A stretch of 50,759 nucleotides of DNA from a virus. The DNA lies in IMG/VR virus record IMGVR_UViG_3300037104_000773, positions 1-50,759 of that record. One strand, 5' to 3'. Every line of letters begins with the position of its first letter. Position 1 is the stretch's first letter. Under the pieces are notes generated by a model. That model ran no database searches and was not told where the DNA came from. It saw only the letters and a list, made by a program, of their open reading frames with translations. A program made the position numbers and the translations under genes. Below, in pieces: positions 1 through 50,759 of the stretch.

Positions 1-1
1 A

Positions 2-358
2 AAAATTGGCAAACATAAAGGATGGAATCACATAAACACAGATAAAAATCGAAGAAGCTATCCTGAAAAATGGTTTATAGAAAATATTTTAGAAAAATAT
101 GATTTGTATGCAAAACACATAATTAAAGAAAAAATGCCTTTTGGAAAATATTTTTTTGATTTTGCTTTTATTGATTTAAAATTAGATGTTGAAATTGATG
201 GGTATCAACATTATTCTTCAAAAGAATCTATAGAACATGATAAAATACGAGATGCTTATTCAGAATCAAATGGGTGGAAAGTTTACAGAATTCCATGGAA
301 AGGTTTTCAAACAAATCGTAATATTGAAATAGAAAAATTTTTAAAATTGGTCCTGTAA
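2..358 (+). CDS. Homing endonuclease, C-terminal part (cut by window start)
   Basis: The frame is open from the first bases, so the gene begins upstream of the window. The visible 118 residues hold a small C-terminal nuclease-like domain: a YPEKWF segment near window residue 20, then YFFDFAFI, LDVEIDGYQH and a conserved IPWKGF. This resembles the Vsr/EDxHD or DUF559-type nuclease domains at the end of phage homing endonucleases; that assignment is by pattern only. The stop codon lies inside the acceptor stem of the following tRNA-Arg, with a 10-base overlap, so the endonuclease gene is placed exactly against the tRNA. An internal TTG at 104 could be read as a start but would cut the domain, so I prefer a longer upstream start. 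Confidence 0.7.
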   Translation, partial: KIGKHKGWNHINTDKNRRSYPEKWFIENILEKYDLYAKHIIKEKMPFGKYFFDFAFIDLKLDVEIDGYQHYSSKESIEHDKIRDAYSESNGWKVYRIPWKGFQTNRNIEIEKFLKLVL

Positions 359-424
359 CTCAGAGAATAGAGATTTTCGCTTCGAACGAAAAAGTCGGGG
401 GTTTGAATCCCTCCAGGATCACCA
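349..424 (+). tRNA. tRNA-Arg (anticodon UCG)
   Basis: A full cloverleaf can be drawn. Acceptor stem 349-355 pairs with 414-420 (one G-U), discriminator A421 is followed by an encoded CCA (422-424), and the anticodon stem TTTCG/CGAAA closes loop CTTCGAA with anticodon TCG at 382-384. The T stem GGGGG/CCCTC closes loop TTTGAAT. The D stem is weak at its first pair. The first ten bases are shared with the 3' end of the upstream endonuclease gene. It would read CGA/CGN codons. Confidence 0.88.
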
Positions 425-433
425 ATTAAACGT

Positions 434-742
434 ATGGCACCAAGTTATTTTGACCAACAAACAACCTCAACTTGCCGAGGCTATACTGTTTCTACAACAG
501 CTAGAACAAGTTACGGCCCTACGAATGATTCTGGAACTTCTGTTTGGTGGGAAAATGAATACTATGTTTCAATTGTAGATAAACCTACTGAAGCACAAAT
601 ACAAAAATTATTCAAACGAATGATGGACGATATGTGCAAAGGCGGATGGATTAAAAAAGTCCCATATTATTCACAGCCAAAACTTCAACCTATCAATCTA
701 AGAGGTGTTCGCCTTGATGGACGAGGGTGGGCAAATCTTTAA
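434..742 (+). CDS. Hypothetical protein, 102 aa
   Basis: Begins with ATG ten bases after the CCA end of the tRNA-Arg. The N-terminal half is rich in Ser and Thr. The middle has a WWENEYYVSIVDKP segment and the C-terminal half is basic with Trp and Tyr. No motif or family was recognised. It is followed by a non-coding stretch carrying the class-1 promoter of the next gene, so it ends its transcription unit. Confidence 0.55.
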   Translation: MAPSYFDQQTTSTCRGYTVSTTARTSYGPTNDSGTSVWWENEYYVSIVDKPTEAQIQKLFKRMMDDMCKGGWIKKVPYYSQPKLQPINLRGVRLDGRGWANL

Positions 743-770
743 CAAACATTTAATTGTCTTTATTTTTTTT

Positions 771-794
771 TGTCAACGAAATTGATTATATTTG
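771..794 (+). promoter_or_regulatory. Class-1 phage promoter upstream of 815
   Basis: TGTCA at 771-775 and TATATTTG at 787-794, with 16 bases between the two starts, after a T-tract. The same pair at the same distance precedes genes at 1901, 3278, 34157 and the minus-strand operon starting at 29392. The TATATTTG box fits the Bacteroidetes -7 consensus TAnnTTTG, but the upstream element sits closer than the host -33 TTTG would. Confidence 0.65.
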
Positions 795-814
795 ACTAAT
801 CTAAAATTATAACT

Positions 815-1174
815 ATGACTTTTACAGATTTTTTACGCGCAATTGGAATTCTTCCGCATGAAGACAAAACGGTCAAAAAACACCTCACTCCTGAACAATT
901 TTTGCTGGTTAAAGAAGAATACAAAAAGTTTCAGGCAATAATTGAAAAAGAATACAACGACAGATATGAATTTCATCGCAAATATGAAAATTCTACAAAT
1001 AACGAATGCCCCAAATGTAAATCCAAAAATGTTAATGACAGAATTCAAAGACTTCAAGGTGAATTCAGCGGCAATGTTTCAGGCCACTCAAGTTTATTAG
1101 GTGGTGGTTGGCTTTCTGGAAGTTCAAGCGGAAAACTTGACACAAATGAAATTAACAAATGCATGTATTTGTGA
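815..1174 (+). CDS. Hypothetical protein with incomplete zinc-ribbon pattern, 119 aa
   Basis: The N-terminal half is charged and helical. A CPKCK knuckle near residue 66 begins a zinc-ribbon-like region with a Gly/Ser-rich insert, ending in NKCMYL. A normal ribbon would need a second CxxC, but the frame stops right after the third Cys, so the zinc site looks truncated. Its TGA shares a base with the next ATG (TGATG at 1172-1176), which suggests translational coupling. A lost frame joining the two genes is possible. First gene behind the class-1 promoter at 771. Confidence 0.6.
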   Translation: MTFTDFLRAIGILPHEDKTVKKHLTPEQFLLVKEEYKKFQAIIEKEYNDRYEFHRKYENSTNNECPKCKSKNVNDRIQRLQGEFSGNVSGHSSLLGGGWLSGSSSGKLDTNEINKCMYL

Positions 1175-1401
1175 TGGATAAAACCAGTCATAGTACTCAA
1201 ATAGTAATAGGTCCGAAGAAATTTTCAATCAATAATGTTTTATCTTCTTTTTTAACCGATTGGGAAATACATTGTTTGAAGTTGTTTAGAACTGAACCTG
1301 AAGAACCTCAAAAAGGAATCTTCAAATTTCACAAAACATACGAATTAGTTGACATACTTAAACGTTATGACAATGAGAAAGAAAATACAACAACCAGTTA
1401 A
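1174..1401 (+). CDS. Hypothetical protein, 75 aa
   Basis: Start chosen at ATG 1174, which overlaps the upstream TGA as TGATG. An in-frame ATG at 1159 would overlap the previous gene further. The product begins MDKTSHSTQ and is mixed and soluble, with no family recognised. It may be the displaced C-terminal part of the upstream zinc-ribbon protein if a base was lost near 1160. The next gene starts inside its 3' end. Confidence 0.5.
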   Translation: MDKTSHSTQIVIGPKKFSINNVLSSFLTDWEIHCLKLFRTEPEEPQKGIFKFHKTYELVDILKRYDNEKENTTTS

Positions 1402-1585
1402 TGTTCATATATCTATGGAAGAATATCCTCCAAAATGGGTAGGAACAAAAGGCGATGGTGAAAGAAAGTGTGTTTATCGTCTTGATGAAAACGATCCTGA
1501 AATGGGATTAGTTTTTCACATGTACAATCATTATGAATCAGTATATCGTTGGGAACACTTTAATTTAATACAAAAATACAAATAA
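1367..1585 (+). CDS. Hypothetical protein, about 72 aa
   Basis: Starts at ATG 1367 or 1373, inside the 3' end of the upstream gene in another frame; a TTG at 1349 is less likely. The body contains PPKWVGTKGDGERKCVYR and ends in an aromatic-rich stretch (HMYNHYESVYRWEHF). No family recognised. Tight overlap indicates it belongs to the 815-1832 operon. Confidence 0.5.
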   Translation: MTMRKKIQQPVNVHISMEEYPPKWVGTKGDGERKCVYRLDENDPEMGLVFHMYNHYESVYRWEHFNLIQKYK

Positions 1586-1586
1586 T

Positions 1587-1832
1587 ATGAAACGTTCAGA
1601 AAAATATGTAGTTCTTGAACACTTAACTCTTCCAGATAGAGGATTAAGATTTTGGAGCACAAATTCCGACAATAACACGCACGGACATACCGGAGAACTT
1701 TGGTATAAAGAAATTCTATTCACAAATAGTGAAGAAGAAGCTATTGATGTTTCTAGACATCATAGTGAACTCCCTACACATCAAGAACTTGAAGATTTTT
1801 ATAAAAAAAGATACGAAGAAGAAAATAAATAG
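1587..1832 (+). CDS. Hypothetical protein, 81 aa
   Basis: Two bases after the previous stop. It begins MKRSEKYVVLEHLTLPDRG and ends in a charged helical tail (ELEDFYKKRYEEENK). Soluble, no recognised family. Last gene before the next class-1 promoter. Confidence 0.55.
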   Translation: MKRSEKYVVLEHLTLPDRGLRFWSTNSDNNTHGHTGELWYKEILFTNSEEEAIDVSRHHSELPTHQELEDFYKKRYEEENK

Positions 1833-1847
1833 ACAAACGTTTCTTCA

Positions 1848-1871
1848 TGTCAAATAATTTGATTATATTAG
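1848..1871 (+). promoter_or_regulatory. Class-1 phage promoter upstream of 1901
   Basis: TGTCA at 1848-1852 and TATATTAG at 1864-1871, with the 16-base spacing seen at the other class-1 sites. An A-rich leader of about 30 bases follows before the ATG at 1901. Confidence 0.55.
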
Positions 1872-1900
1872 TACTATAGTTAATTAAAAAAAAAGGAAAA

Positions 1901-2173
1901 ATGAAAAAGTTTATTGATTTCTGTATTTTATTTGCATTGTATGTAACAGTTACATACATCAATGATGACACCGCTTTTAACAACAAGGCTGGCAGAATTT
2001 ATTATGCCGCTCCTTCATTTGTACGTTCATGCCTTATCTGGCTTATATGCCCAATATTCATCCCTGAATATTTCATCAAACAGTCTGATCTTTACAAACA
2101 GGTAAAGAAAGCAATGGACTCTCCTGAATATCAGGCTGGTCTGGCCAAATCAATGTCAATGTTTAAATTTTAA
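1901..2173 (+). CDS. Small membrane protein, 90 aa
   Basis: Two hydrophobic segments: residues about 5-20 (FCILFALYVTVTY) and about 43-58 (CLIWLICPIFIP), with a charged C-terminal tail. The arrangement suggests an inner-membrane protein with one or two spans. No family recognised. First gene after the promoter at 1848, co-oriented with the deformylase. Confidence 0.6.
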   Translation: MKKFIDFCILFALYVTVTYINDDTAFNNKAGRIYYAAPSFVRSCLIWLICPIFIPEYFIKQSDLYKQVKKAMDSPEYQAGLAKSMSMFKF

Positions 2174-2177
2174 TTTT

Positions 2178-2372
2178 ATGAATAAATACAATCTTTACGT
2201 ACGTGAATACGGTTCGTGTTCTGTTTTTGCAGAATATTTCGAAACAAACGAAGGCTCTTTTTATTTTTATACAAACGAGCCTGAAGGTGAAAACAAAAAT
2301 ACCTTAGTAAGCGTATATCCCGTTGCTAACACGGTAATTTTTTCAATTGAATACGACATAAACAAAAAATGA
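2178..2372 (+). CDS. Hypothetical protein, 64 aa
   Basis: Starts four bases after the previous stop, and its TGA overlaps the ATG of the deformylase gene (ATGA at 2369-2372). It is rich in Tyr and Phe with alternating polar residues, suggesting a small beta-rich fold. No family recognised. Confidence 0.5.
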   Translation: MNKYNLYVREYGSCSVFAEYFETNEGSFYFYTNEPEGENKNTLVSVYPVANTVIFSIEYDINKK

Positions 2373-2899
2373 TATACCCAATTTTCTTATATGGTGAAAA
2401 CATTTTAAGAGATAAAGCAGTTGATGTCGATCCTACTGATCTAGGATTATCAACGCTTATTTCTGATATGTTTGAAACTATGCACAATGCAAATGGTGTA
2501 GGACTTTGCGCGCCGCAAATTGGACTAAATGTAAAAGTAATTGTTATCGAAGAAGAATTCAGTGATGGCGAATTATTCAAAGGTGTTTTTATTAATCCTA
2601 AAATTATTGCATATTCAGGAAGAAATGTAGTATTTGCAGAAGGGTGTTTAAGTCTTCCAGGAATATCTGAAAACATTATTCGTCCTCTTACTATTGAACT
2701 TGAATGGCTGGATGAAAAACTTGAAGTACAACATGATTTCTTTCACGGAATTCCTTCACGTATCCTTCAACATGAAATTGATCATTTAAATGGTCTTCTA
2801 TTTATTGATAAAATGAATTATCTTGATAGATTGTCAAAATTCATGAAATTGGAAGCAATTAAAGACAAAAAAGTTATTACCACATATCCTGTAGTATGA
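2369..2899 (+). CDS. def: Peptide deformylase
   Basis: Removes the formyl group from the N-terminal Met of new proteins. All three family motifs are present: GVGLCAPQIG (residues 43-52, Ala to Cys inside the usual AAPQ), EGCLSLPG (91-98, metal ligand Cys93) and QHEIDHLNG (134-142, metal ligands His135 and His139, catalytic Glu136). The length, 176 aa, is normal. Phage-encoded deformylases are known in large marine phages, where they are thought to support fast translation of phage proteins. It overlaps its neighbours by four bases on each side, so it is part of an operon. Confidence 0.96.
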   Translation: MIYPIFLYGENILRDKAVDVDPTDLGLSTLISDMFETMHNANGVGLCAPQIGLNVKVIVIEEEFSDGELFKGVFINPKIIAYSGRNVVFAEGCLSLPGISENIIRPLTIELEWLDEKLEVQHDFFHGIPSRILQHEIDHLNGLLFIDKMNYLDRLSKFMKLEAIKDKKVITTYPVV

Positions 2900-3171
2900 A
2901 AGACATATGTTTTCAAAGTTTGCATACAATTGATAAATTGATATACTTACGTCAAAGAGCCAAACAGATAGAAAAAGAATACATTGCAAATCAACGCAAA
3001 TTTACTGATTTTATTGAAGAAATGGATGATGAAAATTTAGGTGATGATACAGTGTTTGAAAGAAGAATGTCTGAGATAAATGTTATAATGTCTAAAAGCG
3101 ACGAGTTATTTTTTGATTTGGAAACAATAAATCAATTATTAAACGAAACAAGCTCAATGCTCAACAATTAA
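2896..3171 (+). CDS. Hypothetical coiled-coil protein, 91 aa
   Basis: Overlaps the deformylase stop by four bases (ATGA). Almost entirely helical and charged, with heptad-like spacing of Leu/Ile from residue 10 to the end, so a coiled coil is likely. Acidic middle (EEMDDENLGDD). No family recognised. Confidence 0.55.
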   Translation: MKDICFQSLHTIDKLIYLRQRAKQIEKEYIANQRKFTDFIEEMDDENLGDDTVFERRMSEINVIMSKSDELFFDLETINQLLNETSSMLNN

Positions 3172-3201
3172 TTTTAAAATAAGTGTTCAAATATTTTTTT
3201 A

Positions 3202-3225
3202 TGTCAAAGAAATTGATTATATTTG
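3202..3225 (+). promoter_or_regulatory. Class-1 phage promoter upstream of 3278
   Basis: TGTCA at 3202-3206 and TATATTTG at 3218-3225, 16 bases apart, followed by ACTTG. Nearly identical to the copy at 771-794 although the flanking sequence differs. The leader to the ATG at 3278 is about 50 bases and A-rich. Confidence 0.65.
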
Positions 3226-3277
3226 ACTTGCAATTTAATACAAACTAAAACAGAAAATTAACTAAAACACATTTACA

Positions 3278-3856
3278 ATGAAAGGATTTTTAATTGGACT
3301 TGGCGTATTCGTAGTAATCGCAATCGCCACAATCGTATGGGCAATCGGCCTCAGTAATTCAGAAAGAAAACTCAAACTTCGTGGAGAAGCCCAACAGGTT
3401 GTATGCGAAGCATTCTTCTCAAATATGTGGGAAATTATTCAGTCTAAAGCTGGAGTTGCCACAGAATATAAAAATGGATTTAAAGAAATATACGTTCCTC
3501 TTATCGAAGGAAGATATTCAAAAGGTGATGGAACTTTAATGAAGTGGATTACAGAATCGAACCCACAGTTCGATCCTTCTCTTTATAAAGATTTAATGGT
3601 TGCTATTGAAGGCCAAAGAAATGGCTTCTTCCTTGAACAGACTAAACTCATTGATATCGATAGAGAACACAAGTCAATGCGAGTAACATTCCCGGCTAAT
3701 ATCATATTTGGAAAACGTACTAACATAGGATATAAAGTTGAACCTACCGGCGAAATTATCCATGGAATTATAATTCTTAAGAATCTTGCTACTCAGGATG
3801 CCTATAAAACAGGCATAGATAGTTCACCCGATTTATTTGGTAAAGATAAAAAATAA
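3278..3856 (+). CDS. LemA-like membrane-anchored protein
   Basis: An N-terminal membrane segment (residues about 3-24) is followed by a helical domain with the LemA pattern: SNSERKL, then MWEIIQSKAGVATEYKNGF, EIYVPLIEGRY, LMKWITESNPQFD, and a terminal helix with LIDIDREH and FPANIIFG. Length 192 aa is typical of bacterial LemA proteins, whose biochemical role is uncertain. The N-in, cytoplasm- or periplasm-facing topology cannot be fixed here. It is a monocistronic unit: promoter at 3202, strong terminator at 3894. Likely acquired from a host; a role at the membrane during infection is inference. Confidence 0.8.
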   Translation: MKGFLIGLGVFVVIAIATIVWAIGLSNSERKLKLRGEAQQVVCEAFFSNMWEIIQSKAGVATEYKNGFKEIYVPLIEGRYSKGDGTLMKWITESNPQFDPSLYKDLMVAIEGQRNGFFLEQTKLIDIDREHKSMRVTFPANIIFGKRTNIGYKVEPTGEIIHGIIILKNLATQDAYKTGIDSSPDLFGKDKK

Positions 3857-3893
3857 TTTTATTATTCTTTTTCATATTTTTTCACTTTTTTAA

Positions 3894-3933
3894 AAAATAA
3901 ACCGTCAAATATTTTTATTTGACGGTTTATTTT
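3894..3933. terminator. Strong hairpin terminator (17-bp perfect stem)
   Basis: Arms 3894-3910 and 3917-3933 are perfect reverse complements around the 6-base loop ATTTTT. A-rich on the left and T-rich on the right, so it can act in either direction. Ends the LemA-like transcript and separates it from the phosphoesterase/endonuclease pair. Confidence 0.8.
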
Positions 3934-3950
3934 GTTATATTTACTATAGA

Positions 3951-3980
3951 ATGAAAATTTTAATTATGTCTGATACTTAA
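3951..3980 (+). pseudogene. Nine-codon remnant of a phosphoesterase start
   Basis: ATG at 3951 opens MKILIMSDT and then TAA. This is the usual first beta strand of calcineurin-like phosphoesterases (MKILxISDTHG). The full phosphoesterase gene 1 kb downstream begins with the same element, MSKILVIPDVHG. The inserted endonuclease lies exactly between them. I read this as the severed original 5' end of a phosphoesterase gene; a chance match over nine codons cannot be excluded. Confidence 0.5.
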
Positions 3981-3990
3981 ACATTTTCAT

Positions 3991-4007
3991 GAATATATAA
4001 AATAAAA
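3991..4007 (+). promoter_or_regulatory. Class-2 (late-type) promoter, exact 17-mer
   Basis: GAATATATAAAATAAAA directly before the ATG at 4008. Exact copies occur at 10988-11004 (minus), 11500-11516 and 30678-30694 (minus), each just upstream of a start codon, and looser copies elsewhere. The TATATAAAATA core is close to the T4 late promoter TATAAATA. Confidence 0.6.
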
Positions 4008-4985
4008 ATGCTAACAGAACAATTTAAATGCCAAGAATGTGAAAGAGAATTTAAAAATTTAAATTATTTATCAACACATATTTCTAAAAGTCATAATCCT
4101 AAAGATTACTATGATAAATGGATTAAAAATTCAAATGAAAATAAATGTGTGATATGTGGGAGTGAAACACCTTTCATGTCTATTAAGCAGGGATATAAAG
4201 ATGGGTGTTCCAAAAAATGTATTGATAAAATAAAAATTATTAAGCGTGAAAAAAGTAATTTAGAAAAATATGGAAACAAAAATTATAATAATATAGAAAG
4301 AAGATACAAAACAAATAACATAAAATATGGAGGCAATGCTCCCATGTGTGATAATAAAATTAAAGAAAAAACAGAGCAAACATGTTTAAAAAAATATGGA
4401 GTTACACATATATTTAAATCTGAAAAAATTAAAAACGACATTAAACATACCAATATAAAAAAATATGGCGTTGAAAATCCTTCTCAATCAGAAAAAATTA
4501 AAATAAAAAAAGAAAATACGTGTTTAAAACATTATAATGTTAAAAATCCTAATCAATCACCAGAAATAAAAAATAAAATTAAAAACACAAATATACAACG
4601 TTACGGTGTAGAACATAATATGCAAAATGTTGATACATATAATAAAGGACTGAAAACGAGAAAACTTATTAAACTGTATAAAAATGATTTATATTATCAG
4701 GGTTCATATGAATTCGAATTTTTAGAAAAATATTATGAAAAATATCCTAATATAATACGTGGAAAAACTATTAAATACACGTACAATGATAAAAATAAAG
4801 TATATTTTCCTGATTTTTTTATTCCATCTTTAAATCTTATAATTGAAATTAAAAGTTCTTGGACATTAAAACAAGATATAGAAATTGACGAAAAGAAAAA
4901 AGCAGTATATAAATATGGGTATAATTATATTATGATTTTGGATAAAGATTACACACAATTTAATAATTTAATAAGTAATGAGTAA
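4008..4985 (+). CDS. Homing endonuclease with C2H2 finger, KYGV repeats and PD-(D/E)xK domain
   Basis: Residues 8-29 form a C2H2 finger (CQECEREF...HISKSH) and a second Cys cluster lies at about 47-72 (CVIC...CSKKC). From about 85 to 210 there are repeats of the form T(C/N)xKKYGVxxxxQSxxIK, as in the DUF7487-type repeats of phage homing endonucleases, probably DNA-contacting. The C-terminal domain has a plausible PD-(D/E)xK core: YFPDFFIPS then LIIEIKSSW near residue 280. The gene has its own late-type promoter and its stop overlaps the phosphoesterase start by eight bases. Its position next to an amputated phosphoesterase start supports insertion into that gene. Confidence 0.75.
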   Translation: MLTEQFKCQECEREFKNLNYLSTHISKSHNPKDYYDKWIKNSNENKCVICGSETPFMSIKQGYKDGCSKKCIDKIKIIKREKSNLEKYGNKNYNNIERRYKTNNIKYGGNAPMCDNKIKEKTEQTCLKKYGVTHIFKSEKIKNDIKHTNIKKYGVENPSQSEKIKIKKENTCLKHYNVKNPNQSPEIKNKIKNTNIQRYGVEHNMQNVDTYNKGLKTRKLIKLYKNDLYYQGSYEFEFLEKYYEKYPNIIRGKTIKYTYNDKNKVYFPDFFIPSLNLIIEIKSSWTLKQDIEIDEKKKAVYKYGYNYIMILDKDYTQFNNLISNE

Positions 4986-5733
4986 AATTTTAGTAATTCC
5001 TGACGTACACGGAATTTCTTCATGGAAAGATATGATGAAAGACGTAATGTTTATGCCAGATTCACATATAGTGTTTCTTGGTGACTATGTTGATAGTCGC
5101 GTTACAACAGCATACGAAATCATGGAAAATTTCAATGACATTATTGATCTCAAGAAAAAATATCCTGATAAAGTTACGTTATTGTTAGGTAATCATGATT
5201 ATGCATATCTTTGGAATAAATTTGCAACCACAGGATTCAATCTTGATATGTTGCCAGTTTATCGTTCAATTATTCAAGAAAACTGGAGCTTATTTCAAGT
5301 TGCATGGGGATTTCAAGGAAAAGATAAATACACTCTTTTAACACATGCGGGTTTGACAGGTTGGTTTTACGGAGCTCTTGGAAGGGAAATTAACGATCCT
5401 ACAACTGTAATGCACAAAATTTTGGTTGAAGGCGCTGAAACTCCTTGGAAAGAACTTCCTTTGGCTGAATTACTCAATTACTTCATTGACAATGTAACAC
5501 TAATGTGGAAAATTGGAGTAGTTCGTTGGGGATCAAGTCCTACAGGAAGTATTCTTTGGGCTGACAAAAGCGATCTTACAAAAGATCATTTCCCTGGAAT
5601 TGATCAAATTGTTGGACATACAGCTGGAAGATTCGTAGACATAAGAGATAAGGATGGTGACAAACTGTACTTTACTGATACACATAATGAATTTTATCAA
5701 ACAATGACAGGATTCATGATTGAATTGAAATAA
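4978..5733 (+). CDS. Calcineurin-like metallophosphoesterase (Ser/Thr phosphatase type)
   Basis: All signature blocks of the fold are present: PDVHG (residues 8-12; D9, H11), GDYVDS (35-40), GNHDY (71-75), LTHAG (about 120) and GHTAG near residue 214. The layout resembles the lambda phosphatase/diadenosine tetraphosphatase group. It hydrolyses phosphate esters; the substrate cannot be told from sequence. The start codon lies inside the 3' end of the homing endonuclease, so translation probably depends on read-through or coupling from it. A transcript terminator follows at 5752. Confidence 0.85.
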   Translation: MSKILVIPDVHGISSWKDMMKDVMFMPDSHIVFLGDYVDSRVTTAYEIMENFNDIIDLKKKYPDKVTLLLGNHDYAYLWNKFATTGFNLDMLPVYRSIIQENWSLFQVAWGFQGKDKYTLLTHAGLTGWFYGALGREINDPTTVMHKILVEGAETPWKELPLAELLNYFIDNVTLMWKIGVVRWGSSPTGSILWADKSDLTKDHFPGIDQIVGHTAGRFVDIRDKDGDKLYFTDTHNEFYQTMTGFMIELK

Positions 5734-5751
5734 TTTTAACGTAGATATATG

Positions 5752-5780
5752 AAAGGGACCTCTAGAGTCCCTTTTGTTGT
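5752..5780 (+). terminator. Hairpin terminator after phosphoesterase
   Basis: Stem AAAGGGAC (5752-5759) with GTCCCTTT (5767-5774), 7-base loop CTCTAGA, then a T-rich tail (TTGTTGTTT). Ends the phosphoesterase transcript before the head-gene region. Confidence 0.75.
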
Positions 5781-6060
5781 TTAAATAAGGTATACATTGA
5801 CTGATCACAGTACACAATCCTGTGATTCGTATGTTTAAATGTTATCATTTTCAGAAGATTCAATGAATTTTTTAACAGTTTTTTAACAACACTATTATAT
5901 TCAATTTATTATCTCATAATACAGTATTCATCTGTATCTTCTTAGAACATTTAGTTAACGTGTTGTTAAATGCACTAGCCATACATTTGACACTTAGCAT
6001 ACATTATATATAGAATATAGTAAAACCTATGTAAACAAACTAAAAAAACAATTAAAAACT
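5781..6060 (+). other. Non-coding leader of the protease-scaffold gene
   Basis: No open frame of interest. Contains a small hairpin (ATCACAG 5804-5810 with CTGTGAT 5820-5826) and an AT-rich stretch with several TTAAC/GTTAA elements. A possible promoter reads TTTGACA at 5986-5992 followed by TATATATAGAATATAG at 6005-6020; the latter resembles a degenerate class-2 late element. The last 30 bases are A-rich without Shine-Dalgarno. Confidence 0.4.
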
Positions 6061-8508
6061 ATGGCAGGAAAAAATTTATTGATTCTCGAACGTTCAGCTC
6101 AGAATCTTCAAAAGATTACCCGCGACGGAAAAACAATGTTAGAGGGTGTCTTCGCCGAGTTTGGAATTGAAAACCGCAATGGACGTATTTACGAAGAAAA
6201 GGAATATCTTCCTCACTTGGAATATCTAAAGAAAGACATCGCTAACGGCAACTTACTTGGTGAGTTAGATCACCCTGAAAGATTTGAAGTTGCATTAGGC
6301 AGTGTTTCACATAGAATTTCCGAGTTATGGTACGATCAACAGAAAAGACAAGTGTTAGGTCGTATTGAGATTTTGGAAGGTACCCCAAAAGGACAAATTG
6401 CAAAATCATTATTAGACGCAGGAGTTCCTCTTTCAATCTCATCCAGAGCAGCAGGTACTGTTAACGAAGACAAAACTGTTGCAATTCAACAGATTTATAC
6501 TTATGACTTAGTTGCTAAGCCAGGGTTCGAATCAGCTCAATTACACTCAGTTAATGAAAGTGCAAACCCAAGACAAAAAGAAATGGCAGAAATGCTCATA
6601 TCCTTAAATGAAGGTGTTACATCTCGTAAACAACACAGTATCAATTCAAAGTTCGGAAAATTGAATGAAAACATTTCAATTCTTGACTTAACAGACAAAG
6701 TTCCTCTTACATATCATGGCGTTGCCGGAGTACGTGAAGAGGCTTTAGTAGCTCAAGAAGAAGCCAAAAAGGCAAAGCAACAAACAACTAAAATTAATGA
6801 AAATAATCAAATGGCAGAAACAAAACCAGGAGTTATTACTGAAGAAACTGTACAGCAATGGACAGAATTATTCACAAAAGAACTTAGCGCCATTAACACC
6901 AGATTAGACGAAATTCAACAGAGTGGTAGCACTGCTGATCTTACAGCAATCAAAAAGTATATCGAAAAGATACGCAAGATTCAGGAAGATTCATTGAATT
7001 GGCAATCTGAGATCGCTAAGGCTGTAAATGAAGTTGCTACTTACGCTGATACATTAGCAGACAAGAGTAACAAGCATTATAAACTAACGAAAAAGATTGT
7101 TGAAACTGTAGACTACAACGCAAAAACACTCAATGCAACACAAGATTGGACAGGCGAAGTGGCTAAAGTAACAAACGCAATCGGAGAAACTGTAGATCAC
7201 AATGCAGAAATGCTTAATGGTCTTAATGAATGGACAACTCAAATTGCTAAGGGTGTCAATTCACTTAATGAATGGGGTACAGAAAAAGCAAAAGCTATCA
7301 ATGACATGCACGACTGGGTTGGTACTCAGGCAAAAGCTATCAATGGTATGCACGAATGGACCTCTTCAATCGCTAAAAACTTCAACCATTCAGTCAATTG
7401 GACTGAAGAAATGTTAGGAAGAGCTATTTCTAAAGAAGATGCTGTTAACATGATGAAATATGTTGACTTAGTATCAGAATCTAAAGCTGATCCAGAACTA
7501 AAAGCAAAAATCGACGAAATGTTAAAAACTAACTCTATCACCGCAAAACCTCTTAATGAGGCAAATCTTAAAGGCATCGCTGTTATTGACACCGTTGGAA
7601 AAATCGGAAACGTAAAAGTTGCAACCGAAACTTCAAAACCAACAGGCGTAGAATTCGATGACAAAACCAAAACTATCGTAGCTAAAATGAGAAACGTTAA
7701 GCTTGGTAAAGAAAAACAACCAGTTGGTGATGACAAATTACAAATGCCAGCAAATCCAAAACCTGAAAAGGTTGGTGACGATGGCTTAAGCAATGATCCA
7801 AAAGATCTTAAAGCTAACCTTAAAACTTCTAAAGTTATAGGTTCAGCTGATAAAAAAGTATCTGGTGACGGTCCTTCCGCAACAGCTACAAAAAGTCAAA
7901 ATTTAAAATTAAACGTTAAGGCAGGTGGAAAAAACTTGATTAACGACAGCTTAAATAAAACTGAAGACATTCAAGCAAGACGTACAAAACTCGATGAAAA
8001 ACTTTCTTTAATTATCAATGGACTCGAAAAAGAAAAGACTGTTGACGAAAGCGTTAAATCAGAATTTCCATTCACACAACTTTTAAGTAGTGAGGATAGA
8101 AGTAAATTTGCAAATCTTGATGCATCCGATAAACAAAAGGTAGCCACAGAAATTTCTAAAGTTCCAACAACCGATTCTAAAGTAATTGTTAAATTATGGG
8201 AATACGCATTAGCAACTGAAAAAGTTGATGAACCACTTTGGTTCAAACTTGCTCCAAAAGTTTACAAAGAAGCTTATAGCAAAGCTCCTAAAAACGTTCA
8301 GGAAAGTCTTACTGCTAAATCAGAATACTTTACTTTAAATACACAATATCAGATTGACAACTTCTGGGAAACTAGCGATATCATTCCTCGTCCAGTTTAC
8401 ACCTTAAACGAATCTATTGCCGCAGTAACTGGTGAAGAATCAGAACAAAAATACGATAGCGTAGTTGCAGGAGTTGCAGAAGGAATGAAAAGATACGCAA
8501 TTGTTTAA
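6061..8508 (+). CDS. Prohead protease fused to scaffold/core protein (gp21-gp22-like)
   Basis: Residues about 25-165 match the T4 gp21/S80 prohead protease family: ENRNGRIY (37-44), GELDHP (67-72, catalytic His71), VSHRI (82-86), LGRIEIL (99-105), SISSRAAG (125-132, catalytic Ser) and YDLVAKPGF. The remaining 650 residues are Lys/Glu-rich and helical, as in a scaffold. Residues about 310-450 carry a run of repeated W-x-x-x(I/A)AK units (NWQSEIAK, DWTGEVAK, EWTTQIAK, DWVGTQAK, EWTSSIAK). T4-type cleavage sites LNE|G (182-185) and LNE|A (498-501) would release the protease and split the scaffold. T4 encodes protease and scaffold as separate genes. It lies directly before the capsid gene, as in T4. 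Confidence 0.9.
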   Translation: MAGKNLLILERSAQNLQKITRDGKTMLEGVFAEFGIENRNGRIYEEKEYLPHLEYLKKDIANGNLLGELDHPERFEVALGSVSHRISELWYDQQKRQVLGRIEILEGTPKGQIAKSLLDAGVPLSISSRAAGTVNEDKTVAIQQIYTYDLVAKPGFESAQLHSVNESANPRQKEMAEMLISLNEGVTSRKQHSINSKFGKLNENISILDLTDKVPLTYHGVAGVREEALVAQEEAKKAKQQTTKINENNQMAETKPGVITEETVQQWTELFTKELSAINTRLDEIQQSGSTADLTAIKKYIEKIRKIQEDSLNWQSEIAKAVNEVATYADTLADKSNKHYKLTKKIVETVDYNAKTLNATQDWTGEVAKVTNAIGETVDHNAEMLNGLNEWTTQIAKGVNSLNEWGTEKAKAINDMHDWVGTQAKAINGMHEWTSSIAKNFNHSVNWTEEMLGRAISKEDAVNMMKYVDLVSESKADPELKAKIDEMLKTNSITAKPLNEANLKGIAVIDTVGKIGNVKVATETSKPTGVEFDDKTKTIVAKMRNVKLGKEKQPVGDDKLQMPANPKPEKVGDDGLSNDPKDLKANLKTSKVIGSADKKVSGDGPSATATKSQNLKLNVKAGGKNLINDSLNKTEDIQARRTKLDEKLSLIINGLEKEKTVDESVKSEFPFTQLLSSEDRSKFANLDASDKQKVATEISKVPTTDSKVIVKLWEYALATEKVDEPLWFKLAPKVYKEAYSKAPKNVQESLTAKSEYFTLNTQYQIDNFWETSDIIPRPVYTLNESIAAVTGEESEQKYDSVVAGVAEGMKRYAIV

Positions 8509-8592
8509 TCAGTGCATTAAGTATCAAAAATTAACGTTTTAGTAATAATAAATAAAATACAAAAAATAAAAAAATAAAATAATCAAATAAAA

Positions 8593-10365
8593 ATGAAACA
8601 ATTAAACGAACAACAGATAGTGGCTAAATGGTCTCCAATGATCGAGTCTACAACAGGTCTTAAAGATCCAAAGAGACTTTCATGGATTTCCAAATATGCA
8701 CACTTTCACGCATTAAACGAAGCTGCAATGGGTGGCGTTAGCGCTCCTTATGCAACTCTTTACAACGTTCCTGGTGTTGGTAATGCAGTTCCTGCTTCTC
8801 AAGCAGCAACAACTGGTAACCAATTCTATCAGGCCGCATCAAAAGGTTCAGGTGACAAATGGCCTGCACTTCTTCCAATGGCACTTCAAGTAGCTGCAAG
8901 AACAATCGGTTTCGACCTTGTTAACGTAGTTCCTATGCCAGGTCCAACAGGTGTGGTATCATACCTTGACTATGTATATGCAGGTGGTAAACAACCTTTC
9001 GGTGCTCAACCAGCAAGTAGCCCATCAACAGCTAACCCAGCATTATTCCAAGGTGCAGCAGCATATAATCAATATGACGCTCCTCACGCATTCAAACTTC
9101 AACTTGATGCATCAGCAGCAGCTTTAGTTGCAGCAGGCACAATCGCAGAAGGTGCAATAGTTTATTTTAACTCATCAATTAACTCATCTGTAGGATCAGC
9201 TGGTTTATCAGCAACTTACATTGGAAAATCAAGAATTGATGGATTTGCAATGTTCAAAACCGGTACTTTTGGCACAACAGGTGATAATTTAGCCGATATT
9301 TTTGATGGTACTGCTAGTTTCTATTCAGGAACTGACACATCATTATATGCCGTAACTAAATTTCCTACACTTATCTCAACACTTGAAGATCAAGTTCAAG
9401 GTTTTGTAGGCGCAGGTCAAACTGACAACGACAATTGGTCAGGTACATTCGTATCAGGCACAACCCTTTACGAACCAATGGAAAGAGGAGTTGGTGAACT
9501 TCAATACCCAAGAGCTTTAGGCCTTCAGGTATTCACCAAATTCGTACAAGTTGGAACATTCCAAGTATCAGTAAGTGTTACCCAAGAGCAAATTCAAGAC
9601 CTTAACAAACAATGGGGTATTGATGTTATCGCTATGGTTGAAAACGCTGGTATCAACGAAATTTCACAAGCTATTAACAAACACATCCTTTCAAGATTAT
9701 TCGGTCTTGGTTGGAAAAATGCTCTTAATGCATTGGCAGTTGAAGGTATCAACCTTAACATGAACTGCACTTCAACAGGTGCTCTTACAACTGCAGCTTA
9801 CGCATATCCTGACGGAGACACAACTTTCTCAACAAAAACAATGGTTATCCCTGGATTCGCAAGTTACGCATCAGTAGTTGGTGCTACCTTCGAAAACCAA
9901 GACACTATGATTAAGAGAGTTATGGCTAACATCCTTGCAGCTGGTAACGTTGTAATGCAAAGAGGTCGTAGAGGCCCAGCAAACTTTATTGTAACAAACA
10001 TTAAACTTGCTACAGCTCTTCAAACAAACAGTGGTTACACATTCTCACCAATCACTAATACATTCACTCAGTCTAACGGTTCATTGTACCCACTCGGAAC
10101 AATCGCTGGAATGACTCTTTATGTAGATCCAAACATGATCTATTCAGACACCAGAGTACTTGTAGGACGTAAAGGTGCAGCAGACGAACCAGGTGTTGTA
10201 TTTTGCCCATATCTTATGGCTGAAAGCGTTAAGCTTATCACTGAAGGTACAGGTGCTCCTAAAGTTATTATCAAAACCAGATACGCTTTAGTAGATGCAG
10301 GTTTCCACCCAGAAACGCAATATATTACTTTATACTTCCAAACAAATAGCGGAGCTGTTATTTAA
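8593..10365 (+). CDS. Major capsid protein, T4 gp23-like
   Basis: 590 aa, close in size to T4 gp23. Matching blocks include LLPMALQVAARTIGFDLVNV and MPGPTGVVSYLDYVYAGG (about 95-135), the QVGTFQVSVSVTQEQI segment and the C-terminal GAPKVIIKTRYALV. A likely maturation site LNE|A lies at residues 41-44, agreeing with the T4 [IL]xE|A rule and with the sites in the scaffold fusion. The codon use is more GC-rich and regular than in neighbours, as expected of a highly expressed gene. An A-rich leader precedes the ATG, with no Shine-Dalgarno. A palindromic terminator follows at 10391. Confidence 0.95.
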   Translation: MKQLNEQQIVAKWSPMIESTTGLKDPKRLSWISKYAHFHALNEAAMGGVSAPYATLYNVPGVGNAVPASQAATTGNQFYQAASKGSGDKWPALLPMALQVAARTIGFDLVNVVPMPGPTGVVSYLDYVYAGGKQPFGAQPASSPSTANPALFQGAAAYNQYDAPHAFKLQLDASAAALVAAGTIAEGAIVYFNSSINSSVGSAGLSATYIGKSRIDGFAMFKTGTFGTTGDNLADIFDGTASFYSGTDTSLYAVTKFPTLISTLEDQVQGFVGAGQTDNDNWSGTFVSGTTLYEPMERGVGELQYPRALGLQVFTKFVQVGTFQVSVSVTQEQIQDLNKQWGIDVIAMVENAGINEISQAINKHILSRLFGLGWKNALNALAVEGINLNMNCTSTGALTTAAYAYPDGDTTFSTKTMVIPGFASYASVVGATFENQDTMIKRVMANILAAGNVVMQRGRRGPANFIVTNIKLATALQTNSGYTFSPITNTFTQSNGSLYPLGTIAGMTLYVDPNMIYSDTRVLVGRKGAADEPGVVFCPYLMAESVKLITEGTGAPKVIIKTRYALVDAGFHPETQYITLYFQTNSGAVI

Positions 10366-10372
10366 TCGTAAC
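10357..10372 (+). repeat. 16-bp direct repeat, copy 1 (end of capsid gene)
   Basis: GTTATTTAATCGTAAC, spanning the last codons and stop of the capsid gene. The identical 16-mer recurs at 11435-11450, and each copy is followed about 20 bases later by a terminator. The two copies bracket the GIY-YIG endonuclease gene. Confidence 0.8.
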
Positions 10373-10390
10373 ATACCAATATTAACATAC

Positions 10391-10420
10391 AAAAAGGAGA
10401 GTCTTAAGACTCTCCTTTTT
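10391..10420. terminator. Palindromic terminator after capsid gene
   Basis: A 30-base perfect palindrome: arms AAAAAGGAGAGTC (10391-10403) and GACTCTCCTTTTT (10408-10420) around TTAA. Works for the capsid transcript and, in reverse, for the minus-strand endonuclease, whose stop codon lies inside it. Confidence 0.85.
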
Positions 10421-10985
10421 TATTTGTAGCTCCTCGAATTTTTCTCATTTGACTAATTTTTTCAATCATTCTATCGTATATTTTTTGGCCTTGTTCTTCT
10501 CCATATTTATCAATTAGTACATCTATTCGTTTTTTTCCCTTTCTATCTTTCATACTATTAATATATTGATCATATTTAATATGGCCTTCAACTTCACCAA
10601 ATCGTTGGATGTAGTAGTACAAATTACTTTTTCCTTGCTTTTTATCCCGAATTTGATCTTTAGATTTTTGTGTATGTTTATATCCTCGAATAGAATGACC
10701 GCCTTCAGTCATATTATAGCCATTATTGAGTGAATCATAAAACTTAATCCAGTAAATTTCTCTATAATCTAAATTAATTTCGTCTACATCTTTTTCAAGT
10801 ATTTTCCATTCAAAATTTTCTTTTCCATATCTTCGCAATGCAGAGTAAAATTGGTTAATATGATTGAAATAAAAAGCGTTTTGAAAATGTTTTCCTTTAC
10901 GATAGGCTAAAGATGTGCAGGTTTGACCCACATATTTCTTGTTATTGATTAAATTTGTAACTAAATAGATGATTCCTAATTTCAT
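10404..10985 (-). CDS. GIY-YIG homing endonuclease
   Basis: N-terminal GIY-YIG nuclease domain: GIIYLVTN (residues 4-11) and KYVGQT (17-22), the conserved R29 region, and Glu in REIYWIKFYDS near residue 75; then GYNMTEGG. The C-terminal part has short basic repeats with the pattern GxxxGxxxYDxxI (RFGEVEGHIKYDQYI, KYGEEQGQKIYDRMI), probably DNA-binding. It runs opposite to the capsid gene and has an exact class-2 promoter at 10988-11004. It lies between two copies of the capsid gene's 3' end. Confidence 0.9.
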   Translation of the reverse strand: MKLGIIYLVTNLINNKKYVGQTCTSLAYRKGKHFQNAFYFNHINQFYSALRRYGKENFEWKILEKDVDEINLDYREIYWIKFYDSLNNGYNMTEGGHSIRGYKHTQKSKDQIRDKKQGKSNLYYYIQRFGEVEGHIKYDQYINSMKDRKGKKRIDVLIDKYGEEQGQKIYDRMIEKISQMRKIRGATNKKGES

Positions 10986-10987
10986 GA

Positions 10988-11004
10988 TTTTATTTTATAT
11001 ATTC
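10988..11004 (-). promoter_or_regulatory. Class-2 (late-type) promoter, exact 17-mer
   Basis: Reads GAATATATAAAATAAAA on the minus strand, two bases before the ATG of the GIY-YIG gene. Late promoters in front of homing-endonuclease genes are known from T4 (I-TevI). Confidence 0.6.
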
Positions 11005-11110
11005 ATCTAAACATCTCAATATATCACTTTGCGTGTTAAAAAATTGTTAATTGGCAAATTGTTCGAAACTATGCGTAAATAAATAAATAAAATATATAGA
11101 ATACAACAAA

Positions 11111-11135
11111 AAGCTTAATCTGTAAAATTAAGCTT
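11111..11135. terminator. Hairpin, probable terminator
   Basis: AAGCTTAAT (11111-11119) pairs with ATTAAGCTT (11127-11135) around CTGTAAA, followed by CTTTA. An AAATTAAGCTTTT echo follows at 11141. Confidence 0.5.
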
Positions 11136-11333
11136 CTTTAAAAATTAAGCTTTTGATTCTGAAAAATCAAAGCCTATTGAAGAATTCAAGTTTACCATAC
11201 AATTGTACGGAAACATTATAGACACTTCAACCGGTATACAAATAGTACTCTCTATAGCCGTTAAATAGAGTCCGGTTTTTGGGTCTGGCCAAAACGACAT
11301 TGGTAAAATATTCATTTTTTAAATGAATTTAAG

Positions 11334-11362
11334 GAAGAGGACTGTGAAGAGTCCTCTTCTTG
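11334..11362 (+). terminator. Hairpin terminator
   Basis: GAAGAGGACT (11334-11343) pairs perfectly with AGTCCTCTTC (11350-11359) around GTGAAG, then TTG. Similar in design to the other phage terminators, but no intact plus-strand gene precedes it. This fits the idea that the gene it served has been lost. Confidence 0.6.
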
Positions 11363-11434
11363 TATTATATATGGTAGCACTTGTTTTTAGTTTTTTAACT
11401 TAATGATAAAAATGTTTTAATTTTTACTAATGCA

Positions 11435-11450
11435 GTTATTTAATCGTAAC
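11435..11450 (+). repeat. 16-bp direct repeat, copy 2
   Basis: GTTATTTAATCGTAAC, identical to the stop-codon region of the capsid gene at 10357-10372, again followed by a terminator after about 20 bases. No capsid coding sequence precedes it here. Confidence 0.8.
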
Positions 11451-11468
11451 TCAAAACCAGATAATACA

Positions 11469-11494
11469 AAAAGAGAGGCAATTGCCTCTCTTTT
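11469..11494. terminator. Palindromic terminator
   Basis: Perfect 26-base palindrome with half-site AAAAGAGAGGCAA and no loop in the duplex. Probably the terminator that originally followed a capsid-type 3' end. It lies six bases before the late promoter of the fibre-like gene and so insulates it. Confidence 0.75.
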
Positions 11495-11499
11495 GTCGT

Positions 11500-11516
11500 G
11501 AATATATAAAATAAAA
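11500..11516 (+). promoter_or_regulatory. Class-2 (late-type) promoter, exact 17-mer
   Basis: GAATATATAAAATAAAA, immediately after the terminator at 11469 and 20 bases before the ATG at 11537. Confidence 0.6.
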
Positions 11517-11536
11517 TATAAAATAATTTTCATAAA

Positions 11537-12130
11537 ATGTTAAGAGAAAAGACTAATGCTGATTTAACCAGGGATGTAACGACGTTATTCGCTTTTAAAG
11601 CTTCAGTTGACTTAAGTAGCAATTATAGCTTAAGTGTAGATTATATAGACGCCTCTATTGTAGCCATGGAAACAACAATTTTAGACATTGTTAATGTTTC
11701 AACTAATGATGCAATTGCGCAAAGAGATGTTTCTATCGCTTGGTTAGCAGCTCAAACAGCAGGCGAAGTTACAAAAGCATATGTAGATGCATCAATTGCG
11801 GTTTTCGCAACCAATGCTTCTGTAGGTTTAGTCATTGCGCCTTTTGCAACTAACGCAAGTGTAGGTTTATCCATTGCTCCGTTTGCAACTAATGCTTCAG
11901 TTGGTTTAAACATTACAACTATAGACGCTTCATTACAATTACTTATTAATGCCGATAAAACTTTTGCAACCAACGCAAGTGTAGGAACTGCTTTAGGAGC
12001 TTATGCTACAAATGCATCTATAGGACTTGCAGGTTTTATTAAAACACCTGGTTTAACTATTGTTGATACATCTATGTATTGGACTGCTCCTGATACTTCA
12101 ATTTGGAGTTGGAAAATAACGAAAGTATAA
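11537..12130 (+). CDS. Repeat-rich fibre-like structural protein, 197 aa
   Basis: Ala/Ser/Thr-rich with tandem 13-residue units: ATNASVG occurs at residues 91, 104, 117 and 144, and ATNASIG at 157. Related DASI/DASL units occur at 38, 84 and 130. Such regular short repeats are typical of trimeric beta fibres or beta-helix shafts, and the C-terminus (TSIWSWKITKV) could be a small cap. Placement after the capsid gene, with a late promoter and terminator, suggests a virion surface protein. The neighbouring glycosyltransferase island may decorate it. No exact family known to me. Confidence 0.55.
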   Translation: MLREKTNADLTRDVTTLFAFKASVDLSSNYSLSVDYIDASIVAMETTILDIVNVSTNDAIAQRDVSIAWLAAQTAGEVTKAYVDASIAVFATNASVGLVIAPFATNASVGLSIAPFATNASVGLNITTIDASLQLLINADKTFATNASVGTALGAYATNASIGLAGFIKTPGLTIVDTSMYWTAPDTSIWSWKITKV

Positions 12131-12150
12131 ATTTTTATAACAAATACACG

Positions 12151-12178
12151 AAAAGAGGAATTAAGTTCCTCTTTTTTT
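12151..12178. terminator. Hairpin terminator between convergent units
   Basis: AAAAGAGGAA (12151-12160) pairs with TTCCTCTTTT (12166-12175) around TTAAG, T-run after. Serves the fibre-like gene, and by symmetry the long minus-strand operon that ends at 12184. Confidence 0.8.
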
Positions 12179-12183
12179 ATGTT

Positions 12184-12930
12184 TTAATGTTTGAAATTTC
12201 TATGGTGATGAAATAGTTGTGGATAAGGTGAATTTGGGAATTTATCTTTTTCTTCATTACCCCATTGTGTAGGGTCTCTAAACAATTCAAAATTATATTT
12301 AGTGCATAAGATCGTTAATACTGATTGATCATGACGATGATCTTTAAATTCCATGAAATTAGGTTTGCCTGCCATATTAGGACCATCGGTAACAATTTGT
12401 ACATTTCTTAAATATAATTGCCACTCTTTTAAGAACTCTACATTTTTGTCATTTTTTTCCCAAACTGAAACTGCTCCATTTGTCATAGGCGCATTCCAAT
12501 ATTTGATTTCGTCAGATTGTGTCAAAACAAAACAATCACGTTTCGTCCATATTTTGGCGATATGTTGAGCGCCAACCCAAGGAAGACGAAAAATAACTTT
12601 TCCATCATTTGGATGATTTGAGAGTACTTCAAATAATGGATTAAGGTTATCTATTACAGATATACCCGCATCACTGTAGAGGACTGCATCGCCATTCTCA
12701 AGTGATTCGAAGGTCTTTAATATAATGTACGGCTTATAAATCCAAAAACCTCCTCCACGAGTTTGATCTAAGATATATTTATTTTTTTGATAAAAATCAG
12801 TAGTTATTAGCCAATCTCTAGTGTACACATACACGTTATCAACTTTTCCTATTTCATATGCAGTTTTTTCCAAAAGTTCTAAACTTTTAACGTAATCGGG
12901 TGTTCCATAAGTACAAACAACTTTTATCAT
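12184..12930 (-). CDS. Putative glycosyltransferase, 248 aa
   Basis: Mixed alpha/beta N-terminus (MIKVVCTYGTPDY), then GFWIYKPYIIL, a candidate DxD-type site LYSDAGISV near residue 105, and WTKRDCFVL. The late segment HDQSVLTILC resembles the acceptor-side acidic motif of GT-A enzymes. Family not identified with certainty. Last gene of the minus-strand glycan island. Confidence 0.55.
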   Translation of the reverse strand: MIKVVCTYGTPDYVKSLELLEKTAYEIGKVDNVYVYTRDWLITTDFYQKNKYILDQTRGGGFWIYKPYIILKTFESLENGDAVLYSDAGISVIDNLNPLFEVLSNHPNDGKVIFRLPWVGAQHIAKIWTKRDCFVLTQSDEIKYWNAPMTNGAVSVWEKNDKNVEFLKEWQLYLRNVQIVTDGPNMAGKPNFMEFKDHRHDQSVLTILCTKYNFELFRDPTQWGNEEKDKFPNSPYPQLFHHHRNFKH

Positions 12931-13499
12931 ACAGCTTTAAATTTATATAAACATAATTCGCCATGAAATCTTGTATACACATTTTTATAAATCATTTTAT
13001 GGCAGTATATGCATTTAATCATAGATTCTTTCATTTTATTTATAATTTTTTCTTTTGATTCACAAGTATGATAATTATTATACATTGGATGTTTATCTTT
13101 AATTCTTCCATAACAAGGGTTGTTTTCTCCAGAATTATTAATTATCATTTTTTGTCTAGTTTCTTGTGTTATAGGTGTTTTACTCATTAATTCCCTAGCA
13201 TACAAATAATCTCTAGACGTTAAAATTAATTTTCCTTTTTTATTATATGTCATTCTATGAAATGCGCATGTAATTTTTCTATTTCCTTTGTATATGTACG
13301 TTAATAACTTATGACAAACAAAATGTTCTCTTGCTGTTAATAAAACTTTATTATGTTCTTTATCACTACCTTCTAAACATTTAGGAATTACATGATGATT
13401 TTCATAATAAACATAATCAACATTATCTTTTCTTAACTTTATTCTATTTTCAGCTTTTGCTTTTTCTATTATATTATCATATATTTTTTGATGATTCAT
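12927..13499 (-). CDS. HNH homing endonuclease
   Basis: Begins MNHQKIYDNIIEKAK. The HNH core reads NHHVIPKCLEGSD then EHNKVLLTAREHFVCHKLL (residues about 34-66). A NUMOD3-like stretch and a C-terminal C2H2-type finger follow (CIYCHKMI...RFHGELC). Overlaps the genes on both sides by exactly four bases, so it slots between epimerase and glycosyltransferase without breaking either. Close paralogues lie at 48710 and 50030 on the other strand. Confidence 0.9.
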   Translation of the reverse strand: MNHQKIYDNIIEKAKAENRIKLRKDNVDYVYYENHHVIPKCLEGSDKEHNKVLLTAREHFVCHKLLTYIYKGNRKITCAFHRMTYNKKGKLILTSRDYLYARELMSKTPITQETRQKMIINNSGENNPCYGRIKDKHPMYNNYHTCESKEKIINKMKESMIKCIYCHKMIYKNVYTRFHGELCLYKFKAV

Positions 13500-14179
13500 T
13501 GAACGTATTTTTTAATAACCTTTTCTGTATATCCCTTCGGAGTTATATTTAATTGATTTAATATAGCTTCAACAGCTAATGATGGTTCTGGTAAATCATA
13601 ATTTGGCGATTCAACTAACACTATTTTGGATTTTAAATTTAGTTGATTTGAGATAAGATTAACAATATCTATTACTGTTAATTTTTCTATGTAAGGAAAA
13701 TCGACATAAATATTTTTATCATTCCATTTTTTTACTAAGATGTCTACAATTCCTTTAACATCTTCAACATCTATAAGACTTTTATAGACATTTTTATATA
13801 CATTTAATTCTTCTTGATTTTTAAGTTTTTTAACAATAAAGTTTACTAACGTATTATTATTACCTGTCTTTCCTATTACCTGTGGAAGTTTCAAAATAGT
13901 ATAAAAATTTTTATAACTTTTTACAAGTTCTTCCATTTTACATTTATGATCTGCGTATTGCATTTTTTCTTTATTCGGATCTATAAATGATGTGAAATAT
14001 ACAACATGTTTCGATGGATTGCTTAGCACTGATTTTGAAAACAACAATTTTTCTCTTTCAAATTCATTTACATTAGTTTCCGAAGAATTTGACACGCCTG
14101 AAGCAAAAATTAAAAATCTATCATCATTTTGATAATCTTTTAAAAATGCAGATGCGATTAATCCATTGCCTATAACCAT
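13496..14179 (-). CDS. NAD-dependent epimerase/reductase-like protein (short SDR)
   Basis: Starts with a Rossmann strand and glycine turn (VIGNGLIASAF), then VVYFTSFIDP as the SDR substrate-loop serine region, LKLPQVIGK, and a YKSLIDVEDV segment typical of dTDP-4-dehydrorhamnose reductase/GalE relatives. Length 227 aa is short for the extended SDR family, and the usual YxxxK is not obvious (YADHKCKMEE may stand in for it). Likely makes or reduces a nucleotide sugar for neighbouring transferases. Confidence 0.6.
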   Translation of the reverse strand: MVIGNGLIASAFLKDYQNDDRFLIFASGVSNSSETNVNEFEREKLLFSKSVLSNPSKHVVYFTSFIDPNKEKMQYADHKCKMEELVKSYKNFYTILKLPQVIGKTGNNNTLVNFIVKKLKNQEELNVYKNVYKSLIDVEDVKGIVDILVKKWNDKNIYVDFPYIEKLTVIDIVNLISNQLNLKSKIVLVESPNYDLPEPSLAVEAILNQLNITPKGYTEKVIKKYVQ

Positions 14180-14181
14180 TT

Positions 14182-14835
14182 TTATAATTGTATTTCTATA
14201 GGTTGCCCAATATATTCTCCGTTTATTCTAAAATGTGGTATTTTTCTTGCATGTTCCCTATATCTATCCCAATCATCATGTATACACGCGGTATCTTTAA
14301 CTAACGGGTATATCATTCTTGCAAGAAATTCTTGATCAGTTGCGTATATATTATTATATGTCAAATTATTGAATTGTTTCAACAAATCATCATAATCTAT
14401 TCGTTGAATAAATTGACTTGTTGCGCCCCACATGCCTCCCATAATTTTTGTTCCATGCTGAATATGATCTCTTATGATATGAAATTCTTTTCCAGTTCGT
14501 TCCCAATCTTTAACACAGTTTACTTCTCGTTGAGTTAATCTTCCATCTGTATCTCGAACCATACATATGCTAATATCTTTATCTTTAAGTACTTCAAATC
14601 TCCAAAACATGCCCGGAGCGTCCATCTGTTTTAAAAAAGGTTCTTCATCCTTTAAAATAACTTCGGCTCCACTTTGAAAAAGTTCTTTTAACCATTTTAT
14701 ATTTATGTGTGAATGACAATAAAATCTGCATTTCCACTCAGGAAATAGTTGTTGTTGATTTTTTACATTTTCTAATGCTCCTAAAAGATATTTAGGGTGA
14801 TCACCCCAAAGAGAATATGAAATTATTTTTTTCAT
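14182..14835 (-). CDS. Putative glycosyltransferase, 217 aa
   Basis: MKKIISYSLWGDHPKY is a GT-A-like opening. A VRDTDGRL motif (residues about 93-100) fits the metal-binding DxD, and YATDQEFLARM near 165 fits the later acidic motif. The final segment WDRYREHARKIPHF is basic. Exact family not identified. Two bases separate it from the epimerase gene. Confidence 0.6.
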   Translation of the reverse strand: MKKIISYSLWGDHPKYLLGALENVKNQQQLFPEWKCRFYCHSHINIKWLKELFQSGAEVILKDEEPFLKQMDAPGMFWRFEVLKDKDISICMVRDTDGRLTQREVNCVKDWERTGKEFHIIRDHIQHGTKIMGGMWGATSQFIQRIDYDDLLKQFNNLTYNNIYATDQEFLARMIYPLVKDTACIHDDWDRYREHARKIPHFRINGEYIGQPIEIQL

Positions 14836-15392
14836 TTAAAATATATTAATCCCGTTCCACTCCAGTGGCCTTTTGAAGATAAATCATATTTTTCTTCAGT
14901 TATATTTTTCCACCACTCTTTCATAGGATCATTTAAATGTATATCGTCACACATTACAAATCCTTTATATTCTATAGATTTGAGATGTACATAGAATATT
15001 TTTTCAAATGTTCCATCATGACCTACATCAAAAAACATAAAAGGAGAATCTTTTAATCTTTTATCTAAAGTACAATTTCCTATAGCATATTCTACATTAG
15101 GAAGAATTGGATTAGAAGGAAGCACTTGTATAAGATCGTAACTTATGACCTTGTTTTTAAAATTAGCAGATAAAGCTGCAGCTGAAACACATCGATATGT
15201 TCCAATATCAAATAATGTTTGTTTAGAGAATAAAGAAGACACATATATTAATAATCGATAATGTTCTCTACTAGATTTTCCATTAAAATAACTAGTATCA
15301 TGAAAAAAATTGTAGTTACTAATGAATTCTGTATTTATTTGATCTAATTCATCATTAGATACACTTAATATTTTATCTAAAATTTCTTTCAT
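14832..15392 (-). CDS. Class I SAM-dependent methyltransferase-like protein
   Basis: The motif-I-like strand LFDIGTYRCVSAAAL (about 60-74) is followed by VISYDL, an acidic strand MFFDVGHDGTFEK and VMCDDIHLND, an order seen in Methyltransf_24/CmcI-like sugar O-methyltransferases. 186 aa. Overlaps the next gene by four bases. Probably methylates glycans made by the island; substrate unknown. Confidence 0.6.
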   Translation of the reverse strand: MKEILDKILSVSNDELDQINTEFISNYNFFHDTSYFNGKSSREHYRLLIYVSSLFSKQTLFDIGTYRCVSAAALSANFKNKVISYDLIQVLPSNPILPNVEYAIGNCTLDKRLKDSPFMFFDVGHDGTFEKIFYVHLKSIEYKGFVMCDDIHLNDPMKEWWKNITEEKYDLSSKGHWSGTGLIYFK

Positions 15393-15403
15393 TTTTATAT
15401 TTT

Positions 15404-16162
15404 TTATTTATTAGTGATTTTATTTATGATATCTTCTTCCCAAGCAGCGTGTTTGTATGGACTTCCATCATGAATTATGTTATTTATTTTTTTAATAGGC
15501 ATGCCTAAAGAAACTAAATAAAATCCCCACATTCTTTCAACCAAACCACAAGTTCTATGACCAATTAATCCCCATCGTTTATTGCTTATCATATCTTCGA
15601 TATCTTCGTGATTATTTATTAAAAAAATTCCAAATTTTTCATAAACATCTATCGGCGCGATAACCATCGCATGACTAATCCATCCAATATTCCAAATATT
15701 TTCTGCATTAATGAATAATTTTAATTTTGAAGACATATATATACAGATTTGATTAAGTTGTTCTTTAGACATATATAAACTTCTTTTATCAGTTATAAAA
15801 TGAATATTTTTAATCTGTCGAGGATTAGATAATAAATTTGTTCGTATATCATTTATCGAATTTTTCTGAAAAAACGTATCAAAATGTAATAAACCAATAT
15901 GTGTTAAACCCGTTGTTAATTCTTTATTTTTTAATATATGAGGAATCAAACTATATTCATAATACTGAAAATCTTGATATTTTGAATCATGCCATGGCAA
16001 ATCCCATTCATTTATATTTTTAATCTTATTTGTGATATTTTTTTCATACTTTTCATTAACTGAATAACAACAAACGCATTCTTGTTCATCAGGTGATAGA
16101 TTATCTATAACACTATCTCTACATTCATTGTATGACACAATATAAAAACGTAAATTAACCAT
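15404..16162 (-). CDS. Putative glycosyltransferase, DUF4422-like pattern
   Basis: QYYEYSLIPHIL followed by LTHIGLLHFDTFF resembles the DUF4422/capsular GT pattern in which a Tyr-rich helix precedes GxxHYRRYF. The C-terminal third has GLVERMWGFYLVSLG, where those proteins have an ER-rich helix. The canonical Arg pair is absent, so the relation is tentative. 252 aa. Just upstream (in transcription) lies one copy of a 34-bp repeat. Confidence 0.5.
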   Translation of the reverse strand: MVNLRFYIVSYNECRDSVIDNLSPDEQECVCCYSVNEKYEKNITNKIKNINEWDLPWHDSKYQDFQYYEYSLIPHILKNKELTTGLTHIGLLHFDTFFQKNSINDIRTNLLSNPRQIKNIHFITDKRSLYMSKEQLNQICIYMSSKLKLFINAENIWNIGWISHAMVIAPIDVYEKFGIFLINNHEDIEDMISNKRWGLIGHRTCGLVERMWGFYLVSLGMPIKKINNIIHDGSPYKHAAWEEDIINKITNK

Positions 16163-16169
16163 ATTTTTA

Positions 16170-16203
16170 TTTTCTTAAATCTTGCCTATCTATAACTCTT
16201 CTA
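16170..16203. repeat. 34-bp direct repeat, copy 1
   Basis: Identical over 34 bases to 16927-16960. The second copy is the true 3' end of the GT25 gene, coding RRVIDRQDLRKQ and stop on the minus strand; this copy is a displaced duplicate. The two bracket the 16209-16919 gene exactly. Confidence 0.85.
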
Positions 16204-16208
16204 CATAA

Positions 16209-16919
16209 TTATTTTATTAAGATCCAATTTAATTTAAATTTAGGATTATGACTACTATTATATGTTACAACATACAAGTGCATAAAAAGTTTGTTTGTTT
16301 TTATCTGCATAGTATCTATCATGCATGAAAAAGAACTATCCATACAATGAACTTCTTTTGCATTTTCAATAGTGTATATAAAATCAAAAATTCCTACTTC
16401 TTTAAATTCTGAAGGATGAATTAATTTTATCCCAGGCGTAATATATGATGGTTTTATATGTCTTCCACTTAATGGATCGTCATGTACAAAAAAATATTCT
16501 TCTCCATCTTTTAATTTAAGAATATTATAAAATGCGTATTTTTCTTTTTTAATATTACGTTGAAAATAAAATTTGTTCCATTTATCTTCAATAGGAATTT
16601 TTGTCATTTCATAAAATCCTTCATCAAATGTTTTATATTCTTTTGAAAGATCTAATTTTCTTAAATATTCAGGAGTTATGCCAGCAATCAAATAATTATT
16701 CGAAGGATTAAATTTCATAAATGATTTAACCTGTGTATCATCCATTTGAATAAATTTAACATTCAATAAATCTCGATACATATAGGTCACATTATCGAAA
16801 TTATGAGGCTTAACAAACAAATATATTTTATTATATTTTTCTGCGTATATTCTTACAATAGCATTACATATAATATGATCGCCTAATCCTAAATGATGAT
16901 ATATGTAAATTTCTTTCAT
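16209..16919 (-). CDS. GT9-like (GT-B) glycosyltransferase, inserted gene
   Basis: HHLGLGDHIICNAIVR at the N-terminus is the glycine-rich loop of heptosyltransferase-like GT-B enzymes, and VHCMDSSFSCMIDTM near residue 195 is the donor-site helix region. 236 aa, shorter than bacterial heptosyltransferases (about 320-350), so the C-terminal domain is reduced. It is the only gene in the island flanked by a long direct repeat (16170, 16927), which marks it as a late arrival. AT-richer than its GT25 neighbour. Confidence 0.6.
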   Translation of the reverse strand: MKEIYIYHHLGLGDHIICNAIVRIYAEKYNKIYLFVKPHNFDNVTYMYRDLLNVKFIQMDDTQVKSFMKFNPSNNYLIAGITPEYLRKLDLSKEYKTFDEGFYEMTKIPIEDKWNKFYFQRNIKKEKYAFYNILKLKDGEEYFFVHDDPLSGRHIKPSYITPGIKLIHPSEFKEVGIFDFIYTIENAKEVHCMDSSFSCMIDTMQIKTNKLFMHLYVVTYNSSHNPKFKLNWILIK

Positions 16920-16920
16920 A

Positions 16921-17619
16921 TCATTGTTTTCTTAAATCTTGCCTATCTATAACTCTTCTATCTAATTCTGAAAAATCAGTTATTTGAAATGCCGATTTTG
17001 GGAGATACATGTATGCTCTTAACGGATTTTCTTCTCTGAACATAATATCATTAATTGCATCATCATTTGTAGTTTTAAATGAAAACATTGCATCGGCAAT
17101 TTTATCAAATCCTGTGCCTTTAACTAAATACGCGTGTAACCCATCAGTAAAACTTGTAGTATATAAGTGATCAGTTACTTTTTGCATTGTCTTCTGACCT
17201 ATATTTCTAACAGCGCCTCCGAGATAAATATGTTCCCAATCTAATCCTCGTGTTTCTGCTTCAACATTTCCTAATACTTCCTGAATATTTTCTGTAAATT
17301 CAATATCATCTTCAACAAATAATGCAGATTGTGCACCTAACATTTTTGCAAATTTCATAGCTGCAATATGAGAAATAGTGCATCCTACTTGAAATCGATT
17401 TAATTTATTAGTCGGAAATCGTGTTAGTTCATCTTTAAAAGAAAAATATGATCTATGTGGTGGGACTATTGATACGATGTTGGGTGTTATTTTTCCACCA
17501 TCAAATGCTGGAAGATAATAAACATTTTTAAATCCTCTATCGGCAAGGTGTTGTTCTAATCGAACTCTTCTATCTTTTCTTCTTTCTAAGCTTATCGCTA
17601 TTACAATATCATATATCAT
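16921..17619 (-). CDS. Glycosyltransferase family 25
   Basis: Typical GT25/LOS-type pattern: ISLERRKDRRVRLEQHL (9-25), FQVGCTISHIAAMKF (76-90) and the acidic motif FVEDDIEF (101-108), with YLGGAVRN and HAYLVKGTGF downstream. Transfers hexoses such as galactose in lipooligosaccharide or collagen-type glycosylation. Its 3' end carries one copy of the 34-bp repeat. Confidence 0.85.
   Translation of the reverse strand: MIYDIVIAISLERRKDRRVRLEQHLADRGFKNVYYLPAFDGGKITPNIVSIVPPHRSYFSFKDELTRFPTNKLNRFQVGCTISHIAAMKFAKMLGAQSALFVEDDIEFTENIQEVLGNVEAETRGLDWEHIYLGGAVRNIGQKTMQKVTDHLYTTSFTDGLHAYLVKGTGFDKIADAMFSFKTTNDDAINDIMFREENPLRAYMYLPKSAFQITDFSELDRRVIDRQDLRKQ
16927..16960. repeat. 34-bp direct repeat, copy 2 (3' end of GT25 gene)
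   Basis: Lies within the last codons of the GT25 gene. Same 34 bases as 16170-16203 in the same orientation. Confidence 0.85.
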
Positions 17620-18500
17620 ATCAATATTTGTTTAATTCTCAATAATTCATCCGTTCTTTTATTCAATATATCGAATTTAGAACCTTCTTCGACAACTTCA
17701 TCCCATCTATTATGCCAATGCCATGAAAAAGCTCCTTCATACATTTTTATAATAGTATCTTTCTTAAATGGCTGTGGAGTACGCGGAATAACAGCATTAT
17801 AAATTGGATCTTCCCATTCACTATTAAAAAATGCGCTAGGATATATTGTCCAATTTTTATTATATCTTCTAACCTTTTCATACAAATCGGTACTCCATAT
17901 TGTACTACCTGGTCTAGGATGAGTTTTGTTAATTTCAGCGAGCAAATTTGTACATAATGTGCTATGTTTAAACATTCTCATAACAGCACCGTTTATCATG
18001 TTTTTTTCTAAACCCCATTTGTACATAAATTCTTCTTTCAACAAAGGCGCGAAATCTCTTAAAAATACTACATCAAAATCAACATAAACACCGCCATAAT
18101 TATTTAATGCTAATATTCTAAATAAATCTCCACCAGCATAATTCATGATATCTTTAACCGCAAACAAATCGAATCTATTTGCTAAAACAGTTCCCATACT
18201 TTCTTTAAGCGAACTATAAAATCTGAATTCAACATATTTAATATAGGGCTTAAAAAAACTATTTTTAGTTAAATCTATATTTGACCAAACTACTAATCTC
18301 GTATTATTTAAATTTTGAGTTGCTAAATATGATTTTATAGGCAATGTTTGCTTGAACCCAAATTCTTTACCAGCAAACCAATACATATGAAAATATGTTA
18401 AATCCTTATACTCTACATTTTCAATATTTTTACAATATTCTATACCTTTATCTATATCATAATAGAGTTCAGGTAATGTTTCTTCATTTAGCATTTTCAA
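17616..18500 (-). CDS. GT32-like glycosyltransferase with DxD motif
   Basis: The sugar-binding DxD region is clear: DLFRILALNNYGGVYVDFDVVF near residues 125-146, the signature of Gly_transf_sug (GT32). It is preceded by VVWSN and followed by a Trp/His-rich end (SWHWHNRWDE). 294 aa. The next gene in the operon overlaps by four bases. Confidence 0.85.
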   Translation of the reverse strand: MKMLNEETLPELYYDIDKGIEYCKNIENVEYKDLTYFHMYWFAGKEFGFKQTLPIKSYLATQNLNNTRLVVWSNIDLTKNSFFKPYIKYVEFRFYSSLKESMGTVLANRFDLFAVKDIMNYAGGDLFRILALNNYGGVYVDFDVVFLRDFAPLLKEEFMYKWGLEKNMINGAVMRMFKHSTLCTNLLAEINKTHPRPGSTIWSTDLYEKVRRYNKNWTIYPSAFFNSEWEDPIYNAVIPRTPQPFKKDTIIKMYEGAFSWHWHNRWDEVVEEGSKFDILNKRTDELLRIKQILI

Positions 18501-18503
18501 TGT

Positions 18504-19136
18504 TTATTTCCAAAATTCTTCTTTAAGTATAAATAAGCTATCCCAATAATTTAATCCCAATCCTAATGGAAATCCAGGGTGATTTGTTTTTTGATGTTTA
18601 ATGATATCACAATACGGTTTCATAATCTTAAAAAGATTATCGTAATATTTTTCATTATTTGGAGTGTATGGATTCATTCCTCGAAATTCATGAAATTCTA
18701 TAGAATATTGTTTCGATATTTTAAAATCCAAATTCATTAATAAATCATATTCACTACCCTCAATATCAAGTTTGATTAACTCAAATTGATTGACATTGTA
18801 TTTTTCCATTAATTTTTTGATAGTTGTCGTTGGTACTTTTACTGATTTTTGAAATTTGCACCAATCATTTATAGGATGGTATAAAGAATTACCTTGACTA
18901 TCATCAAAAATATTATAAGTTATTGATAATTGACTTTCATCACTCGTTATTGCTATATTTTCAAAAATCACATTTTCAGTATTAACTATACTCGGATTGG
19001 CATCAATGGCTATTACATTATTAACATATTGTTTTATGTTTTTGGCAAAGTTAAATCCTACACAGCCTAAATCCAAAACCCATCCATCTTTTTTTAAGAT
19101 AGATTCATTTAATGCATGTTCGTCTATTGATATCAT
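18504..19136 (-). CDS. FkbM-family methyltransferase
   Basis: VLDLGCVGFNFAKNIKQY is the SAM-binding loop, VIAIDANPS the acidic strand, and LIKLDIEGSEYDLL (about 124-137) the FkbM hallmark, followed by SIEFHEFRG. 210 aa. O-methylates sugars or similar acceptors. Four bases from the GT32-like gene. Confidence 0.85.
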   Translation of the reverse strand: MISIDEHALNESILKKDGWVLDLGCVGFNFAKNIKQYVNNVIAIDANPSIVNTENVIFENIAITSDESQLSITYNIFDDSQGNSLYHPINDWCKFQKSVKVPTTTIKKLMEKYNVNQFELIKLDIEGSEYDLLMNLDFKISKQYSIEFHEFRGMNPYTPNNEKYYDNLFKIMKPYCDIIKHQKTNHPGFPLGLGLNYWDSLFILKEEFWK

Positions 19137-19138
19137 AT

Positions 19139-19687
19139 CTATTTTTTAATTGTTATCCAAGAACTTCCGTTTATTTGTATTCCTGTAAATAAAAAGAATT
19201 GATCGACCGCCATTCTTACATCACAAGTCGTTTCTGTATAATCATGACCAGCAAAAACACCACCCTGTTTAACTTTCGGAAACCAGTTAACTAAATCTGC
19301 GCGTACTCCTTTATAATTATGATCGCCATCAATAAATAAAAAATCTATTGAATTATCTTCAAAATCTTTATAAGCTTCTTGACTATTTTTTTTAATTGTT
19401 TTAATATGTGTTTTTACAGGTTCTATATTTTTTAAATATGTTTCATATAGAATAGCCTTGCGAACATCCTCATCCATATCATGTTCTCCTGATATTCCTA
19501 TAAAATTATCAATTGTATAAAATGTTAAAGATTTTCCGGATTTAATTATTTCTTCGGCCATATACACAGTCGATTGGCCTTTCCATGCGCCAATTTCAAC
19601 TAAAACTGCTCCGTTCTTAGATTTTCGTACTATATCTGAATAAATATTTCCAAAATTAAAAAATCCATCTATTTTTTCCCAATACAT
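19139..19687 (-). CDS. Class I methyltransferase (Methyltransf_24-like)
   Basis: LVEIGAWKGQSTVYMAEEI (29-47) is motif I, FYTIDNF the acidic strand, and SIDFLFIDGDHNYKGVRADL (about 113-132) plus GGVFAGHDYTET are characteristic of the CmcI/Methyltransf_24 group. 182 aa. Likely sugar or lipid O-methylation within the glycan island. Confidence 0.8.
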   Translation of the reverse strand: MYWEKIDGFFNFGNIYSDIVRKSKNGAVLVEIGAWKGQSTVYMAEEIIKSGKSLTFYTIDNFIGISGEHDMDEDVRKAILYETYLKNIEPVKTHIKTIKKNSQEAYKDFEDNSIDFLFIDGDHNYKGVRADLVNWFPKVKQGGVFAGHDYTETTCDVRMAVDQFFLFTGIQINGSSWITIKK

Positions 19688-19690
19688 AAT

Positions 19691-20548
19691 TTATTTTTTT
19701 ATTTTATCAATTAGCCATGTTTCGAATCCCATAAGATTCATTTCTAAATCTTGTTTTTGTTCCGGAGTAAATGCCGGTCGCGTATAATACTGATTGAAAT
19801 ATTCCCAATTTTTATCGATTCTTTTAATCTCGTCCATCCATCCCATATACTTCATCACATTTATAAATGAATCTGGATTCCAATCTCGTGATACTTTAGG
19901 GTCTCCAAGATATATTGGCATTGCGCCCACAAGAAATGCATCCATTAACTTTTCAGTACAATAGTATGGATATTGCGTATTTTCATACACTAACATGAAT
20001 TTATGCGGATTGGCCAAAAAGAATGAATCTTTTGCGTCTCTCCAATATTTTCCTTTTGTGTAATTTTGAAGAACAAAATCATTTGTCAATACTTTTCCGT
20101 ATGATGAAACTTTCTTATACTGGTTGAGTTGTTGATACGCAGCAATTCTCATTACGTTTGAAGGATTCGAAACTGTAAATGCTCCCCATCGTACAAACTG
20201 ATCTTCATTATAGTTAAGTCTATTATAAAGACGATTTTTTAGATTAGGCCATAACAGCATATACATCTGCCACAACGGAAGTCTAAAATTTGTTTCACTA
20301 TGAGGATCGAATGAAATACTATAGTCTGATTTGAATTGTGATGGACGCCAATTTTCGGCAAGTATTAAAACTTTTTTACACTTATAATTCGGTGTTTCGC
20401 TCATTTTATTAAAAATGGAATGAAACATAACATCTGGTTTATCTCTATCTGAAACAACTTCAAAATGCTTGTTTAAAATCGGTGTTATAAAATCTTCTAT
20501 ATTCCATTCGGGCCAGAAATCCCCGAACCATATTTTTAATTTGTCCAT
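19691..20548 (-). CDS. GT10 fucosyltransferase-like protein
   Basis: The C-terminal signature of alpha-1,3-fucosyltransferases is present: KFMLVYENTQYPYYCTEKL then DAFLVGAMPIYLGDP and FINV (about 185-230). The N-terminal half has IWFGDFWPEWN and VMFHSIF, as in bacterial GT10 acceptor domains. 285 aa. Would transfer fucose or a similar 6-deoxysugar. Confidence 0.85.
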   Translation of the reverse strand: MDKLKIWFGDFWPEWNIEDFITPILNKHFEVVSDRDKPDVMFHSIFNKMSETPNYKCKKVLILAENWRPSQFKSDYSISFDPHSETNFRLPLWQMYMLLWPNLKNRLYNRLNYNEDQFVRWGAFTVSNPSNVMRIAAYQQLNQYKKVSSYGKVLTNDFVLQNYTKGKYWRDAKDSFFLANPHKFMLVYENTQYPYYCTEKLMDAFLVGAMPIYLGDPKVSRDWNPDSFINVMKYMGWMDEIKRIDKNWEYFNQYYTRPAFTPEQKQDLEMNLMGFETWLIDKIKK

Positions 20549-20553
20549 TTATT

Positions 20554-20838
20554 TTAAAATTGTGAGTGTAACGTATTTCCATTTTCATCAACAGTTTTTA
20601 TACCGTAAGTGATAGGTCCTTTGGTGTGATCTATTACAACAGTTGGCATTGGAATTCCTTTTGCATCGAATTGTTCTTTTATATGTAACCACATTTTTTT
20701 CTGTTGTTCATCCCAATCTGCAACATCTTGAGGATTGCCTGGATCGAATCCCTTGATATCTTGGGCTATAGTTCGGGCATTTACATTTTTAACAATTGGA
20801 AATTGCATACCTTCGAATGTTTGTTTCTTCTTTCTCAT
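20554..20838 (-). CDS. Hypothetical protein, 94 aa
   Basis: Start chosen at the ATG whose A is the last base of the upstream TAA (TAATG); a longer frame exists but would overlap more. Basic start MRKKKQTFEGMQF, then DWDEQQKKMWLHIKEQ, and a terminal PITYGIKTVDENGN. No family recognised. Confidence 0.5.
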   Translation of the reverse strand: MRKKKQTFEGMQFPIVKNVNARTIAQDIKGFDPGNPQDVADWDEQQKKMWLHIKEQFDAKGIPMPTVVIDHTKGPITYGIKTVDENGNTLHSQF

Positions 20839-21194
20839 TATTTTGATTCTATAAAGCAATCTGAACAAGCTTCACCATATACATTTTCAATTATTTTGAT
20901 TAATGCATTTTGTTGAGGCTTTGTTAAATTGGTGTTTGACAAAAACAAATCAATTTTTTCGGCAAGATTTTCAGAAAGATCAAGAATTACATATGAATTC
21001 TCTATAACTTCTTTGTTAGCAATTTCGCCAAACCAATAAGGTTTTCGCGGGGTTTTTGATGCTTTTTCTACTTTTAAATTTTTCATATTACTAAAATTTG
21101 TTTCGTTTTTTAAAATGTTTTTTATAAATGCACTGCAATTACAATTTATCTTATAATTTCCGCATATTAGGCAAATTGGATCTCCTGTGCTCAT
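20838..21194 (-). CDS. Hypothetical Cys-rich protein, 118 aa
   Basis: N-terminal CLICGNYKINCNC is a compact zinc-knuckle-like cluster, and a second pair CSDC lies near the C-terminus (GEACSDCF), so the ends may share a metal. The middle is helical and charged. Coupled to the next gene through TAATG. Function unknown. Confidence 0.5.
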   Translation of the reverse strand: MSTGDPICLICGNYKINCNCSAFIKNILKNETNFSNMKNLKVEKASKTPRKPYWFGEIANKEVIENSYVILDLSENLAEKIDLFLSNTNLTKPQQNALIKIIENVYGEACSDCFIESK

Positions 21195-21388
21195 TATTTC
21201 TCTTCTTTAGGTACAACAATCCACATAACTATGTATACAAGTGTAAATGGAATTATAACTGAAAATAAAGCTCCAAAAAAGAAAATTAATCTCCATATTG
21301 TTGGATCCATTCCGAAATGTTTTGCGAGGCCGGCACATACGCCGCCTAAAACAATCCCTTTTCTACTTCTTCTTAAAAATTTTGTCAT
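21194..21388 (-). CDS. PspC-domain small membrane protein
   Basis: 64 aa comprising a single PspC domain: RSRKGIVLGGVCAGLAKHFGMDPTIWRL followed by a hydrophobic segment of about 20 residues (FGALFSVIIPFTLVYIVMWIV) and a charged end. In bacteria PspC senses membrane stress. A phage copy may guard the inner membrane during infection; this is inference. Confidence 0.88.
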   Translation of the reverse strand: MTKFLRRSRKGIVLGGVCAGLAKHFGMDPTIWRLIFFFGALFSVIIPFTLVYIVMWIVVPKEEK

Positions 21389-21398
21389 TTTATTTTAT

Positions 21399-21842
21399 TT
21401 ATTCGAGTTTTAAAGGCTGCTGATCAATGAATGCATCTGTGTCTCTTGGAACAACATCAAATGAAATAATTTTATAATCTGTTACTTCTTTATTTTCATT
21501 AATTTGGCCAATTCCTCGTGATCTTATAACATAGTATTTATCGAAATTTGCTATATCATTATGAATTAAATCTAAAAGCTTTTCACCATTAGGTGTATCA
21601 AGAATTTCAATTGTCCCTTCTATAGCGTGTGTTTCGGCATTTACATGAATTTCTTTAACTTCATGAGATGCATCACCTAAATTTCCTTTAAAATTATCGG
21701 CATCAGGATATCCTAATTGTCCAAAGGTTGGATGATCTAATTCACCAAATTGTTTTACAATATCTTCTGCACACTCTTTTGTGTACATTCGACCATTACG
21801 ATTTTCTACATCATAATACAGAAATTTTCCTTTTAGTTTCAT
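21399..21842 (-). CDS. Second prohead-protease-family protein (gp21-like paralogue)
   Basis: A standalone 147-aa relative of the protease domain at 6061. It keeps ENRNGRMY (13-20), GELDHP (33-38, His), ASHEVKEI, IEGTIEIL, and SFDVVPRD. The catalytic block reads VIRSRGIG where the fused protease has SISSRAAG, so the first of the paired serines is Arg and only the second remains. It may be an active second protease or a regulatory, non-cleaving copy. It sits in the minus-strand cluster with the second capsid paralogue (23414). Confidence 0.8.
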   Translation of the reverse strand: MKLKGKFLYYDVENRNGRMYTKECAEDIVKQFGELDHPTFGQLGYPDADNFKGNLGDASHEVKEIHVNAETHAIEGTIEILDTPNGEKLLDLIHNDIANFDKYYVIRSRGIGQINENKEVTDYKIISFDVVPRDTDAFIDQQPLKLE

Positions 21843-22120
21843 TTTTCTACTTTTTCGTATGTTTTTTCAAATATGTCGGGTTTACATGCATAAACTTCTC
21901 CATTAACTCCTAATATAAGCATATCATCCAAATTGCCTTTCATTGTTCCTTCAAGAGTTTTAATCAATACTCCATCAGATGCAAGTACAATATTATGATT
22001 ATTGAGATTCTCAGTAACCCACGGTTCTTGTTCGGCACAATTTGATGCATGCGATAATTTAACGATGTCAGAGATTAAAACTGCATCAATTACTACTGGT
22101 CTTTTTCTGTATTTACTCAT
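21839..22120 (-). CDS. Conserved phage protein of the YRKRPVVIDA type
   Basis: Starts MSKYRKRPVVIDAVLIS and ends LGVNGEVYACKPDIFEKTYEKV, both hallmarks of a widespread small phage protein of unknown function. An earlier in-frame ATG at 22132 would overlap the upstream gene by 20 bases, so the MSKYRK start is preferred. Overlaps the protease paralogue by four bases. Confidence 0.7.
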   Translation of the reverse strand: MSKYRKRPVVIDAVLISDIVKLSHASNCAEQEPWVTENLNNHNIVLASDGVLIKTLEGTMKGNLDDMLILGVNGEVYACKPDIFEKTYEKVEK

Positions 22121-22832
22121 AATCTGCGTCATTTATTCCCATCATAAAGATGGTACGATTTTTTTCATAATTTTTATCTTCTCCTCTAATGTTTGAAGTA
22201 AGTGTTTTTGATGGTACAACTAATGGAGGACTTGCAACATAAAACTTAAAGTCTTCGTGTGTCATCATATGATATGTGATACTGTCAGCAATCATTGGTG
22301 CTGAATCTGCCATTGAAATGTATCTTTCCATAGTTCTTCTATTCATTCCATACGCTAAAATAGACCAACAGGCGTAGCCTTTAGTCCATCTTGGTTTAAC
22401 TCGAATATTTTGAGGCAACATTTCATACAAAAATGAATAAAGAAGAATTCCATCAGCATCTTCTGGAATGGTGTTCATATACTTTGGAAGTAATTTTTCC
22501 CAATCTTTGTGAAAGGCACAATCATCTTCAAAAATGAAAAGACTTTGTATTCCATCAAGCAAAGCGGTTTTAATTACATTGTAATGAGATTGTAATGCTC
22601 CCAATTCATTTGGGAATTTCTGATTGAATCTTACTTGTTTGCCATCAGGAGAATTATATCGTTGACAATAAGGTTCTAGAAGTTTGCCGGCATAACCCGG
22701 AACCACAGGTCTATAGAATTCAACCTGAATATCATGTTTGATAAATTGAGATACAGCGTATTTATACTTATCTTCTCTTTCTTTTAAACATATGCAAACA
22801 ACTCTTTCGTATTTTTCGTTAATTAAGCTCAT
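22113..22832 (-). CDS. Second GT25-like glycosyltransferase
   Basis: Start placed at the ATG giving MSLINEKYERVVCICLKERED; an extension of 30 residues upstream is unlikely. Pattern matches GT25: CICLKEREDKYKY, ELGALQSHYNVIKTALLDG, and FIFEDDCAF as acidic motif. About 239 aa. Distinct from the copy at 16921, so the cluster holds two independent GT25 enzymes. Confidence 0.75.
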   Translation of the reverse strand: MSLINEKYERVVCICLKEREDKYKYAVSQFIKHDIQVEFYRPVVPGYAGKLLEPYCQRYNSPDGKQVRFNQKFPNELGALQSHYNVIKTALLDGIQSLFIFEDDCAFHKDWEKLLPKYMNTIPEDADGILLYSFLYEMLPQNIRVKPRWTKGYACWSILAYGMNRRTMERYISMADSAPMIADSITYHMMTHEDFKFYVASPPLVVPSKTLTSNIRGEDKNYEKNRTIFMMGINDADYE

Positions 22833-23142
22833 TTTTATGTAATAATGTACATACGTAACATAACAATTCTTCCATCCATAGTTTATATTCACGATAATAG
22901 CGAAGGTTTCGATCTTTATCATAATAAGTTGCTAAAAATCTTTTGTCTTTGAAAAAATTATCTCTTTGCCATGAAATAGACATAGTGCTGATATTTTCAG
23001 CTATATAATTTTCTAGCCACTCGGCATATGCATGTTTTAACGCGCCCTGATAATTACAACTTTTCTGCTCATATGATATTCCATACGTTGGAGCATAGCC
23101 CGTTTCTGTTTTGTACTTAAGTCTGACATCAATTTCTGTCAT
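22819..23142 (-). CDS. Hypothetical protein, 107 aa
   Basis: Aromatic-rich and soluble: GYAPTYGISYEQKSCNYQGALKHAYAEWL then RYYREYKLWMEELL. No recognised family. Its end overlaps the start of the GT25-like gene by 14 bases and its start overlaps the preceding stop. Confidence 0.5.
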   Translation of the reverse strand: MTEIDVRLKYKTETGYAPTYGISYEQKSCNYQGALKHAYAEWLENYIAENISTMSISWQRDNFFKDKRFLATYYDKDRNLRYYREYKLWMEELLCYVCTLLHKNELN

Positions 23143-23417
23143 AATTTAAAAGCTTTATCGGTTTTATCTAGCAATTCACTTATTAATTTCTCAATATTTT
23201 CTGTAGTTGCTGCAGGATAAATGCATTCTAATGTTGTAGGTTGTTCTGATGATCCAGGAAGAACAACAATTTTTATAATTGTATTTGTTTCATCCTGAAC
23301 TTTTTGATCAAATATCTGAGCGAGATGTGCTCTTAACTCAGACATTCTTACTCTTGTTTTGACTTCTGACATACTTCCTACTGAAAGTGTGGCTACTAAA
23401 ATTATTAACTGTTTCAT
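23139..23417 (-). CDS. Hypothetical protein, 92 aa
   Basis: The ATG overlaps the TGA of the capsid paralogue (ATGA), supporting this start. Residues 3-14 are hydrophobic (QLIILVATLSVG) and may be a signal or anchor, but a start at the internal MSEVKTR would remove them. The remainder is mixed. No family recognised. Confidence 0.5.
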   Translation of the reverse strand: MKQLIILVATLSVGSMSEVKTRVRMSELRAHLAQIFDQKVQDETNTIIKIVVLPGSSEQPTTLECIYPAATTENIEKLISELLDKTDKAFKL

Positions 23418-24409
23418 ATTAACATGTTTTTGGGATTATCTTGATATTCTATTTTACGATATAAAAGATTTGCACTTTCACCTACTGGAGTTAATGCGTA
23501 TCTTACTTTTAATATCATTTTTGGAGCTCCTACACCAGTAACTACCATTTCATTTGTAATTCCATCAGCAAATATAAAAAGTTTAATGCCTGGATATTTG
23601 AAAGGTGTTTTGCATCCAATGTATACGTTTGTATCACAAAATAACATATAAGGATCAATGTAAATTGTCATTCCTGCTACTGTTCCTACGGGATAAGGCA
23701 GTCCATAAGCTGATGACATTGTGCCGTCTCCTGGTATAGATGCAGGCGCCATGGCATAATCACTAGCCATTTGTAATGCTGTTCCTGTTTTAACACTACA
23801 TACTGCAAAATTACCGTAGCCCAATTTTGATTCAAGACCTATTTTGTTAGATTCTGCAAGAATCGCTTTCATTAAGTCTTTAATGTTGTTGATTTTTGTT
23901 TTCTTTTGGTATTCAACTTGAATTCTTTTTCCTAAAGCATTCTTTTTAAATCGAAAATTATTTGCAAAGTCATACACTTTTGCTTTTAATTTGTCGGTTG
24001 TAGTATAATCTTTAAGATAATTTTCTCTAGCAATTTTTCCAACAGTGGCCATCATGAATTTAGACATGCTAGTTGCTGTTTCATTTACAAGCACATTGTT
24101 TATCATTGATTGAACATCAATATTCCAATCTTTTTTAAGACTTTGAATTTGATCCTGAGTTACACTGCATGATACTTGAAATGTTCCTACTTGAATGAAT
24201 TTTTCAAATCCTACAAGATTGTTTTTTTCTTTATCGGTCCAGTCTAGATATTCATACTTATGCGTAGGTCCATCAATTATTGTAACCTCTACAAAATCTT
24301 TGAGTCTTGATTTTTCAATGATTTGTTCTGCGAATTCTTTTCCGTTTAATTTTTCTTCTTTCTTTTCTACTGAAGGGGTAATTTCTTTTTTTGCTGTTTG
24401 TTTTTTCAT
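23414..24409 (-). CDS. Second capsid protein, gp24-like vertex paralogue
   Basis: 331 aa. Shares with the major capsid protein the block FIQVGTFQVSCSVTQDQI, then KKDWNIDV, GTVAGMTIYIDPYML (DPNMI in gp23), and the end GAPKMILKVRYAL. It lacks the long insertion and has a charged Lys/Glu N-terminus instead. T4 gp24, the vertex protein, is a shorter relative of gp23 in the same way. Notably it is on the opposite strand and 13 kb from the major capsid gene. Confidence 0.85.
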   Translation of the reverse strand: MKKQTAKKEITPSVEKKEEKLNGKEFAEQIIEKSRLKDFVEVTIIDGPTHKYEYLDWTDKEKNNLVGFEKFIQVGTFQVSCSVTQDQIQSLKKDWNIDVQSMINNVLVNETATSMSKFMMATVGKIARENYLKDYTTTDKLKAKVYDFANNFRFKKNALGKRIQVEYQKKTKINNIKDLMKAILAESNKIGLESKLGYGNFAVCSVKTGTALQMASDYAMAPASIPGDGTMSSAYGLPYPVGTVAGMTIYIDPYMLFCDTNVYIGCKTPFKYPGIKLFIFADGITNEMVVTGVGAPKMILKVRYALTPVGESANLLYRKIEYQDNPKNMLI

Positions 24410-24410
24410 T

Positions 24411-25658
24411 TTAAAATAACGATTTTGATTTAATAACTTTTGTTTTCTCTAACAAAAGCACGTCATCAAGAAGGTTCTGAAATATCCATTGACTGTCACA
24501 ATGATTTCTTGTAACCTCAAAACTACATTCTAAAAACCTCTTATGAAGAGCCTTGTTAGAATATATATCGTCAATTTTTTGGACCGTTTGTTCAACGTTG
24601 GTCAAATCTTTCTTTACAAATAACCCGTATTCATCTAAATCAATAAATCTTTTTTCTGTTTTCTTCCCATTTTCAAAAATCCAGCAGTTTTCTGCCCAAT
24701 GATAATCAAACATAGGAACTGTTCCTACACCAATGATTTCACATTGTGCGTATTCAAAATTATCACCATAAGCGTCAGCATTCAAGTGATAAAAATCTGC
24801 ACCCACTAATGAACTACTTAAAGTCTCCATTCCATCTACATAATCATAAGGTCCGAATATGTAAACTTTATTAAGGTCTCTTTTATCATTATCAACTTGA
24901 AGTCCATTTTCAATAACTTTTTTATTCACCTCAACCATGCGATGGTTTGGTTCTTTTGAACCTGAGTCTAAATCTTCATAAAAGATTTTAAGTGCACCAA
25001 GTGATCTCTCGACACCTTTCATCTCAAGTAATAAGTTACTATTCTTAGCATACGGAAGGAACCCGTAGAGCCTCTCAGGTTGCTTGAATGTGGCAAATCT
25101 ACCAAGGTAAGTGATTTTCTTGAAATGCTCTGTCTTACGATACTTTGCTAATTGTTCAAAGTTAAAGCCAACGTGAAGTTGAATAAATTTCTTCTTAATG
25201 TCAGACCCATAAATGGTTATGAGCTTATTGAAGAATGGTGAGGTAATTGAGTGTGAAACAATTCCATCACATGTGTTGCAAATCTCGAAGAAATTGGCAT
25301 TTCTCCAAATAGATGCAATTTTATGATCGTTTTGAAAAACAATCTTTTTTGTTTTGATTGCTCGAACCATTACAAGAAATCCGTCCTGCGCCCATTGTGC
25401 ATGTTTAACGGAAGGGACACTATTAATGAACACATAATCGAATGTATTGAGTGTATCGGCAAAGGTCAAAATATTTTCTTTTGTGATAAATTCATAGTCA
25501 GGCATATCTTGAGCTTTTCCTCTTCCCCATTTCTTATCATCAACCACATAAACTTTATGTTCGATGTCTTTGGTTTTAAGAAAGCTGCAAATCTCGATCA
25601 TGTATCTCGTTACGCCCGCTCCCTCGATACCTCTTCCTAAAATTAATGCTATTTTCAT
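24411..25658 (-). CDS. DNA glucosyltransferase-like protein related to T4 Agt
   Basis: The sequence follows T4 alpha-glucosyltransferase: GRGIEGAGVTRY (T4 ARGLEGCGVTKF) at residues 8-19, YVFINSVPS (T4 LIINSVPA), IVFQNDHKIASIWRN (T4 VVYQHDHSVLSLRRN), IVSHSITSPFFNKL, and ECEIIGVGTVP-like donor site CEIIGVGTVPMF. 415 aa, near the 400 of Agt. These comparisons are from memory, not a search. T4 Agt glucosylates hydroxymethylcytosine in DNA. The extreme C-terminus is KSKSLF, shared with three other proteins here. It heads the glycan island but probably acts on DNA, not the virion. Confidence 0.75.
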   Translation of the reverse strand: MKIALILGRGIEGAGVTRYMIEICSFLKTKDIEHKVYVVDDKKWGRGKAQDMPDYEFITKENILTFADTLNTFDYVFINSVPSVKHAQWAQDGFLVMVRAIKTKKIVFQNDHKIASIWRNANFFEICNTCDGIVSHSITSPFFNKLITIYGSDIKKKFIQLHVGFNFEQLAKYRKTEHFKKITYLGRFATFKQPERLYGFLPYAKNSNLLLEMKGVERSLGALKIFYEDLDSGSKEPNHRMVEVNKKVIENGLQVDNDKRDLNKVYIFGPYDYVDGMETLSSSLVGADFYHLNADAYGDNFEYAQCEIIGVGTVPMFDYHWAENCWIFENGKKTEKRFIDLDEYGLFVKKDLTNVEQTVQKIDDIYSNKALHKRFLECSFEVTRNHCDSQWIFQNLLDDVLLLEKTKVIKSKSLF

Positions 25659-25687
25659 ATTTCTTTAATTATTGTTATTACTGTTTA

Positions 25688-25882
25688 TTATGCCGGCATG
25701 CTATTTATTATGCTTCTTATTATGCTTCTTATAACGCAATATATAATTGCCAGTATACATAATGTTAAATGAGTCTTCCAAAAAAGTATACAAAATATAG
25801 CACATGCGATAGGCCCTGCTCCAAATATAAGGCTTATGATGACTAAAATTGTAATTGCGGTTAATGCTGTTGATGTAATCAT
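25688..25882 (-). CDS. Small membrane protein, 64 aa
   Basis: Almost entirely hydrophobic with two predicted spans, about residues 6-34 (AITILVIISLIFGAGPIACAI) and 38-55. The end IIRSIINSMPA is amphipathic. Small hydrophobic phage proteins can be holins, but nothing here proves that. Confidence 0.5.
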   Translation of the reverse strand: MITSTALTAITILVIISLIFGAGPIACAIFCILFWKTHLTLCILAIIYCVIRSIIRSIINSMPA

Positions 25883-25888
25883 ATTATT

Positions 25889-26356
25889 TTATGGTTTATA
25901 GGGTCCGTATATTTCTTTCATTACTTTATTTACATATTCTACTCCTCGGTTGTTTAATTTTTGAGACAATTCTTTAGTTTTATTTTTAAAATAATTAATA
26001 AAATCCTCATTTGGAGCATAATAAACATAATTTAAACAATCTCTTTCTTTTGGATAATCGTATTCTTCTAATCTTTTTTTAGTAAAATTTTGAAATTTAT
26101 ATTTCCAAATATTTTCCGCCTCATTAGTAATATCTTTTTCATTGGGTCGTAATCCTCTAGTTCCCATATATGATAAAGCAGCATAATATAAGAGAGTTCC
26201 GAAACCTTTTTTAGCAGCAACTTTTGCTACTTTATTATCTACGAGAAGTAAAACACCATAAATTTTATTTGCATTAATAGTAGATAAAACTATAGTTCCA
26301 TTGTCATTAAAATAAAAAACTTTATCTTTTACTTTTTCATCAAATTGATCTTCCAT
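25889..26356 (-). CDS. GNAT-like acetyltransferase-type phage protein
   Basis: Contains VAAKKGFGTLLYYAALSYMGTRGLRPNEKDITNEAENIWKYKF in sections: the GFG(T)LLY turn in place of the acetyl-CoA loop, then GLRPNE and an AxxIWKY helix. This is a pattern seen in phage proteins annotated as GNAT-like. 155 aa. Substrate unknown. The C-terminal half is Lys/Asn-rich. Confidence 0.5.
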   Translation of the reverse strand: MEDQFDEKVKDKVFYFNDNGTIVLSTINANKIYGVLLLVDNKVAKVAAKKGFGTLLYYAALSYMGTRGLRPNEKDITNEAENIWKYKFQNFTKKRLEEYDYPKERDCLNYVYYAPNEDFINYFKNKTKELSQKLNNRGVEYVNKVMKEIYGPYKP

Positions 26357-26367
26357 AACTTTTATGC

Positions 26368-26649
26368 TTAATCATTCCATTCATAAATTACTTTAATGAC
26401 GGCTTTTCGTGTCACTTCATCCCACTGTGGTTCATAATAGTAACTATCATGATAATAACACCATCTAAAATTGAAATATTTCTTATCACTTTTTCGTTGT
26501 ACAATCACTTCATGACATTCACCATCGCCACGTTCACTTAAGTAAGTATCAATGAATTTGTAAGTTTCGCCATTAATTTTCCAACTACAATTTTTATTGG
26601 TGAAGTCTTCAATTTCGTCTTGTTGTATGTGTAAAATTTCTCTTTTCAT
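26368..26649 (-). CDS. Hypothetical protein, 93 aa
   Basis: Soluble, aromatic-rich: GECHEVIVQRKSDKKYFNFRWCYYHDSYYYEPQW read in parts. Likely beta-rich. Overlaps the next gene by four bases. No recognised family. Confidence 0.5.
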   Translation of the reverse strand: MKREILHIQQDEIEDFTNKNCSWKINGETYKFIDTYLSERGDGECHEVIVQRKSDKKYFNFRWCYYHDSYYYEPQWDEVTRKAVIKVIYEWND

Positions 26650-26903
26650 ACTTTCTCTAATAATTTGTTAAGCTTTTTACTTATATTGTCGACACCTTTA
26701 ATAGTTTCTTCTGTGCCATCAAGTTTTTTTATTTTCATCCAAGGCTGCATTGGATTAGTACACATTACTTCATTTATAAATTGAATTGATTCAAATCCTA
26801 ATTGTCGGAGAATATCTTCATTTATTTTTGTACAGAATTCTCTTAGATATTCTATGTACGACTCCATTAAGGCTTTTTCTTTACCTATTTCTTCTTCTGT
26901 CAT
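26646..26903 (-). CDS. Hypothetical protein, 85 aa
   Basis: Helical and acidic N-terminal part (MTEEEIGKEKALMESYIEYL) and a Lys-rich end (NISKKLNKLLEKV). Four-base overlaps with both neighbours show it is part of the operon. No recognised family. Confidence 0.5.
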   Translation of the reverse strand: MTEEEIGKEKALMESYIEYLREFCTKINEDILRQLGFESIQFINEVMCTNPMQPWMKIKKLDGTEETIKGVDNISKKLNKLLEKV

Positions 26904-27355
26904 TTTGCTAAATTTACGTTTTTATATTTTGGATCATAAGTTACATCTTTAATGCACCAATCTGGTGGCATGAAATTTTTTGCTTCTTCTTCTGTTTCAA
27001 ATTCAACTTCACATGTTATAAAATCATAATCATCATACACATCTATTTCATAAGTTAATAAGTTATCAGGACTTATTTCTACAATATATCGTGTTTTTGT
27101 AATTTTTGTTTTAGCCGTTTTAATAGCATCATCAAAAATCCCTTTGGAAATTTTTATTTCAATTTCTTCTCTTGAAAGTAATCCCTTACTTTTTAAAGTA
27201 ATAAAATGGGTATCGTTAGCTTTTCGCAAACGAATTATCCAACTATCTGTTTTATCATTTAAATAGTATTGTTGCGTTGCTATTACTAAAAACGCAGCGA
27301 GTTTTAATTCTTCAATTTTTGAAGGATCAACTAACCATTTTCTTTCTATTTCCAT
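26900..27355 (-). CDS. CYTH-domain triphosphatase-like protein
   Basis: MEIERKWLVD carries the ExExK signature at the N-terminus. It is followed by alternating basic/acidic strands expected of the triphosphate tunnel: IIRLRK, FITLKSKG, REEIEIKI, TRYIVEI, YEIDVYDD and CEVEFETEEEAKNF. 151 aa matches single-domain CYTH proteins. Such proteins hydrolyse tripolyphosphate or thiamine triphosphate, or use nucleotide triphosphates. The role in phage is unknown. Confidence 0.88.
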   Translation of the reverse strand: MEIERKWLVDPSKIEELKLAAFLVIATQQYYLNDKTDSWIIRLRKANDTHFITLKSKGLLSREEIEIKISKGIFDDAIKTAKTKITKTRYIVEISPDNLLTYEIDVYDDYDFITCEVEFETEEEAKNFMPPDWCIKDVTYDPKYKNVNLAK

Positions 27356-27356
27356 A

Positions 27357-27647
27357 TCAATTTGCGTTTGGTAAGTCTTTTTCTTCGATCATAATGATAT
27401 GATCACCTTCTTTTAAATCTTTTCTATCACTTGCGTTATGCATGCATATCATTTTGCCATCATTCCAAATAATCACCTTTGTTATATCAGGGTGTATTTC
27501 GCGTTCATCTTCAGATAATTTCAAAAATATTCCTCGACCCGGCTTAAGAAGAAATCCTAAAGCGCCCGCAAATAATAACGAACAGAACAACCAATCTTCA
27601 GGTTTATCTACGTAATTTTCATTGTTTGGTTTCGTGTAATTTGGCAT
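27357..27647 (-). CDS. Hypothetical protein, 96 aa
   Basis: A short hydrophobic stretch WLFCSLLFAGALGFLL (about 19-34) is followed by a basic turn and a soluble beta-type end with KVIIWNDGKMICMHN and GDHIIMIEEKD. May be membrane-attached. No recognised family. Confidence 0.45.
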   Translation of the reverse strand: MPNYTKPNNENYVDKPEDWLFCSLLFAGALGFLLKPGRGIFLKLSEDEREIHPDITKVIIWNDGKMICMHNASDRKDLKEGDHIIMIEEKDLPNAN

Positions 27648-28612
27648 TAGAATAAGCTTTTAGATGCAGGTATTTTCTTTGCTTGTTTGGGATATATTTT
27701 TAATAAATCATTAATGTTAGGATATCGAATTTGTCTATTATTGAGATAATTAAAAGTATCATTCATCATCGCTTCTTTATCGGCAAAATTGAAATGCAAT
27801 AAAGGTTGCTTTTTAGGATAAAGAGCTTTCTTTACAAATTTACTCATGATTAACTCAGTATCTTTTGTGTTCAACTTATCTCTAAGTTTTCCTAATTCTG
27901 AAGGAGATACACATGTGATTGGAATTTTTTGAAAATAATCACGATTTAAGGAAGCAAATACATCATCAAAGAAAGGAACTTCTAAGTAGAATACTGAAAA
28001 ATCACAATTTCGGTTGCACTTTGATTTCTTATTAAGAGTATCGATGAAATCTGATTCACTTTTAAGTAAACGAATAAAAGAAGCAAATTTTATCATAAAC
28101 ATTACGCTAACCTTAGCAATATGAATTTTTGGAACAAAAAAGTTTGTAGCCATCATAAAAAGTGGCGGATCAATTAAATTATCCTTGTACCACTTATAAA
28201 CTATAGGCCATTTTCTTTTATAGTCTTCAATTTTCGGCCAAGTATCTCGATCATGGACAATTTTATCATGTTTCATCATTTCATAAAATGATTCGTCGTA
28301 AACTAATACGTCATCATCAGTCATATATAAATCATCAGTCAATAATTCCTTTGCGGCGATCATATTGAGAAAATACATTTTCTTACAATAAGGTGCATTA
28401 GTCAAATACAAATCACCGTAAAATTCGATGATATCTTTTCTTGTGAAGATTCTTGTCTTTGATAAATCAACTATATCACGAAATTGTGCGATATCTTTTT
28501 CTTCTTCCTTATCTACATACAAAATAAGATTCTCTTTAAGAATATCATGCAATCTGTTTTCATAAAACAGTTTAAAAATCGGAAGTTGGTGTGTTGTAAC
28601 AGCAGTTATCAT
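27647..28612 (-). CDS. Putative glycosyltransferase with KSLF tail
   Basis: GT-A-like features: MITAVTTHQLPIFKLF start, NLILYVDKEEE, and LYMTDDDVLVYDESF (about 94-108), a DxD-type metal site. The rest has PPLFMMATNFFVPK and a conserved Trp/Lys region. 321 aa. It ends in IPASKSLF; the same terminal SLF follows a Lys-rich stretch in the Agt-like enzyme at 24411 and others. I infer that it also acts on DNA, perhaps adding a second sugar as in T2/T6 diglucosylation, but the acceptor is not shown by sequence. Confidence 0.5.
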   Translation of the reverse strand: MITAVTTHQLPIFKLFYENRLHDILKENLILYVDKEEEKDIAQFRDIVDLSKTRIFTRKDIIEFYGDLYLTNAPYCKKMYFLNMIAAKELLTDDLYMTDDDVLVYDESFYEMMKHDKIVHDRDTWPKIEDYKRKWPIVYKWYKDNLIDPPLFMMATNFFVPKIHIAKVSVMFMIKFASFIRLLKSESDFIDTLNKKSKCNRNCDFSVFYLEVPFFDDVFASLNRDYFQKIPITCVSPSELGKLRDKLNTKDTELIMSKFVKKALYPKKQPLLHFNFADKEAMMNDTFNYLNNRQIRYPNINDLLKIYPKQAKKIPASKSLF

Positions 28613-28971
28613 AAAGATATCCCGGGTATTGCTTTATTTTTAAAATAAAATTTAAAGGTATGACTTTCATATTCATCTTCAGTTTCGTCTTGATGAGTAT
28701 ACTCAATGCCTTTCCAACCAACTTGTTGATATAATGTGTTTAGTGCTGCAACCATGTCTTCAGTTACATCATCACTAAAATCATCATCTGCATTAAGTAT
28801 TACTTCTACATGGGCATCAGATGTTTCAAATATTTCATCGGCCTTATTAACAGCATCATCTAATTCATTATTTACAACACTTACAAGTCTATCAAATAAT
28901 TCATCTTGAGACGTAAGTTTAAATTGATCAGGTTTTATCAAATCTGATACTTGCATTTCTACTAATTTCAT
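28609..28971 (-). CDS. Hypothetical acidic protein, 120 aa
   Basis: Strongly acidic central part (NADDDFSDDVTEDM) and a beta-type end (HTFKFYFKNKAIPGISL). Four-base overlap with the downstream glycosyltransferase. No recognised family. Confidence 0.5.
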   Translation of the reverse strand: MKLVEMQVSDLIKPDQFKLTSQDELFDRLVSVVNNELDDAVNKADEIFETSDAHVEVILNADDDFSDDVTEDMVAALNTLYQQVGWKGIEYTHQDETEDEYESHTFKFYFKNKAIPGISL

Positions 28972-28975
28972 ATTA

Positions 28976-29392
28976 TTATTCGTTTAAGTAATTAAGTAAC
29001 GCTTCTTTTGGAGAGTTTTTCCAGTATTTTGCATCTACGTAAAAAGTTGTTTCAACATCTTCTGGTTCATCTCCGGAAACTACATTCTGATAACCATCAC
29101 AAGTTACAGCCCAATGACCATTGTCATCATTAAGCAAATTTGGACACTGACCTAATCCTGATAATTGTTCCATAATGAAGTCAAATGGAAGTTGTTCAAA
29201 ATACGCTTTTATGTATTTTTCAATTTCTACCGCCAATTCATCAATTTTCTTTTCATCTTCAGTACGATCGTATCCATCTTTATCATATTCGCTGGATTCT
29301 TCGTTCCAATGAGAATTTCTCTTATCAATTAAAGAATAACGAAATTTATCCATTGAGGATATTTCTTCTTGAAATGCTGAGTTGTAGTTCAT
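28976..29392 (-). CDS. Hypothetical protein, first gene of the minus-strand operon, 138 aa
   Basis: Helical acidic N-terminal half (DRTEDEKKIDELAVEIEKY) and a C-terminal half with GHWAVTCDGYQNVVSGDEPEDVETTFYVDAKYW read in parts. No recognised family. Its ATG lies 12 bases after the class-1 promoter, so this gene opens the 17-kb minus-strand run down to 12184. Confidence 0.5.
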   Translation of the reverse strand: MNYNSAFQEEISSMDKFRYSLIDKRNSHWNEESSEYDKDGYDRTEDEKKIDELAVEIEKYIKAYFEQLPFDFIMEQLSGLGQCPNLLNDDNGHWAVTCDGYQNVVSGDEPEDVETTFYVDAKYWKNSPKEALLNYLNE

Positions 29393-29403
29393 AGTTTTTT
29401 ATT

Positions 29404-29427
29404 TGAATATAATCAAAATCTTTGATA
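29404..29427 (-). promoter_or_regulatory. Class-1 phage promoter of the minus-strand operon
   Basis: On the minus strand TATCA (29427-29423) and TATATTCA (29411-29404) start 16 bases apart. The 11 bases between them closely match the spacer of the 3202 copy. One change turns the TGTCA element into TATCA. The leader to the ATG at 29392 would be only a few bases. Confidence 0.5.
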
Positions 29428-29471
29428 TTATACGCCATAAAGCTGTTAAAGTTTTGTTAAAAACACACGAA

Positions 29472-29490
29472 AAGGAACATTTAGTTCCTT
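29472..29490. terminator. Hairpin terminator
   Basis: AAGGAAC (29472-29478) pairs with GTTCCTT (29484-29490) around ATTTA. Read on the minus strand it lies 27 bases after the stop of the core protein gene and is followed by TTCG and a T-tract. Confidence 0.65.
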
Positions 29491-29516
29491 CCCAGTGAAT
29501 TATATCAAATTATTTT

Positions 29517-30668
29517 TTATTCTTTACTTTCATTTAATTTTGAAACGGTGTGAACTGCATTAAGATAATCTCTTTGGCTTTCACCTAAGAATTTTTTAAT
29601 CTTAGATGATTTATCTGTTTCAACTTTAGATTTTTCTGCTTTTTCAGCTTCTTTCTTTTGAAGTTCTTTTGTTTCTTTATACTTGATAATTGCATTTTTC
29701 ATACCGCCTTTAAATGTGTCATTGTAGAAAGATGTAAAAGCACTTACAACATTATTTGAACCAGTTCTAAGAATTTCTTCTCTTTCATCACCAGCTGTAT
29801 CATATACTACAAAGTATTTTTGTGGAGCATTAAGATCAGCAGTTGGTTCTGACATTTCTGGAGATTCCGCAGGTGTTTCTGGAGATTCAGCAGGGATTTC
29901 TGGTACTTCTGCAGGCGTTTCTGTAGTATCAGTTGCTAATCCTGAATCATCCGTAGCAAGATCATCTTGACCTTCAATAGGAAGACCATCATCTGCAGCT
30001 TCTGCGCCTGGTTCTTCAACGTTTGTATCTAAGCCTAAATCGTCAGTTGTATCTTCGGCTCCTTCAAGAGGTAAACCATCATCGTCATCTTCTTCAGCTT
30101 CGTTTGTAGGATTCGGAACCATTTTTTCTTCAAAGAAATTTTCCTGTGGTTTGGCCGCTGGTTCTACATTGCCGGCCGGCTGGATTTCTTTTCCTTCAAT
30201 TATTTCTTCTTCAGGTTCGTCTGTAGCACCCATTCCGCCATCAATACTACCATCTGATAAAGTTGATACTGGAAGTGTAAGAACACCTACAACATAATCG
30301 CTATCATGTAGTTTGTATACATCGCCTTCACCTTCTTCAGCAAAACCTTCTTTAGCTTTCTTGTTTTCTTCCCAAAATTCTTTGTATTTGAGAATTTCAC
30401 CTTTAGCATCTTTCTTGAAATCTTCGAAGTTTTTCTTCAATTTTTCAATAACTGCAAGACCATCTTTTTCTTTATCTTGTAAAGTAGATTTATCATCTTT
30501 ATCAGGAGTGCCGGGTTTGTCTTCCTTTTCTTCTGTTTCATCATCTTTATCTTCGTCTTCTTCTTTTTCGTCCTTTTCTTCTTCCGGTTCGAAATCTTCA
30601 AATGTTCTAAGAGATTTGAAGAATTTGTAGTCTTCGTATTGACTTAATGATTCACGAACATGTTTCAT
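29517..30668 (-). CDS. Acidic head-core/internal structural protein, 383 aa
   Basis: Extremely acidic: repeated Glu/Asp runs from residue 25 to 60, and Pro/Glu repeats near 245-275 (ETPAEVPEIPAESPETPAE). N-terminus MKHVRESLSQYEDYKFF has the short basic-aromatic start seen in the other candidate capsid-targeted proteins. A possible gp21-type site IIE|G occurs near residue 158. The C-terminal 110 residues form a compact, possibly folded domain (QKYFVVYDTAGDE, FTSFYNDTF). Prohead core proteins of T4 (gp67, gp68, gp22) are similarly acidic. Own late-type promoter at 30678. Confidence 0.55.
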   Translation of the reverse strand: MKHVRESLSQYEDYKFFKSLRTFEDFEPEEEKDEKEEDEDKDDETEEKEDKPGTPDKDDKSTLQDKEKDGLAVIEKLKKNFEDFKKDAKGEILKYKEFWEENKKAKEGFAEEGEGDVYKLHDSDYVVGVLTLPVSTLSDGSIDGGMGATDEPEEEIIEGKEIQPAGNVEPAAKPQENFFEEKMVPNPTNEAEEDDDDGLPLEGAEDTTDDLGLDTNVEEPGAEAADDGLPIEGQDDLATDDSGLATDTTETPAEVPEIPAESPETPAESPEMSEPTADLNAPQKYFVVYDTAGDEREEILRTGSNNVVSAFTSFYNDTFKGGMKNAIIKYKETKELQKKEAEKAEKSKVETDKSSKIKKFLGESQRDYLNAVHTVSKLNESKE

Positions 30669-30677
30669 ATCGTATAG

Positions 30678-30694
30678 TTTTATTTTATATATTC
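30678..30694 (-). promoter_or_regulatory. Class-2 (late-type) promoter, exact 17-mer
   Basis: GAATATATAAAATAAAA on the minus strand, 10 bases before the ATG of the acidic core gene. A plus-strand copy at 30710 points the other way, giving back-to-back divergent promoters. Confidence 0.6.
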
Positions 30695-30709
30695 AAGCTT
30701 TTTTGTTCT

Positions 30710-30730
30710 GAATATATATTAAAAATAAAA
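30710..30730 (+). promoter_or_regulatory. Class-2 (late-type) promoter variant
   Basis: GAATATATATTAAAAATAAAA, nine bases before the ATG at 30740. Divergent from the minus-strand copy at 30678. Confidence 0.5.
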
Positions 30731-30739
30731 GACACACCT

Positions 30740-31486
30740 ATGAAATATAGCGAATACATACAACTATTAGACATTTTAGAAGAACAAGGAATAACCCTTG
30801 AAGAATTTAAAGCTAATCAACAATTATATGAAGGCCTTATAGGAAATGTTGGTAGTAAAATTTTTGGATTACTTAAAAAGGGTATGAAAACTCTTATCTC
30901 TAAAGGTATTTCACAGGAACATATCAAGAAACTTAATGATTCAGCTAATAAGATTGTGCAAATGGTTGAAGATAAATTGGCTGGAAAGAAAGATGCTGAA
31001 GGAAAAGGCGATGCCGGAGTAATTCAGGCTATAGGAAAGAACGTAGAAACATATAAAGCAACTTGGTCAAAGAAAAATAACAATGCTCAAGTTCCACCAG
31101 AACTTCAAACTAAACTCGATAATAAAAAGAATAAAGAAATAGCAAAATACATTAATGGTCAAGTAGCTGTATACGCAGATAAAGTTAAAACCTCAATCAA
31201 AACCAAAAAAGGTTTATCAGACGACGACCGAGAAAACTTACAAAACTATTGGGATCAGTTATTGACAAAAATTAATGTTGATGTATCTGGCAAATTAATT
31301 GAAAATGGAATACTTGAAGACGATGATGCTTATTCAGTTTTCAAAGATATCTTAAACATTAAGAAAATGGGCGCAGGTGAGCAAGCAAAACCAGTTGCCA
31401 CTACTAAACCTAAAAAACCGGCACAACCTACAGCACCAACAAAACCTGTACAACCAACACCAGCAAAAAAACCTGTTACGACATAA
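30740..31486 (+). CDS. Candidate internal head protein with cleavable N-terminus, 248 aa
   Basis: Start placed at ATG 30740 just after the late promoter; upstream in-frame codons run through the promoter and are unlikely. N-terminus MKYSEYIQLLDILEE, then QLYE|G at 29-32, fits the T4 [IL]xE|G protease rule. In T4 such an N-terminal leader (capsid targeting sequence) directs internal proteins into the prohead. The middle is Lys-rich helix and the last 30 residues are Pro/Lys/Thr repeats (KPxxPTxPTKP). Basic overall, compatible with DNA binding inside the head. Confidence 0.55.
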   Translation: MKYSEYIQLLDILEEQGITLEEFKANQQLYEGLIGNVGSKIFGLLKKGMKTLISKGISQEHIKKLNDSANKIVQMVEDKLAGKKDAEGKGDAGVIQAIGKNVETYKATWSKKNNNAQVPPELQTKLDNKKNKEIAKYINGQVAVYADKVKTSIKTKKGLSDDDRENLQNYWDQLLTKINVDVSGKLIENGILEDDDAYSVFKDILNIKKMGAGEQAKPVATTKPKKPAQPTAPTKPVQPTPAKKPVTT

Positions 31487-38019: not shown

Positions 38020-38781
38020 ATGAAAGGCTTAATTTATTGCGCAATTTCTCCATCATATAAAAAATATTATGGACAAACAATATCGTTTACACATAGAAAA
38101 ATAACACATAAAAGAAGTATAAAAAATGGTGATAAATCTAGATTTTATGATGCTATAAGAAAATATAGTTTTGATGAATTTACATGGACTATTATTGAAG
38201 AATTTGATTTTTTTGAAAAAATAGATTTAAAATTAAAATTAGACGAACGAGAAACTTATTGGATCGAAAAAGATAAAACATATCTCTCAGAATTTGGATA
38301 TAATATGACACATGGAGGTGCGGGTAGAGTAGGCGTAAAATTATCTAAAGAACATATAGAAATACTTAGAAAAGCAAATACTGGAGAAGGAAACGGTAAT
38401 TTTGGAAAAATATATACTATTGAAGAAAGTGAATATTTGAGAAATTTGTATAAAGGAAAAACATATGAAGAATTATATGGATTAGAAAAAGCAAATATAA
38501 TGAAAAACAAATTAATTAAAAATATTGAAATAAAAAAAGAATTAGGCACGTATATTCCTCCAATGACAGGAAAACAACAAACAAAAGAATCAAATATTAA
38601 ACGCCGTAAAAAATTAAAAGGAAGAGATCCGTGGAATAAAGGAAAATATCTTAATAATATTACGGGAAAATATGAAATAGTTAATGTTATTAAAGGAAAT
38701 AGAAGACTCTCACCAAATTCTGTTTATATGCAGGATAATTCAAAAGAAACAGTTACAAATAAATCAAAATCATTATTTTAA
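38020..38781 (+). CDS. GIY-YIG homing endonuclease carrying a methyltransferase-like C-terminus
   Basis: GLIYCAIS and KKYYGQT (15-21) give the GIY-YIG core, with Glu in RETYWIEKDK near 78 and GYNMTHGG. Middle part has NUMOD-like repeats and DPWNKGKYLN. The last 24 residues (SVYMQDN, K, then NKSKSLF) match the last 24 of the upstream methyltransferase (SVLMQDN, K, NKAKKLF) in position and content. It starts three bases after the methyltransferase stop. This is the expected outcome if the endonuclease arrived near the 3' end of the methyltransferase gene. Confidence 0.85.
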   Translation: MKGLIYCAISPSYKKYYGQTISFTHRKITHKRSIKNGDKSRFYDAIRKYSFDEFTWTIIEEFDFFEKIDLKLKLDERETYWIEKDKTYLSEFGYNMTHGGAGRVGVKLSKEHIEILRKANTGEGNGNFGKIYTIEESEYLRNLYKGKTYEELYGLEKANIMKNKLIKNIEIKKELGTYIPPMTGKQQTKESNIKRRKKLKGRDPWNKGKYLNNITGKYEIVNVIKGNRRLSPNSVYMQDNSKETVTNKSKSLF

Positions 38782-39287
38782 TGGCACATTACGAAAAATA
38801 TCATGACATTTTGGGTATTAGACCCAAAATTGAACCAGCTCCTCAACTAAATTTGAATTCTGAAATGTATGAAAATATGTTTCAACAAATCGATCCTAAC
38901 ACTGGAATGTCGAATGTGGATAGTTGTCAACTTCAACCAGGATCCATAAGTCCCGAAATAATTGAAGATGCAGTACTTAAATTATTCGATAAATACAAAG
39001 TTAGTGATATTTTTGGAAAAATTCCTCTTAAATCAAATGAAAAGCCTATGAATATGACTGCTGTTTTTCAAGGTTGTACATCTCTTATTACAACAGGCGA
39101 AAGAGGTGTGGATAATTATTCAGATGATTCAACTCCAATATCTAAAACTTTTACACTTGATGAGGTTATAAAAATAATAGAATCAACGGAAAAACGATTG
39201 AATCTTAATACAGTTGGAATTTGGGAAAATAAAACAGAAGAATTAATAGATAAACACAAATTAATAGAAAAATTTAAAGAAGCATGA
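38781..39287 (+). CDS. Hypothetical protein, 168 aa
   Basis: Starts MAHYEKYHDILGIRPK with the ATG overlapping the preceding TAA by one base (TAATG). Has Cys in VDSCQLQPG, a helix IIEDAVLKLFDKY, and a GCTSLITTGERG turn in the middle. Overlaps the next gene by four bases. No family recognised. Confidence 0.45.
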   Translation: MAHYEKYHDILGIRPKIEPAPQLNLNSEMYENMFQQIDPNTGMSNVDSCQLQPGSISPEIIEDAVLKLFDKYKVSDIFGKIPLKSNEKPMNMTAVFQGCTSLITTGERGVDNYSDDSTPISKTFTLDEVIKIIESTEKRLNLNTVGIWENKTEELIDKHKLIEKFKEA

Positions 39288-39907
39288 AATTAATCATATT
39301 AGAAGGTGGTGATAGACTTGGAAAATCAACTATCATTGAAGGACTTTGCAAATATTTTAATTACGATAATGTTACGATAAGACACTTTGGAAAACCACCG
39401 AAAAGTTTAATACCTGAAGAAGTTTTGAAATTTCAATTTCGTGCATTTAATAAAGAACTTGATTTATTTTATCATATTAATGCAGGTGAATATGACAAAT
39501 ACACATATTATCCTGAGATAATGATTTGGAATAGAAGTCATTTAGGTGAATATGTTTATTCACAAATGTTTCGAAATGGAAATCCTGAAGTACTTAAAAA
39601 TATGTTATTTGAATATGAAAGAGGATTCATAAGTCATAAAGTTTATCTTATAACATTGACAGCAGATCCAGAATTCTTTTTAAGTAAAGAAGATGGAAAT
39701 TCATTTTCAAACAAATTAGAAGATAAAACAAAAGAACTTCAATTATTCAAAGAAGCTCATGATTTTAGCATATTATCAAATAAGCTTTATCTTAAAGTAG
39801 ATAAAACATCCGAATTACAAACAGGAACTGAATGGCGAATGAAAGGGCCTAACATATTTCGATCAAAAGAAGAAATATTAAATGAAGTAATCGAATTTAT
39901 AAAATGA
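39284..39907 (+). CDS. Deoxynucleotide monophosphate kinase-like P-loop protein
   Basis: The P-loop GGDRLGKSTI (8-17) is of the thymidylate kinase type. NRSHLGEYVYSQM (about 84-96) resembles the DR(Y/W) lid and acceptor region of dTMP kinases. 207 aa is the right size. A phage with modified cytosine needs a kinase for hm-dCMP (T4 gp1), but this one looks more like the Tmk family. Coupled by four-base overlaps on both sides. Confidence 0.65.
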   Translation: MKLIILEGGDRLGKSTIIEGLCKYFNYDNVTIRHFGKPPKSLIPEEVLKFQFRAFNKELDLFYHINAGEYDKYTYYPEIMIWNRSHLGEYVYSQMFRNGNPEVLKNMLFEYERGFISHKVYLITLTADPEFFLSKEDGNSFSNKLEDKTKELQLFKEAHDFSILSNKLYLKVDKTSELQTGTEWRMKGPNIFRSKEEILNEVIEFIK

Positions 39908-40323
39908 AAATAAAAAATCAAAAACCAATCGAATTATTCAGAAGAGACAGATTTAATCTAACTTTTTCTGATATTAACATTCCCAGCGAATGTATTAAAG
40001 GCATGTCTTCACTAATTTGTAATAATGATACAGAAAAATGGGAAAATGTATGTATTTATCTGCAGGATGAGATAGGATTAAACCTTTCCAAAATCATAAA
40101 AAACCAGCGCGCTACTCCTTTTTCATTTTTACTTGAAAAATTAGGTCTTACAGGAGAAGTTCTTGAAGAATTTACTGTGATAGGACATATTCAGGAATAC
40201 AATCTTGGCGGATTTGGCTATATAGAAGATCTAATGGGATTAGATTATTCCCTTCCAAACGAAATTGAATTAGAAATTTCAATTGCGGACGTGACAATCG
40301 TTAATAAACAAAATAATGACTGA
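39904..40323 (+). CDS. Hypothetical protein, 139 aa
   Basis: Begins MKIKNQKPIELFRRDRFNLTFSDI and contains FLLEKLGLTGEVLEEFTVIGHIQEYNLGGFGYIEDLM in parts. Soluble alpha/beta. No family recognised. Eight-base overlap with the HD gene. Confidence 0.45.
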   Translation: MKIKNQKPIELFRRDRFNLTFSDINIPSECIKGMSSLICNNDTEKWENVCIYLQDEIGLNLSKIIKNQRATPFSFLLEKLGLTGEVLEEFTVIGHIQEYNLGGFGYIEDLMGLDYSLPNEIELEISIADVTIVNKQNND

Positions 40324-40855
40324 AAAATACGATTTGATTAATGATGATCCAGTCATTAGAACTTTTTCAAGAAAATGGGTAAATGTATTTGAACCAACTC
40401 TTGATATGTTCTGTATTGAGGATGTGGCTCATGCATTATCACACCAATGTCGATTCGGTGGACACTTAAGTCCATTTTACAGTGTAGCACAACACTCAAT
40501 ACTTTGTGCAAAATATGCAGAAGCTCAAGGATTAGACAAAAAAGAACAATTAACAGCTTTAATGCATGATAGTAGTGAAGCTTATTTAGTTGATATTCCT
40601 CGTCCGATAAAGAAACGAATGCCAGAATACAAAGTTATTGAAGACAATTTAATGACATTTTTGGCACAGGTTTTTAATTTCAATTATCCTCTTTCAGAAG
40701 ATATTCATAAAATTGACAATATTATGCTTCAAAATGAATGGGATCATATCATGATTAAAAAAGATGACATTAATCCTCTTGATCGTTTATCTATTTACTC
40801 TATTGAATACGCAGAACAATTGTTCTTGGATGTTTATGAAATGTTATCAAAATAA
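40316..40855 (+). CDS. HD-domain phosphohydrolase (YfbR-like)
   Basis: The H..HD..D layout is complete: SVAQHS (56-61, His60), LMHDSSEAYLVDIP (82-95, His84 and Asp85), and a later Asp in HKIDNIM. The IPRPIKK element right after the HD block is the nucleotidase-type signature of YfbR relatives. 179 aa. It would act on dNMPs or similar, supporting nucleotide metabolism with the kinase and hydroxymethylase nearby. Confidence 0.8.
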   Translation: MTEKYDLINDDPVIRTFSRKWVNVFEPTLDMFCIEDVAHALSHQCRFGGHLSPFYSVAQHSILCAKYAEAQGLDKKEQLTALMHDSSEAYLVDIPRPIKKRMPEYKVIEDNLMTFLAQVFNFNYPLSEDIHKIDNIMLQNEWDHIMIKKDDINPLDRLSIYSIEYAEQLFLDVYEMLSK

Positions 40856-41025
40856 TGGAAGAACTTTTATGTCCTCATTGTTTTCATACTTTTGAAGTTG
40901 AAGAATATTCTTACGGAGAATGTCCAAATTGTCATGAAATGGAATATCACTGGGAAGAATACTGGGGTGAAGATGATCCTGATGGAGGCTGGATGGGATT
41001 TGAATGGGACCCAATTTTAAAATAA
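40855..41025 (+). CDS. Small zinc-ribbon protein, 56 aa
   Basis: ATG overlaps the preceding TAA by one base (TAATG). CPHC (6-9) and CPNC (about 24-27) make a complete four-Cys zinc knuckle. The rest is acidic and Trp-rich (EYHWEEYWGEDDPDGGW). Small size but translationally coupled, so probably real. Confidence 0.55.
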   Translation: MEELLCPHCFHTFEVEEYSYGECPNCHEMEYHWEEYWGEDDPDGGWMGFEWDPILK

Positions 41026-41035
41026 ATTTTAACGA

Positions 41036-41215
41036 ATGGACGCGAAGGCAGAAGATGTATGTGAAAGTTGTATTCACTGTAAAAAGAGAAATATCGAAAA
41101 TTGTCAAATACAACAAAAATTACACACAAACGATATTGTAAATAAGACAACATCAATAATAATTAAATGCGAGAAATATAAAATGAAAACAATAACAAAA
41201 GATAAAATAAAATGA
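41036..41215 (+). CDS. Small Cys-rich protein, 59 aa
   Basis: MDAKAEDVCESCIHCKKRNIENC (read in parts) followed by a Lys-rich tail with one more Cys. Its TGA overlaps the ATG of the next gene (ATGA at 41212-41215). Probably zinc-binding. No family recognised. Confidence 0.45.
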   Translation: MDAKAEDVCESCIHCKKRNIENCQIQQKLHTNDIVNKTTSIIIKCEKYKMKTITKDKIK

Positions 41216-41700
41216 AAACAGATTTAAAAACAGGACTTCAATTTGAAGATTTGGGATACGAAGAACGTAGAAAACAATTAAGATATGATTATATGCATCA
41301 TCCAGAAAATCATAAAGCAATTAAAATTCTTGCATTTGAAGTGCAAAAAAAATTAAAAGAACCATCAATTCAAAAATTAACTGAACTGTCAACTATTATT
41401 AAATTTTTAATTGATGGATTTTTAGCATACGAAAAAACTTCACAAGTAGGACATGTTGAATTGGATCCTATTACTTTAGAACCACAAATCAATAACGATA
41501 TCAAATACTGGGTACAATATAGAGGCTTGCCTCAAGAAAGAGAAATAGATGGTGATAGAATTTTATATTTTTCTTATTCAAGACCCAATAGTTCTGAAAT
41601 GTCATTCATGCAATCTTTATACATAGGATTAATCTCCCCTAGCGATACAGTATTTATTAAACAACATGCTAAAGAAATAGTAAGAATTCTTTCTAAATGA
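41212..41700 (+). CDS. Hypothetical protein, 162 aa
   Basis: MKTDLKTGLQFEDLGYEERRK start. Contains LTELSTIIKFLIDGFLAYEK and a Tyr/Arg-rich region (YWVQYRGLPQERE). Soluble helical. No family recognised. Four-base overlap with the next gene. Confidence 0.45.
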   Translation: MKTDLKTGLQFEDLGYEERRKQLRYDYMHHPENHKAIKILAFEVQKKLKEPSIQKLTELSTIIKFLIDGFLAYEKTSQVGHVELDPITLEPQINNDIKYWVQYRGLPQEREIDGDRILYFSYSRPNSSEMSFMQSLYIGLISPSDTVFIKQHAKEIVRILSK

Positions 41701-42137
41701 GTTACATAAAAAATTTTCAACAAGAAGAAAAAAATGATGATCATCGTAAAATAGTTTTTACGTGTGCAGGCGCTATTGATTTTTCTGAAAACATTCAAAT
41801 AGAATTACGTAAAGTTCCTACAGAAGGATTTGAAGAAATTCATCCTGCTGATTTATTTCATAAAATGTGGCTGCCTCATATGCGTATGATTCAATTTCAT
41901 AATTTTCTTGCATGTTTGAGTTATGCATATCATCCATTTGATGCTAAAAATCATCCTGAATATAAAATTTATTATCGATGCTTCCGATGCTGGCACCATT
42001 CTCATGATATTATGAATGAACATAACATCCACATCCCAATGACTATAGAAGAAGCCATGGAATATGTAAAAAAAGAACAACTTGATCTTGTTCCAAATTA
42101 CCCAAATAGCCCATTTACAGATTTTTCAATATTATGA
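41697..42137 (+). CDS. Hypothetical His/Cys-rich protein, 146 aa
   Basis: Rich in His and Cys in the middle (FHKMWLPHMRMIQFHNFLAC, YRCFRCWHHSHD), which may bind metal. No known family. Coupled on both sides by four-base overlaps. Confidence 0.45.
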   Translation: MSYIKNFQQEEKNDDHRKIVFTCAGAIDFSENIQIELRKVPTEGFEEIHPADLFHKMWLPHMRMIQFHNFLACLSYAYHPFDAKNHPEYKIYYRCFRCWHHSHDIMNEHNIHIPMTIEEAMEYVKKEQLDLVPNYPNSPFTDFSIL

Positions 42138-42526
42138 AACGTTTCTTCAATACAATAGAAAACGCCAAAAGGCATTTAGAGTACAGGAAAGCTTGTGCCT
42201 ATAAACGTATTGAAGAAAGAGGAGACAAAGTTTTGGTTGACAACTCATTTGTTTTTAAAACTCGTATTTGGAAATATGACAAAGAAAAACATTATGCTTA
42301 CGAAACCAATATTGAAAAATGGGAAGTTTTCTTGGCTATCATTACTCAAGGATTAGTTGATGATTTAAGCAAAATTAAAGTAATTGATTATGAAGCAGAA
42401 TTACATGCGTTAATTCCATTTACAGAAGATGAAAAAATAATTCGAAAACAATCTAAGATTGAAAAAATTGAACACAAATATAAAACTATCGATAACAAAG
42501 ACAATACAATAAATAAAGATATATGA
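42134..42526 (+). CDS. Hypothetical protein, 130 aa
   Basis: MKRFFNTIENAKRHLEYRKAC start, then FKTRIWKYDKEKHYAYE and a Lys-rich C-terminal tail (KIEKIEHKYKTIDNKDN). No family recognised. Overlaps the hydroxymethylase gene by four bases. Confidence 0.45.
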   Translation: MKRFFNTIENAKRHLEYRKACAYKRIEERGDKVLVDNSFVFKTRIWKYDKEKHYAYETNIEKWEVFLAIITQGLVDDLSKIKVIDYEAELHALIPFTEDEKIIRKQSKIEKIEHKYKTIDNKDNTINKDI

Positions 42527-43182
42527 AAGTAAACGACATAAGAAAATTATTTGTTGAAAAATACAAAAATCAAGAATTCGTTATAGACAAAACAGGAATT
42601 AAAACTGTTGAAATAGTAGGTGCCAATTTTGAAGCAGATGAAAATTATTTGTTTGGAGTTCCAAACGATGATTACATTAAAAGAGAATTAGCTTGGTATT
42701 TATCACAATCATTAAACGTCAATGATATCGAAAATACTCCAAAAATCTGGAAACAAGTGGCAGATCCAGAAGGCTTTATTAACTCTAATTATGGCTGGGC
42801 AATATTCTCAAAAGAAAATGGTTATCAATATGATAATTGTTTGAATGAACTAAAACAAAATCCTTTTACACGTAGAGGTGCTATGATTTACAATAGACCA
42901 AATATGTGGACAGATTATAACAAAAACGGAAGAAGTGATTTTATGTGCACATACGCAGTTCAATTTTTAGTTCGAAATAACGTATTGTATTCATTAGTGT
43001 TTATGCGTAGCAACGATGCGTGGGCCGGATATCGTAATGATTACGCTTGGCATAAATACGTTTTAGACAAATTATCCAACGATTTGAACATCAAAAATAC
43101 AATGATGATATGGAATGCCGGAAGTTTGCATTTATACGAAAGACAATTTTATTTAATTGAAGAATATAGCAAAACTAATTGA
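42523..43182 (+). CDS. dCMP hydroxymethylase-like (thymidylate synthase family)
   Basis: Thymidylate-synthase fold: SNYGWAIFSKENGYQYDNCLNEL (88-110, read in parts), GAMIYNRPNMW, then active Cys142 in FMCTYAVQFLV. The MRSNDAWAGYRNDYAW block (161-176) has Asp173 where thymidylate synthases carry the dUMP-recognising Asn. The Cys to Asp distance, 31 residues, equals that of T4 gp42 (Cys148, Asp179). HLY (203-205) is kept. 219 aa, slightly shorter than T4 gp42. This strongly suggests dCMP as substrate and hydroxymethyl-dCMP as product, feeding the DNA glucosyltransferases. Confidence 0.8.
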   Translation: MKVNDIRKLFVEKYKNQEFVIDKTGIKTVEIVGANFEADENYLFGVPNDDYIKRELAWYLSQSLNVNDIENTPKIWKQVADPEGFINSNYGWAIFSKENGYQYDNCLNELKQNPFTRRGAMIYNRPNMWTDYNKNGRSDFMCTYAVQFLVRNNVLYSLVFMRSNDAWAGYRNDYAWHKYVLDKLSNDLNIKNTMMIWNAGSLHLYERQFYLIEEYSKTN

Positions 43183-43190
43183 CTTATACT

Positions 43191-43205
43191 GAATATAAAA
43201 TAAAA
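43191..43205 (+). promoter_or_regulatory. Class-2 (late-type) promoter variant
   Basis: GAATATAAAATAAAA, one TA shorter than the 17-mer, 10 bases before the ATG at 43216. Confidence 0.4.
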
Positions 43206-43215
43206 CAGAAACATT

Positions 43216-43587
43216 ATGATACAGACGAACGACATAGATTGGACACACAAAGCGATAAACATCACCGATGTTAGAAAACTCAGTAAGCTTTATGTTATCA
43301 AACACGCCTTAATAAATTCTCCTTTATTCGTAAAAGATACAATTTTTGAAGAAAGACTCAAGTCTTATTTTCTTAAAGATATGAATCAAATAACTAGAGA
43401 TGATATTCTTAGCGTTACTTGGAATATGTACATCACTAAAGGATTTTACATCAAAATCAATGAAAAAGGTGAGGTTGAGAAATTTCCACACGATCCAGAA
43501 AAATGGTATGTAAGTTATCTTGAAATTGAAGGACCTCTTGGAACTTTCAGTTCAGTTTACCGTGATAAAGAATTAAACAAACAATAA
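43216..43587 (+). CDS. Hypothetical protein, 123 aa
   Basis: MIQTNDIDWTHKAINITDVRK start, then LKSYFLKDMNQITRDDILSVTW and a strand-rich end (WYVSYLEIEGPLGTFSSVY). No family recognised. Adjacent to the UVR-like gene. Confidence 0.45.
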   Translation: MIQTNDIDWTHKAINITDVRKLSKLYVIKHALINSPLFVKDTIFEERLKSYFLKDMNQITRDDILSVTWNMYITKGFYIKINEKGEVEKFPHDPEKWYVSYLEIEGPLGTFSSVYRDKELNKQ

Positions 43588-43588
43588 A

Positions 43589-43966
43589 ATGGGGCCATTC
43601 GAAACCGATATAGAATATCTTAAAGAAAAACGTGATAACGCTGTTGATCGTTTTGCGCAAAAACTAAAAGACAGTGTACATACAGATGATGAACTTCAAG
43701 AATCATTTAGAGTAGTATTACGTATGTGTCATCAAGTTAAATTGGCCGAAGATGCTTCAATTATATTCAGACTTTCACAAACAGAACAAGCTCCTTTAGA
43801 AATAATTGATACGTACCCGGCATTAATTGAAAAAATAAGAGAACAAAAAATGCAAGCTGTTAAAGCACAAGAATACGAAATTGCTTGTGAATTTAGAGTA
43901 AAAGAAAAAGATCTTATTAACACATTAGAATTAGCACAATTATACATTAACAATAAAAACGAGTAA
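43589..43966 (+). CDS. UVR-domain-like protein, 125 aa
   Basis: C-terminal segment KIREQKMQAVKAQEYEIACEFRVKEKDLI matches the UvrB/UvrC motif pattern (Glu/Lys-rich helix with AxxxxxFExAxxxR). It normally mediates protein contact. The N-terminal part is helical and charged. 125 aa. Function unknown. Confidence 0.5.
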   Translation: MGPFETDIEYLKEKRDNAVDRFAQKLKDSVHTDDELQESFRVVLRMCHQVKLAEDASIIFRLSQTEQAPLEIIDTYPALIEKIREQKMQAVKAQEYEIACEFRVKEKDLINTLELAQLYINNKNE

Positions 43967-43968
43967 TC

Positions 43969-44250
43969 ATGCCAGAAACAAGAATACCCATAACACCTGA
44001 GATTATTAGACAATCCAAAAATGTAATTTGTGATTGTGGTGGAATTCTATTCCGTCCCGGATTAGCATTCAAAAAAATCTCACAATTTGTATCACCTACA
44101 GGAAAAGAAGAACTTTATCCTATCGAACTTTTAATTTGTGAAAAGTGTGGCAAAGTTCCAAATGAATTTAACGCACATAACATCATACCAGAAGAATTGT
44201 TAGCAAAAGTACCCGTAGATAAATTTGGAATTCCTACAAAACTAAAATAA
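43969..44250 (+). CDS. Zinc-ribbon-type hypothetical protein, 93 aa
   Basis: CDCGG (21-25) and CEKCGKVP (about 57-64) form a four-Cys ribbon with a long insert. Starts two bases after the preceding stop. Nothing more can be said. Confidence 0.5.
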   Translation: MPETRIPITPEIIRQSKNVICDCGGILFRPGLAFKKISQFVSPTGKEELYPIELLICEKCGKVPNEFNAHNIIPEELLAKVPVDKFGIPTKLK

Positions 44251-44260
44251 CTAAAAAATT

Positions 44261-44773
44261 ATGAAATTAACAGAATTTGAAAGATTATCTTTGTATAATC
44301 AATATGAAATAATGAAATCTCTTGAAAATGGAAATCAAAAAGATTATGAAAATTATCAAACCATTTTAAAAGAAGGTAATGAAGGCTTGTATTATGAATT
44401 GGGCGATTTTTCGGAATATATTCCCAAATCTATTTATGATGAAACATGCGATATTCTTACAATGTTTAGATACATTACATCATCATTAGAAAAATTATCC
44501 TCTGAAGAAAAAGAAAAATTAAACACACACATATTATCTTTTGAAGGATTTGATGGAAATAATGATCTTCATTATAGTGTTTTATCAACAACCAAAGATT
44601 TAAATTCAAATAAATGGGAAGAAGTAAAAATTCTTAATTCACATTCATCAATGTCATTGTTACGATACAAAGGAATGATGGCCTGTTTAAAAGATATGAA
44701 TAAAAACAGAGAAGAATTAACTTTTGAAGATTTAGATTATCTTTGTAAAAATTGGCATAATTACGAAGTATGA
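44261..44773 (+). CDS. YfbU-family protein
   Basis: LTEFERLSLYNQYEIMKSLE at the N-terminus, then TILKEGNEGLYYEL, DETCDILTMFRYITSSLEKL, FEGFDGN and WEEVKILNSHSSMSLLRYKGMM parallel E. coli YfbU over its length (about 165 aa). YfbU's molecular role is poorly defined. Its 3' end overlaps the minus-strand GIY-YIG gene by 13 bases. Confidence 0.7.
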   Translation: MKLTEFERLSLYNQYEIMKSLENGNQKDYENYQTILKEGNEGLYYELGDFSEYIPKSIYDETCDILTMFRYITSSLEKLSSEEKEKLNTHILSFEGFDGNNDLHYSVLSTTKDLNSNKWEEVKILNSHSSMSLLRYKGMMACLKDMNKNREELTFEDLDYLCKNWHNYEV

Positions 44774-45228
44774 GGTTTCCAACCTCCAGCATGATGAATA
44801 CTCATAAGATGTTTTGATTCTTCTGAGTATTTTATGTTTTTGCGAGATTTTCCAATGTTATCTTTGTGTTCTTGAGTAAAACGTACACCTTTATGTTTTT
44901 TTCGCATTTTTTCTATTGATTCTTTTGAATGCATTCCATTTTTCATACATCCTCCAGTAGGACTTAAATTGTACCCATTAGGATATAATGTTTGATATTC
45001 AATAATATATTTTGATTGTGCATTAAATGCCAATTCTTTTGTTTCAAAAAATTCTAATATTTTTCTTTCGAAATTTTTCTTCCCATGGAGATGTACAGCA
45101 CTTTTAAAATACGGTCTTCCACTGCCTATGTAGTCATCATCAACACAATCACTTGAATGATCACCAACATATTGTTTTCCATTCACTAAATTAGTAGTTA
45201 AATAAACAAAATGAAATTTCTTTTCCAT
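44761..45228 (-). CDS. GIY-YIG homing endonuclease
   Basis: FVYLTTN (7-13) and KQYVGDH (18-24) give the core. DDDYIGSG, then Glu in FETKELAFNAQSKYIIEY, GYNLSPTGG and NUMOD-like basic repeats (MRKKHKGVRFTQEHKDNIGK). 155 aa, short. Paralogue of the gene at 46547 (MEKKFxxVYxTTNLVNG). Converges with the YfbU-like gene, overlapping its stop. Confidence 0.88.
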   Translation of the reverse strand: MEKKFHFVYLTTNLVNGKQYVGDHSSDCVDDDYIGSGRPYFKSAVHLHGKKNFERKILEFFETKELAFNAQSKYIIEYQTLYPNGYNLSPTGGCMKNGMHSKESIEKMRKKHKGVRFTQEHKDNIGKSRKNIKYSEESKHLMSIHHAGGWKPHTS

Positions 45229-45247
45229 GAACCCCTCTATTATTTTA

Positions 45248-45267
45248 AGAATATATAAGTAAAGTAG
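45248..45267 (+). repeat. 20-bp inverted repeat, left arm, with class-2 element
   Basis: Begins AGAATATATAAG; reads as a class-2 promoter toward the gene at 45398. Pairs with 45317-45336 with one wobble. Between the arms two more hairpins can form (CCG...CGG; TCTTTAT...ATAAAGA), so the whole is a three-way junction if transcribed. Confidence 0.5.
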
Positions 45268-45316
45268 GACAGCCGTTGATCCCTCTTCGGTTTCTTTATT
45301 TCTCAGATAAAGATTA

Positions 45317-45336
45317 CTACTTTATTTATATATTCT
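45317..45336 (-). repeat. 20-bp inverted repeat, right arm, with class-2 element
   Basis: On the minus strand begins AGAATATATAAA, a class-2 element pointing to the GIY-YIG gene at 45228. Transcripts from the two arms would overlap over about 70 bases. Confidence 0.5.
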
Positions 45337-45397
45337 GAAAACTTTTCAAATAATATCATATATAAATTCTATATTAATAAATTAAATTCTTAAAACC

Positions 45398-45595
45398 ATG
45401 GAGCAATATTACAAAGCAACCGTAAAAGTACAATTTGAAGACAAAAAAGGAAACGTAAAGTTTAAAAGAGAAGCTTATATCGTATCAGGCATTTCACCAA
45501 CTGATGTAGAAGCAAAAGTAGCAAAAGAACTTAGCACCGGCGATTATGAAATCGTAGGTATTAACGTTACCAATATTGTAGACATAATTAAGTAA
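45398..45595 (+). CDS. DUF4494-like small protein, 65 aa
   Basis: YYKATVKVQFEDKKGNVKFKREAYIVSGISPTDVEAKVAKEL (in parts) resembles the DUF4494 pattern of Bacteroidetes and their phages (WxxKVxYxK, YLVDAxSFTEAEA, VxxI). Function unknown. Supports a Bacteroidetes host. Followed by a hairpin ATAACATCA/TGATGTTAT at 45611-45648. Confidence 0.45.
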   Translation: MEQYYKATVKVQFEDKKGNVKFKREAYIVSGISPTDVEAKVAKELSTGDYEIVGINVTNIVDIIK

Positions 45596-45610
45596 TTAAC
45601 TATGAATATG

Positions 45611-45648
45611 ATAACATCATTTGTGAATAATAACATAAGTGATGTTAT
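45611..45648 (+). terminator. Hairpin, weak terminator
   Basis: ATAACATCA (45611-45619) pairs with TGATGTTAT (45640-45648) around a 20-base AT-rich loop. Only TTGTTTAAA follows, so termination is uncertain. Confidence 0.35.
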
Positions 45649-45740
45649 TGTTTAAATTCTATGATAATATATTATCTGTGAATCAGTTAAATTTCCGTTA
45701 ATATATAACTTATACAACAATTAAAATTATTCATATAAGC

Positions 45741-46130
45741 ATGAGTTATAATAGATCGAAATTTAATTTCTCGGAAACATTTAATAACCAATCTGGAAAA
45801 ACATCAGGTTCGGGTTTTATAGGAGTTATAGCAGGTCTTATAGGATGTGCAGGAATAATTGCAGGAATTTTTGGATATTTCTTTGGAATTCCAAATACTC
45901 TTGAATATTTTGGTGTTATGTTAAAAGTATTGACGGCTTCGGCCATATTACTTGGAGTCAGAAGATTATCCGGAGACTTCAATAGTAAAAATTTAGCTGA
46001 TGCAGATGAACAAATAACACAAACTGCTATTAATGGTGATTTAGCTGCAGTTAAAGCTGATGATATCACAACAGCTAAAGAAAACGAGAAAACGATAAAC
46101 CTGTTGAAGGTAATAGAACAAATATGGTAG
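45741..46130 (+). CDS. Membrane protein with two spans, 129 aa
   Basis: Hydrophobic Gly/Ala/Ile-rich segments at about residues 25-50 (GFIGVIAGLIGCAGIIAGIF) and 57-73 (GVMLKVLTASAILLGV). The C-terminal 55 residues are soluble and helical (AKENEKTINLLKVIEQ). Topology would place both ends on the same side. No family recognised. Confidence 0.55.
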   Translation: MSYNRSKFNFSETFNNQSGKTSGSGFIGVIAGLIGCAGIIAGIFGYFFGIPNTLEYFGVMLKVLTASAILLGVRRLSGDFNSKNLADADEQITQTAINGDLAAVKADDITTAKENEKTINLLKVIEQIW

Positions 46131-46133
46131 ACA

Positions 46134-46481
46134 ATGCCTAACAATTTTGATTTTTCACAGCTTAAAGATGTTAAAACCATAGAAGTTAATCCGCAAGGCT
46201 GGGTAACTCCATTGCACGTGGAATATGGCACATCAAATGAAGAATATACAGGAGTGTATGGAGCAATTCCATCATATTACTGGAGAGTAAAAGGAACAAA
46301 ACACACATTTGTTATTCCTGTTATACGTATAGATTTTTTAAGTTCAGGAAATTACAAGAAACACTTTGAAAATGCGCTGGAAACTTTTAGAGAAGATTAT
46401 GTTGATTGGAAAGAAAAAGGATTCTCGACCGAGTGGTCCAGAGACTATCAAAGACAATTCTCTAGACTTATCATTATATGA
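46134..46481 (+). CDS. Hypothetical protein, 115 aa
   Basis: MPNNFDFSQLKDVKTIEVNPQGWVTPLHVEYG start, then a Tyr/Trp-rich middle (YGAIPSYYWRVKG) and helical end (FREDYVDWKEKGFSTEW). Three bases from the previous stop. No family recognised. Confidence 0.45.
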   Translation: MPNNFDFSQLKDVKTIEVNPQGWVTPLHVEYGTSNEEYTGVYGAIPSYYWRVKGTKHTFVIPVIRIDFLSSGNYKKHFENALETFREDYVDWKEKGFSTEWSRDYQRQFSRLIII

Positions 46482-46546
46482 TGTCAAGATTAAAAAAATA
46501 AATAAAGTAAAAATATCTCAAAGATATATACCTAAACAGGATATTC

Positions 46547-47146
46547 ATGGAGAAAAAATTTAATTACGTATATGTTACAACAAATTTAGTTAACGGTTTT
46601 CAATATATTGGTGATAGATCATGTAATTGTGATCCTTATAAAGATGAATATTTAGGAAGTGGGGTATATTTTAAAAGAGCTGAAAAACAATACGGAAAAG
46701 ATAAATTTGAAAAAAAAATTCTTGAATGTTTTGAGTTAAGAAAAAATGCATATGAAGCTCAAGAAAAATACATTAAACAATTTAATACATTAGCGCCTAA
46801 CGGTTACAATATAAGTCCTAAAGGTGGTCATCAATGTAAAAATAGTGTAGCTGAAGATACAAAAATACAAATAAGCATAAAAAATAAAGGCAAACATTTT
46901 GCAAAGCATACGGCTCAACATAATGAAAATATAAGTAAAGCATTAAAAGGAAAAAATGTAGGAAAAAAACGTTCGGAAGAAACTTTGATTAAATATAGCG
47001 TAGCTAAAAAAGGAAAACCATCTAACGTTAAAGGAAAACATTGGTCTGAAGAATCAAAAGAACGATTTCGAAAACCCAAATCTGAAGAAGCTAAACATAA
47101 TATGAGCATTGCCAAATTAGGAAAGCCGTCAAATAATAAAAAGTAA
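46547..47146 (+). CDS. GIY-YIG homing endonuclease
   Basis: YVYVTTN (7-13) and FQYIGDR (18-24) form the GIY-YIG core. DEYLGSG, Glu in FELRKNAYEAQEKYI, GYNISPKGG. The C-terminal half has NUMOD-type modules in tandem (KGKHFAKHT, KGKNVGKKRSEET, KGKHWSEESKERF, PKSEEAKHNMS). Paralogue of the gene at 44761. Confidence 0.9.
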   Translation: MEKKFNYVYVTTNLVNGFQYIGDRSCNCDPYKDEYLGSGVYFKRAEKQYGKDKFEKKILECFELRKNAYEAQEKYIKQFNTLAPNGYNISPKGGHQCKNSVAEDTKIQISIKNKGKHFAKHTAQHNENISKALKGKNVGKKRSEETLIKYSVAKKGKPSNVKGKHWSEESKERFRKPKSEEAKHNMSIAKLGKPSNNKK

Positions 47147-47165
47147 TAATTTAAAAATAAAGAAA

Positions 47166-47822
47166 ATGGAAGGTAGATTTTTCCAGTGGGTTGCCGGAGA
47201 ACAAAGAGGTCAAGTACAATTTTTTGATAGAATCGAAACTGATGGTCCAGATGTATACATCGTATTCAAAAATAATACCCGTATAAACGAAGCTTTAGTA
47301 GCCCCCTTAAATCAAAAAGACCTTACAGGAAAATTAATGGCTGAAATAGATCAGCCAAATAACTGTTGGCAATTTAAAGACGAAATAGTCGGAAGAGAAG
47401 AAGAAAGATGGGAAATAGATTCAGAGGGAATTAAACAATTAGTTATTCCATTCAATCCTGGTAAAAAGGTTGTACATCTTCTTCCACCAAGACCTTCTGC
47501 GCCAAAATCATCAAACTTTGGTCAAATATCAAATACGCCAGAAACAACACCCGAATCAACAAAAGAAAAAATTGACAAATCAGACCCAGTTTATATTTTG
47601 ATGTCAAAAGCTAAAAAAATTGATAGCGAAATAACTATGGGCATGATTGTTGCTTTACCGCCTAAAAATTTATATGAACTTGCGAAAGATTCATTTGAAG
47701 AAGGCAGTGATAAATTCATAAAATATATCGTTGATGAAATAACCGTCGAAGAAATTAAAGAAGCATTAAGACTTGCTGTAAAAGAAATGTACGAGGGTGT
47801 TCCTGAAGATACGAATATATAA
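47166..47822 (+). CDS. Hypothetical protein, 218 aa
   Basis: Two parts joined by a Pro/Ser/Thr linker (about 110-135): a beta-rich N-terminal domain (GQVQFFDRIETDGPDVYIVFKN in parts) and an all-helical C-terminal domain (ITMGMIVALPPKNLYELAKDSFEEGSDKF). Probably structural by this layout, unproven. Confidence 0.5.
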   Translation: MEGRFFQWVAGEQRGQVQFFDRIETDGPDVYIVFKNNTRINEALVAPLNQKDLTGKLMAEIDQPNNCWQFKDEIVGREEERWEIDSEGIKQLVIPFNPGKKVVHLLPPRPSAPKSSNFGQISNTPETTPESTKEKIDKSDPVYILMSKAKKIDSEITMGMIVALPPKNLYELAKDSFEEGSDKFIKYIVDEITVEEIKEALRLAVKEMYEGVPEDTNI

Positions 47823-47833
47823 AAAAATATAAG

Positions 47834-48085
47834 ATGAAATATACAAAACAAAATTTAAGAATGGCTTTTGCAAGTGGAATAGACTTTGCAGTCATTAACA
47901 AAGACATACCTCTTGAAAGCGCTTTTAGAGACAAAGGATTTAGTGATATTATCGGGCAAATTAAAACCATTCGTGAAAAAGAAAAACTGCTTAATAATAA
48001 AACGAAAGAACAAAAACTCACAGAAACAGGTGCCGAATTTTACTGTCCTGAGTGTGGAAGAAGTGTTTATAGTTGTAGATGTTAA
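47834..48085 (+). CDS. Small protein with C-terminal Cys cluster, 83 aa
   Basis: Helical N-terminal part (MKYTKQNLRMAFASGIDFAVI) and a final zinc-knuckle-like CPECGRSVYSCRC. No family recognised. Starts 11 bases after the previous stop. Confidence 0.5.
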   Translation: MKYTKQNLRMAFASGIDFAVINKDIPLESAFRDKGFSDIIGQIKTIREKEKLLNNKTKEQKLTETGAEFYCPECGRSVYSCRC

Positions 48086-48103
48086 ACATTAATAGTTTAA
48101 AAT

Positions 48104-48484
48104 ATGTTTATAATAAAAACTTCAATAAGACCCTCAAAAATACATGGAATGGGTGCATTTTTAGAAGAACCTGTTAAAAAATATCAAACTGTATGGGTAT
48201 TTAATCCATTATTTGATTTAATTTTTTCTCAAGAACAAGTGAAAAACATGTCAAAAATTGAAAAAGAATTGATTATTAATTATGGATATCTAGATACTCA
48301 ACAATTTAATGGTTGGTGGGTTTTTCCTACAGGAAATGATAGATTTACAAATCACAGTGATACTCCTAATACTATACCAATTAAACAAGATGATTGTCAG
48401 TATATAATGGTTGCTTCCGAAGATTTAGAAATAGGCAGTGAGTTAACTTGCAATTATAGTGAATATGAAATGAGAGAAATGTAA
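48104..48484 (+). CDS. SET-domain protein, compact form
   Basis: 126 aa: IRPSKIHGMGAFLEEPVKKYQTV, then FTNHSDTPNTIP (about 93-104) and GSELTCNYSEYEM (about 111-123), the NHSxxPN and ELTxxY motifs of SET methyltransferases. A minimal SET core with little else. Second SET protein in the window (other at 32099). Probable protein-lysine methyltransferase; substrate unknown. Confidence 0.8.
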   Translation: MFIIKTSIRPSKIHGMGAFLEEPVKKYQTVWVFNPLFDLIFSQEQVKNMSKIEKELIINYGYLDTQQFNGWWVFPTGNDRFTNHSDTPNTIPIKQDDCQYIMVASEDLEIGSELTCNYSEYEMREM

Positions 48485-48503
48485 ATAAAATAAATAATTA
48501 AAG

Positions 48504-48695
48504 ATGAACGAAGATCTAAAACAATATATGACCAATCTTCTATATTACGCTCATAATTATGAACACGCTCATAATAATACGAATTCTAGAACTTCTCAAG
48601 AGTTTGACGAATGGGTAGAAGAAATGATAACAGGAATCGATGAATATTTTAAATCAGTTGAAGATAAAATTGAAGAACCAAAAGATTATATGTGA
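48504..48695 (+). CDS. Hypothetical acidic protein, 63 aa
   Basis: MNEDLKQYMTNLLYYAHNYEHAHNN start, then an acidic helix (FDEWVEEMITGIDEYFKSVED). No family recognised. The late-type element of the following HNH gene overlaps its stop. Confidence 0.45.
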   Translation: MNEDLKQYMTNLLYYAHNYEHAHNNTNSRTSQEFDEWVEEMITGIDEYFKSVEDKIEEPKDYM

Positions 48696-48710
48696 ATATA
48701 ATATATAAAA
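48694..48710 (+). promoter_or_regulatory. Class-2 (late-type) promoter variant
   Basis: GAATATAATATATAAAA with its last A being the first base of the ATG at 48710, so the spacing is unusually tight. Confidence 0.4.
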
Positions 48711-49483
48711 TGAATCATCAAAAAGTTTATGATAACATAATAGAAAAAGCAAGAAGTGAAAATAGAAAAAAACTAAAAAAAATTAATCCTTCTTATGTTT
48801 ATTACAACAATCATCACATATATCCTCGATGTATGGGTGGTGGTAATGAAAAAGAAAATATGCAATTAGTGACGGCAAAAGAACACTACATATGTCATAA
48901 ATTGCTAACATATATTTATCCAAAACATAGAGGAATAGTTTATGCTTTTTTTAGAATGTCTACAAGCAAAAAATATGGGCATATTAGTTCTTCAAGAGAT
49001 TATTCATATACAAAAGAATTACTTAATTTAATTCCAATATCAGAAGAAACAAAAAGAAAAATAGGTGTAAAGAGTTCTCAAAGAACTCATTCTTCAGAAA
49101 CTAGAAAAAAAATTAGTATTAATACAATAAAAAAATTAAAAGAACCCGATGTTAAAAATAAAATGTGTGCTGCATCGCAAGGGAGAGATCCGTGGAATAA
49201 AAACAATCCTGGATGTTTTTCAAATAAATCAATAATGAAGATGTCTAATTCTCATATAGGATTAGTTTCTGGTATGAAAGACAAACATCATAAAAAAGAA
49301 TCAAATGAAAAAAATCGTAAAGCTCATTTAGGAAAATCCCCAAATAGAGATAATACAATATATTCTTCTGTGATGAGTAAGATAAATAAACAAAAGAAAT
49401 ATTGCATACATTGCAAAAAAGAATATAACCCTGGCAATTATGGACGATATCATGGAGAAAAATGCAAAAATAAGAAAATATGA
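48710..49483 (+). CDS. HNH homing endonuclease
   Basis: Start at ATG 48710 (MNHQKVYDN), shared by the paralogue at 12927, rather than the upstream ATG at 48692. The HNH core reads NNHHIYPRCMGGG then ENMQLVTAKEHYICHKLL (about 33-65). Middle has NUMOD-like repeats (RTHSSETRKKIS, GRDPWNKNNPG) and the end carries a C2H2-type finger (CIHCKKEYNPGNYGRYHGEKC). The longest of the three HNH paralogues. Confidence 0.9.
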   Translation: MNHQKVYDNIIEKARSENRKKLKKINPSYVYYNNHHIYPRCMGGGNEKENMQLVTAKEHYICHKLLTYIYPKHRGIVYAFFRMSTSKKYGHISSSRDYSYTKELLNLIPISEETKRKIGVKSSQRTHSSETRKKISINTIKKLKEPDVKNKMCAASQGRDPWNKNNPGCFSNKSIMKMSNSHIGLVSGMKDKHHKKESNEKNRKAHLGKSPNRDNTIYSSVMSKINKQKKYCIHCKKEYNPGNYGRYHGEKCKNKKI

Positions 49484-50028
49484 TGGATGAGTTAAATATT
49501 GAAAAAAAGACTGTGCTTGAAGGGAAATTTGAAGACGTCATTCAAATAAAAGAACATTATTATCTTGTGTCAAAAAAACATCAAGTAACGGTTTTGCCCT
49601 ATCAAATAGATTCTCGTGGCTTGTTAGACAAAGTAGGAGTTGTAAAAGACTATAACTATGTATTTGAAGAATATGATTATACACTAATAAATGATTATAT
49701 TAACGCAGATGACGGAACTAATTTAGTTGCAGCGAATAGAATATTATATGAAGCTATCGGATTGAACGCAACTAATGCAGACGATTGGATGTATTTAGGA
49801 GGACTTTATAACAACTTAACTTCAGACTCAGCAATTGACTTATATTGTGTAGACCTTACAGGTAAAGGAGTGCCGGAAACAGAAGAGGTAGAAGAAAACA
49901 AAGACAAAATTAAATTCAAAATGATCGACAGTAGTTACGTCATAACTAGTGATGACACATTATTACTTGCAGCATATTTAAGATTATTTAACTATTTCTA
50001 TGTTAACAGCTTGGACAAGAAACAATAA
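49480..50028 (+). CDS. NUDIX-like protein with degraded catalytic box, 182 aa
   Basis: HYYLVSKKHQVTVLPYQIDSRGLLDKVGVV resembles the N-terminus of phage NUDIX-type proteins. In the box region (ANRILYEAIGLNA, about 87-99) only one acidic residue of the usual REUxEExGU remains. So it may be an inactive, nucleotide-binding relative. Fold assignment is tentative. Overlaps the HNH gene by four bases. Confidence 0.4.
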   Translation: MMDELNIEKKTVLEGKFEDVIQIKEHYYLVSKKHQVTVLPYQIDSRGLLDKVGVVKDYNYVFEEYDYTLINDYINADDGTNLVAANRILYEAIGLNATNADDWMYLGGLYNNLTSDSAIDLYCVDLTGKGVPETEEVEENKDKIKFKMIDSSYVITSDDTLLLAAYLRLFNYFYVNSLDKKQ

Positions 50029-50029
50029 A

Positions 50030-50623
50030 ATGAATTATCAAAAAATATACGACGATATTGTTTTTAAAGCACAAAAATTAAATAGAACACGAAAAGATGG
50101 AACTTATTATGAAAGTCATCATATAATACCCAAATGCTTAAGTGGTTTAGACGAAGAATTTAATAGAGTTTTATTGACTTCAAAAGAACACTTTTTATGT
50201 CACAAATTATTAACCTACATTTATCCTAAAAATAGAAAAATAGCATGTGCGTTTCATTTCATGGCTTCAAACGGAAGACATAAAAATTCAGGAAGAGATT
50301 ACGTATACGCGATAGAATTAATTAGATCATTGCCTGTATCTGAAGAAACTATTAACAAACACAAATTAGCTATTCCAATTTTAAAAGGAAAAACGTATAT
50401 CGAAGTTTTTGGAGAAAAAAGAGCTAAAGAAATTCAATTAACAAAATCAATAGCAGGAAAGAATATCATATTTACTGAAGAACGTAATAAAAATGTAAGT
50501 TTAGGACTTAAATCAAAACCTACAATGCAATGTCCTTATTGTCATAAATATATGAATAATTCGAATGGCGCATTTAAACGCCACCATGGAAATAATTGCA
50601 AAATGAAGATACATAATTTTTAA
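50030..50623 (+). CDS. HNH homing endonuclease
   Basis: MNYQKIYDDIVFKAQKLNR start, one base after the previous stop. The HNH core reads ESHHIIPKCLSGLD then FNRVLLTSKEHFLCHKLL (about 25-55). NUMOD-like KGKTYIEVFGEKRAKEIQ, and a C2H2-type finger at the end (CPYCHKYM...RHHGNNC). Closely related to the genes at 12927 and 48710. Confidence 0.9.
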   Translation: MNYQKIYDDIVFKAQKLNRTRKDGTYYESHHIIPKCLSGLDEEFNRVLLTSKEHFLCHKLLTYIYPKNRKIACAFHFMASNGRHKNSGRDYVYAIELIRSLPVSEETINKHKLAIPILKGKTYIEVFGEKRAKEIQLTKSIAGKNIIFTEERNKNVSLGLKSKPTMQCPYCHKYMNNSNGAFKRHHGNNCKMKIHNF

Positions 50624-50634
50624 AAATAAATACT

Positions 50635-50759
50635 ATGAACAGAAAAGAAAGAAGAAACGTAAGTAGGAGACTGGGTATACAACAATATCAACAGAAACTT
50701 TCACTTGCAAAAAGACTCAATCTATTACATGAAAATGTTATAATAGGAAAACAAATGGA
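50635..50759 (+). CDS. Partial small basic protein, cut by window end
   Basis: ATG at 50635 opens MNRKERRNVSRRLGIQQYQQ and the frame is open to the window end. The basic start MNRKERR resembles the first residues of several small phage proteins. Function unknown. Confidence 0.5.
   Translation, partial: MNRKERRNVSRRLGIQQYQQKLSLAKRLNLLHENVIIGKQM

Follow-up and report, generated by a model that had tools for sequence, protein, structure and literature searches.

A displaced gene end beside a glycosyltransferase gene in the glycan island of a T4-like phage, a likely scar of one-sided recombination

Downstream of a GT25 glycosyltransferase gene in an uncultured phage, a second, predicted glycosyltransferase gene is bracketed by two identical copies of a 34-base sequence, one of which is the coding end of the GT25 gene itself and the other of which stands untranslated before the next gene. 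We favour, at a probability of about 0.6, the reading that this repeat is the scar of a one-sided, break-repair-type recombination event that joined GT25 to the glycosyltransferase while keeping the junction between the GT25 end and the gene behind it, gene 15404.

The DNA analysed here, henceforth the window, is the 50,759-nucleotide stretch comprising positions 1-50,759 of the metagenomic IMG/VR virus record IMGVR_UViG_3300037104_000773. Judged by its gene content it is a T4-like phage, since it encodes the gp23 major capsid protein (PF07068, E 2.9e-38), the closest named relatives of that capsid protein are those of Prevotella Lak phages (47%), and one relative record is 405 kb long. Among INPHARED phages there were no near-DNA matches. 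The glycan island sits behind gp23. The window contains six homing nuclease genes, one of which, a NUMOD3 homing endonuclease gene (12927-13499, minus strand), shares the glycan island with the GT25 repeat and lies about 3 kb downstream; its homolog in locus L014 also stands before a homolog of gene 12184. Elsewhere in the window, gene 24411-25658 matches the T4 DNA alpha-glucosyltransferase (PF11440, E 2e-8), and the phage may therefore glucosylate its DNA. An 18-mer, TGAATATATAAAATAAAA, occurs identically at 3990-4007 and 11499-11516 on the plus strand and at 10988-11005 and 30678-30695 on the minus strand, upstream of several gene starts; near copies are present in relatives, and it is possibly a late promoter motif. 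A 37-base repeat at 761-797, 3192-3228 and 34094-34130 terminates in TTATATTTGACT and resembles a Bacteroidetes-type promoter.

The 34-base repeat and its neighbouring genes

Because the genes at the repeat are all on the minus strand, they read in the order GT25 (17619-16921; PF01755, E 6.1e-9), the bracketed gene (16919-16209), the displaced copy of the repeat (16203-16170), gene 15404 (16162-15404) and gene 14832 (15392-14832). The original prediction, that 34 identical bases at 16170-16203 and 16927-16960 bracket the gene at 16209-16919, with the right copy being the coding end of GT25 and the left a displaced GT25 end, holds in each of these respects. All 34 positions match. The attached copy (16927-16960) falls within the last 40 bases of GT25, where it supplies the codons for ...RRVIDRQDLRK, and the displaced copy (16170-16203) lies wholly inside the non-coding 46-base gap between 16208 and 16163. 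The repeat ends two codons before the GT25 terminus, so that the attached copy continues from ...RK into Q-stop; the displaced copy reads ...RK-stop (TAA). Each copy ends 7 bases before the next ATG, which is that of the bracketed gene in one case and that of 15404 in the other. Joining the two copies in silico, with excision of the DNA between them, yields an intact GT25 gene ending in ...RK-stop and standing directly before 15404.

No exact repeat in the 50,759 bases of the window is longer than this 34-mer. The next longest measures 24 bases, and the maximum reached in 40 order-3 Markov simulations was 20. With their flanks, the two copies are 90% identical over 51 bases (16160-16210 and 16917-16967), and a weak similarity, AATTA..TAGAAGAG, lies just outside the repeat on both sides. 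Rather than being a common element, as had been considered, the sequence was seen outside the window only at the 3' ends of GT25 orthologs, both in the loci that we fetched and when the IMG/VR collection was scanned with a degenerate pattern.

The bracketed gene encodes a protein of 236 amino acids that is predicted to be a GT-B type glycosyltransferase with a fold nearest to the GT9/heptosyltransferases. In structure searches with its AlphaFold2 model (pLDDT 81, pTM 0.78), the best PDB matches were the GT9 protein 3tov (Foldseek E 2.6e-5, VIA Z 11.4) and E. coli WaaF (1psw, Z 11.1), followed by TibC and WaaC. The protein had no match in Pfam or PHROG, and a PDB sequence-profile search returned unconvincing matches only; because there is no sequence-profile family match, we name it GT9-like rather than GT9. 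We found no nuclease domain in the bracketed protein and no nuclease gene within the repeat-bracketed segment.

Gene 15404 (252 amino acids) belongs to an unassigned family of phage glycan islands, with homologs at 39-44% identity in 12 other loci; a structure model of its product (pLDDT 43) was unusable. The gene preceding these homologs varies among loci, and in seven fetched loci (L055, L058/L059, L060/L061, L063 and L064) a homolog of 14832, at 49-57% identity, follows directly behind. We therefore regard 15404 and 14832, the latter of which has no match in Pfam or PHROG, as a pair that travels together.

GT25 in related phages

Orthologs of GT25 are present in L001 (78%), L002 (71%), L014 (70%), L003 (52%) and L048/L051 (44%). 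The six phages, counting that of the window, have six different genes next to GT25, and in every one of them this next gene starts at the GT25 stop or within a few bases of it. None of the other five carries a displaced GT25 end, making the two-repeat layout private to the window rather than an arrangement that all relatives share. As to the modular acquisition of glycan genes that the original prediction proposed, the six different next genes and the private layout bear it out as gain or loss. Its further element, in which the glycosyltransferase gene is the invader, is not established by them: with two identical copies, the order of events at GT25 cannot be read, and arrival of the 15404-14832 module with a GT25 end from its donor fits too. 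Either order requires that in some allele a GT25 end stood directly before 15404, and this we consider a firm inference.

The expectation that GT25 would be followed directly by 15404 in relatives was borne out only loosely. No close ortholog of GT25 was found in this arrangement. In L049, a 15404 homolog (41%) has its start overlapped by a distant GT25-family gene (26% amino acid identity), and a few genes beyond this pair there is also a homolog of the bracketed gene; given that each island holds about a dozen genes, such adjacency could be due to chance. We also looked at a mosaic breakpoint within GT25, between an L002-like 5' part and an L001-like 3' part, which was only suggestive (permutation p 0.06). 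The island of another relative, L042, contains tandem duplicated glycosyltransferase-like genes (20471-21127 and 21145-21663).

The same layout around nuclease genes

The original prediction likened the repeat to a pattern around the endonuclease genes of this genome. Self-comparison of the window for the layout gene end, insert, displaced gene end revealed further scars, and the likeness is demonstrated for two nuclease genes, one behind a methylase gene and one behind gp23, for both of which relatives have uninterrupted sites. In the first case, a cytosine DNA methylase gene (36806-38017, plus strand; PF00145, E 5.8e-19) retains an attached 3' end and is followed by a GIY-YIG/NUMOD3 endonuclease gene (38020-38781, plus strand) whose last 35 codons are the displaced methylase 3' end (38674-38781), so that the C-terminus of this nuclease is not nuclease sequence. 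The displaced and attached ends are 51% identical in amino acids. At the uninterrupted site of L066/L067, the methylase gene is directly followed by a gene matching the one behind the nuclease here, with the same TAATG stop/start overlap at the junction. Relative to the uninterrupted L066 gene, the displaced end agrees at 26 of 35 amino acids (74%; 77% of nucleotides) and the attached end at 21 of 35 (60%; 70% of nucleotides). These methylase relatives came from a record search, a pattern search of viral contigs having returned none.

In the second case, a GIY-YIG homing endonuclease gene (10404-10985, minus strand) is inserted behind gp23 (8593-10365), and the displaced native gp23 3' end, together with a terminator hairpin, lies about 1.1 kb from gp23 (11432-11497, plus strand). 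This block aligns with the natural gp23 flanks of L038 and L002 at scores of 83 and 62, respectively, compared with a shuffled maximum of 27 and a score of only 27 against the window's own attached gp23 flank. The gene behind the block has a start homologous to that of the gene directly after gp23 in L038. It appears that the homing nuclease exchanged the 3' flank of gp23 together with its terminator (10366-11497), displacing the native flank. In both cases these comparisons mark the displaced copy as native; the attached copy most simply came with the nuclease. The gp23 case is the stronger of the two, as the methylase differences are few in number.

A further GIY-YIG/NUMOD3 endonuclease gene (33298-33942, minus strand) is bracketed by a 56-base repeat (33245-33300 and 33974-34029, 91% identical), which is probably an RNA-like element showing the same layout. 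By eye the repeat contains three small hairpins; the left copy, into which the stop codon of the nuclease gene falls, is enclosed by a 9-base stem (GAATGATAC/GTATCATTC) and has a tRNA-like outline, and neither Rfam nor ARAGORN recognised a family in the repeat. All told, DNA-cutting selfish genes have left the same kind of scar at two or three further sites of this genome. In L050, a counterpart of this scar involves a 5' end: a repeat at 5418-5458 and 6060-6100 brackets a GIY-YIG/NUMOD3 gene and takes in the start codon of the gene behind it together with its leader.

Across about 50 loci scanned, GT25 is the sole case without a nuclease that has clear support. Four further candidates were rejected: a 20-mer in L042 reflects tandem paralogs, a repeat in L044 belongs to a paralog pair, a 17/18 match in L058 is by our estimate near chance, and a repeat pair in L048/L051 lies inside two methyltransferase-like genes.

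Origin of the GT25 scar

We propose that a GT25 end was once joined directly to 15404, which travels with 14832. In the ancestry of the phage, a DNA end at or near the GT25 end would have used as its template a homologous GT25 end followed by the glycosyltransferase gene, and the newly made strand would then have been linked to the old GT25 end, still standing before 15404, at a junction of little or no homology. This would give a GT25 gene with a complete end, a new gene, and the old end left as the untranslated leader of 15404. The glycosyltransferase, and not 15404, would be the newcomer in this sequence of events; the event would have started from a double-strand break, possibly made from afar by one of the six homing nucleases; and the second junction may have formed at a microhomology, with which the AATTA..TAGAAGAG similarity is compatible. 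Several observations weigh against this account: no close GT25 ortholog was found running directly into 15404, the two copies are identical, GT25 has no significant mosaic breakpoint, the bracketed segment contains no nuclease gene, and among the roughly 50 scanned loci GT25 is the one well-supported case without a nuclease.

The identical copies equally allow the reverse order, in which GT25 and the bracketed gene were already adjacent and the 15404-14832 module was inserted later from a donor with a near-identical GT25 end. That 15404 and 14832 form a mobile pair behind many different genes speaks for this order, which we nevertheless consider rather improbable, because the methylase and gp23 cases, whose order is legible, both have the native end in the displaced position, as does a fungal precedent (PMC3630166). 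A leftover of a second GT25 copy, produced by a duplication flanking the glycosyltransferase gene and subsequent deletion of all but the last ~34-41 bases, would be in keeping with the tandem glycosyltransferase paralogs that such islands contain (as in L042) and with the displaced copy being in frame with the stop of the bracketed gene, as a truncated gene could be. This history is less economical and we judge it unlikely: it calls for an additional duplication plus a deletion whose endpoint falls right at the bracketed gene's stop codon, and no phage was found with two adjacent close GT25 copies.

Selection could instead have kept or copied the displaced sequence as a functional element (a leader, promoter or terminator) that is no scar at all. 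The displaced copy does give 15404 an A-rich leader, 7 bases ahead of its start, and within this copy lies TATAGATA, which we take to resemble the T4 late -10 element. However, promoter-like matches around the displaced copy were not in excess (21 versus 21.4 in shuffles), no terminator was found there, predicted RNA structure was absent (z -0.06), and the sequence, which was seen before no other gene start, is nothing more than the code for the GT25 C-terminus; we regard such a function as very unlikely to be what the repeat records. A single gene with an exact direct repeat on either side could also suggest a site-specific recombinase cassette or a transposon, with the 34 bases as attachment or target site. 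In agreement with the earlier description of the cargo as lacking a recombinase, neither a recombinase nor a transposase was present among the scanned island genes, the bracketed segment does not end in inverted repeats, and the repeat is gene-end coding sequence confined to GT25 orthologs, which leaves this explanation with next to no credibility. Nor do we give appreciable weight to an artefact of assembly: the window comes from a metagenomic collection and not from an isolate, yet assemblers tend to collapse repeats, not to invent a displaced copy, and here the flanks of the two copies differ and neither neighbouring gene is damaged.

One-sided recombination, the reading that we prefer, has precedents. 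In fungal mitochondria, mobile endonuclease ORFs come with a foreign C-terminus, and the native C-terminus is displaced, as described for Allomyces atp6 and for Glomus atp6, atp9, cox2 and nad3 (PMC3630166). The likeness lies in the order of host-gene end, insert and displaced end, with the host gene complete. The methylase and gp23 cases match these ORFs closely, with the displaced end being native; at GT25, by contrast, the insert is a glycosyltransferase gene rather than an endonuclease gene, and the two ends are identical (34/34) rather than diverged. In T4, one-sided illegitimate double-strand-break repair combines homology on one side with a microhomology junction on the other (Parker et al. 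1999, reviewed in PMC2988022). The sites at which free-standing nucleases cleave are hundreds to thousands of bases removed from the genes that encode them (PMC2988022). The proposed GT25 event shares the one-sided homology, the microhomology on the other side and the possibility of distant cuts; the T4 process has been described for introns and nuclease genes, whereas the break at GT25 is one that we infer. Homing-endonuclease islands have also been placed at boundaries of phage gene exchange (PMC10448857), which is reminiscent of the six homing nuclease genes in 50 kb here, one of them in the glycan island, although what is described there is boundaries and the turnover of HEGs rather than cargo flanked by displaced gene ends.

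What is already known, then, is that gene ends are displaced around mobile nuclease genes, outside phages; here the cargo is not a nuclease. Our literature search, which was of partial coverage, found no description of displaced gene ends in phages or around a glycosyltransferase gene. The PeSL promoter/stem-loop cassettes of T4-like phages, reportedly described by Arbiol in 2010 and Comeau in 2014, are similar in that short repeats around one or a few genes permit shuffling. They differ in that the GT25 repeat is coding sequence without a promoter or hairpin. A PeSL-like arrangement does occur in L047, where an 88-base promoter-like repeat (3778-3856 and 4957-5044) surrounds two genes.

The 34-base repeat could let the bracketed gene be lost again, and an excised or pre-insertion allele would read from GT25 ...AAGAAAA straight into TAAAAATATGG of 15404. 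Since nuclease genes have left the same kind of scar in this genome, break repair of this type may also be how ordinary cargo genes move. Only tentatively, and as something we would not expect to hold, can this be extended to gene acquisition in this phage group generally, with genes being acquired behind other genes by break repair that duplicates 3' ends, nucleases and cargo sharing the route, cargo entering at breaks cut in trans, and the repeats leaving the cargo excisable.

The entry of single genes into tightly packed phage operons with their neighbours intact has mostly been inferred afterwards, from mosaics. A fresh scar with both junctions visible, in a genome that has the same scar around homing nucleases, offers a concrete and testable route, in which copying beyond a gene end followed by rejoining keeps both neighbours whole. 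If true, this would link the spread of phage surface-glycan genes to homing nucleases.
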